A DNA stretch of 32,553 bases from Candidatus Nanosyncoccus alces. Lineage in GTDB: Bacteria; Patescibacteriota; Saccharimonadia; Saccharimonadales; Saccharimonadaceae. Made by a program: the position numbers and the translations under genes. Below the pieces are notes generated by a model. That model was not told where the DNA came from and searched no databases. It saw nothing but the letters and a program-made list of their open reading frames with translations. Location: NCBI RefSeq assembly GCF_004138395.1, contig NZ_PRLM01000005.1:1-32553 (forward strand), read 5' to 3'. Shown here in pieces: positions 1 through 32,553 of the stretch; within the stretch, counting starts at the first letter, position 1; each line of letters opens with the position of its first letter.

Positions 1-62
1 GTGTTAGGAGTAACAGGACTGCCAGGTTCTACTATGTTTATTATGATATTGCTATCGCTCAT
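1..62 (-). CDS. 5' end of a surface-protein gene (partial, runs off the window)
   Basis: A minus-strand reading frame starts at ATG 60-62 and is open to base 1, giving about 20 residues starting MSDSNIIINIVEPG. These are identical to the first residues of the DGR target protein at the other end of the window, and the DNA of the two ends is identical over 66 bp. It is therefore the start of either the same gene (if the contig closes on itself) or a paralogue with a conserved N-terminus. A Shine-Dalgarno-like GAGAGG lies about 8 nt before the ATG, so unlike many genes here this mRNA has a leader. The first residues carry no domain; in the complete copy, two membrane segments follow. Confidence 0.75.
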   Translation of the reverse strand, partial: MSDSNIIINIVEPGSPVTPN

Positions 63-80
63 AAACGAAACCTCTCTTTT

Positions 81-137
81 TATAACCTTTCTCTATTGTC
101 TAGATTGTTGTATAACCTTTATGGTTTAATTTTAGCA
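81..137 (-). promoter_or_regulatory. Promoter and leader of the partial surface-protein gene, with a 10-bp direct repeat
   Basis: On the minus strand an extended -10 TGCTAAAAT lies at 129-137. The predicted leader of about 60 nt contains two copies of AAAGGTTATA (81-90 and 111-120), 30 bp start to start, followed by the ribosome binding site. The repeats are seen directly; a role as operator or leader regulatory element is inferred. Confidence 0.45.
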
Positions 138-191
138 TAAGTGGGGTGGAGAAAGCAAGAGGGTTTTTGGAGGAAAATTGGACGGATGAAA

Positions 192-218
192 AATACACCC
201 GCTTTTAGCGGGTGTATT
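192..218 (-). terminator. Rho-independent terminator of the DHH-like gene
   Basis: The 11-bp inverted repeat AATACACCCGC / GCGGGTGTATT has a 5-nt loop and is followed on the minus strand by TTTTT. It lies just after the stop codon of the 226-2103 gene. Confidence 0.85.
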
Positions 219-225
219 GTGGGTT

Positions 226-2103
226 CTAAGAAACTCCAGGAATTTTGAATGCGCCAGGATCGGAGGCTTGAGGGGCATAAACTTGATCTTGCATCGCTGG
301 TTGAGAACCGAGCGAGGTAGGAGTAGGCTCTACCGGCGGAGCGGCGGGCTGGATAGGCGCTACTGGCTCCATTGGCGCAACGGTCGCTTCGGATGCAGGG
401 GTAGACATATCGATAGGCGGAGCTGGAGGCGGAGGCAAAACTTCTTCGCCTGGCATAGGCATATAATTAATTTCGGGAACGCCGTTAATCTCTGGCGTAC
501 TAGCAACTTGGGGCGCCATCATGGAAGCAGGGTTACTATCGCCAGGCATAGCGGCCGGAGTGGGCATGCTGCCACCCAAACCAGAAATAGCGTCTTCTAA
601 CATTCTACCGTATTTTTCGGAACCTTCTTCTGGGGTGGTGAGATCCATATCTGCTGGTGGTTGAACAACTTTTTCGGGGCGATCACTATCACCAATGAAC
701 CCTTCTTCCCCAGGAGTTTGAGGCTCTTCGGGCGATACTGGAGGAAGCGTCGGCTCGCTAGGCTCTGCCAAATTCGGTTCCGGAGTTGGAGCTACAGTTG
801 GAACCGGAATGTCTTCTGCTAAATTAGGCATTGGTTCGCTAGGTGCAACTTCGGCTCCAGCTACCGGGGCTGGCGCCTCAATAGCTGGAGCACTGTTAAG
901 CTCACTCTCTACGATTGAAGTATCAGACGGATTACTATCTAATTTAACTGGTTGGTTGCTGGTATCTGGAACTGTCTCACTGCCAGCGGTAGCCAAGCTA
1001 GCTTCTGCGGCTTTGAGGTCATCTAAGAGAGTAGAGGTTTCTTCGGTAATAGGAGCTTCTACTTCTTTAGTTTCGTCGACGTTTTCCGCGTCGCCGTGCT
1101 CAATGTCAAGCTTAGTAGGATCGGTATTGCGCTTAGGAGAGTTGTCACCTAGCAACGAGTAGAGTTCGTTGTCTACATCTGGAGTGATGTTTTTGGAGAT
1201 AAGTTGCTGATTAGCCCCGGATTGCATTAAGCGAGACGATATCTGCATGGTGTTCGGAGTAGTTTTGGCGTTGGAAAAACGATTAGTGGCGGCAACGATA
1301 CCGGTGAGGAATGCCGTTGCTTCTTCTTTCTCGATCTTGGCCTTGCTATTGATACTATATAGTAATTTCGCAATCATCTCGGACACGGAGCTAGCTGACT
1401 TATCGCTCCATTCAATTTCGCCAAACTTGCCAGGATTACCAGTGGTAATATTAATAATCACAGCATCGTGCATAATACGGCCGTGTTCGCGCAGAGCAGA
1501 ATCCAAGTCTATACCGTTAGCTACATCAAGCGCCAAGACCAAGTCTACATTATAATCGCCGTAAGAAAATTCAAGATCTTCCTCGCCAATGCGAGTTTTA
1601 TATGGAGTGATGAAGATTTTGACGTATTCGCCGTCCAGTTTGTAGCGTAAATGATCGGCTTTTTCTTTATTCAGAGCAATGACGAAATCTTGCAAAGTAT
1701 CTGCAGTTGGCTCGAAGGTTTCTTCTGGCTTGAGAAATTCGAGAGCGTTAGGCGTAGAACCGGAATAAATGGCCGTGGCACGCTTACCAAGTTTATCTAA
1801 GAAGAGAGACAAACCGATAGCGGCAGCCATTTCGTCTACGGACGGGTCGCTAGATAAGGCTACTAGGACGTTCTGCGCTTCAGCAATTTTTTTGACAACT
1901 TCTGACTGAATATCTGGATCTGGTACAGAATCGACAGGCGCATCGGCAGCAGACGGCATGGTAGGCTCAACAATGGTGTCTGAAGCCGGCGGGACAAAAG
2001 CTGCCGCAGGGTTAGGCATCGGTGCGTCTGATACTGCCGCATCCGAAACCGAGGCCTCAGGGACTGGTGTAACTGGATTAGTAGAAGCCGAATTTTGATC
2101 CAT
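226..2103 (-). CDS. DHH-like phosphoesterase-fold protein with long Pro/Ala/Glu-rich tail
   Basis: 625 aa. A short disordered N-terminus (residues 1-65) precedes a domain of about 230 residues that resembles the DHH/NrnA-type phosphoesterase fold. VALSSDPSVDEMAAAIGL sits where motif I (DxDxxGS) is expected, VDLVLALDVA where the aspartate motif is, and a SASSVSEMIAKLL helix follows where the DHH motif would be. The metal ligands are largely missing, so it may not be a nuclease. From about residue 330 to the end it is Pro-, Ala- and Glu-rich and looks disordered. No signal peptide or membrane segment is visible. The start is supported by an extended -10 TGCTAACAT (2110-2118) ending 6 nt before the ATG, which predicts a leaderless mRNA. 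It is divergent from rpsT and has its own terminator. The fold assignment is from remembered family patterns; function unknown. Confidence 0.65.
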   Translation of the reverse strand: MDQNSASTNPVTPVPEASVSDAAVSDAPMPNPAAAFVPPASDTIVEPTMPSAADAPVDSVPDPDIQSEVVKKIAEAQNVLVALSSDPSVDEMAAAIGLSLFLDKLGKRATAIYSGSTPNALEFLKPEETFEPTADTLQDFVIALNKEKADHLRYKLDGEYVKIFITPYKTRIGEEDLEFSYGDYNVDLVLALDVANGIDLDSALREHGRIMHDAVIINITTGNPGKFGEIEWSDKSASSVSEMIAKLLYSINSKAKIEKEEATAFLTGIVAATNRFSNAKTTPNTMQISSRLMQSGANQQLISKNITPDVDNELYSLLGDNSPKRNTDPTKLDIEHGDAENVDETKEVEAPITEETSTLLDDLKAAEASLATAGSETVPDTSNQPVKLDSNPSDTSIVESELNSAPAIEAPAPVAGAEVAPSEPMPNLAEDIPVPTVAPTPEPNLAEPSEPTLPPVSPEEPQTPGEEGFIGDSDRPEKVVQPPADMDLTTPEEGSEKYGRMLEDAISGLGGSMPTPAAMPGDSNPASMMAPQVASTPEINGVPEINYMPMPGEEVLPPPPAPPIDMSTPASEATVAPMEPVAPIQPAAPPVEPTPTSLGSQPAMQDQVYAPQASDPGAFKIPGVS

Positions 2104-2109
2104 ACTTAG

Positions 2110-2118
2110 ATGTTAGCA
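2110..2118 (-). promoter_or_regulatory. Extended -10 of the DHH-like gene
   Basis: TGCTAACAT on the minus strand, 6 nt before ATG 2103. This would put the first transcribed base at the A of the start codon. Confidence 0.6.
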
Positions 2119-2170
2119 TAAGCTCAAAAAAACCGCAAGTCGTTTTAAAGGCTTGTTCAGGGATTTACTC

Positions 2171-2199
2171 TTTACTTTTTGAGATAAAAGAGTTATAAT
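2171..2199 (+). promoter_or_regulatory. rpsT promoter
   Basis: -35 TTTACT (2171-2176), a 17-bp spacer and -10 TATAAT (2194-2199). The leader of about 33 nt contains AGGAAGAAA before the ATG at 2239, so this is a conventional leadered gene. Confidence 0.7.
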
Positions 2200-2238
2200 A
2201 GGCAAAAGTCATTAATTTTTAATCTAAATAGGAAGAAA

Positions 2239-2634
2239 ATGCCGATTATTAAATCTGCCAAGAAGGCTGCCCGGCAGGCGGAAAAGCGTACCGAGCATAA
2301 CGTAGAAATCAAAAAAGCAATTAAAGCCGCGCTGAAGGCTTTTAAGGCTAGCCCAACTCTAGAGACTCTCGCTAAGGCACAATCTGAGTACGATAAGGCC
2401 GTGAAAAAAGATTTGATGAAGAAAAACACCGCTGCTCGTCGCAAAGCTAAACTACACAAGATTGCGAAGGACGCAGGCTTGAAGTTGGAGAAGAAGGCCG
2501 CTGAGGTAAAAAAGGAAGCTGCCAAGACTACCGCAAAGGCAGCAAAGACCGTGAAGAAGACTGCCGAAAAGGTTGAGACTAAAGCGAAGAAAGCCGCAAC
2601 AAAAAAGACTGCACCAAAAGCCAAGGCTGAATAG
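2239..2634 (+). CDS. rpsT: 30S ribosomal protein bS20 with basic C-terminal extension
   Basis: 131 aa, against a usual length of about 85-90. Residues 1-85 match bS20: MPIIKSAKKAARQAEKR at the start, then alternating Lys/Ala helices and KKNTAARRKAKLHK near the end of the core. bS20 binds 16S rRNA in the 30S body during assembly. Residues 88-131 are an almost pure Lys/Ala/Thr tail resembling histone H1 tails, which could bind extra RNA or DNA; that is inference. The start has an AGGAAG ribosome binding site and a clear promoter. The last 56 bp overlap the 3' end of the convergent holA gene, so part of this tail is encoded on DNA that also encodes the end of another protein. Confidence 0.93.
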   Translation: MPIIKSAKKAARQAEKRTEHNVEIKKAIKAALKAFKASPTLETLAKAQSEYDKAVKKDLMKKNTAARRKAKLHKIAKDAGLKLEKKAAEVKKEAAKTTAKAAKTVKKTAEKVETKAKKAATKKTAPKAKAE

Positions 2635-3187
2635 AAGTAGATTTAAGATCTAGATCGAGTTTAGAGAGTTCACGCAGGGCTCTCTTTTCTTTGATCCCCT
2701 GTTTTTGCTTAAAGTCTTTCAGGGCTTGCGAAATCATGAGACCACAAAACATAATTGGGTCTTCTTCGGCTTGGATTTTTTCTAGCATCTGGACGGCCTT
2801 GGCGCCATCATGCTTAGCAGTACGGTAAATATCAAAGACCAAACCAAGGTTAGGATTTTTGGGGAGGGTGAATTCTTGGAATTCAATTTGACCTTTAAGA
2901 GTTTTATAGGTGGCTGAGCGCTTGTCTAGCTTAAGCTCCAAGATTGCGACCTTGTGGGGGGTGTTCAAATAGTCCGAAAGTTTTTCGCAAACTGGCTTAT
3001 TGGCAGTAAAATCACGAATAAGAATAGCGCGACTATCTGCAAAAAGTGAGTTACCGAGAAAAATACTGGGGAGATCTGCCGGGGTGAGGTCGGCTCCTTC
3101 AATAATCTCGTAGTCTGTAGTGCCGAGAAACTTAGTAATTTCCTGTTGGGCACGAACACGATCGTCACCATAGAAGAGCTTAATCAT
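2579..3187 (-). CDS. holA: DNA polymerase III delta subunit-like protein (short HolA)
   Basis: 202 aa, shorter than typical HolA (about 330-340). The start MIKLFYGDDRVRAQQEI fits the HolA N-terminus. The C-terminal part, with RALRELSKLDLDLKST followed by a hydrophobic helix, fits the HolA end where the delta subunit contacts its partners. The delta subunit opens the sliding clamp as part of the clamp loader. The middle AAA-type lid region appears shortened. The start codon overlaps the mutM stop by 8 nt (ATGATTAA), which indicates translational coupling. The 3' end overlaps rpsT on the other strand by 56 bp. The assignment rests on pattern and length of conserved blocks; the small size leaves some doubt about activity. 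Confidence 0.72.
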   Translation of the reverse strand: MIKLFYGDDRVRAQQEITKFLGTTDYEIIEGADLTPADLPSIFLGNSLFADSRAILIRDFTANKPVCEKLSDYLNTPHKVAILELKLDKRSATYKTLKGQIEFQEFTLPKNPNLGLVFDIYRTAKHDGAKAVQMLEKIQAEEDPIMFCGLMISQALKDFKQKQGIKEKRALRELSKLDLDLKSTSIQPWLLVQSFLLRLSSL

Positions 3188-4115
3188 TTTTGGCCTTCTT
3201 GTCGGAATTTCGTGGTGTGCTAGTTACCGTATTCGCAGGTGCGGTTTGACAGTGCGGGCAAAGATGAGTGCCTCGGCCCGCCACACGAATTTTGATGATT
3301 TCGGTATTGCACCTTGGGCAAGGTTGGCCTTCTTTATGAAAAACTTGAGCAAATTTTTCTAGATAATCGCCTTTGGTGCCGTCCGCTTTGACGTAGGTAG
3401 CCATGGTAGAACCACCAGATTCAATAGATTTAGTCATAACTTCACGAGCAGCTTGAAGCAGTTTTTCGGCTTCTTCCCTAGTAATCGTCCCGGAACGTCG
3501 CTTAGGATGGATTTTAGCAGCAAAAAGTGACTCATCAGCATAAATATTACCAAGTCCACAAATGATAGATTGGTCCAAAATGGTGGCTTTGATGAGTGAA
3601 TTCTTGTGTCTTTGGAGTTTGTCGTAAAGTTCGTCTGAGGTCATAGCCCAAGGCTCTTTGGCAAGTTTTTGAATGAAAGAATCTTTTTCTACCTCTGTAG
3701 CGGGGAGAACTTTAATGAAACCAAATTTACGTTGATCGTTGAAATAAAGAGTGCCGTTTGAGAACTTGAGAACTACGCGAGTTTGCTTATTAGGAAGCTC
3801 GGCTAGGAAGTTTTCGCTGGGATGCCCGGCAGCGTAACGCTTTGGTGCAGGACCAGCGCTAGAAATGGGCCGATCGCCATCATAGATAAGCTGGCCAGTC
3901 ATGCGCAAGTGAATCATTAACGAATGGTTATTGTCTAAGTCCAGAACCAACGCTTTGCCGAAGCGGCGAATACTTTTGATGGTTTGATTCTCCGCTAGTT
4001 TTGGTTGGCCATGGAAAGATTTATCGCAAAAAACTTCGATTTTAGTGATTTTCTTTTCTAAAATAAACTCTTTGAGACCACGACGGATAGTTTCCACTTC
4101 TGGCAGTTCTGGCAT
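3180..4115 (-). CDS. mutM: Formamidopyrimidine-DNA glycosylase
   Basis: 311 aa. It has the invariant MPELPEVETIRRGL N-terminus (after Met removal, Pro is the catalytic nucleophile and Glu the next active-site residue), the IHLRMTGQL strand, the helix-two-turn-helix core with GLGNIYADESLF, and a C-terminal zinc finger of the form C-x2-C-x16-C-x2-C (CPRC ... CPHC). It removes oxidised purines such as 8-oxoguanine and cleaves the abasic strand in base excision repair. About 30 residues beyond the finger are basic and probably disordered. The promoter has an extended -10 TGCTAAAAT at 4134-4142, and an AGGAG site lies 8 nt before the ATG. It is the first gene of a two-gene operon with holA, overlapping it by 8 nt. 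Confidence 0.95.
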   Translation of the reverse strand: MPELPEVETIRRGLKEFILEKKITKIEVFCDKSFHGQPKLAENQTIKSIRRFGKALVLDLDNNHSLMIHLRMTGQLIYDGDRPISSAGPAPKRYAAGHPSENFLAELPNKQTRVVLKFSNGTLYFNDQRKFGFIKVLPATEVEKDSFIQKLAKEPWAMTSDELYDKLQRHKNSLIKATILDQSIICGLGNIYADESLFAAKIHPKRRSGTITREEAEKLLQAAREVMTKSIESGGSTMATYVKADGTKGDYLEKFAQVFHKEGQPCPRCNTEIIKIRVAGRGTHLCPHCQTAPANTVTSTPRNSDKKAKND

Positions 4116-4133
4116 TCTTGCTCCTTTCCCTGT

Positions 4134-4142
4134 ATTTTAGCA
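4134..4142 (-). promoter_or_regulatory. Extended -10 of mutM-holA
   Basis: TGCTAAAAT on the minus strand, followed by a short leader with AAAGGAG before the ATG at 4115. Confidence 0.55.
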
Positions 4143-4164
4143 TATTTTAATAAAATTGTGGAAA

Positions 4165-4220
4165 ACACCACATTTAGCGTAAAAAAGTACTTGACTCACA
4201 CTATATGTGGGGTTTATAAT
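4165..4220 (+). promoter_or_regulatory. Promoter overlapped by a tandem pair of NrdR-box-like sites
   Basis: -35 TTGACT (4191-4196), 18-bp spacer, -10 TATAAT (4215-4220). Two sites resemble the NrdR box consensus ACACWATATATWGTGT: ACACCACATTTAGCGT (4165-4180, 12/16 matches) and ACACTATATGTGGGGT (4198-4213, 13/16). They start 33 bp apart, close to the three helical turns usual for paired NrdR boxes. The second lies in the promoter spacer, which fits repression. NrdR control is inferred from site, spacing and the type of gene downstream. Confidence 0.6.
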
Positions 4221-4282
4221 GAAAAACATAACGGTAATACTAAAAACAATAAGTGGTGGTAACGCCATAAAAAGGAAAAATC

Positions 4283-4723
4283 ATGAAGAAAATTGTTTAT
4301 CGCAACCCTAACGACATCGAAAATTTTGACATGAAGAGGTTTTTGAAGTCGCTAAACAAGTATGCGAAAATTTCAGAGAAAGAAGCTAAAGAAGCTTTGG
4401 CAGAGTTTGACCAATACGAAACAATGCACGCGTCCTGCTTGGTAGAGGTTGGAGTGAAATTAATCAGCGAAAAAGCTGACGAAGATGCGGCAAAAGAATA
4501 TTTCGACGCACACGCAGAATACTTTGATGAGGGTAAGTTTGAAAGACTTCGCCGCATTACTGGGTATCTTGTGGGGACTTTGGATCGTTGGAACGATGCC
4601 AAAAAAGCCGAAGAAAAGGCCCGTGTAAAACATTCGGTTAATTCTGCGATTGACGACGCCGAGCGGCTGGTGGCACTAGAGACCCAAGCCATGGAACATA
4701 ATATCGCCTACGCGACACGTTAA
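4283..4723 (+). CDS. Small stand-alone ATP-cone-like protein with an NrdD C-terminal-type tail
   Basis: 146 aa. Residues 1-82 resemble a degenerate ATP-cone, the nucleotide-sensing domain of ribonucleotide reductases and NrdR (KIVYRNPNDIENFDMKRF, then helices ending in DAAKEYFDAHAEYF). Residues 88-116 read RRITGYLVGTLDRWNDAK and then KAEEKARVKH. This closely resembles the tail of anaerobic ribonucleotide reductase NrdD (RRVxGYLG..xxFNxGKxxExxxRVKH), but the NrdD zinc cysteines and the glycyl-radical loop are absent. The promoter carries two NrdR-box-like sites, and AAGGAAAA precedes the ATG. No reductase genes are in the window. It could regulate or assist a reductase encoded elsewhere; this is inference. 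The last 4 bp overlap the convergent Fic gene. Confidence 0.6.
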   Translation: MKKIVYRNPNDIENFDMKRFLKSLNKYAKISEKEAKEALAEFDQYETMHASCLVEVGVKLISEKADEDAAKEYFDAHAEYFDEGKFERLRRITGYLVGTLDRWNDAKKAEEKARVKHSVNSAIDDAERLVALETQAMEHNIAYATR

Positions 4724-5700
4724 TTTTCGAGCAACTTACAGATGAGGGCCACCAGAAGGCCCTTTTCTGATGGGTGGGATTCGGCGATCAGAAGCGCCAA
4801 AGCGGTGAGAGCACGGTCGCTGATTTTGGTTTCGCCGTTTTTAGTAAGATGGTAGTCGTTAATGGTAAGAAAAACTACAAAAAGTAGCGCGCCGATGCGT
4901 TTGTTGCCGTCGTAAAAGGGGTGGTCTTTGATGATAAGATAAAGGAGGTTAGCGGCTTTTTCGGCAATAGACGGATAGACGTCTTTATCATTAAAAGTTT
5001 GCGAGATGGCGCCAAGACTAGAATCAAAGGCGTTGCCACGAGGTTTACCAAAGAGGCTGTTTCCATTGACATTTGCTTTTAGTTGTGTTATAATACTATT
5101 ACACTCAGCTGGGGTTAGGGTTTTGGTCGCCTTCTTCCCCTTCCCGAAGGAGATGTAGCCCTCATCAAATTCTTGTAAAGCCTTAAAACTAGGGGCGTAT
5201 TTAGTGATAACCTCTAGGATGCCTCCCGCTTCGCCGGCCGATAACTCGGCAGTAGAGACTAGACGTTTGACAATGCCGAGAGCGCCCTCGATCTCGTGGA
5301 GTTTTTTGGCATCTAGCTCCTTAAGGCGAGGCTGATTGATAGCAACGCCGTTTACCACGTAATTATGCAAGACCTTGGTGGCCCAAATACGGAAATCGGT
5401 GGCCTTTTTAGAATTGACCCGATAGCCAACAGAAATGATGGCGTCGAGATTGTATACCTTAATTTTACGGCGAACTTCGCGGTTCCCTTCTTTGCGAACT
5501 GCGAAAATTTCTTTCGCAGTTCGAGTTTCATCGAGCTCTTGGTCATTGTAAACGTTTTTGAGATGGATCTCAATACTACGCCTGGTAACATCAAATAGAT
5601 TCGCAATTTGATCGATGGCCGCCCAGATGGTCTCTTGCTCCTTATCGACATTAAAAATAATGTCACCTTTTTTAATTTTGTATAACTCGATGTTATTCAT
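4720..5700 (-). CDS. RhuM-type N-terminal domain fused to a Fic/Doc domain
   Basis: 326 aa from the ATG at 5700. Residues 1-150 match the virulence RhuM family: IWAAIDQIANLFDVTRRSIEIHLKN-type helix-turn-helix, then YNLDAIISVGYRVNSKKATDFRIWA. Residues 190-326 hold a Fic/Doc fold with HPFYDGNKRIGALLF, which matches the Fic motif HPFx(D/E)GNKR. The histidine should be the catalytic base for adding a nucleotide or phosphate to a target protein. The start at 5700 is preferred over upstream codons, because the longer frame runs back into polA and a -10 TGCTATAGT (5707-5715) ends 6 nt before this ATG. An inverted repeat just upstream could be an operator. No separate antitoxin gene is adjacent. RhuM-Fic fusions are known, but their targets are not. 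Confidence 0.82.
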   Translation of the reverse strand: MNNIELYKIKKGDIIFNVDKEQETIWAAIDQIANLFDVTRRSIEIHLKNVYNDQELDETRTAKEIFAVRKEGNREVRRKIKVYNLDAIISVGYRVNSKKATDFRIWATKVLHNYVVNGVAINQPRLKELDAKKLHEIEGALGIVKRLVSTAELSAGEAGGILEVITKYAPSFKALQEFDEGYISFGKGKKATKTLTPAECNSIITQLKANVNGNSLFGKPRGNAFDSSLGAISQTFNDKDVYPSIAEKAANLLYLIIKDHPFYDGNKRIGALLFVVFLTINDYHLTKNGETKISDRALTALALLIAESHPSEKGLLVALICKLLEN

Positions 5701-5706
5701 ATTTAC

Positions 5707-5752
5707 ACTATAGCATATTTGATTTGAACTTGCACGTTTTTTGTGCAAGTTC
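5707..5752 (-). promoter_or_regulatory. Promoter of the Fic gene overlapped by a 10-bp inverted repeat
   Basis: Extended -10 TGCTATAGT on the minus strand (5707-5715) lies 6 nt before the ATG. Upstream is GAACTTGCAC / GTGCAAGTTC (5726-5735 and 5743-5752, 7-nt spacer), covering the -35 area and ending close to the polA stop. No T-run follows on the minus strand, so an operator is more likely than a terminator. Self-repression by the RhuM domain is an inference. Confidence 0.5.
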
Positions 5753-5755
5753 AGT

Positions 5756-8197
5756 TTATAATTCGCCCCAATTGTGACCGGTAGTGACATCGACGGCGAG
5801 CTTGATGGCCAACTCGGGTGCGACAGATTCCATTTCGTGCTTGAGGATTTTGGCTACGTCTTTAGATATGTTTTCGTCGCACTCTACAATAAGTGAGTCG
5901 TGTACTTGCATTACGAGTTCGGCACCAGCCGGAAGAGCGCGGTCGACGTTGATCATAGCGCGCTTCATGAGATCGGCTTCGGTGCCCTGAATCGGCATAT
6001 TTTGAGCAGCACGTTCAGCTGCTTGACGGACAAGAAAGTTAGCAGATTTGACATCCGGTGTAGGACGACGGCGACCATAAAAAGTTTCGACGTAACCCTG
6101 TTCGCGAGCTTGTTTCAAAATACTCTCAAGTTTGCGTTTGATGGGAGCCCGAAGTTCAAAATAGTTGTTGATGAATTGCTTGGCATCAGCGATAGACATC
6201 TTGGCGGCATCGGCCAACCCCTTAACACTCATGCCGTAGAGTACGCCAAAGTTAATTACCTTAGCAGCTCGCCGCTGATTTTTGGTGACCTGATCGAATG
6301 GTACATTAAAGGCTTCGGATGCAGTTTTGGTATGGATATCAATACCGGAGTTAAAGTCACTAATTAGCGCCTGGTCGCCAGCTAAAATGGCGGCGAGGCG
6401 CAATTCGAATTGAGAATAATCGGCGGAAACCAATACTTTGCCGGCTGGCGCGATAAAGCCAGTGCGAATACGCTTGCCTTCCTCTGTACGAACCGGGATA
6501 TTTTGCAAATTTGGGTTTTGGGAAGATAAACGACCGGTGGCAGTAACGTTCTGGGTGAAAGTAGTATGGATGCGGTCGCTAGCGTCAGCTAAATCTGGCA
6601 TGGGAATAATGTAAGTAGAAAGCAGTTTGGCCGCTTCGCGATATTCGATAATTTTGGCAATAATTGGGTGAAAATCTTTAAGTTTTTCAAGCTCTTTGGC
6701 ACCAGTGGAATAACCACGGGCGGTTTTTTTGATACCTTTGACTGGCAACTGGAGATTAACGAATAGAATTTCACCCAGTTGATAAGGTGAGTTGAGGTTA
6801 AATTCTTTGCCAGCAAGAGCGAAAATTTCATGTTCGATTCTGTCGACTTCAGCGGAATATTCTGCTCTGAGATTGCTGAAATAGGTTCGATCTATCAGCA
6901 TGCCCTTTTGTTCCATTTTGTAAAGAACTGGGATAAGCGGGAGGTCAAAATCGGTGTATATATTATATAGCCTAGGATATTTTTCTAGTTCGGCTTTTTG
7001 CTTTTGGTATTCTTCTTCTGGGATAGATAGGGTGGGTTGTTCACGAGATAGTGGATTGAGGAGAAAAGCAGCTTGAGATAAGTCCCAGAAAGGCTTGCCG
7101 GATAAAATTTCAGCGACGATTTTGTCGTTGCTGTGCATGATAGACTTAATGTCCCAACCAATAATAATATCTTTCTCGTCTATCGGAAAACTCATTTGGG
7201 GCTCATTCGACCTCGTTTGCTCAGGCCCATCGTTATGGGCTTCGCTCACTTCGCTTGCCTCGTGAGACTCGCGGGACACGGTCTTTTGAACCCCAACTTG
7301 AGTTTTCCGTGATATACTATCAAGTTTTTGTATCTTTCGAATTAATGAGTTGAATTCTAATTTCTTTAAACCGGCGATGACTTGGTCGCGATCGAAACGA
7401 AAGTCAGGAATTTTGGCCAGAGAGACCGGTGCGTCAAACATAATCTTGGCTAAATCCCGCGACATGTAAGCAGATTCTTTCCCTGCCTTAAGTTTATCAT
7501 GGACAGAGCCGGTGATTTTGTCTAAATTATTGTAGATATTATCCAAGTCGTTGTATTCATTCAATAATTTGGCAGCAGTTTTTTCGCCGATACCGGGTAC
7601 ACCTGGAATATTATCAGAAGAGTCGCCTTTTAGAGATTTTAGATCCAAAAATTGGGATTTTTTAATGCCGTATTTTTCCTCTACTTCAGCAACGTTGATT
7701 TGTTCGATATTGGAAAAACCTTTGAGAATACGCCACATATAGGTGTTGTCGTCAACAATTTGAAGCATATCGAGATCGGAGGAAATGATGTAAGTTTCGT
7801 ATTCACACTTGCCGGAAGAATCTAGAGTCTCGTCTGCCTGTCGGCTTAACGTGCCGATGATATCGTCGGCTTCGTAGTCGTCAATTTCTACGAAAGTCCA
7901 ACCGAGATTAGAAATCAACTCTTCGAGAAGTGGGATTTGAGCATAAAAGTCATCACCAGGTTTGGTACGCCCAGCTTTATATTCTGGATAGATTGCACGG
8001 CGACGGCTAACAGAAGTTTTCGAGTCCCAGGCCACTATAACTTTGGTAGGGTTCAACTTTTTGACAATCTCCATAGCAATAGCGGCAAAGCCGTAAATGC
8101 CGCCAGTAGGGGTGCCATCCGAGAGGCTTAAAGGGCCCATGGCATAGTAACCACGATAGAAAACAGATTTACCATCAATAAGCACTAAGCGTTTCAT
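5756..8197 (-). CDS. polA: DNA polymerase I
   Basis: 813 aa from the ATG at 8197. Residues 1-290 form the 5'-3' exonuclease: KRLVLIDGKSVFYRGYYA, then DDIIGTLSRQA, ISSDLDMLQIV and GIGEKTAAKLL. The middle region, including a linker rich in Ser and Glu, is too short and divergent for a functional 3'-5' proofreading domain. The C-terminal polymerase domain has DYSQFELRLAAILAG (motif A), RRAAKVINFGVLYGMS (motif B) and QVHDSLIVE (motif C). It fills gaps and removes primers. The ATG overlaps the stop of the preceding gene (TAATG), so it is translationally coupled to the small membrane protein and kinase upstream. A longer frame to 8278 was rejected for this reason. The linker contains an unusual hairpin-forming segment near 7204-7275. 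Confidence 0.96.
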   Translation of the reverse strand: MKRLVLIDGKSVFYRGYYAMGPLSLSDGTPTGGIYGFAAIAMEIVKKLNPTKVIVAWDSKTSVSRRRAIYPEYKAGRTKPGDDFYAQIPLLEELISNLGWTFVEIDDYEADDIIGTLSRQADETLDSSGKCEYETYIISSDLDMLQIVDDNTYMWRILKGFSNIEQINVAEVEEKYGIKKSQFLDLKSLKGDSSDNIPGVPGIGEKTAAKLLNEYNDLDNIYNNLDKITGSVHDKLKAGKESAYMSRDLAKIMFDAPVSLAKIPDFRFDRDQVIAGLKKLEFNSLIRKIQKLDSISRKTQVGVQKTVSRESHEASEVSEAHNDGPEQTRSNEPQMSFPIDEKDIIIGWDIKSIMHSNDKIVAEILSGKPFWDLSQAAFLLNPLSREQPTLSIPEEEYQKQKAELEKYPRLYNIYTDFDLPLIPVLYKMEQKGMLIDRTYFSNLRAEYSAEVDRIEHEIFALAGKEFNLNSPYQLGEILFVNLQLPVKGIKKTARGYSTGAKELEKLKDFHPIIAKIIEYREAAKLLSTYIIPMPDLADASDRIHTTFTQNVTATGRLSSQNPNLQNIPVRTEEGKRIRTGFIAPAGKVLVSADYSQFELRLAAILAGDQALISDFNSGIDIHTKTASEAFNVPFDQVTKNQRRAAKVINFGVLYGMSVKGLADAAKMSIADAKQFINNYFELRAPIKRKLESILKQAREQGYVETFYGRRRPTPDVKSANFLVRQAAERAAQNMPIQGTEADLMKRAMINVDRALPAGAELVMQVHDSLIVECDENISKDVAKILKHEMESVAPELAIKLAVDVTTGHNWGEL
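7225..7240. repeat. Hairpin inside the polA linker
   Basis: GCCCAT and ATGGGC flank a CGTT loop. The hairpin sits in a GC-richer stretch (about 7204-7275) with CTTCGCTCACTTCGCTTG-type composition unlike its surroundings. It is read in frame as part of the weakly conserved linker between the exonuclease-like and polymerase parts. It resembles palindromic repeats that insert in coding regions, but only one copy is visible here. Confidence 0.35.
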
Positions 8198-8637
8198 TAT
8201 AATCCTATATACTCGCGGCCTGGTCGGCGAGCAATTAATTGTTTGATTACTGGGAGAATCTTGGGGACTTGGTGACATGAACCAAGCTCACAAATATCCG
8301 TGGTGTCTTCTGGATTAAGATTAAGCGAAGCGGTACTGATCCCGTCATAGACTAGAACGGTGCGATTAACTGTGTTTTTTTCGAAACTTTCATCTTCAAC
8401 AAAGATACTATCATCATACACGTAATATGTAGTACGGACATTGCTCCCTTCGATGTAATTATCTGTGACGGAAAATTTATATCCCACTGGTATGACAGCA
8501 GAGATTTCGCTGTTCATCATGCTTAAAAAAGTGGAAAGTAGTATTGCAATACACACAGCTGCGGTGCCCCATAGAGTATAGCGCATCCAATTGCCTTTTT
8601 TGTAAGCAATAGAGGTTAGCTCAGCGGAGCCACTCAA
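8197..8637 (-). CDS. Small membrane-anchored protein of unknown function
   Basis: 146 aa. Residues 18-42 form one hydrophobic segment (MRYTLWGTAAVCIAILLSTF), followed by a predicted extracytoplasmic part of about 100 residues with a Cys pair, CELGSC, near residue 120. I do not recognise the family. The start is a TTG that overlaps the stop of the preceding kinase gene (TTGA), and the stop overlaps the polA ATG (TAATG), so kinase, membrane protein and polA form one tightly coupled operon. An internal Met at residue 18, just before the membrane segment, is a possible alternative start. Confidence 0.6.
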   Translation of the reverse strand: MSGSAELTSIAYKKGNWMRYTLWGTAAVCIAILLSTFLSMMNSEISAVIPVGYKFSVTDNYIEGSNVRTTYYVYDDSIFVEDESFEKNTVNRTVLVYDGISTASLNLNPEDTTDICELGSCHQVPKILPVIKQLIARRPGREYIGL

Positions 8638-9200
8638 AATTCAATCTCCTTTAAGATCTTGTCTAGGTTTGTGGTTGTTTCTTCTATAGTGCCATTATTA
8701 AGGATATAGTAGTCTGCCGCAGCAATCGGGCCACCTTTTTCTAGGTTTTCAATCTCAGAGCGGTCACGCTCACGGATAGCGGCGGCGTCGAAGGCACGAC
8801 CGGGACGGTTAGCCACGCGCTTGTAACGTATTTTTTTGTCTACTACCACAGCGAGAAAAGTGAGATTCCTAGGAAATTCATGCTTTAAGGTTTTATATTC
8901 AGTCCATGAATAAACCCCATCTAGCACAATGCGTTTTTGGCCGGCGGCGATGAGGTCTTTGGCTTCTGCTATAACTTGACGTACAACCCAATCCTTACCT
9001 TCGGTATCACGGATCATCTCGCGGAATTCTTTTTCGCTTTCGCCGTCTTCAGTGCGAGCAATTCCCCGTTTTTCCATTTCTTTGTAGATCATACCTCCGA
9101 AATAGACTTTTGGATAACCTTTGCTGGTCAAGTGGTCTACGACGACAGACTTGCCGCTGCCGCTCATACCGACAACAGCTAGGATTTTTACGTTCTCCAT
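8634..9200 (-). CDS. P-loop nucleotide kinase-like protein (dephospho-CoA kinase/UPF0200-like)
   Basis: 188 aa. Walker A is GMSGSGKS at residues 11-18, followed by a short YFGGMIYKEMEKRG block. IVLDGVYSWTEY is Walker B-like, then RVANRPGRAFD and a ERDRSEIENLEKGG lid-type helix, ending with AAADYYILNNGT. This order matches the adenylate/dephospho-CoA kinase superfamily (archaeal UPF0200-type proteins look similar). The substrate cannot be read from sequence. The mRNA is probably leaderless: TGCTATACT (9207-9215) ends 6 nt before the ATG. It heads the operon kinase - membrane protein - polA and shares a divergent promoter with the gene at 9236. Confidence 0.72.
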   Translation of the reverse strand: MENVKILAVVGMSGSGKSVVVDHLTSKGYPKVYFGGMIYKEMEKRGIARTEDGESEKEFREMIRDTEGKDWVVRQVIAEAKDLIAAGQKRIVLDGVYSWTEYKTLKHEFPRNLTFLAVVVDKKIRYKRVANRPGRAFDAAAIRERDRSEIENLEKGGPIAAADYYILNNGTIEETTTNLDKILKEIEF

Positions 9201-9206
9201 ACAATA

Positions 9207-9230
9207 AGTATAGCATATCTATGCTATAAT
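9207..9230. promoter_or_regulatory. Palindromic divergent promoter
   Basis: The palindrome TATAGCATATCTATGCTATA (9209-9228) supplies -10 TATACT on the minus strand (9207-9212, 6 nt before ATG 9200) and -10 TATAAT on the plus strand (9225-9230, 5 nt before ATG 9236). Both are extended TGC types. Both mRNAs would start at or next to the start codon. Confidence 0.7.
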
Positions 9231-9235
9231 AGGGT

Positions 9236-10048
9236 ATGGCGAATTTTTTTACTACCAAAGACCCGTTAGATAAGATTATCGCACAGACTTTTCCTGAGAA
9301 AAAAATTGAGAAGACTGAACATATTTTGACCGGGTGGACGAATATCGTAATAGAAGTTACTACTGATGATGGTGCGTACTTTTTTAGGTTTCCTCGCAAT
9401 CCGTTTTGGTCAAAAATGATCGTGAAAGACGCAGCAGTCTGTAATTTTGTAGATGGTAAGACTAGTTTTTATACACCGCAAATGGCTTTACATTACGACG
9501 AAAAAAAGCGGCCGTATTCGGTTCATCAAAAAATCGAAGGGTATACGTTGGGTGATAGGATTTACCATCTTTCACACACGGCGTTAACTGGCGCGGCGTA
9601 TGACGTAGCAAAGTTTATTAAGGAGCTTTCTGGCATAGATTTGCGTGACGCGCCAGAAAAAGTGAAGTATCCTTTAAGTGATTTTTTACACGAGCTAGAT
9701 TACGAACATTATGATAAGCACATAGATGCCGACCATAAATATATTAAAGAAACTGAAATGCGAAACTTAGTACATGGAGATTTGAACCTAGGTAATATTT
9801 TGCTAGACAAGAATGACAAAGTGATAGGCGTGATAGATTTTTGCTTTGCGGGAACGGGTAACTCAAATATGGATGTCGCGCGAATGGTGTCACGCCCAGC
9901 ACCGGAAGAGTTTGAAAAAGAGTTTTTAAAATATTTTGATAATCAGAACGAAATCCAAAGGATGCGAAAGGCCTGGAAGAATATCGATAATGGCTATGCC
10001 GAGCACATTCGCGCTAATTTTCCTGAGATTAATTTGAACCAGTTATAA
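9236..10048 (+). CDS. APH/choline-kinase family phosphotransferase
   Basis: 270 aa. An N-terminal kinase-like lobe (LTGWTNIVIEVTTDDGAYFFR, where nucleotide-binding strands are expected) is followed by the catalytic motif LVHGDLNLGNILLDKND (Brenner's loop, with the catalytic Asp in HGD) and the metal-binding VIDFCFAG. This is the aminoglycoside phosphotransferase/choline kinase fold. Small-molecule hydroxyl phosphorylation is expected; choline, ethanolamine or a sugar is possible, and resistance is not implied. The gene stands alone, with its own extended -10 five nt before the ATG (leaderless) and a strong terminator at 10047-10076. Confidence 0.8.
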   Translation: MANFFTTKDPLDKIIAQTFPEKKIEKTEHILTGWTNIVIEVTTDDGAYFFRFPRNPFWSKMIVKDAAVCNFVDGKTSFYTPQMALHYDEKKRPYSVHQKIEGYTLGDRIYHLSHTALTGAAYDVAKFIKELSGIDLRDAPEKVKYPLSDFLHELDYEHYDKHIDADHKYIKETEMRNLVHGDLNLGNILLDKNDKVIGVIDFCFAGTGNSNMDVARMVSRPAPEEFEKEFLKYFDNQNEIQRMRKAWKNIDNGYAEHIRANFPEINLNQL

Positions 10049-10076
10049 AAATACCCCCTCGTTTGGGGGTATTTTT
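10047..10076. terminator. Bidirectional rho-independent terminator
   Basis: A 12-bp stem AAAAATACCCCC / GGGGGTATTTTT with a 6-nt loop lies between the convergent genes ending at 10048 and 10094. It has T-runs in both directions. Confidence 0.9.
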
Positions 10077-10093
10077 AGCTAAAGTCAGTTCGG

Positions 10094-10777
10094 CTAATCT
10101 TTTTTACCGTTTTTAATGCCGCGGGCGATGCCCTCAGCGACGGAACCAGCAATGTTGCCAGCGGAATTTGCTACGGTCGGGGTCATCTCATCTATCCCTT
10201 CCTTGGCAACTGGCATAACGGATTGTGCGTGATAGGCCAAGAGTGCGCGTCGCTTAGTGATAAGCCAAATAGCCAATGCTATGCCGGCACTAGCTAGGAT
10301 AAAAAAACCGCCAAATGCATAAAGTGGGATATATTGCTCTGGCATTTCCTTATCATAATATACTGTGTAGTTGGCGTGTTCCAATTGAAATGCTTCGCTT
10401 TCTAGGTCCATAATTTGACTTTGTAAGTTGCTGGCTTCCCTTTGGCATTGGTTACGCTTAGCAAACCAATCTGAATCCCCCATGTCCATAGAGTCACATT
10501 CGGTTTCTTTGACATCATATTGCTGTTGCAAAGAGACAAGCTCGGATTCAACTTCACCTAGCCTCTGCTCGGCGGCAGCAACTTTAGCTTGCACTTCTGT
10601 GGTAGCAGCAGCTTCCCTTTCGGCATTAATTTGGCCGGCTTCGTTGGTTTTAATAATGCCAAGGATGATTAAGCCTAAGCCAATAAGCAACCCAACGATA
10701 AAAACGGACAACGAAATAGTTTTAAACTTTTTGTTGACCCTCTGATAGTTCTCTTCTGTTAAATATTGTTTTTGCAT
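10094..10777 (-). CDS. Two-pass membrane protein with a central coiled coil
   Basis: 227 aa. The first membrane segment is about residues 21-43 (ISLSVFIVGLLIGLGLIILG). Residues 50-135 are an Ala/Glu/Gln-rich coiled coil that includes a Cys pair about 20 residues apart. The second membrane segment is about 152-172 (LYAFGGFFILASAGIALAIW). The tail is Gly/Ala-rich and ends in Lys. No family recognised; the shape suggests a membrane scaffold or spacer. The ribosome binding site is AAAGGG, 7 nt before the ATG. Immediately upstream on the same strand is a structured RNA with a terminator, which could be the leader of this gene. Confidence 0.6.
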   Translation of the reverse strand: MQKQYLTEENYQRVNKKFKTISLSVFIVGLLIGLGLIILGIIKTNEAGQINAEREAAATTEVQAKVAAAEQRLGEVESELVSLQQQYDVKETECDSMDMGDSDWFAKRNQCQREASNLQSQIMDLESEAFQLEHANYTVYYDKEMPEQYIPLYAFGGFFILASAGIALAIWLITKRRALLAYHAQSVMPVAKEGIDEMTPTVANSAGNIAGSVAEGIARGIKNGKKD

Positions 10778-10794
10778 TTTTCCCTTTCTGTCGC

Positions 10795-10911
10795 AAAAAA
10801 GCGACCATATACTTAGTCGCTAAACGTTCACAACCGGACTTAAAGGCTCAGTTGCGTATATGGCCGCTTCCTACCTTTAAGTTTCAAAAATGAATTGTGA
10901 ACGTTTAGCTA
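10795..10911 (-). ncRNA. Structured RNA with its own promoter and terminator (small RNA or leader switch)
   Basis: On the minus strand an extended -10 TGCTATAAT (10917-10925) predicts a start near 10910. The RNA folds as follows. An outer stem of 14-15 bp pairs 10895-10909 with 10819-10833 (CTAAACGTTCACAA / TTGTGAACGTTTAG). An inner stem of 9 bp pairs 10874-10882 with 10838-10846 (ACTTAAAGG / CCTTTAAGT). The apical loop is 27 nt. A terminator stem GCGAC/GTCGC (10801-10820) is followed by six T. The apical loop carries CCATATAC (10856-10863), complementary to GTATATGG in the terminator (10805-10812), so a pseudoknot could compete with the terminator. I could not match it to SRP, 6S, tmRNA or a known riboswitch. 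Confidence 0.65.
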
Positions 10912-10916
10912 TAGAA

Positions 10917-10925
10917 ATTATAGCA
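10917..10925 (-). promoter_or_regulatory. Extended -10 of the structured RNA
   Basis: TGCTATAAT on the minus strand, located between the stop of the 10929-11726 gene and the RNA stem. Confidence 0.6.
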
Positions 10926-10928
10926 TAA

Positions 10929-11726
10929 TTATTTATTAGTGAGATAGGCAATTTTGGCGTCGCGGCGAATATCGTCATCCGTAGCAGGAAGATCTTCGCG
11001 AGCGGAGTACTCAGTAAAAATATCTATACAATTTTTAATTGGGCCGTCGTAGATAGGGGGTTTGTCATATACGCTCCACAAAATAATTCGCACATCTGGT
11101 GCGTTTTTGGCGTAAAAATCAAGGGCATACGAAGTGGCACGAGCAAATTCCTGTTCAGTAGCTTTGCTGTGGCGCCAAGCACGATTAGAAAGAAAGTGCG
11201 CAGTAATAACAGGAGAAACAGCGATCATTAAGAACAACATCTCATAGTTTGATCCTTTGAGCATTTTTAGCAAAATTGCCTCGATTTTTGGGTCCAAGAG
11301 AGTTACGTCTAGTGTAATATCGTAATTATTTTTGATTAGTTCGGCTAAAGTGAGGAAAAGCATGATGGTGGCAAATTCGTCAGTCATTTTACGAAGATTA
11401 GAATCGCCATAAAACTCTTTAATTTCCCGATAATGTGGGTGATACTCCACAAAACAACGAGCAGCAATGAGGATAGGTTCAAAATTATTTTTTTTGCAAT
11501 ATGCCTCTACGGCTGGCAAGATTTGTGTTGTCTTTCCGGAGCCAGAAAGCCCTGCGATGCGGATGAGGTGGTGATTCTTGGTGGCAGATAAGGTAAAATC
11601 ATCCACTGCTTTTTTTAGGATAGCTGGATATTCGTCTAAACTAACTTGCCACTCTGGCTTGACTTGACTAGGCCAGTGAGACTTCATATATTCAATGACT
11701 TTGGCAAGTTCTGAGTTTTGTTGCAT
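10929..11726 (-). CDS. Zeta-toxin-like P-loop ATPase/kinase
   Basis: 265 aa. Walker A is GLSGSGKTT at about residues 59-67. Then come AARCFVEYHPHYREIKEFYG, a long helix, ITLDVTLLDPKIEAILLKML (resembling the Walker B and following helix of zeta toxins), and an arginine-containing SNRAWRHSKATEQEFARATSYA helix. Zeta toxins phosphorylate UDP-N-acetylglucosamine and are balanced by an epsilon antitoxin. No epsilon-like gene lies beside this one, so a housekeeping kinase or AAA-type role is also possible. A likely ribosome binding site AAGGGA precedes the ATG. It follows the DAG-kinase-like gene by 10 bp in the same operon. Confidence 0.6.
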   Translation of the reverse strand: MQQNSELAKVIEYMKSHWPSQVKPEWQVSLDEYPAILKKAVDDFTLSATKNHHLIRIAGLSGSGKTTQILPAVEAYCKKNNFEPILIAARCFVEYHPHYREIKEFYGDSNLRKMTDEFATIMLFLTLAELIKNNYDITLDVTLLDPKIEAILLKMLKGSNYEMLFLMIAVSPVITAHFLSNRAWRHSKATEQEFARATSYALDFYAKNAPDVRIILWSVYDKPPIYDGPIKNCIDIFTEYSAREDLPATDDDIRRDAKIAYLTNK

Positions 11727-11736
11727 GGTAATTCCC

Positions 11737-12645
11737 TTATTTATGAATTACTTTGATATATTTCTCACCCTTTTTAATCTCAATACTCTTGATGTCTTTG
11801 AAAGTTCTATACTCACCTTCGGCTTGGAGCTCTACGGTGGCGGGGTTGGTAAACTCCAGAATGTCGTCAGTAGTAGGCGTGCCAGGAGTGCGGGTGAAAA
11901 TGGCGGCGACCATCAACTTGGTTAAGCGCCAGAGGTTAGTAAGGCGGCAATTCTCACTACGGAAAACTTTGGGTTTTAGGTAATCATCGCCGCCTTTCAT
12001 CACGCGACACATAGATTTGCCACTTAAAGCACAGTAGTCGCTGATTCCCTTAGCGGTTTTCTTGCCATTTAGAGTAAATTCGGGAATAAAAACTTTTTTA
12101 TGACGATTTTTGAAATACCACTTAGCGAGAGCTAAATACGAGCGCCAAGAGCTTTTGTGCCCTTTTTGCATGGACTTGCGGAACTTAGGCTCGTCGAAAA
12201 GTTCGCAAGCTTCAGCGGTCATACCGATGGTAACGTAACAAGTAGCATAGCGGAAGAATTTACCATCCACGATAATTTCCAGAGGATAGAGCTTTTTAAC
12301 AGTAGATTCTGAACTTAACACATCGGCAAGAGTCTTAGTTCCGAGAGTACGAGAAAGATCGTTAAAATTACCGTAGGGCAACACGGCAAGGGTGGCGTCT
12401 TTACCGGATTTGATGATGCCGTTAGAAGCGATAATTCCAGTAGCATCACCGCCAGCGGAAACTACTAAGTCGCCGTCTTTGATAATTTTGGCAAATTTAT
12501 CGGCATTTTGGTCGACGTCAGTGTTTTCGACTTTGTACTTACCGATAATGTAGCCCTTGAGATTTTTAGCTGGAGTAAGAATCTCTTTCTCCACATCAAT
12601 AAAGCGTGATGAACGAGGATTATAAACGATGATAAGACGTTGCAT
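11737..12645 (-). CDS. Diacylglycerol kinase/lipid kinase family protein
   Basis: 302 aa from ATG 12645 (MQRLIIVYNPRSSRF). The DAGK catalytic domain shows VYNPRSSR, the glycine-rich nucleotide loop VVSAGGDATGIIASNG (GGDGT-like, with A for the second G) and LAVLPYGNFNDLSRTLG (LPxGTxNDxAR-like). It is expected to phosphorylate a lipid or lipid-like substrate at the membrane. The GGDAT and GNFND changes from the common GGDGT and GTxND may alter activity. A GGAGG lies 13 nt upstream, over the end of the VirB2-like gene; the 48 bp upstream extension that reads into that gene is not supported. Confidence 0.8.
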   Translation of the reverse strand: MQRLIIVYNPRSSRFIDVEKEILTPAKNLKGYIIGKYKVENTDVDQNADKFAKIIKDGDLVVSAGGDATGIIASNGIIKSGKDATLAVLPYGNFNDLSRTLGTKTLADVLSSESTVKKLYPLEIIVDGKFFRYATCYVTIGMTAEACELFDEPKFRKSMQKGHKSSWRSYLALAKWYFKNRHKKVFIPEFTLNGKKTAKGISDYCALSGKSMCRVMKGGDDYLKPKVFRSENCRLTNLWRLTKLMVAAIFTRTPGTPTTDDILEFTNPATVELQAEGEYRTFKDIKSIEIKKGEKYIKVIHK

Positions 12646-12652
12646 GTGGGAA

Positions 12653-13018
12653 TTAGCCTCCGAAAGTTGGGAGCAGCCACTTGAGGGCAGCATAAATCAA
12701 TACGTAAGCGACCAAACCGATAACGATTTCAAACATGCGGCGCTTGGCCTTGCGAGTTTTCTCTTCACTGCCGCCAGCAGTGAGATACTGAATGCCAACG
12801 ATAGTGATACCAATAACACCAAGAATACCAATACCAATAGTCATGATGTCGACAACGAAGTTGAGAACGCAAAAAATACTACTGCCTTTACCGTTGTCAG
12901 TAGCGCAACTTTCCAATATTGAGACGCTAGCCTTCGAATCTTCTGCCATTACTGGCGTGCTAGCAACAACAGAAACTCCCAGGACAAGTGCCGCAATGAT
13001 TGATAAGATTTTTTTCAT
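12653..13018 (-). CDS. VirB2/TrbC-like small membrane protein with signal peptide
   Basis: 121 aa. An N-terminal signal peptide (MKKILSIIAALVLGVSVVAS, ending around PVMAED) is followed by a Cys pair (residues about 38 and 50) and two hydrophobic segments (VVDIMTIGIGILGVIGITIV and FEIVIGLVAYVLIYAALKWL) separated by a GGSEEKTRKAKRR loop. This is the architecture of VirB2/TrbC pilin-like proteins, common as single genes in CPR genomes. It could be a pilus subunit or membrane channel component; no other type IV secretion genes are in the window. It has a very strong ribosome binding site (GGAGG, 5 nt before the ATG) just after the rpoD stop, so it is probably highly translated from the rpoD transcript. 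Confidence 0.75.
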   Translation of the reverse strand: MKKILSIIAALVLGVSVVASTPVMAEDSKASVSILESCATDNGKGSSIFCVLNFVVDIMTIGIGILGVIGITIVGIQYLTAGGSEEKTRKAKRRMFEIVIGLVAYVLIYAALKWLLPTFGG

Positions 13019-13025
13019 ATACCTC

Positions 13026-14000
13026 CTACCTTAAATATTCGTGTAATTTTTTGGTGTCTTTATTTTTGCGTAATTTGGAAAGGGCCTTAGCTTCAATTTG
13101 ACGAATACGCTCACGGGTGACATCAAACTCATTACCAACCTCCTCTAAAGTGTGCGGACGACCACCACCAATACCAAAACGTAAACGGATGATTTTTTGT
13201 TCCCTATCCGTTAATGTTGCGATAATTTCGGAAAGTTGTTCTTTTAAAATTTGGTTGGCAGCAGAATCTTCGGGAGAAGCGCGTTCCTCGTCTTCGACAA
13301 AGTCGCCAAGAACGGAATCCTCGTCGTCGCCCTCGCGACCAACGGAAGCATCAAGAGAAGCAATGTCTTGTTTAATACGCATGACATAGTCGATCTTGTC
13401 TGGCTCCATGTCTAGGGCCTTAGCGATTTCTTCGTTGGTGGGCTCACGGTTGAGTTCAGAAGTAAGTTTGCGAGTAGTTCTGAGCACTTTATTGATAGTT
13501 TCAACCATGTGAACGGGGATACGAATGGTACGAGCCTGGTCGGCAATAGCACGAGTGATGGCCTGACGTACCCACCAAGTAGCGTAGGTGGAGAATTTGA
13601 AGCCTTTGTCCGGATCGAACTTTTCAACAGCGCGGAGCAAACCAGTGTTCCCTTCTTGAATGAGGTCAAGAAAATCTAGGCCGCGGCCACCGTAACGCTT
13701 AGCAATGGATACGACCAAACGCATGTTCGATTCAACCATTTTGTCTTTGGCTTTTTTGTCACCTTTGACAATGCGTTGGGCAAGTTCGGCTTCTTCTTCT
13801 GGAGTAAGTAAAGGTATTTTGCCGATTTCGCGCAGATAGAGACGCACGGAATCGTCAGCAAAAGCATCGACGTTTTCAGCGGTGATAGCTAATTCTTCAT
13901 CAGAGAGTTCTTCCTCATTTTCGAGATCGCCCGTCTCTGGTTCGTCTAAGTCTATTGTTAAGTCTTTTGCATTCAAAATATTGTCTTTTTTAGAGCTCAT
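13026..14000 (-). CDS. rpoD: RNA polymerase primary sigma factor (RpoD/SigA)
   Basis: 324 aa. After an acidic N-terminus (residues 1-45, in place of a full region 1.1) come region 1.2 ([20 protein letters not shown]), region 2 ([37 protein letters not shown] and [16 protein letters not shown]), region 3 and region 4 ([13 protein letters not shown] and [20 protein letters not shown]). All promoter-contact motifs are present. As the only sigma factor seen, it is probably the factor that reads the extended -10 promoters of this window. Its own promoter is -35 TTGCCA, 17-bp spacer, -10 TATACT, 7 nt before the ATG, so the mRNA is predicted leaderless. It is followed by the VirB2-like, DAG-kinase and zeta-like genes. 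Confidence 0.97.
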
Positions 14001-14007
14001 TAGGTTT

Positions 14008-14036
14008 AGTATAATCTAATTTAGGAGTTTTGGCAA
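14008..14036 (-). promoter_or_regulatory. rpoD promoter
   Basis: -35 TTGCCA (14031-14036), 17-bp spacer and -10 TATACT (14008-14013) on the minus strand, 7 nt before the ATG at 14000. Confidence 0.72.
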
Positions 14037-14051
14037 GCATAGGGATATCAG

Positions 14052-14077
14052 ACAATCAAAATAGTTATTTTGATTGT
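14052..14077. repeat. AT-rich hairpin over the dnaG stop codon
   Basis: ACAATCAAAAT / ATTTTGATTGT, an 11-bp stem with a 4-nt loop covering the TAA of dnaG. No T-run follows on the minus strand, so it is a weak or incomplete terminator or an mRNA end stabiliser. Confidence 0.5.
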
Positions 14078-15696
14078 TGTAAATCTCTTATCTCTCGCAA
14101 TACCTTATCATATTCTTCATTGTCTTCGGATAAATTTTCTAGCTGTTCGCTGAGTTCTTTGATTCTCTGCTTTTTGGTCATGGCATTGTAACGGATTAGT
14201 AGTTCTTTGGCTTCACGTTCGTAATCAGTATTATCGGAAAGTTGGTGTTCTGAGTTAAAAATTAGTTCAAGCTCGGCGAGTCGGGTTTCGTCCTCGGGGA
14301 TTTCGAGCGGAATTTGAGTTTTGCTAACACCGCCAAAGATTTTAAGTGCCAAAAGATTGTTCTCTAATTTTCTAATGGTGTCGTTTTTAACTTCGGTCTT
14401 AGGTTTTTTAAGGTGTCTCTTAGATTGTTCTAATTTTTTATTCAATCTTTCACCCTTTTCGCGCAAAATTGACACGTCAATGTCCAATTTCTTGGCGACT
14501 TTTTCTTCGTAGCTAGCACGTTCTACCTCGTCTTTGATATAATCTAGTAGTTTTAATGCAACGTCAGAATATTTACGCTTGCCAGGAGCGGAACTTAAAT
14601 CTACGCTCTCTTCATATTTCTTAAGTAGCCATTCTACGGCGGGGACACTTTTTTGTACGGCAGCTTGCCAGAGTGCCGGATCTTTTTGGATAAGTTCGTC
14701 CGGATCTTTGGCGCCATGGTAATCAGAAATTACAGTAAGATCAATGCCTAAATCACCGGCTAGCATAATGGCGCGCTCGGTAGCCTTAACGCCGGCAGCG
14801 TCACCATCATAAGCGAGTCGGATATCCGAAGTGAGATTAGAAAGCGCTTTTATATGTTGTTCGGTCATGGCGGTACCACTTGTGGCTACGGCTTCTTTGA
14901 CGCCGGCTTGGTGAGAGGATATAACATCCATATTCCCTTCTACTATCACTACAAAACCATTGCGGCGAATAGACTCTTTAGCCTGATACAAACCAAAGAT
15001 GAAACGAGACTTATTAAAAAGTAAAGTATCGGGAGTATTGAGGTATTTTGGCTCGCCTTTGCCGAGGATGCGCGCAGTAAAACCAATGACGTTGCCGGTA
15101 GTGTCGATAAACGGCACCATCATACGGTCGCGAAACATATCTGATTTAAAACGGTTGAGTAAACCTGCTGCATCTAATTCTTCTTCCGTAAAACCGCGTT
15201 TTTTGAGTACTTCCAACAAAGCTTTGCCGCTTGGTGGCGCATAACCGATTTTGAATTCTTTGACGGTGCCTCGGTTGAGATTGCGCTGATAAAAAACGTA
15301 TTCGCAGACATTTTTACTACGAGTCAAACAGACCTGGTAATATTTTGTGGCAAGTGCTAAGGCCTCACGTGCACGAGATTTTTTACGGGAGACTTGAGGG
15401 TCACCACCACGATATTTGGTGAGGTCAACTCCAGCCTGACCGGCTAACTTTTCTAAAGCTTCGCGAAAACCGACTCCTTCTACTTCCATAATAAAAGTAA
15501 AAATATCGCCACCCTTGTTGGCGGAGAAATCATGCCAAATGCCTTTTTCAGGCGAGACCATAAAACTGGGGGTTTTGTCTACACCCCAAGGAGAGCGGCC
15601 TTTCAAATTACGGCCAGATCGTTTTAGCTCCACATACTGCCCCACCACATCTTCCACCGCTAGTCGGGATTTTATTTCCTCCTTCGCGTCTTGCAT
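14065..15696 (-). CDS. dnaG: DNA primase without zinc ligands
   Basis: 543 aa, slightly shorter than usual. The N-terminal zinc-binding domain keeps its shape (VVGQYVELKRSGRNLKGRSP, KTPSFMVSPEKGIWHDFSAN), but the four ligands are gone: CPFH is SPWG (residues 35-38) and HCFGC is HDFSA (55-59). The RNA-polymerase core and TOPRIM domain are intact: FVVIVEGNMDVISSHQAGVK with the metal-binding Glu, and RLAYDGDAAGVKA with the DxD-like site. The C-terminal helicase-contacting part is short and Lys/Glu-rich. It makes RNA primers at the fork. Its start overlaps a shared divergent promoter: TGCTATAAT ends 8 nt before the ATG. rpoD follows under its own promoter. Confidence 0.95.
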   Translation of the reverse strand: MQDAKEEIKSRLAVEDVVGQYVELKRSGRNLKGRSPWGVDKTPSFMVSPEKGIWHDFSANKGGDIFTFIMEVEGVGFREALEKLAGQAGVDLTKYRGGDPQVSRKKSRAREALALATKYYQVCLTRSKNVCEYVFYQRNLNRGTVKEFKIGYAPPSGKALLEVLKKRGFTEEELDAAGLLNRFKSDMFRDRMMVPFIDTTGNVIGFTARILGKGEPKYLNTPDTLLFNKSRFIFGLYQAKESIRRNGFVVIVEGNMDVISSHQAGVKEAVATSGTAMTEQHIKALSNLTSDIRLAYDGDAAGVKATERAIMLAGDLGIDLTVISDYHGAKDPDELIQKDPALWQAAVQKSVPAVEWLLKKYEESVDLSSAPGKRKYSDVALKLLDYIKDEVERASYEEKVAKKLDIDVSILREKGERLNKKLEQSKRHLKKPKTEVKNDTIRKLENNLLALKIFGGVSKTQIPLEIPEDETRLAELELIFNSEHQLSDNTDYEREAKELLIRYNAMTKKQRIKELSEQLENLSEDNEEYDKVLREIRDLQQSK

Positions 15697-15697
15697 A

Positions 15698-15713
15698 TGG
15701 TATAATTATAGCA
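15698..15713. promoter_or_regulatory. Single palindromic -10 shared by two divergent genes
   Basis: TATAATTATA (15701-15710) is self-complementary. It gives TGGTATAAT on the plus strand (-10 15701-15706, 8 nt before ATG 15715) and TGCTATAAT on the minus strand (-10 15705-15710, 8 nt before the dnaG ATG). The two -10 elements share two base pairs, so polymerase probably cannot occupy both at once. Confidence 0.72.
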
Positions 15714-15714
15714 T

Positions 15715-16329
15715 ATGGATAGGCAAGAGTATCTTAACCAGATTTCTGCAGTCAATCGCCCGGCAAAAAAACCGAAAAGTGGGATTTTTGCTTCGAAATT
15801 CTTCTGGGCGGGCGTAATTGGGGCCGCAGCTCTTGTGTTTATTCTTATCATAGGAGCGATTTTGGGTGGTGGTAAAACTAGCGACAAAGAAAAGCTCTTT
15901 GCTCTGATTTTGCATATTGACAACACCACAGAGGTAATAGGTGAGTATCAGTCCAATGTAAAGTCTTCTGATTTACGTTCATACAGCGCATCACTAAATG
16001 GCGTCTTGTCCAATACTAGTAAAGATTTGACTAACTACGCTGCCGAAAAATATAATTTTAAGGCTAAAGACGTAGACAAAAACATCGTGGAGGAAGAGAC
16101 CACGTCAAAGGATGGCTTGAAGTCTGAGCTGTTTGAGGCAAAAATCAACGGAGTGCTGGACCGCATTTACGCGCACAAGATGGCATACGAGATCTCCCTG
16201 ATTACTACGCGCGAGGCGCAATTGATTAGATCAGCCGGGAACGAAACACTGAAGCAAGCTTTGACAACTTCTTATAACAGCTTGGATAACTTGTATAGTA
16301 AGTTTAACGATTTTTCGGAAACTAATTAA
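15715..16329 (+). CDS. Membrane-anchored protein of unknown function
   Basis: 204 aa. A short, basic cytoplasmic N-terminus (residues 1-28) is followed by one membrane segment (about 30-52, FWAGVIGAAALVFILIIGAI, then a GGGK turn) and a helical, probably extracytoplasmic domain of about 150 residues rich in Ser, Lys and Glu without Cys. I do not recognise the family. It is divergent from dnaG, sharing one palindromic -10 region, and is predicted to be leaderless. mscL follows 18 bp downstream and is probably co-transcribed. Confidence 0.62.
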   Translation: MDRQEYLNQISAVNRPAKKPKSGIFASKFFWAGVIGAAALVFILIIGAILGGGKTSDKEKLFALILHIDNTTEVIGEYQSNVKSSDLRSYSASLNGVLSNTSKDLTNYAAEKYNFKAKDVDKNIVEEETTSKDGLKSELFEAKINGVLDRIYAHKMAYEISLITTREAQLIRSAGNETLKQALTTSYNSLDNLYSKFNDFSETN

Positions 16330-16347
16330 AGAAAGGTAAAAAAAATA

Positions 16348-16749
16348 ATGGCAAAATCTGAAGAAGCGGCAAAAATTAAAGAAAAACAAGGGCTAAAAGA
16401 AGAGTTTATCGAATTCATCAACCGTGGCTCCATGATAGACTTGGCGGTAGGTGTGGCAGTTGGGGGAGCATTCACAGCGATTGTCAATTCCCTAGTTAAT
16501 GATATAGTGATGCCCGTGGTAGGTTTATTGATTGGCGGCGTAGATTTTACCAATCTGGCGATTCGTGTACCGAATTTTTTCGGAACTGGCGACGAAGCGG
16601 TGATTGCTTATGGTAATTTTATTCAAAATGTAGTGCAATTTTTGGTAATCGCTTGGGTGATCTTTATGGTGATTAAGGCTATGAACCGGATGAATCGCAG
16701 GATAGATGCGAGAAAAGCAGCAAAAGAAGCCAAGGCTGCAAAGAAATAA
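16348..16749 (+). CDS. mscL: Large-conductance mechanosensitive channel
   Basis: 133 aa, normal length. The first helix has GSMIDLAVGVAVGGAFTAIV, the MscL pore-lining signature with the GxGxG-like packing. VNDIVMPVVGLLIGG completes it, the second membrane helix is about residues 88-110 (NFIQNVVQFLVIAWVIFMVI), and a Lys/Ala-rich cytoplasmic helix ends the protein. The pentameric channel opens under membrane tension and releases solutes on hypo-osmotic shock. The ribosome binding site is GAAAGG upstream of the ATG. It follows the unknown membrane protein at 15715. Confidence 0.96.
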   Translation: MAKSEEAAKIKEKQGLKEEFIEFINRGSMIDLAVGVAVGGAFTAIVNSLVNDIVMPVVGLLIGGVDFTNLAIRVPNFFGTGDEAVIAYGNFIQNVVQFLVIAWVIFMVIKAMNRMNRRIDARKAAKEAKAAKK

Positions 16750-16762
16750 TTATTCTCGGTGG

Positions 16763-17050
16763 CTAAGCAGTAAGGTTATAACTAAGGCGGACCAGGTCGG
16801 CAAGTTCGATGCTGGAAAGTTGGCCGGCAAGAACGATCTCTAGCCCACCGCGACCAAAATAGCGGGATTCCATGGCAGATTCGTATTTTTCTTTTAGCAA
16901 ATTGCTGAGCTTTTGATCGCAGCGGATTTCTATTGTGTTGCGATGCAAAACGAGAAAAGTGCGGCCATTTTTGAGATAAAGTTCTCGGTCTTTTTCTTTT
17001 TGAACGGTAAATTCACCAATGCCGCTTATTTTAGAAATGTCAAATACCAT
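16763..17050 (-). CDS. Short MmcQ/YjbR-like protein
   Basis: 95 aa. The C-terminal half (LKEKYESAMESRYFGRGGLE, then IELADLVRLSYNLTA) resembles the end of MmcQ/YjbR family proteins, whose fold ends with a LxELIxxSYxLV helix. The N-terminal half is shorter than usual in that family (about 115 residues). Function is unknown in the family as a whole. It overlaps the end of orn by 25 bp, with GAGGAGC 7 nt before the ATG, so it is translated from the argS-orn transcript. Confidence 0.55.
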   Translation of the reverse strand: MVFDISKISGIGEFTVQKEKDRELYLKNGRTFLVLHRNTIEIRCDQKLSNLLKEKYESAMESRYFGRGGLEIVLAGQLSSIELADLVRLSYNLTA

Positions 17051-17550
17051 TTGAGCTCCTCTATGCTACCATTAATATCGTCCAGAGCACGGTGATTTTC
17101 CGGCTTGGTAAACTTTTTATTCAGGGCATTTTCGAAATAAATTTTCCAAGCGGAAACGTCTAGCATGCGGTAGTGCAATTTTTTATCTAGCTCGGGCATT
17201 TCACGTTCTATGAATTTGCGGTCTTGATGGATGGAATTACCGGCTAGGTAAATGGTTTTGCCAAAGTTTTGGTCGATAAAATCTAGCAGTTCTTTTTCTA
17301 CTTCTTTTACTGGTTTGCCGTTTGCGTTTTGTGCAATGAGGGCGTCGCGAGTTTGGCTATTTTTTTCCCAGAAATCGCCCACCATGCGGGATTTTATAAG
17401 TTTTTCATCGACTTTTACTATGGCTTCGTATTTGGCGATTTCATTGAGTTGCATGTCTGTGGCAATGGCGGCAACTTCTAGGATCTTGTCTTTGGCTGGT
17501 TCTAGGCCAGTCATTTCTAAATCTACCCATAGTAGTTTGGCTTTTTTCAT
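17026..17550 (-). CDS. orn: Oligoribonuclease
   Basis: 174 aa, normal length. DEDDh exonuclease motifs: LLWVDLEMTGLEPAKDKILE (Asp and Glu of motif I), IYLAGNSIHQDRKFI (motif II), and HRALDDINGSIEELKWY (the His and last Asp of motif III). It degrades 2-5 nt RNA fragments to mononucleotides, the last step of mRNA decay. The ATG overlaps the argS stop (ATGTAATGA), so it is coupled to argS, and the short YjbR-like gene overlaps its end. Confidence 0.95.
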   Translation of the reverse strand: MKKAKLLWVDLEMTGLEPAKDKILEVAAIATDMQLNEIAKYEAIVKVDEKLIKSRMVGDFWEKNSQTRDALIAQNANGKPVKEVEKELLDFIDQNFGKTIYLAGNSIHQDRKFIEREMPELDKKLHYRMLDVSAWKIYFENALNKKFTKPENHRALDDINGSIEELKWYLTFLK

Positions 17551-19184
17551 TACATTTCCTCCGGGATGTTGATACCTAGAATATTTAGACCGTGGGCCAT
17601 AACATCTAGGTAGACTTTAACAAGTGTGGTGCGTTCGGCTTCCCTATCGCTGCCGGCCACAGGGCAGTGTTCGTAGAAACGCGAGAATTCTTGAGCGAGT
17701 TCGTACAAGTAGCTCGCAACTTTGTGTGGTGCCATTTCGGTAACGGCGGTTTTCAGAGTGTCACGATACTCTAAGATCTTTTTAGCAAGATTTTTCTCGT
17801 ATTCATCATAGGATGCCGCTTTTGCAGTTTTGCTACCACTCTTCTGCAAAATCTTTTTGGCGCGCACTGCTGAATATAGTAGATACGGGCCGGAATTGCC
17901 AGTCATTTTGACGGATTCTTTGGGGTCAAAGACAATATGGCCGCCCATTTTATACTTAAGAAAAGCGTATTTGGTGGCGGCAAGAGAAATAGTTTCGTCG
18001 GCAGAATGGTATTCGGCGTTCAGTTCGTCTTTGACCATATCTAGCACGTCGACAGCCTTTAAGAAGTTACCCTTTCGGGAAGACATCTTAATGTTGCCGG
18101 GTAGCTTAACTAGGCCATGAGTGAGATGGGTGGTTTTGTCTACCAGTTCTGGGGCATATTGCTCGACAGATTTTAGTACTACCTTCATATAGTCTGACTG
18201 CTCGCTGCCAGTGATGACAACGGATTTATCAAAATGATAATCTTGCCACTTAGTAAAAATGAGGCCGACATCCTTAGTCTCGTAGGTGGGGACGCCCTCT
18301 TTGTTGATAAAGACGCGAGTATGGAGGCCAAACTTTTCGCCATTAAAGATTACGGCGCCGTCTGAGATTTCGTAGACACCTTTCTCTAGCTCTGCTTTGA
18401 CTTTCTCCAGGCCGAGATCTGCCACGGTGGATTCGGGGTAAAATTTATCAAAGTTTACACCAATGTGAGCGTAAAAATCTTTGAAATAATCGTAGGATAA
18501 TTCCCTGCCTTTCCAGTAGAGTTTGGCTAGCTTGGTGCTATGGTCGTTTTCTTGATTGATTTGATAAATTTTTTTATTCAACTCGGTGATTTTGACGTGA
18601 GCCTCTACGTTGTCTTCGTAAACAGCAGTACCTTCGACGTAACACTTAGCGATGTCTTCAATGGTGAAATCTGCCGGGGATTTTTGTTCTAGAATGTAGA
18701 GGGTTTTAGCAACGTGAAGGCCCACATCGCCACCGAAATTAGCGCGAATCACCTTGGCGCCAGCATATTCAAATAGCCGGCTAATAGAATCGCCAACGAT
18801 AGATGTGTAAAGATGACCGACATGTAGCACTTTAAAAGGATTGGGGTCGCTAAATTCACAAATCACAGTTTTACCAGAATATTCGTTTGATGATATATTC
18901 TCCCTGAAATTTGTGCTAAGATTGTCAATCTGCTCAGCCAAATATTCGTCTGACAAATTAAAATTTAAGAAGCCTGGGTTCGAGGCAGTAGCATCTTGAA
19001 GGTTGGTTGCTAGCTCATTTGCGATCTCCATAGGAGACTTATGCAGCTCTTTGGCGAGTTTAAGTGGGGCGTTAGAAGAATAATCAGCATTAATATTATC
19101 TGGTGAAGGCGAAAAATCGGGCTCAAAATTGAAATCATAGAGATTTTTGATAGCATTTTTTAGCTGAGCCTGAATTTCTTGCAT
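17550..19184 (-). CDS. argS: Arginyl-tRNA synthetase
   Basis: 544 aa. Class I synthetase with the HIGH-type motif HVGHLYTSIVGD (after EFSDPNPFKVL), the KMSKS-type IKMSSRKGNFLKAVDVLD, and a C-terminal DALR anticodon-binding domain with SGPYLLYSAVRAKKIL and the ending LYELAQEFSRFYEHCPV. It charges tRNA-Arg; a tRNA-Arg gene lies about 2.7 kb away. It is predicted leaderless: -10 TATAAT (19191-19196) ends 6 nt before the ATG, and the promoter forms one arm of a perfect inverted repeat shared with tRNA-Gly. orn and the YjbR-like gene follow. Confidence 0.97.
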   Translation of the reverse strand: MQEIQAQLKNAIKNLYDFNFEPDFSPSPDNINADYSSNAPLKLAKELHKSPMEIANELATNLQDATASNPGFLNFNLSDEYLAEQIDNLSTNFRENISSNEYSGKTVICEFSDPNPFKVLHVGHLYTSIVGDSISRLFEYAGAKVIRANFGGDVGLHVAKTLYILEQKSPADFTIEDIAKCYVEGTAVYEDNVEAHVKITELNKKIYQINQENDHSTKLAKLYWKGRELSYDYFKDFYAHIGVNFDKFYPESTVADLGLEKVKAELEKGVYEISDGAVIFNGEKFGLHTRVFINKEGVPTYETKDVGLIFTKWQDYHFDKSVVITGSEQSDYMKVVLKSVEQYAPELVDKTTHLTHGLVKLPGNIKMSSRKGNFLKAVDVLDMVKDELNAEYHSADETISLAATKYAFLKYKMGGHIVFDPKESVKMTGNSGPYLLYSAVRAKKILQKSGSKTAKAASYDEYEKNLAKKILEYRDTLKTAVTEMAPHKVASYLYELAQEFSRFYEHCPVAGSDREAERTTLVKVYLDVMAHGLNILGINIPEEM

Positions 19185-19190
19185 GAAATT

Positions 19191-19222
19191 ATTATACCAT
19201 ATTTATAGGGATATGGTATAAT
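19191..19222. promoter_or_regulatory. Palindromic divergent promoter of argS and tRNA-Gly
   Basis: 12-bp perfect inverted repeat ATTATACCATAT / ATATGGTATAAT with an 8-nt spacer. The left arm is TGGTATAAT for argS on the minus strand; the right arm is TGGTATAAT for the tRNA, ending 11 nt before its first base. Confidence 0.75.
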
Positions 19223-19233
19223 AGGGGAAGTTA

Positions 19234-19308
19234 GCGGGTATCGTATAGCGGCTATTATGTATCCTTCCCAAGGATGAGATCAGGGTCCGACTCCCTGTAC
19301 CCGCACCA
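19234..19308 (+). tRNA. tRNA-Gly (anticodon CCC), CCA encoded
   Basis: 75 nt. Acceptor GCGGGTA pairs with TACCCGC, followed by ACCA. The anticodon arm is TATCC-TTCCCAA-GGATG, giving anticodon CCC. The T arm is CAGGG-TCCGACT-CCCTG. Its loop has C where U55 (the usual pseudouridine) is expected, and the D stem has one mismatch. Promoter TGGTATAAT is 11 nt upstream and a UUCG-loop terminator follows. Its 3' end plus terminator is duplicated at 20750-20787. Confidence 0.92.
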
Positions 19309-19340
19309 GTGAGTATAAACTGCCTCTTCGGAGGCGTTTT
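19303..19340 (+). repeat. tRNA-Gly 3' end and terminator, copy 1 of a 38-bp direct repeat
   Basis: Runs from the GCACCA of the tRNA through the terminator. The second copy at 20750-20787 differs at one base. The pair encloses two ASCH genes, like the ends of a tRNA-targeted insertion. Confidence 0.8.
19322..19340 (+). terminator. tRNA-Gly terminator
   Basis: GCCTC-TTCG-GAGGC stem with UUCG tetraloop, followed by GTTTT. Confidence 0.8.
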
Positions 19341-19372
19341 CCATCTGTTCTGTAAGAATTGTTCCTGCTATA

Positions 19373-19381
19373 TGGTATAAT
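19373..19381 (+). promoter_or_regulatory. Extended -10 of the small ASCH gene
   Basis: TGGTATAAT ends 6 nt before the ATG at 19388. Confidence 0.65.
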
Positions 19382-19387
19382 CATAGT

Positions 19388-19726
19388 ATGAAAACGCATG
19401 AAATGAACTTACAGCCAAAATACTTTGATTTTATTAAAGATGGCACAAAACGAATTGAGCTCCGTCTCTTTGATGAAAAACGTCAACAAATTCAGCTTGG
19501 TGATATTATTGAATTCGCTAAATCAGAAGATGAAAAATTTAAAGCAGAGGTTATTGGACTTCTTCGTTATAATACATTTAATGATTTGTTTGAAGATTTT
19601 GATATTTCAGTACTTGCCGACGAATCTATGACGAAGCAAGAATTACTTGGTGTATTGTCGGAATTTTATACTCCAGAAAAGCAAGCTGAGTTTGGAGTGC
19701 TTGGTATTAGACTGAAGTTGCTTTAG
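19388..19726 (+). CDS. Stand-alone ASCH-domain protein
   Basis: 112 aa, almost entirely one ASCH domain: MNLQPKYFDFIKDGTKRIEL (the usual opening with Lys and Glu/Arg), then RLFDEKRQQIQLGDIIEFAK and a closing FGVLGIRLKL strand. ASCH proteins have a PUA-like beta-barrel fold and are thought to bind RNA or modified nucleotides. It is predicted leaderless (TATAAT ends 6 nt before the ATG). It lies between two copies of the tRNA-Gly 3' end, beside a second ASCH gene on the other strand that it faces convergently across a bidirectional terminator. The shared domain and shared enclosure suggest they arrived together. Confidence 0.85.
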   Translation: MKTHEMNLQPKYFDFIKDGTKRIELRLFDEKRQQIQLGDIIEFAKSEDEKFKAEVIGLLRYNTFNDLFEDFDISVLADESMTKQELLGVLSEFYTPEKQAEFGVLGIRLKLL

Positions 19727-19732
19727 CTAATG

Positions 19733-19762
19733 AAAAAGACGCTCCTAACAGGGCGTCTTTTT
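19733..19762. terminator. Bidirectional terminator between the two ASCH genes
   Basis: AAAAAGACGC / GCGTCTTTTT, 10-bp stem with a 10-nt loop that can pair further, T-runs both ways. Confidence 0.88.
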
Positions 19763-19767
19763 GCTGA

Positions 19768-20595
19768 TTAGATGGTTCCGTTGAAGGCGTGCTCTCTGGA
19801 ATGGTCATTGTAATAGCCAGCATCAAGAACTTGAGTTTCTTCCCAGCCATATTTTTTGATAATTCCCGAGAATTGGTCGAGTTTATAGTCGGCGATAGTG
19901 ATGAGCGGTTTGGTTGTGCCGAGCCATTCAAAACATCTTTCAACTAAAGCGGTAGCAATACCTCGTTTCTGATACTCCGGTTTTACGAAGAGCGTGCTGA
20001 TTTTGAGTTCCGTTTCATCTTTTTTGAGAAAAGCAGTTGCAGCGATTTTGCCATCAGTATAACAAGAAATCACTTCACGCTTACCGTCAAAGATGCCGGG
20101 CACATACTTACTGTAGAAGTGGTTGCAATGCGACGGATAGTCTTCACAAATCCAATCCGTAATCATGTAGCTCTCTGCAATCATTTTTGAGAAAGTTTTA
20201 TTGCGTTCCGCTTTCAATAAGTCAGAGGCCTTCAGAAACTCAAGCGTGGGCTTCTTAGTGTTATTCGTTTTGAACCTCAATTCAAAGACATAAACGCCAA
20301 GGGATTCTTTATCTCTCGGATAGATGTCACGAAGCGTCCTGAGTGCCCCATCGAAGGTCATACCTGGAAGTGCTTTGTCTACCCCCTCTACTTCAAGCAT
20401 TCTCTTGAAGCTGTCGTAAACACTAACACGCAATACGTCGAACTCGTTTGGACCGTAGTTCTCGAAAGCAATGGTATCTCCCTGCTTTACTTTCTTGATT
20501 TGTGAGTATCCTACTCGGATTTCAAGACTCTTGCTCCCGTTTTTGAGTTGACGGAAGTATTCTTTTTTGACTCTCCAGACGTGTTTTTTCGCCAT
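19768..20595 (-). CDS. ASCH domain fused to a GNAT acetyltransferase
   Basis: 275 aa. Residues 1-110 form an ASCH domain (HVWRVKKEYFRQLKNGSKSL at the start, then VKQGDTIAFENYG and GVYVFELRF). Residues 125-275 form a GNAT domain: AESYMITDWICEDYPSHCNH, then VISCYTDGKIAATAFLKKDE, the acetyl-CoA-binding LFVKPEYQKRGIATALVERC (QxxGIG/A) and a GWEETQVLDAG end. It probably acetylates a target recognised by the ASCH part, such as a nucleotide, RNA or protein; the substrate is unknown. The mRNA has a leader of about 45 nt: extended -10 TGATATAAT at 20646-20654 and AGGAG 11 nt before the ATG, unlike most genes here. It lies inside the tRNA-repeat-flanked island. Confidence 0.85.
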   Translation of the reverse strand: MAKKHVWRVKKEYFRQLKNGSKSLEIRVGYSQIKKVKQGDTIAFENYGPNEFDVLRVSVYDSFKRMLEVEGVDKALPGMTFDGALRTLRDIYPRDKESLGVYVFELRFKTNNTKKPTLEFLKASDLLKAERNKTFSKMIAESYMITDWICEDYPSHCNHFYSKYVPGIFDGKREVISCYTDGKIAATAFLKKDETELKISTLFVKPEYQKRGIATALVERCFEWLGTTKPLITIADYKLDQFSGIIKKYGWEETQVLDAGYYNDHSREHAFNGTI

Positions 20596-20645
20596 CGTTA
20601 ATCAACTCCTTTCAATGTTCTATAGATGTTTACGCTATCTTTGTT

Positions 20646-20654
20646 ATTATATCA
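20646..20654 (-). promoter_or_regulatory. Extended -10 of the ASCH-GNAT gene
   Basis: TGATATAAT on the minus strand, upstream of a leader with AAAGGAG. An imperfect inverted repeat (GTTTAACCTATC / GATAGGATTAAC, 20677-20709) lies just upstream and may be a control site. Confidence 0.5.
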
Positions 20655-20710
20655 TAAAATTGGTAAAAATACAAGGGTTTAACCTATCGTGAGATATGAT
20701 AGGATTAACT

Positions 20711-20788
20711 ATGGTATAATAATAGAGTACGAACTCTATACAGAATCGTGCACCAGTGAGTATAAACTACCTCTTCGGAGGCGTTTTT
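20711..20788 (+). ncRNA. Candidate small RNA made of a tRNA promoter, a hairpin and a tRNA 3' end with terminator
   Basis: Extended -10 TGGTATAAT (20712-20720) predicts a start near 20727. The transcript would begin inside the inverted repeat ATAGAGT / ACTCTAT (20722-20739), then read CAGAATCGTGCACCAGTGAG and a UUCG-loop terminator ending at 20788. From GCACCA on it matches tRNA-Gly and its terminator (37/38). It looks like a tRNA locus whose body has been replaced. Transcription is inferred, and the predicted start would remove part of the hairpin. Confidence 0.5.
20750..20787 (+). repeat. tRNA-Gly 3' end and terminator, copy 2 of a 38-bp direct repeat
   Basis: Matches 19303-19340 at 37 of 38 positions. 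The single difference (G to A at 20769) removes one base pair of the terminator stem. The copies are 1,447 bp apart. Confidence 0.8.
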
Positions 20789-20820
20789 GTTTTGCTCTTA
20801 AGCAGGCCTTAGTTTTGTTT

Positions 20821-21840
20821 TTATTCCGTGGCGTCTTCTGGGCCAGAGATGTCAATATACTCCGTAATTTTTCCTTCTTCTTCGAGGGCGGCAAATTGTT
20901 CCGCAAACTCAGTAAATGGAATTTTGATGGACGCGAAATCTACTTCGGAATCAGTCTTCTTGATAAGTTTTACAAAGTAGTAGCCATCACCGCTCATAGA
21001 CACAAAGCGGCCGCTGCTTTGGCCCGGCTCTAGCTTCATGGCTTCAGAAGCACGGCCACCGTCAATATTTTTGCTATCTACCAAGCCGTCGGTTTCTTCG
21101 TATATAATTTTGTCTCCCAATTGTTCGGCAGCGTTTTGATAGTCGTTGTCGTTTGAGGTTAAAATGCTTTGGACTTGGTCGGCGATTTTATTGGCCTTGC
21201 TGTCGATTTCCATTTCTACTTTGACCCTGAGGAGTGTGAGATAAAGCATACGCTCATATTCACTCTTGCTAAGGCCGAAATTATCCTCGATAATCTTGAT
21301 GAAGCCTTCTTCACTGCGGTCTATACCGCCGATTTTAAGATGGCGGTCAAATTCGGTGGCAACTTCTTCGTTTGACACGGTAACGCCTAGTTCCTTGGCA
21401 AGTTTAATCGCATAGGTATATTTTTCGGCTTCAGATAAGGCAGAGCGTTTGTATTCAAGCTGGAGGTCTTTAATAGACTCCTCATCGAATTGACTGCCAG
21501 ATTGACGCTCGATAGAAGTCATACTACTACGATAAAACATCAAGTAGTCCGAAAAGCGAACATTTTCACCATCTACCGAAGCGACCGGGACGGGCAGAAC
21601 TTTAGTGATGTTGAACAAAAGTTGGTCCGTCATACCTATACGATACAACGCTAGCCACCCACCTATGAAAATCATGGCAAATACTACTAGTGCAATAAGG
21701 ATGGTATTAATAACGATACGATGACGAGTCCATTGGAGAGGGTATTTGAATTTGCGACCAGCGGCGAGAACCTCTTCGCGACGCTCTTCAACCTTTTCTT
21801 TCTCGGTTTTCTTCTCTTCTTTCTTGAAAGGTAGTTTCAT
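20821..21840 (-). CDS. Membrane-anchored SurA/PrsA-like foldase
   Basis: 339 aa. A charged cytoplasmic N-terminus (residues 1-45) precedes one membrane segment (about 46-68, VINTILIALVVFAMIFIGGW). Next is a SurA/PrsA-like region with VASVDGENVRFSDYLMFYRS, then EKYTYAIKLAKELGVTVSNE and FGLSKSEYERMLYLTLLRVK. The C-terminal part has a rotamase-like arrangement (GGRASEAMKLEPGQSSG and GYYFVKLIKK) but lacks several parvulin residues, so chaperone activity is more likely than isomerase activity. It would help fold exported proteins at the outer face of the membrane. It is predicted leaderless: TGCTATAAT (21847-21855) ends 6 nt before the ATG and overlaps the tRNA-Arg promoter. Confidence 0.78.
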   Translation of the reverse strand: MKLPFKKEEKKTEKEKVEERREEVLAAGRKFKYPLQWTRHRIVINTILIALVVFAMIFIGGWLALYRIGMTDQLLFNITKVLPVPVASVDGENVRFSDYLMFYRSSMTSIERQSGSQFDEESIKDLQLEYKRSALSEAEKYTYAIKLAKELGVTVSNEEVATEFDRHLKIGGIDRSEEGFIKIIEDNFGLSKSEYERMLYLTLLRVKVEMEIDSKANKIADQVQSILTSNDNDYQNAAEQLGDKIIYEETDGLVDSKNIDGGRASEAMKLEPGQSSGRFVSMSGDGYYFVKLIKKTDSEVDFASIKIPFTEFAEQFAALEEEGKITEYIDISGPEDATE

Positions 21841-21842
21841 GG

Positions 21843-21855
21843 TATAATTATAGCA
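21843..21855. promoter_or_regulatory. Shared palindromic -10 of the foldase gene and tRNA-Arg
   Basis: TATAATTATA (21843-21852) reads TGGTATAAT on the plus strand (17 nt before the tRNA) and TGCTATAAT on the minus strand (6 nt before ATG 21840). Confidence 0.7.
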
Positions 21856-21865
21856 TATTTGTGTT

Positions 21866-21941
21866 GGCTTCGTAGCTCAATGGATAGAGCGGCTCCGTCC
21901 TAAGGAGAAGGTTGTGCGTTCGACTCGCACCGAAGTCACCA
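21866..21941 (+). tRNA. tRNA-Arg (anticodon CCT), CCA encoded
   Basis: 76 nt. Acceptor GGCTTCG pairs with CGAAGTC, followed by ACCA. The D arm contains AGCTCAATGGATAGAGC, the anticodon loop is GTCCTAA with anticodon CCT, and the T arm is GTGCG-TTCGACT-CGCAC. The 3' end and the following T-run are duplicated 64 bp downstream. Confidence 0.93.
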
Positions 21942-22014
21942 TTTTTTGTTCAGGTCCTGTAGCAGCTCGTCGAACCTAGCGGTGCGACTCGCACCGAAGT
22001 CACCATTTTTTGTT
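21921..22014 (+). repeat. Direct repeat of the tRNA-Arg 3' end (30 bp, two copies)
   Basis: CGACTCGCACCGAAGTCACC plus ATTTTTTGTT occurs at 21921-21950 and again at 21985-22014. In the second copy the T-arm has become a perfect hairpin, GGTGCG-ACT-CGCACC, followed by T6. The intervening 34 bp contains no gene. Confidence 0.8.
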
Positions 22015-22026
22015 TGAAGTGAAAAA

Positions 22027-22045
22027 GGAGGCCGAAGTGGCCTCC
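22027..22045 (-). terminator. Terminator of the 22047-22328 gene
   Basis: GGAGGCC / GGCCTCC, 7-bp stem with a 5-nt loop, followed by TTTTT on the minus strand. Confidence 0.85.
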
Positions 22046-22046
22046 G

Positions 22047-22328
22047 CTAGATGATGATATTGATAGGTATTCCTTGAGCCGGGGTTAAGACTATGGCTTC
22101 TACTCTGTCAATATCGGTTTTGTGCTCTCTGGCACAGTGTTTTTCGCCCCTATCGATGACTTCGTGCCATTCGTCTGAAGACAATGATACAACATCGAGG
22201 GGTTCGGTGTAGTCGAAGAATTTGTTAGTGGTGCCGCTTTTGCGGAACTTGATAGTAACGCCGGTGTACCTACCTTTGCTGCACTCTTCATGAAGTTTCT
22301 CCGATACCCTTTCTGCGTTTATAATCAA
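22047..22328 (-). CDS. Small hypothetical protein
   Basis: 93 aa if started at the TTG 22328, which lies 8 nt after a near-perfect GGAGG. The GTG at 22337 would be too close to that site. The protein is mixed charged (residues include FRKSGTTNKFFDYTEPLDVV, then a Trp/His segment with one further Cys) with no membrane segment or signal. I do not recognise the family. It has its own terminator and is divergent from the transporter operon. The clear ribosome binding site and terminator make it a credible gene. Confidence 0.6.
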   Translation of the reverse strand: MIINAERVSEKLHEECSKGRYTGVTIKFRKSGTTNKFFDYTEPLDVVSLSSDEWHEVIDRGEKHCAREHKTDIDRVEAIVLTPAQGIPINIII

Positions 22329-22426
22329 TAACAACACCTCCTAAAGTACTTAGCTATAAATATTAACTAGCTTATCTGACATTATATAATACTTCGCGTT
22401 TTGCCCCAATCTTAAGAATTTTGCGG

Positions 22427-22432
22427 TATAAT
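22427..22432 (+). promoter_or_regulatory. -10 of the amino-acid transporter operon
   Basis: TATAAT ends 6 nt before the ATG at 22439 (GCGGTATAAT, no TG extension). Confidence 0.6.
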
Positions 22433-22438
22433 AAGTTT

Positions 22439-23317
22439 ATGGTTAGGAGGTCAAGACGTAGCAAGTGGCGAAAGGTTTTTTCGTTGCGTAACGGAATGAT
22501 TGTTTTGTCTTTGATTATACTGGGGGTTAGCACGTACTTTTTTGCACAAAGTATCGAAACATTTGATTATGTCGTAGAGACTAATGCATTCTTTGCACCG
22601 TTTGAGTATTATGACAATCGCAAAATTGTGGGAGTAGATATAGAAATTATTGAACGTGTGGCCGAAAAATTAAAGGCAAGAATTGAGATCAAAAACGTAG
22701 AGTTTGACTTGATCATAGATAACGTAGCAAACGGAGTGATTGCGGATGCTGGAGCAGCTGGGCTTACTATTACGCCGGCACGAGCAGAGAAAGTAAATTT
22801 CAGTATTCCCTACTATGATTCAGTACAATATGTAATTTTCAACAAGGAAAATCCTCCGGAAACTCGAGGAGATCATATTGTGTGGGAAGCTTTGGCCGGC
22901 AAAACGCTTGGTTCACAAATGGGTGGCACAGGTTACCTGTTTATGTCTGATGAGGTAGGAGAGGGTGTGCTGAAGGACACTGGCACGGTGGTTAAGGGAT
23001 TTGATTCGCACCAGCTAGCAGCAGATGCAATAGGTGCGCATATCATAGATTACGCAATCGCGGACGAACTAGCTGCACAGTTTATTGTAGAAAAAAATCC
23101 AAAATTAGCTGCTTTGCCTTTATATTATCAAGGAGCAACGATAGAAGAAGATTACCCGGCGGAAGAGTCTTATGCTATAGCAGTAAACAAACAACAGCCC
23201 GAACTTCTTGACACCTTTAACGAGGTTCTAGTAGAAATGCTAGAACCGGACGAGGACGGCAAAAGCGAGATCGACAAACTAATATTAAAATATATGGGGT
23301 TAACCGAAGAGAAGTAA
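22439..23317 (+). CDS. Amino-acid ABC transporter substrate-binding protein, membrane anchored
   Basis: 292 aa from ATG 22439. A strongly basic start (MVRRSRRSKWRKVF) and one membrane segment (about residues 20-40, MIVLSLIILGVSTYFFAQSI) lack a lipobox Cys, so it is probably tethered by an uncleaved helix. The rest matches the SBP_bac_3 family: NAFFAPFEYYDNRKIVGVDI at the start of lobe 1, GAAGLTITPARAEKVNFSIP, and a lobe 2 ending with YPAEESYAIAVNKQQ. It captures a polar amino acid outside the cell and delivers it to the permease encoded next. A longer reading from a TTG at 22421 was rejected since it starts inside the promoter. The gene is leaderless by position and is first of a three-gene operon. 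Confidence 0.88.
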   Translation: MVRRSRRSKWRKVFSLRNGMIVLSLIILGVSTYFFAQSIETFDYVVETNAFFAPFEYYDNRKIVGVDIEIIERVAEKLKARIEIKNVEFDLIIDNVANGVIADAGAAGLTITPARAEKVNFSIPYYDSVQYVIFNKENPPETRGDHIVWEALAGKTLGSQMGGTGYLFMSDEVGEGVLKDTGTVVKGFDSHQLAADAIGAHIIDYAIADELAAQFIVEKNPKLAALPLYYQGATIEEDYPAEESYAIAVNKQQPELLDTFNEVLVEMLEPDEDGKSEIDKLILKYMGLTEEK

Positions 23318-23318
23318 C

Positions 23319-24017
23319 ATGGATGATTTTTTCAATAAAGTAGTAGAGCTATTTACGACACCAGAATATATAGAATCTTTACTGCATGGTTTCGTGCTAA
23401 CTATGCAAATATCGTTTTTTGCAATTATCATTGGGCTACTGCTTGGAACGATTATTGCGCTAATAGATACGGCAAAAAAATCTAAGTGGATGATTTTGCC
23501 GAAATTCATCTGCAAAGTGTATACCACGATTATCCGAGGAACTCCGATGGCATTACAACTATTTATCATGTTCTTTGTGATTTTTGCGATTAGAGGATTT
23601 CCGCAGGTTATTATAGCAGTTTTGGCATTTGGTTTTAATTCGGCGGCATATGTGGCAGAGGTGATACGTAGCGGCATACAATCAGTGGATAGCGGACAAA
23701 CAGAAGCTGGATTAGCGTTGGGGCTATCGCGTTTTACCGTGTTTCGGAAAATTGTAGCGCCACAGGCTATCAAAAATATTATTCCGGCGCTAGGCAATGA
23801 GATTATCACAGTAATAAAAGAAACTGCAATCGTAAGCATGGTCGGGTTATATGATCTTAACATGGCAGCAAAAGACATCGGGTCGGGACAAAATATGGCG
23901 AGCTATATTGTGCCGATGTTTACGGCGGCGTTGTTCTATTTGGCGGTAGTATATCTGATTACATTTATTATTAAACGGATTGAGAAACATTTAAGAAAAA
24001 GTGATTCGAGAGGATAA
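23319..24017 (+). CDS. Amino-acid ABC transporter permease (GlnP/HisM type)
   Basis: 232 aa. Several membrane segments, with FVLTMQISFFAIIIGLLLGT opening the conserved permease domain. The EAA-type loop EAGLALGLSRFTVFRKIVAP, which docks on the ATPase, is followed by QAIKNIIPALGNEIITVIKE. It starts 1 bp after the stop of the binding protein and ends 5 bp before the ATPase gene. It forms the membrane pore of the importer. Confidence 0.94.
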   Translation: MDDFFNKVVELFTTPEYIESLLHGFVLTMQISFFAIIIGLLLGTIIALIDTAKKSKWMILPKFICKVYTTIIRGTPMALQLFIMFFVIFAIRGFPQVIIAVLAFGFNSAAYVAEVIRSGIQSVDSGQTEAGLALGLSRFTVFRKIVAPQAIKNIIPALGNEIITVIKETAIVSMVGLYDLNMAAKDIGSGQNMASYIVPMFTAALFYLAVVYLITFIIKRIEKHLRKSDSRG

Positions 24018-24022
24018 GAGAT

Positions 24023-24751
24023 ATGGAAGAAAAAATCATCCGGATAAAAAATCTGAAGAAAGAGTTTGGTAAAAATAAAGTGCTGCGTGGAATAGATTTT
24101 GAGTTGAATAAGGGCGAGAAGGTGGTGATACTGGGCGCGTCTGGTTCGGGGAAATCTACGTTTTTGCGCTGTATCAATCGGATGGAAGAACCAACGTCTG
24201 GTGAAATATATTTTGGCGATACTTTGATTACCGACAAAAATATTCAGAAGATGCGTCAAAATATTGGCATGGTGTTTCAGCATTTTAACTTGATAAACAA
24301 CTTAACGGTAATGCAAAACTTGATTTTGGCACCGGTAAAGTTAAAATTGATGGACGAAGAGACTGCAGAAAAAAGGGCGCGCGGCCTGTTAAAGCACATT
24401 GGTCTTTTGAGCAAAGCCGATGCCTTCCCTGCTAGTTTATCGGGCGGGCAAAAACAGCGAGTTGCAATAATTCGTGCAATGATGATGAGCCCAAAGGTGC
24501 TGTTATTCGATGAGCCAACATCAGCATTGGACCCAGAATCGATTGGTGATGTGCTATCACTAATCCGTGAAGTAGCAGAAGCTGGGATGACAATTATGAT
24601 AGTGACACACGAGATGAATTTTGCAAAAGAAATTGCGACACGCGTGATATTCTTAGACCAAGGAAAAATCATTGAAGAGGGCAAGCCGCGAGAGTTTTTT
24701 GAGCAGCCAAAAACTCCCAGAGTGCGGGAGTTTTTAGAAAAGGTGTTATAG
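24023..24751 (+). CDS. Amino-acid ABC transporter ATPase (GlnQ type)
   Basis: 242 aa, usual length. Walker A GASGSGKST (about residues 36-44), Q-loop MVFQHFNLINNL, signature LSGGQKQRVAI, Walker B VLLFDEPTSALDPE and the H-loop VTHEMNFAKEI are all intact. It drives import by ATP hydrolysis. Together with the two genes before it, it makes a complete polar amino-acid importer, which suits an organism expected to lack many biosynthetic pathways. AGAGG before the ATG serves as the ribosome binding site. It is convergent with ndk; no strong terminator is visible between them. Confidence 0.96.
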   Translation: MEEKIIRIKNLKKEFGKNKVLRGIDFELNKGEKVVILGASGSGKSTFLRCINRMEEPTSGEIYFGDTLITDKNIQKMRQNIGMVFQHFNLINNLTVMQNLILAPVKLKLMDEETAEKRARGLLKHIGLLSKADAFPASLSGGQKQRVAIIRAMMMSPKVLLFDEPTSALDPESIGDVLSLIREVAEAGMTIMIVTHEMNFAKEIATRVIFLDQGKIIEEGKPREFFEQPKTPRVREFLEKVL

Positions 24752-24753
24752 AT

Positions 24754-25269
24754 CTAACGAGTGTATTTTTCGTTAAGATCGCTGTAATCGTAGAGTTCGT
24801 TGGCGTTGAACCAAAGGTCAATTTCTTTCTTAGCTTCTTCTTGATTAGATGAAGCATGGACTAAGTTTGGCACGCCAGTACCCTTGGCATCAGAGTAACC
24901 AAAGCTCATGTGCGAGAAATCACCTCGGATGGTACCCATTTCAGCGGATTTTGGTTCGGTAGGACCGACAATTTTGCGTACTAACGGCACCGCTTCGACA
25001 CCTTCAAGTACCATGGCAATTACTGGGCCAGTCATCATGTATTCGACATTATAACGAAAGACCTGCTCGCCACGGCGAGTAATCATTTGACCAATACCTT
25101 CGTAATGCTCGCGGTAAAGGTGCTCATCTGGCATAATCATCTTCATGCCGACAATTTTAAGGCCAACGCGTTCGAAACGCTGGATAATTTCACCGATGAT
25201 CCCCCGCTGAACCGTGTCTGGTTTTAACACTACTAAACTTCTTTGAATAAAATCTTGCGATTTTGTCAT
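24754..25269 (-). CDS. ndk: Nucleoside diphosphate kinase
   Basis: 171 aa, longer than the usual 140-150. RSLVVLKPDTVQRGIIGEII opens the fold, and GTIRGDFSHMSFGYSDAK is followed by NLVHASSNQEEA with the phosphohistidine in the HxSxS-type loop. Between GTIRGDF and NLVHAS there are about 11 extra residues relative to the common GDFxxxxxxNxxHGS form, and the C-terminus is extended by about 15. It moves phosphate between NTPs and NDPs. The promoter is extended -10 TGATATAAT at 25289-25297 and AGGAG precedes the ATG. Confidence 0.95.
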   Translation of the reverse strand: MTKSQDFIQRSLVVLKPDTVQRGIIGEIIQRFERVGLKIVGMKMIMPDEHLYREHYEGIGQMITRRGEQVFRYNVEYMMTGPVIAMVLEGVEAVPLVRKIVGPTEPKSAEMGTIRGDFSHMSFGYSDAKGTGVPNLVHASSNQEEAKKEIDLWFNANELYDYSDLNEKYTR

Positions 25270-25288
25270 AAATATCTCCTTTTACGCT

Positions 25289-25297
25289 ATTATATCA
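25289..25297 (-). promoter_or_regulatory. Extended -10 of ndk
   Basis: TGATATAAT on the minus strand, followed by a short leader with AAAGGAG. Confidence 0.6.
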
Positions 25298-25349
25298 CAT
25301 AATGGCCACTGTCTGCATCCTCTCTCTGGGGTGCGTTCGTACTGTCATT

Positions 25350-25358
25350 TGGTATAAT
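25350..25358 (+). promoter_or_regulatory. Extended -10 of the recombinase gene
   Basis: TGGTATAAT ends 6 nt before the ATG at 25365. Confidence 0.65.
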
Positions 25359-25364
25359 ATAATT

Positions 25365-26303
25365 ATGTACATATCTGACCTGATTGAAGATTTTTTGGAG
25401 CACCTGGAGATTGAAAGTGGGCGAAGCAAAAAAACAATCGAGAACTATCGCTTATACCTAGAGCGGTTTTTGGAGATCTCGCAAGAAATTTTGAACAAGG
25501 ATGATATTAAACCCTCTGATATAGATAGAGAACTTTTGCGCAAGTACCGGCTAAGGCTCAATAGATACGGGTCGGAAAATGGAGGCGACGATCTTAAAAC
25601 AATTACGCAGACGTATCATCTGATTGCGTTAAGAGGTTTTTTGAAATACTTAACCAGGCGAGAAATCAAATCTTTGGATCCGTCACTGATAGATTTACCA
25701 CACGTGATTCGCAAGCAAGTAACTTTTTTGCATTTCGACGAAGTAGAAGATATGTTAAATCAAATTGACACCTCTACGGAGTCGGGGTTGAGAGATCGGG
25801 CAATTATAGAGCTGTTGTATTCTGGTGGGCTACGGGTTTCCGAATTGGTTGGCCTGGATCGTGGGTCGATTAACCTAGAGAGACGAGAATTTATGGTAAG
25901 AGGCAAAGGCAGCAAAGATCGGCCAATCTTTATCAGTCAATCGGCGGCAGATCGTGTGCAAGATTATTTGGACGCACGGACCGATTCCCTGCCGGCGCTG
26001 TTTTTGAATAACTCGCGCAACACGCAGACGGTAGATACGTCGGGAGATTTTCGGAGAATTACGGCGCGCTCGGTGGAGAGAATTGTAGAAAAATACGCAC
26101 GGCTGGCTGGTATTGCTAAACATGTGTCGCCACATACTTTAAGGCACTCTTTTGCGACGGATCTTTTGATGAATGGGGCAGATCTGAGGAGCGTACAGTC
26201 GATGTTAGGACATGCGGATATCTCCACTACGCAAATTTATACGCACGTAACGGACGCGCACCTTAAAGAGATTCATGAAAAATTTCACTCAGAGACGAAG
26301 TAA
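25365..26303 (+). CDS. Tyrosine recombinase (XerC/XerD-like)
   Basis: 312 aa from ATG 25365. Residues 1-100 form the SAM-like core-binding domain (DFLEHLEIESGRSKKTIENY). The catalytic domain has GGLRVSELVGL (Arg I), VRGKGSKDRPIF (Lys), VSPHTLRHSFATDLL (HxxR), MLGHADISTTQIYTH (His and the Tyr nucleophile); all residues of the site are present. Length and layout fit chromosome-dimer resolution by Xer recombinases at dif, and a role in a mobile element is also possible. The longer frame upstream to 25302 is rejected: the ATG at 25365 is 6 nt from a -10. It ends 3 bp before the convergent pilin-like gene; the DGR lies 0.8 kb further on. Confidence 0.93.
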   Translation: MYISDLIEDFLEHLEIESGRSKKTIENYRLYLERFLEISQEILNKDDIKPSDIDRELLRKYRLRLNRYGSENGGDDLKTITQTYHLIALRGFLKYLTRREIKSLDPSLIDLPHVIRKQVTFLHFDEVEDMLNQIDTSTESGLRDRAIIELLYSGGLRVSELVGLDRGSINLERREFMVRGKGSKDRPIFISQSAADRVQDYLDARTDSLPALFLNNSRNTQTVDTSGDFRRITARSVERIVEKYARLAGIAKHVSPHTLRHSFATDLLMNGADLRSVQSMLGHADISTTQIYTHVTDAHLKEIHEKFHSETK

Positions 26304-26306
26304 AAG

Positions 26307-27050
26307 CTAGTCCGTTTTGACGATGCCGGGATCATACAATCGCATAACGGTAGAGATGGTAGATGGGTTCGATTCTCCAGTGCCATACCAGCAGGTACGG
26401 ATGTAAAAATCGTAGTAGGCGGCCGTGTCGCCTGAGCCAACAATGTTGGTAGTTTTCGGATCTTTGACAGCAATAATGTAAATGCCTTCGGCGCGGTAAA
26501 GATCTGAGTTTGAGTTAGTTGAGACCAAGTTATCATCATCCGTGTTACTCGTAGAAGTGCCAAAAATGAGATGTGGGTATGTAGAAGCTCGGGCAAGCTT
26601 ATCCCCTGTAGATATAACCTCACTTGCATCCGTAAAATCTCCAAGCTTTTGAGTATTGATGATAAAACCGTAAGTTTTGGCTTCTTTGTTCCCTGAATCG
26701 TATAGCTCATCACAACTTTTGGGGGAATATTGGAGCAAGGATTCTTGTGCGGCTGTAATAGTATAAGGAGGGTTATTATTTATAGCTTTAGAAATAATTG
26801 TTTGCCACAATTGACCGAATTTGCTCTCTTCTGATTCTCGGCTAGTGATATAAGAAGTCTGGATAAAACGCAAGGCTTCGGCTTGAGCGTCGATTTCTTC
26901 GCGAGCAAGGGTAGTTTCGAGGGCAGTTTGAGCACTAGAAGTACCGCCGCTCATCACAGCTACTACAGCTACAGCCACCATGGAAAATATACCCACAGCC
27001 AACATTACTTCAATTAGAGTATCCCCTCTTTTTCCCACGCGTTTATTCAT
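26307..27050 (-). CDS. Type IV pilin-like (PilV/pseudopilin) protein
   Basis: 247 aa. After a short basic leader (MNKRVGKRG), the prepilin cleavage site is followed by DTLIEVMLAVGIFSMVAVAV, with the Glu at position 5 of the mature protein and the usual hydrophobic helix. The rest is a Thr/Ser/Asn-rich, probably surface-exposed domain with two Cys (CDEL and RTCWYG) that could form a disulfide. It is likely a minor pilin or pseudopilin of a type IV pilus. No pilus assembly genes are nearby. Promoter TGATATAAT (27057-27065) ends 6 nt before the ATG, so leaderless. Confidence 0.82.
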   Translation of the reverse strand: MNKRVGKRGDTLIEVMLAVGIFSMVAVAVVAVMSGGTSSAQTALETTLAREEIDAQAEALRFIQTSYITSRESEESKFGQLWQTIISKAINNNPPYTITAAQESLLQYSPKSCDELYDSGNKEAKTYGFIINTQKLGDFTDASEVISTGDKLARASTYPHLIFGTSTSNTDDDNLVSTNSNSDLYRAEGIYIIAVKDPKTTNIVGSGDTAAYYDFYIRTCWYGTGESNPSTISTVMRLYDPGIVKTD

Positions 27051-27056
27051 AAGCTT

Positions 27057-27065
27057 ATTATATCA
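27057..27065 (-). promoter_or_regulatory. Extended -10 of the pilin-like gene
   Basis: TGATATAAT on the minus strand, 6 nt before ATG 27050. Confidence 0.65.
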
Positions 27066-27094
27066 TTCACCGCCCAAGAAAAGCAACCTCAAGG

Positions 27095-27103
27095 TGATAT
27101 AAT
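27095..27103 (+). promoter_or_regulatory. Promoter of the DGR template RNA
   Basis: Extended -10 TGATATAAT on the plus strand, predicting a start near 27110. No translated start codon follows closely, which fits an untranslated template RNA. Confidence 0.6.
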
Positions 27104-27109
27104 ATAATT

Positions 27110-27560
27110 GGCAGCATAAAAGCACAATATTAATTATGATGCAACATCATATTCTTATTGGCCCATCTTGCCTTGCGGGGCTCAAGAGTCATGCTTCTTT
27201 CAAGAAGCTTACACCACGGGTAATTGTCTGATTTTACGGAATTTGGCAATTGTAAATGGCTCTCATACCCGTCTTATTATCAGCCGGTGGCCGCCGGCTT
27301 AAGTTGTGTCTTCGTCTATTCCGGCAACTGGAACGGTTCGTCGGCGAACAATCGTGGCAACAACGGGAACTATTGGTCCTCTACAGCCAACAATACGAAC
27401 AACGCTTACAATCTGAACTTCAACAATGGCAACGTCAATCCGGGTACGAACAACAACAATAAGAACAACGGGAACTCCGTACGCTGTCTAGCTCCTGCTG
27501 AGTAGTAGTTCGGCGTATCGCCCTTCCTACCTTTCGCTCCCCGTTTAACAAACTTGCTGC
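27110..27560 (+). ncRNA. DGR template RNA (region containing TR)
   Basis: The + strand transcript predicted from the promoter at 27095 covers an untranslated leader of about 200 nt, the TR at 27310-27533 and the segment up to the reverse transcriptase stop. The leader contains a small hairpin (GCTTCTT / AAGAAGC, 27193-27208). The TR is adenine-rich with many AAC triplets. The open frame over it (27224-27505) lacks ATG and a ribosome binding site and is best read as TR and not as a protein. End of the RNA not determinable from sequence. Confidence 0.75.
27310..27533 (+). repeat. DGR template repeat (TR)
   Basis: The first 82 bp (27310-27391) match the target gene's 30007-30088 at 76 positions. 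All six differences are TR adenines read as T in the target. A 114-bp part (27392-27505) is missing from the target, and 28 bp at the end (27506-27533) is identical to 29979-30006. That last block holds a GGCG-TAT-CGCC hairpin and corresponds to the initiation-of-mutagenic-homing (IMH) side. TR ends in tandem TAG codons. Confidence 0.93.
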
Positions 27561-27571
27561 CAAACCATGGA

Positions 27572-28732
27572 CTATATATTATATTCCCAGCCGATTTCCT
27601 GAAAGGCTTCTTCTAACATTTTGGTACTTTTAAGATATTTTGCATGACCCAAATATGAGGCGATGCTGTTTTCATCCCGAATCCCCATCATGACTTCTCG
27701 ACAAGCGATTTTGGTGTTTTTCTTTAATCTGCGCCCAGGCACAATGTGGTTGTTGTAAACTACTGCACCCAAAAACGGGATGCCTTTGCTAGATTCGGTT
27801 AACATACGTTTTTTGGGATGCAAGGTCAATTGTCTGAGTTTTAAGAATTCTTCAATTGCCCGAATATCTTTTTTGAGTTGTGGCAATTCTTCTTCACTGG
27901 CTACAATATAAAAATCATCTACATACCGGCCGTAATGTTTGTAGCCTAAGTCGTAAGTAACAAACCGATCTAATTGGTCTAAATATATGTTAGATAATAG
28001 CTGCGAAGTTAGATTGCCAATGACAATTCCCTTTCCGGCGGGTTGACCAAACAAGCTTTTGCTGGAAGGTAGCTCGTCCCATCCGCTGAGGCGACCTTTT
28101 TTGCGCACACCGTGAATGGGATCATCAAAAATTGTTTGGTACCACAAAAACCGCATTAATTCGTATTCCCTAGTGTCTTTTTTGCCAGCAAATTGTTGAT
28201 CTAACCCCCAAATTGCTTGTTCGTATAGTCTTTGGCGCGGTAAAGACATAAAATACCCTTGGATGTCTAGTTTTGCAACGTAGGCTTTTTTGGCGTAATT
28301 ATGTGAAACGGATCTGATATGGTAGTCGAGCCGACGTATACCAAACAAGGTGCCCTTCCCTACTCGACAAGAATAAGCGTCGGTGATAAATCTTTTGTCC
28401 CACCAGTCGTAAACTGTGTCAAAAATTAGGTGGTGCACCACCCGATCACGAAAAGTGGCAGCAAATATTTCACGAATTACCGGGTTATAAATAATATGAG
28501 CAGTGCTACGACTCGGACGGTAAGTTTTGGCTAAAATATCTTTGCGAAGTAATTTCAAGTTTTCGTCGGCGTTGAGCTCAAACATCTGTTCGTCCATGGT
28601 GGAGCGTTTGCCACCTCTTCTGGCTTCTAGGTATGCTATATATAAAGTAAGTTGTAGCCTATTTTCAAAATCCTTGAGCCATTCGATGGCATCTTGATCA
28701 AATCTGAGTTCTTTCAACTCGGTTTTCTCCAA
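27572..28732 (-). CDS. DGR reverse transcriptase
   Basis: 386 aa. RT motifs are in order: RPSRSTAHIIYNPVIREIFA and FRDRVVHHLIF near residues 72-104, KLDIQGYFMSLPR (154-166, first catalytic Asp), GIVIGNLTSQLLSNIYL (235-251), and YGRYVDDFYIVAS (267-279, the YVDD catalytic pair), then a FLGAVV thumb-side block. The IGNLTSQ form in place of group II intron QGxxxSP is characteristic of DGR enzymes. It copies the template RNA into cDNA with errors at adenines. It starts with TTG at 28732, overlapping the end of the accessory gene by 35 bp, so it is probably translationally coupled to it; no better start is visible before residue 46. No maturase or endonuclease domain is present. Confidence 0.93.
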   Translation of the reverse strand: MEKTELKELRFDQDAIEWLKDFENRLQLTLYIAYLEARRGGKRSTMDEQMFELNADENLKLLRKDILAKTYRPSRSTAHIIYNPVIREIFAATFRDRVVHHLIFDTVYDWWDKRFITDAYSCRVGKGTLFGIRRLDYHIRSVSHNYAKKAYVAKLDIQGYFMSLPRQRLYEQAIWGLDQQFAGKKDTREYELMRFLWYQTIFDDPIHGVRKKGRLSGWDELPSSKSLFGQPAGKGIVIGNLTSQLLSNIYLDQLDRFVTYDLGYKHYGRYVDDFYIVASEEELPQLKKDIRAIEEFLKLRQLTLHPKKRMLTESSKGIPFLGAVVYNNHIVPGRRLKKNTKIACREVMMGIRDENSIASYLGHAKYLKSTKMLEEAFQEIGWEYNI

Positions 28733-29804
28733 GTCTTTTTGCGATGATGGTTTTGAGGTCTACTAGTGTTTCGCCGATGCGAGTGCGAGTAACTAGGTCA
28801 AAAAGGGCGTTCTCGTCGATGATGGCAAGAAGGGCGGTGATATCGTCTATCTGGCATAACATTTCATCACGGGCCGTGGCTCGGCTGAGGTGACCATTTG
28901 CCATCCGGAAGTAAATTTTGTTTAAATTCATTAGCGAATCCAGCATGGTATTACCAAAGGTTTCACGATAGGCGCCGTCCATTTTTTTGATTTTGGGGGG
29001 TAAAATTTGAGACAGCTGCCTGATGAGGCCATAAAGATCAGGGAGATTTTCTTTGGGCGTAACCATTTTTTTGACTTTGGCTTGGTCGGTCTGTTCGCGT
29101 TGGCGCATTTCGTTGATTTCTTTGGTGCTATATGACCGTTCTAGATCGACGATAATAATGCCGTAATCTATCCGTTTGGCGACAAGACCGATAGTGGCGA
29201 CGTCTTCGATGAATTTTTCACCCCAGTGCACAGACACTATGCCGTGTTTAAACCGGTGGCGCAAATCGTTGTCGTTACGAATAACTGGTTTCTTTTTGAG
29301 TCTCGGGCCAATGACGTACTTATAGAACAAGGCTGATTGCCCGCCCATTTTGTACCACTCATCGGTGATGCCAGCTAAAGATGGGAACAATATAAGGCGA
29401 GAGTTATTTTTGTCCTCTAGGGTGAGGGCGATAACTTTGCCATTATAATAATCTCGGTGACGATCTTTATCTAGTTTGTCGCGCTCGTCTAGTTCTTTGC
29501 CGGATTGAGCTTCGACCAAGATGCCTTTGAGAATGCTAGTGGTAAATTCTTCACTGCCTTTGGCGATAGTTTGCTTATTCTTGGAACTGGTTTTGGGGTG
29601 AGATTGACTATTTTTTAAGTAACGGGAGCAGAAATTTTGAATAGTTTCTATGTTTTTTGTGCTAGGAGTAACCCTACCGTTGAGCCAAAAGCCTAAAGTT
29701 TTGGCGGATACGCCTAGCTTGCTGGCCGTATCAGCTTGCGACCATCCGGCACTTTGCATGATCTTTTTCAGGGTGTCTAATGCGACATTTGTCTCATTTG
29801 CCAT
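28698..29804 (-). CDS. HTH domain - unknown middle domain - Avd-like four-helix domain fusion
   Basis: 368 aa. Residues 8-55 form an XRE-type helix-turn-helix (SQADTASKLGVSAKTLGFWL). Residues 85-235 form an alpha/beta domain I do not recognise. Residues 255-358 are helical and Leu-rich with LPPKIKKMDGAYRETFGNTM and RIGETLVDLKTIIAKRLGEN, resembling the Avd accessory protein of DGRs, a four-helix bundle that binds the RT and template RNA. It sits directly upstream of the RT and overlaps it by 35 bp, the expected Avd location. The promoter TGCTACAAT (29812-29820) ends 7 nt before the ATG. The HTH could regulate the operon or bring the complex to DNA; this is inference. Confidence 0.72.
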   Translation of the reverse strand: MANETNVALDTLKKIMQSAGWSQADTASKLGVSAKTLGFWLNGRVTPSTKNIETIQNFCSRYLKNSQSHPKTSSKNKQTIAKGSEEFTTSILKGILVEAQSGKELDERDKLDKDRHRDYYNGKVIALTLEDKNNSRLILFPSLAGITDEWYKMGGQSALFYKYVIGPRLKKKPVIRNDNDLRHRFKHGIVSVHWGEKFIEDVATIGLVAKRIDYGIIIVDLERSYSTKEINEMRQREQTDQAKVKKMVTPKENLPDLYGLIRQLSQILPPKIKKMDGAYRETFGNTMLDSLMNLNKIYFRMANGHLSRATARDEMLCQIDDITALLAIIDENALFDLVTRTRIGETLVDLKTIIAKRLGENRVERTQI

Positions 29805-29811
29805 TGCTGAT

Positions 29812-29820
29812 ATTGTAGCA
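29812..29820 (-). promoter_or_regulatory. Extended -10 of the accessory-RT operon
   Basis: TGCTACAAT on the minus strand, 7 nt before ATG 29804. Confidence 0.6.
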
Positions 29821-29867
29821 CACCTATTTTTGGCGAAAAAGTAGTTATGTTTATTTGACAGTCTTCT

Positions 29868-29895
29868 GATTTCTGGCGCTATGGCGCCAGAAATC
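29868..29895 (-). terminator. Second hairpin downstream of the target gene
   Basis: GATTTCTGGCGC / GCGCCAGAAATC, a 12-bp perfect stem with a 4-nt loop, without a strong T-run. It lies downstream of the VR, where DGRs often have a hairpin or cruciform important for homing. Confidence 0.55.
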
Positions 29896-29898
29896 TAG

Positions 29899-29966
29899 GC
29901 AAAAAAGGAACCTCCATTTCCGCCTAGATGCCTTGCATCTAGGGGAAACGAAAGTTCCTTTTTTGC
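29899..29966 (-). terminator. Large nested hairpin downstream of the target gene
   Basis: Outer stem GCAAAAAAGGAAC / GTTCCTTTTTTGC (13 bp, 29899-29911 and 29954-29966) encloses an inner stem CCTAGATGC / GCATCTAGG (9 bp, 29923-29943) with a 3-nt loop. The T-rich outer arm would give a terminator in either direction. Confidence 0.7.
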
Positions 29967-29978
29967 ATTCCCGGGGCT

Positions 29979-30088
29979 AAGGTAGGAAGGGCGATACGCC
30001 GAACTAGTTGGCTGTAGAGGACCAATAGTACCCGTAGTAGCCACGATTGTACGCCGACGAACCGTACCAGTAGCCGGAATAGACGAAG
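29979..30088 (-). repeat. DGR variable repeat (VR) at the C-terminus of the target gene
   Basis: 30007-30088 corresponds to TR 27310-27391 and codes for the last residues of the target, SGYWYGSSAYNRGYYGYYW followed by SSTAN. 29979-30006 is identical to TR 27506-27533 and includes the target stop. The 114 bp between these two parts in TR is absent. Six TR adenines are T here, each changing Asn to Tyr; no other differences occur. Confidence 0.93.
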
Positions 30089-32022
30089 TTATTTGGGAAG
30101 GAGCGCCAGTTATTGGAGTCTGTGGAGGAAGTGTTACCGCCCATTTGTTGGTTAAGGTAGTAGAAGCCTCCGTTGGTGTTACCTTTGTTGTTACCTTCAC
30201 TGCCATCTCCACTACCACCATATGGGAGTTGCCAGCCAGCTGGGCAGAGATCACCTTCTACGGTGACATTAGAGTCAGTTTCTTGTTTACCGTTACCTGC
30301 TGTGGCGGAGTACCAGTTGTAGTTATTACCATAAGAGTACCATTGGGCATTATCACCACTTGCATTATAGCTAGCTGTAAGATCGGTGTTTCCTAGATCG
30401 GAGTTATTAGTGTTAATGATGGACTGATCATAACAAGCTGCTTGGTCCCAATCCGTGCACCAGTTATTAGATGAAGCAGATAGGCGGTTAGAAGTGGTTT
30501 GTGCAGAATAATCATTGGTGAGAGGAAGAGATGGGTGGTTAGTGTTAGTAGTGGATAGTTCTTGAGTAGTTGGGGTATCACCTTCAGCCACTGAGTTATC
30601 TAGTCTTAAGTTTTCAGTCATCCAGCAGTTGCCATCGGCTAGTTTAGCAATGGTGTAGACTTCACCATCACGGGAATCAGTGAGAGCAGTGATAGTGTTT
30701 TTACCTACTGTGAGGACACCGTCTTCATAGGTGGTAGCAGTCATAGCACTACAGCCAGTCCAGTTTTGGAGATAGACAGGATCATTGCCGTTCATTTCAG
30801 CTGGGGCCCAGACAGCGTAGAGGGTGGAAGTATTGGTGGTGCTGTCTATTCCTTTTACTATAGTACCGTCCACAATAATAGTTTGGTTAGGACCATAGAT
30901 CTTTGGATCGTTAGATTCATCATTATCTGTGAGGTGGGTCCAAGCATCATTGTCTGCACTCCAACCTACGAAGCCATAGCCAGTCTTTTTGTAATTAGGA
31001 GCGTAAAGGCTAGCGGTATCACCAAGTAGGACATCGGAATGGCTTAAGGTTTCAGTTTGTTCACTCTCGGTGGATTCCATGCTACCGGTAGCACCATTGC
31101 CGTTGTAGCTAATGTTAAATGGAGTAGTAGAGCGCCAGATGGCATAGAGAGTGATGTTGCCACCTTCGCTAATGGTGAAAGTGTTAGGGTTTAAGAGATC
31201 GTTTACCGTAGTGTATGTAGCAGCACCAGCATTTGGATCCGTGCTCCAACCAAGGAATTCATAGTCTTCAGTTTCAGTGGTGGCTGGAGTTTCGTATTCG
31301 CCAGAAAAGATCTCATTATTGTTATAACCTGTGATTTTGGCGTAATAACCGTAGCCAGAGCTACAACCTCTTGAACTACCGCCAGCACCAACATGGTAGG
31401 CCAACGTGAGACTATCTCCATCTATATTAGTCTCTAAACTTTCATTAGTGGCATACATGCCAAAAACGTATTTACCTGTAGTATTACCGAAAACTTTCAC
31501 GCCTTCAGAATAATTATCTGCAGCCGTGTAGTTGGGTTTTTCGCCAATCCAAAAGCTAAAATAAGCATCATCATTTTCGCTTACACCACAGCTATCGCTG
31601 CCAGTCTTCACGAGGTCTAAGTAAATATTTTGCATATTGGCAAACTTATAGACAAATGTTTCACTCGTGTTTATCGGGTACATACGGTTATTCTGGTCTA
31701 TAACTTCCCCTGCGTCATTTAAGTTAGTGGTATGTGAGTACATAGTTTCGCCTAAGCTTCCCGCCACATACTTCACCACATTAGTGGTCTGCTCTTCATC
31801 ACCATCAAAGTATAGACCATTCCCATCAAAGGTTACAGTAGCTACAGCATTCTCTTCTGCACTATAATCTACTGTAGCACCAGTATAGGTACCATAAGGA
31901 AGGTCAGATTCTGGAAGAGAGTAGAAGATTTCATTGTCTTTAGCTTCTGGTTCTTCAGTAGCTAAGCCCCAAGTGTTATCAGAAAGAGCAGAAGTGGCTG
32001 CTTCTTCTGATAGAGTAATCAT
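30004..32022 (-). CDS. DGR target surface protein, main part (frameshifted from its N-terminus)
   Basis: 672 aa from the first in-frame ATG, but the frame is open up to the G-run at 32210-32217. Adding one base there joins it to the 32193-32549 part as one frame of exactly 848 aa. The order is a Thr/Ser/Glu-rich region with beta-strand character, two repeats of the InlB/Flg_new type ending FLGWSTDPNAG...ITLYAIW and GFVGWSADNDAW...TLYAVW, then a FISUMP-like (Fibrobacter succinogenes major paralogous) domain: DSRDGEVYTIAKLADGNCWM, TENLRLDN, NWYSATAGNGK and LCPAGWQLPYGG. This is a C-type-lectin-like fold used by many DGR targets. It ends early, at YWSSTAN, missing the 38 codons TR would supply. 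Likely a surface adhesin with a diversified binding end. Confidence 0.85.
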   Translation of the reverse strand: MITLSEEAATSALSDNTWGLATEEPEAKDNEIFYSLPESDLPYGTYTGATVDYSAEENAVATVTFDGNGLYFDGDEEQTTNVVKYVAGSLGETMYSHTTNLNDAGEVIDQNNRMYPINTSETFVYKFANMQNIYLDLVKTGSDSCGVSENDDAYFSFWIGEKPNYTAADNYSEGVKVFGNTTGKYVFGMYATNESLETNIDGDSLTLAYHVGAGGSSRGCSSGYGYYAKITGYNNNEIFSGEYETPATTETEDYEFLGWSTDPNAGAATYTTVNDLLNPNTFTISEGGNITLYAIWRSTTPFNISYNGNGATGSMESTESEQTETLSHSDVLLGDTASLYAPNYKKTGYGFVGWSADNDAWTHLTDNDESNDPKIYGPNQTIIVDGTIVKGIDSTTNTSTLYAVWAPAEMNGNDPVYLQNWTGCSAMTATTYEDGVLTVGKNTITALTDSRDGEVYTIAKLADGNCWMTENLRLDNSVAEGDTPTTQELSTTNTNHPSLPLTNDYSAQTTSNRLSASSNNWCTDWDQAACYDQSIINTNNSDLGNTDLTASYNASGDNAQWYSYGNNYNWYSATAGNGKQETDSNVTVEGDLCPAGWQLPYGGSGDGSEGNNKGNTNGGFYYLNQQMGGNTSSTDSNNWRSFPNNFVYSGYWYGSSAYNRGYYGYYWSSTAN

Positions 32023-32192
32023 AGAGATGGTTTTATCGGTTTCAGTAGAAGAAAGAGTAGTGTCTTCAGCGTGAGCTTTGAGTGTATAGCCAGCTTGTGT
32101 AGCTTCTGCTACAGTGAGGGTGACTGGTGCTACAGCGAAGACTGGTTCATCAGCTAGTTCTACGTCTAGGACTACGTCGGAGACGGTAAGAT

Positions 32193-32549
32193 CTAGGCTA
32201 GTATTGGTACCCCCCCCTCGGCAGCATTAGCAGTGCCTAGGTTGGAGTGGTGCTTAAGACCTGCAAAGGTGAAAGCAGAAGTGAGAAGAGCAATGATGGA
32301 AAGACCAATGGTAAATTGCTTTTTCGCTTGCTTTAGTTTGAAGGCTTTAATACTACTAGTGAATCTAGGTAGTTTGTGATGTTTGCGGTAGTAGTAGGCT
32401 AGACTGATGATACTAGCTACTAGGATGAATGATACTATGCTGATAGTGGCAATAGTGCCGCCATCTAGACCTTGGCTGAATAGACCTGTGTTAGGAGTAA
32501 CAGGACTGCCAGGTTCTACTATGTTTATTATGATATTGCTATCGCTCAT
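32193..32549 (-). CDS. DGR target surface protein, N-terminal part
   Basis: 118 aa as read. Residues 31-53 are a membrane segment (IATISIVSFILVASIISLAY), followed by a basic loop (YYRKHHKLPRF ... KAFKLKQAKKQF), a second membrane segment at about 79-97 (FTIGLSIIALLTSAFTFAGL), and a GTANAAEGG region that could be a signal-peptidase-type cleavage site. The reading frame leaves the main protein at the run of eight G and ends 11 bp later. One extra G would continue into the main part (GGGTNTSLDLTVSDVV). This arrangement would tether or export the DGR target. Its first 20 residues and DNA are the same as at the start of the window. Confidence 0.82.
   Translation of the reverse strand: MSDSNIIINIVEPGSPVTPNTGLFSQGLDGGTIATISIVSFILVASIISLAYYYRKHHKLPRFTSSIKAFKLKQAKKQFTIGLSIIALLTSAFTFAGLKHHSNLGTANAAEGGVPILA
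32210..32217 (-). repeat. Run of eight G (coding strand) at a frameshift in the target gene
   Basis: Eight C on the plus strand, between GTA and TCG. Nine (or six) would put the N-terminus and main part in one frame; eight breaks it. Either a slip-prone phase-variation tract or an assembly or sequencing error. Confidence 0.75.
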
Positions 32550-32553
32550 AAAC
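32488..32553. repeat. 66-bp repeat of the window's first 66 bases
   Basis: 32488-32553 is identical to 1-66 and covers the start codon and first codons of the target-type gene. A repeated 5' segment or assembly-graph overlap is the likely cause. Confidence 0.85.

Follow-up and report, generated by a model that had tools for sequence, protein, structure and literature searches.

An all-tyrosine variable repeat, lacking 114 nucleotides of its template in the assembly, in a chromosomal diversity-generating retroelement of Saccharibacteria

Introduction

At the right end of a Saccharibacteria contig, a template repeat (TR) and a variable repeat (VR) are separated by six substitutions, every one of which exchanges asparagine for tyrosine. 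The preliminary description of this DNA read the locus as a complete diversity-generating retroelement (DGR), regarded the all-Tyr outcome as exceptional, and proposed either selection for a Tyr-rich binding face or a biased enzyme. This raises the question of whether so uniform an outcome calls for special selection, and in what state the element is found. We refer to the whole stretch of DNA analyzed as the window; it comprises the entire contig C5 (32,553 bases) of a genome of 726,940 bases that is 98% complete.

Materials and Methods

For comparison, 120 reverse transcriptase (RT) loci were extracted from genomes of the same genus, in which 95 of 174 genomes carried an RT homologue. TR/VR pairs were found by self-comparison and were kept if at least 75% of their mismatches fell at TR adenines. 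This gave 102 pairs in 101 loci; the window pair was left out, and the second DGR of its genome (L047) was included. The adenine and codon frequencies given below refer to these 102 pairs.

Results

The locus is a chromosomal DGR

The right end of C5 carries the TR on the plus strand, followed by the RT gene, an accessory ORF, the VR and the target gene, all on the minus strand. The features, in window coordinates, are as follows.

27310–27533, plus strand: TR, 224 nt including IMH*, matching the VR in blocks of 82 and 28 nt
27392–27505, plus strand: TR part without a VR counterpart, 114 nt (38 codons); in the VR, the blocks on either side of it meet at 30006/30007
27506–27533, plus strand: IMH*-like 3' end of the TR, 28/28 bases identical to 30006–29979
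27572–28732, minus strand: DGR RT, 386 aa (PF00078), best PDB match the BPP-1 DGR RT
28698–29804, minus strand: accessory protein, 368 aa, with an N-terminal HTH, a middle alpha/beta part and a predicted C-terminal Avd-like four-helix bundle (residues 251–366)
29868–29895, minus strand: candidate DGR target hairpin, an inverted repeat with a 12-bp stem and a 4-nt loop, 83 bp beyond the VR
29979–30088, minus strand: VR, 110 nt, consisting of 82 nt with six A-to-T changes and the 28-nt IMH
30004–32549, minus strand: target gene, with a truncated C-terminal lectin-like (FISUMP/Lcl_C-like) domain; the contig ends at 32553
32210–32217, minus strand: eight-G tract in the 5' part of the target gene; another tract length would join both ORFs

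The best PDB match of the RT was the BPP-1 DGR RT (8ub7, E = 1.6e-21), and its translation carries IGNLTSQ and YVDD, corresponding to the [I/V/L]GxxxSQ and YxDD of the DGR lineage; IGNxxSQ/YVDD was present in nearly all RT relatives. The reading frames of the RT and the accessory protein are intact. The accessory N-terminus was identified as HTH_3 by sequence. In the AlphaFold model of this protein (pLDDT 89), the first Foldseek hit of the four-helix bundle in the PDB was Bordetella Avd (4dwl, TM 0.83 by target), and the VIA Z values were 14.5 to Avd and 16.4 to Xcc0516 (2gsc), which has been named as a representative of the Avd-like family PF05635 (PMC10053308). No sequence match to PF05635 was found in the accessory protein. 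Judging by the fold of the predicted model and the position beside a DGR RT, we regard the protein as Avd-like; the position counts in this argument because the Foldseek E-values were weak and helical bundles match easily. A homologue was present at 94 of the 120 RT loci of the genus, and the accessory profile, when searched in 240 genomes sampled across the phylum, was found in only two, both of this genus and one of them the window's own. The fusion of an HTH and an alpha/beta part to the Avd-like bundle is a further observation. A MutS_I (MSL) identity for the middle part was considered, but no sequence match was found, and in the fold search the hits went to the helical bundle.

Because the RT, the Avd-like accessory protein, the TR, the VR and the target gene are all present and the RT is nearest to that of the BPP-1 DGR, the locus is a genuine chromosomal DGR of a Saccharibacteria genome, and the preliminary call of a DGR was borne out by the RT match and motif, the Avd-like fold and the adenine mismatches between TR and VR. 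The element itself is ordinary for the genus, with RT homologues in 95 of 174 genomes. In 75 of the 102 pairs, as in the window, the RT gene was followed downstream by a TR on the opposite strand and preceded by a VR on its own strand. The same TR or IMH was not found in viral contigs.

The same genome has a second DGR (L047, G000:C6:206901-226900), whose RT (C6:216354-217433) is 55% identical to that of the window. It comes with an accessory homologue, a target whose N-terminal part is quite different, and a TR/VR pair in which A-to-G changes, not A-to-T changes, abound.

Substitutions between the TR and the VR

TR 27310–27391 (plus strand) and VR 30088–30007 (minus strand) were identical at 76 of 82 nt. 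The six differences, at 27326, 27332, 27347, 27359, 27362 and 27368, were all A to T; each affected the first adenine in an AAC codon and changed Asn to Tyr. There are 20 adenines in this TR stretch, and the probability that six random differences would all land on them is 1.1e-4; over the whole 110 aligned nt, no change was found outside TR adenines. All details of the earlier 82-nt comparison (the six sites, their positions, the 20 adenines and the codon reading) proved exact. The accompanying statement that the changes are strictly A to T holds for the first 82 nt of the TR only, because TR–VR homology resumes further on: the TR is 224 nt long, a size like that of the relatives' TRs (e.g., 222 nt in L048), and the VR is incomplete. 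No second VR copy was found in the genome; a hit at C6:230989 was considered as a further VR and rejected as unrelated.

The VR lacks 114 nt and the target domain is truncated

Since TR 27506–27533 is identical to 30006–29979 (28/28), which directly abuts the 82-nt block, the VR is without TR 27392–27505. Homology seems to stop at the end of the 82-nt block, where the earlier comparison ended for that reason, but it continues after a further 114 nt of the TR and, in the VR, with the very next base. The VR junction reads ...TCT ACA GCC AAC TAG TTC GGC... and is in frame with a stop codon, namely the second of two tandem TAG stops in the TR, with which the IMH*-like segment begins. No microhomology was found at the junction, nor any RNA hairpin joining the deletion endpoints; a TR RNA hairpin as the cause of these endpoints was rejected, as the TR folds less stably than shuffled sequences (z = +2.1). 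No similar deletion was found in the 102 other genus pairs, where a VR misses at most 2 nt of TR sequence in the part that aligns. The element was therefore wrongly described as complete, as its VR is 114 nt short and the domain meant to bear the Tyr face is truncated.

The VR sits at the end of the target gene. The target ends of relatives matched PF09603 in 43 of 46 cases, and the relatives' domain gave a Z of 5.7 against Lcl_C (8q4e), whereas the window's own domain is truncated; a Foldseek search with the target-domain fold gave no significant hit. In the domain model of L048, strands 216–222, 226–235 and 239–241 fall past the end of the window's target, and the invariant residues G239, R243 and C244, all three encoded by the TR, have no counterpart in it. 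The truncation would thus remove three predicted beta strands and three invariant residues of the lectin-like domain, and because of these losses this VR allele is probably non-functional. However, 82 nt of upstream homology and the 28-nt IMH are retained, so the intact TR could restore a full-length VR at the next retrohoming. We consider that the odder fact of this locus is not the all-Tyr pattern but a half-deleted VR with both ends kept.

In relatives, 39 of 102 VRs had an inverted repeat like the candidate hairpin in the 150 bp beyond them, compared with 12 of 101 TRs. The window's hairpin differs from those of phage DGRs in having the loop CATA rather than GRNA, and its distance of 83 bp exceeds their 4–34 bp.

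The target frame is broken at the G8 tract, between a 118-aa ORF (32193–32549) and the ORF at 30004–32022, in a manner that resembles phase-variable genes or a homopolymer error. G tracts of 7–13 near DGR target gene starts were found 6 times in 67 relatives (L079, L096, L128, L140, L160 and L163), against 0.5 expected (P = 1.2e-5). Additionally, elsewhere in the window's genome, G tracts of 9–10 stand directly before TATAAT at L177 (G000:C3:115666), L186 (G000:C2:94986) and L178 (G000:C6:189311); two of them have TTGACA or TTGACT upstream, so they lie in promoter spacers, a layout known from phase-variable promoters. A search of this genome for MutS_I gave no match.

Outcomes at AAC codons across the genus

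We analyzed how TR adenines were changed in the genus as a whole. Overall, 36% of them were changed, to G in 45.5%, T in 41.6% and C in 12.9% of cases. The first A of AAC was changed in 69%, and T accounted for 57% of these changes. Contexts other than AAC mainly gave G (ACN and ATN favored G), and an A before G was almost never changed. Tyr was the commonest outcome among 1,433 AAC codons (498, or 35%), followed by unchanged AAC (16%), AGC (Ser, 12%) and GGC (Gly, 10%). Of the changed codons, 498 of 1,197 (42%) gave Tyr at AAC, compared with 68 of 286 (24%) at AAT (P = 1.5e-8). The Tyr share also varied between loci more than expected by chance (P = 0.001). The two adenines of AAC behaved in a coupled manner: when the second became G, the first was T in 1 of 379 codons, and when the second was unchanged, the first was T in 60%. 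Cys and His were rare in the VRs of the genus, and Cys was nearly absent at AAC (TGC in 1 of 1,433 codons), which may reflect selection or coupled misincorporation.

At the genus-average Tyr probability, six of six Tyr in one element has a probability of 0.416^6 = 0.005. Runs of at least six consecutive Tyr among changed AAC codons were found in 4 of the 102 pairs, where a mean of 2.3 (95% range 0–6) was expected. Such an outcome is uncommon for any one element but expected somewhere among a hundred, and this element was chosen for that very feature. With Tyr the commonest AAC outcome genus-wide and such runs in 4 of 102 pairs, the all-Tyr VR cannot be called exceptional.

Discussion

Taken together, we consider it probable that the locus is a chromosomal DGR with an enzymatic preference for turning AAC into a Tyr codon and a truncated but restorable VR. 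By the established DGR mechanism, the RT and its Avd-like partner would copy the TR RNA and misread adenines, and the cDNA would then replace the VR of the target gene. The enzyme lineage would favor A opposite the first A of AAC, and because this gives TAC, runs of Tyr would be a common outcome. The present allele would carry six such changes together with the loss of 114 nt that truncates the lectin-like domain, and the next retrohoming from the intact TR could install a full-length VR. This account starts from direct observations: the repeats with their A-only changes, the assignments of the RT and the Avd-like protein, the absence of 114 nt from the assembled VR, and the preference for Tyr at AAC throughout the genus. 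The activity of this particular element, the loss of target function and the possibility of repair, on the other hand, are things that we infer. Elsewhere in the genus, the TRs are 99% identical in L077/L079 and in L112/L116, and their VRs differ at 26 and 27 sites, respectively, 24 of them at TR adenines in each case; DGRs of this lineage therefore work in nature.

We judge it improbable that the six Tyr arose through selection for a Tyr-rich binding face and not through the enzyme. Tyr is indeed prominent in VRs throughout the genus, where Cys and His are rare, and its share differs between loci beyond chance. However, the residues accessible from AAC and from AAT are the same, and still Tyr makes up a larger share of the changed codons at AAC, as described above. 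This difference points to the context bias measured for the BPP-1 RT, which in E. coli misincorporated A more often at the first A of AAC, though not of AAU (PMC12875486), an effect seen without selection. Furthermore, the six-Tyr allele encodes a truncated domain, which is an odd object for binding selection. The excess of Tyr does not show the enzyme's profile alone, because genomic VRs have already been filtered by selection, and AAC and AAT codons also occur at different positions. Of the two explanations first offered, the biased enzyme thus gains support, as a context effect at AAC that is genus-wide and not specific to this element; special selection for a Tyr face is not needed, with 4 runs observed against 2.3 expected. 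Selection is a possible contributor, yet it is not required for this allele. The surprise of the all-Tyr VR has a known explanation that is independently supported in the genus.

As for the deletion, the main alternative is an assembly artefact, with a full-length VR present in the organism itself. Repeats as variable as VRs are difficult to assemble, the end of the contig is 2.5 kb away, only this one of 103 pairs shows the deletion, and the target gene also has a homopolymer frame break. Nevertheless, with zero microhomology there is no junction repeat that could mislead an assembler, and the reading frame continues across the junction into a stop codon; we regard an artefact as somewhat unlikely. 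The assembled target has two lesions, a frame break at G8 and a deletion in the VR, and no other VR was found in the genome; this could instead mean that the element is decaying, the target being a pseudogene and the DGR no longer working. This is quite unlikely, given that the RT and accessory frames are intact and that, in the 110 nt that align, TR adenines are the only changed sites, which argues for little drift since the last event. One may further speculate that reversible lesions turn the DGR target off and on: retrohoming would sometimes install an internally deleted VR that is later replaced from the intact TR, and slippage at the G tract in the 5' coding region would serve as another switch. 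A single surface protein would then be subject both to diversification and to phase variation; we hold this scheme to be very doubtful.

The roughly one hundred DGRs compared here are far from Bordetella and provide a natural test of the 2026 laboratory finding. Because in these DGRs too the first A of AAC mainly became T and AAC exceeded AAT for Tyr, the Tyr-favoring AAC context effect looks like something that DGR RTs have in common.

Among known systems, the DGR of Bordetella phage BPP-1 (brt, avd, TR, and VR in mtd) shares with the window the RT family, the Avd-like fold, the A-only changes, the IMH at the VR end and the change of the first A of AAC mainly to T. The window differs in being chromosomal, in having the TR on the strand opposite the RT, in the fusion of the Avd-like part to an HTH and alpha/beta region, in its FISUMP-like target and in the 114-nt deletion of its VR. 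An enrichment of DGRs is known for CPR (Roux et al., 2021, PMC8144416), and the clade 2 DGRs of Patescibacteria/CPR are, like that of the window, cellular DGRs of the same phylum. Targets of clade 2 CPR DGRs are usually without recognizable domains (Roux et al., 2021, PMC8144416), whereas those of the window's relatives match PF09603 in 43 of 46 cases. The closest parallel to the truncated VR is the BPP-1 deletion reporter, in which the target likewise lacks a stretch that the TR supplies and keeps its flanks, and which the reconstituted DGR restores (PMC12875486). The reporter is a laboratory construct missing 18 nt, whereas the window holds a natural allele missing 114 nt whose repair we infer by analogy; this truncated, apparently restorable VR may be seen as a natural counterpart of the deletion reporters used for measuring retrohoming.
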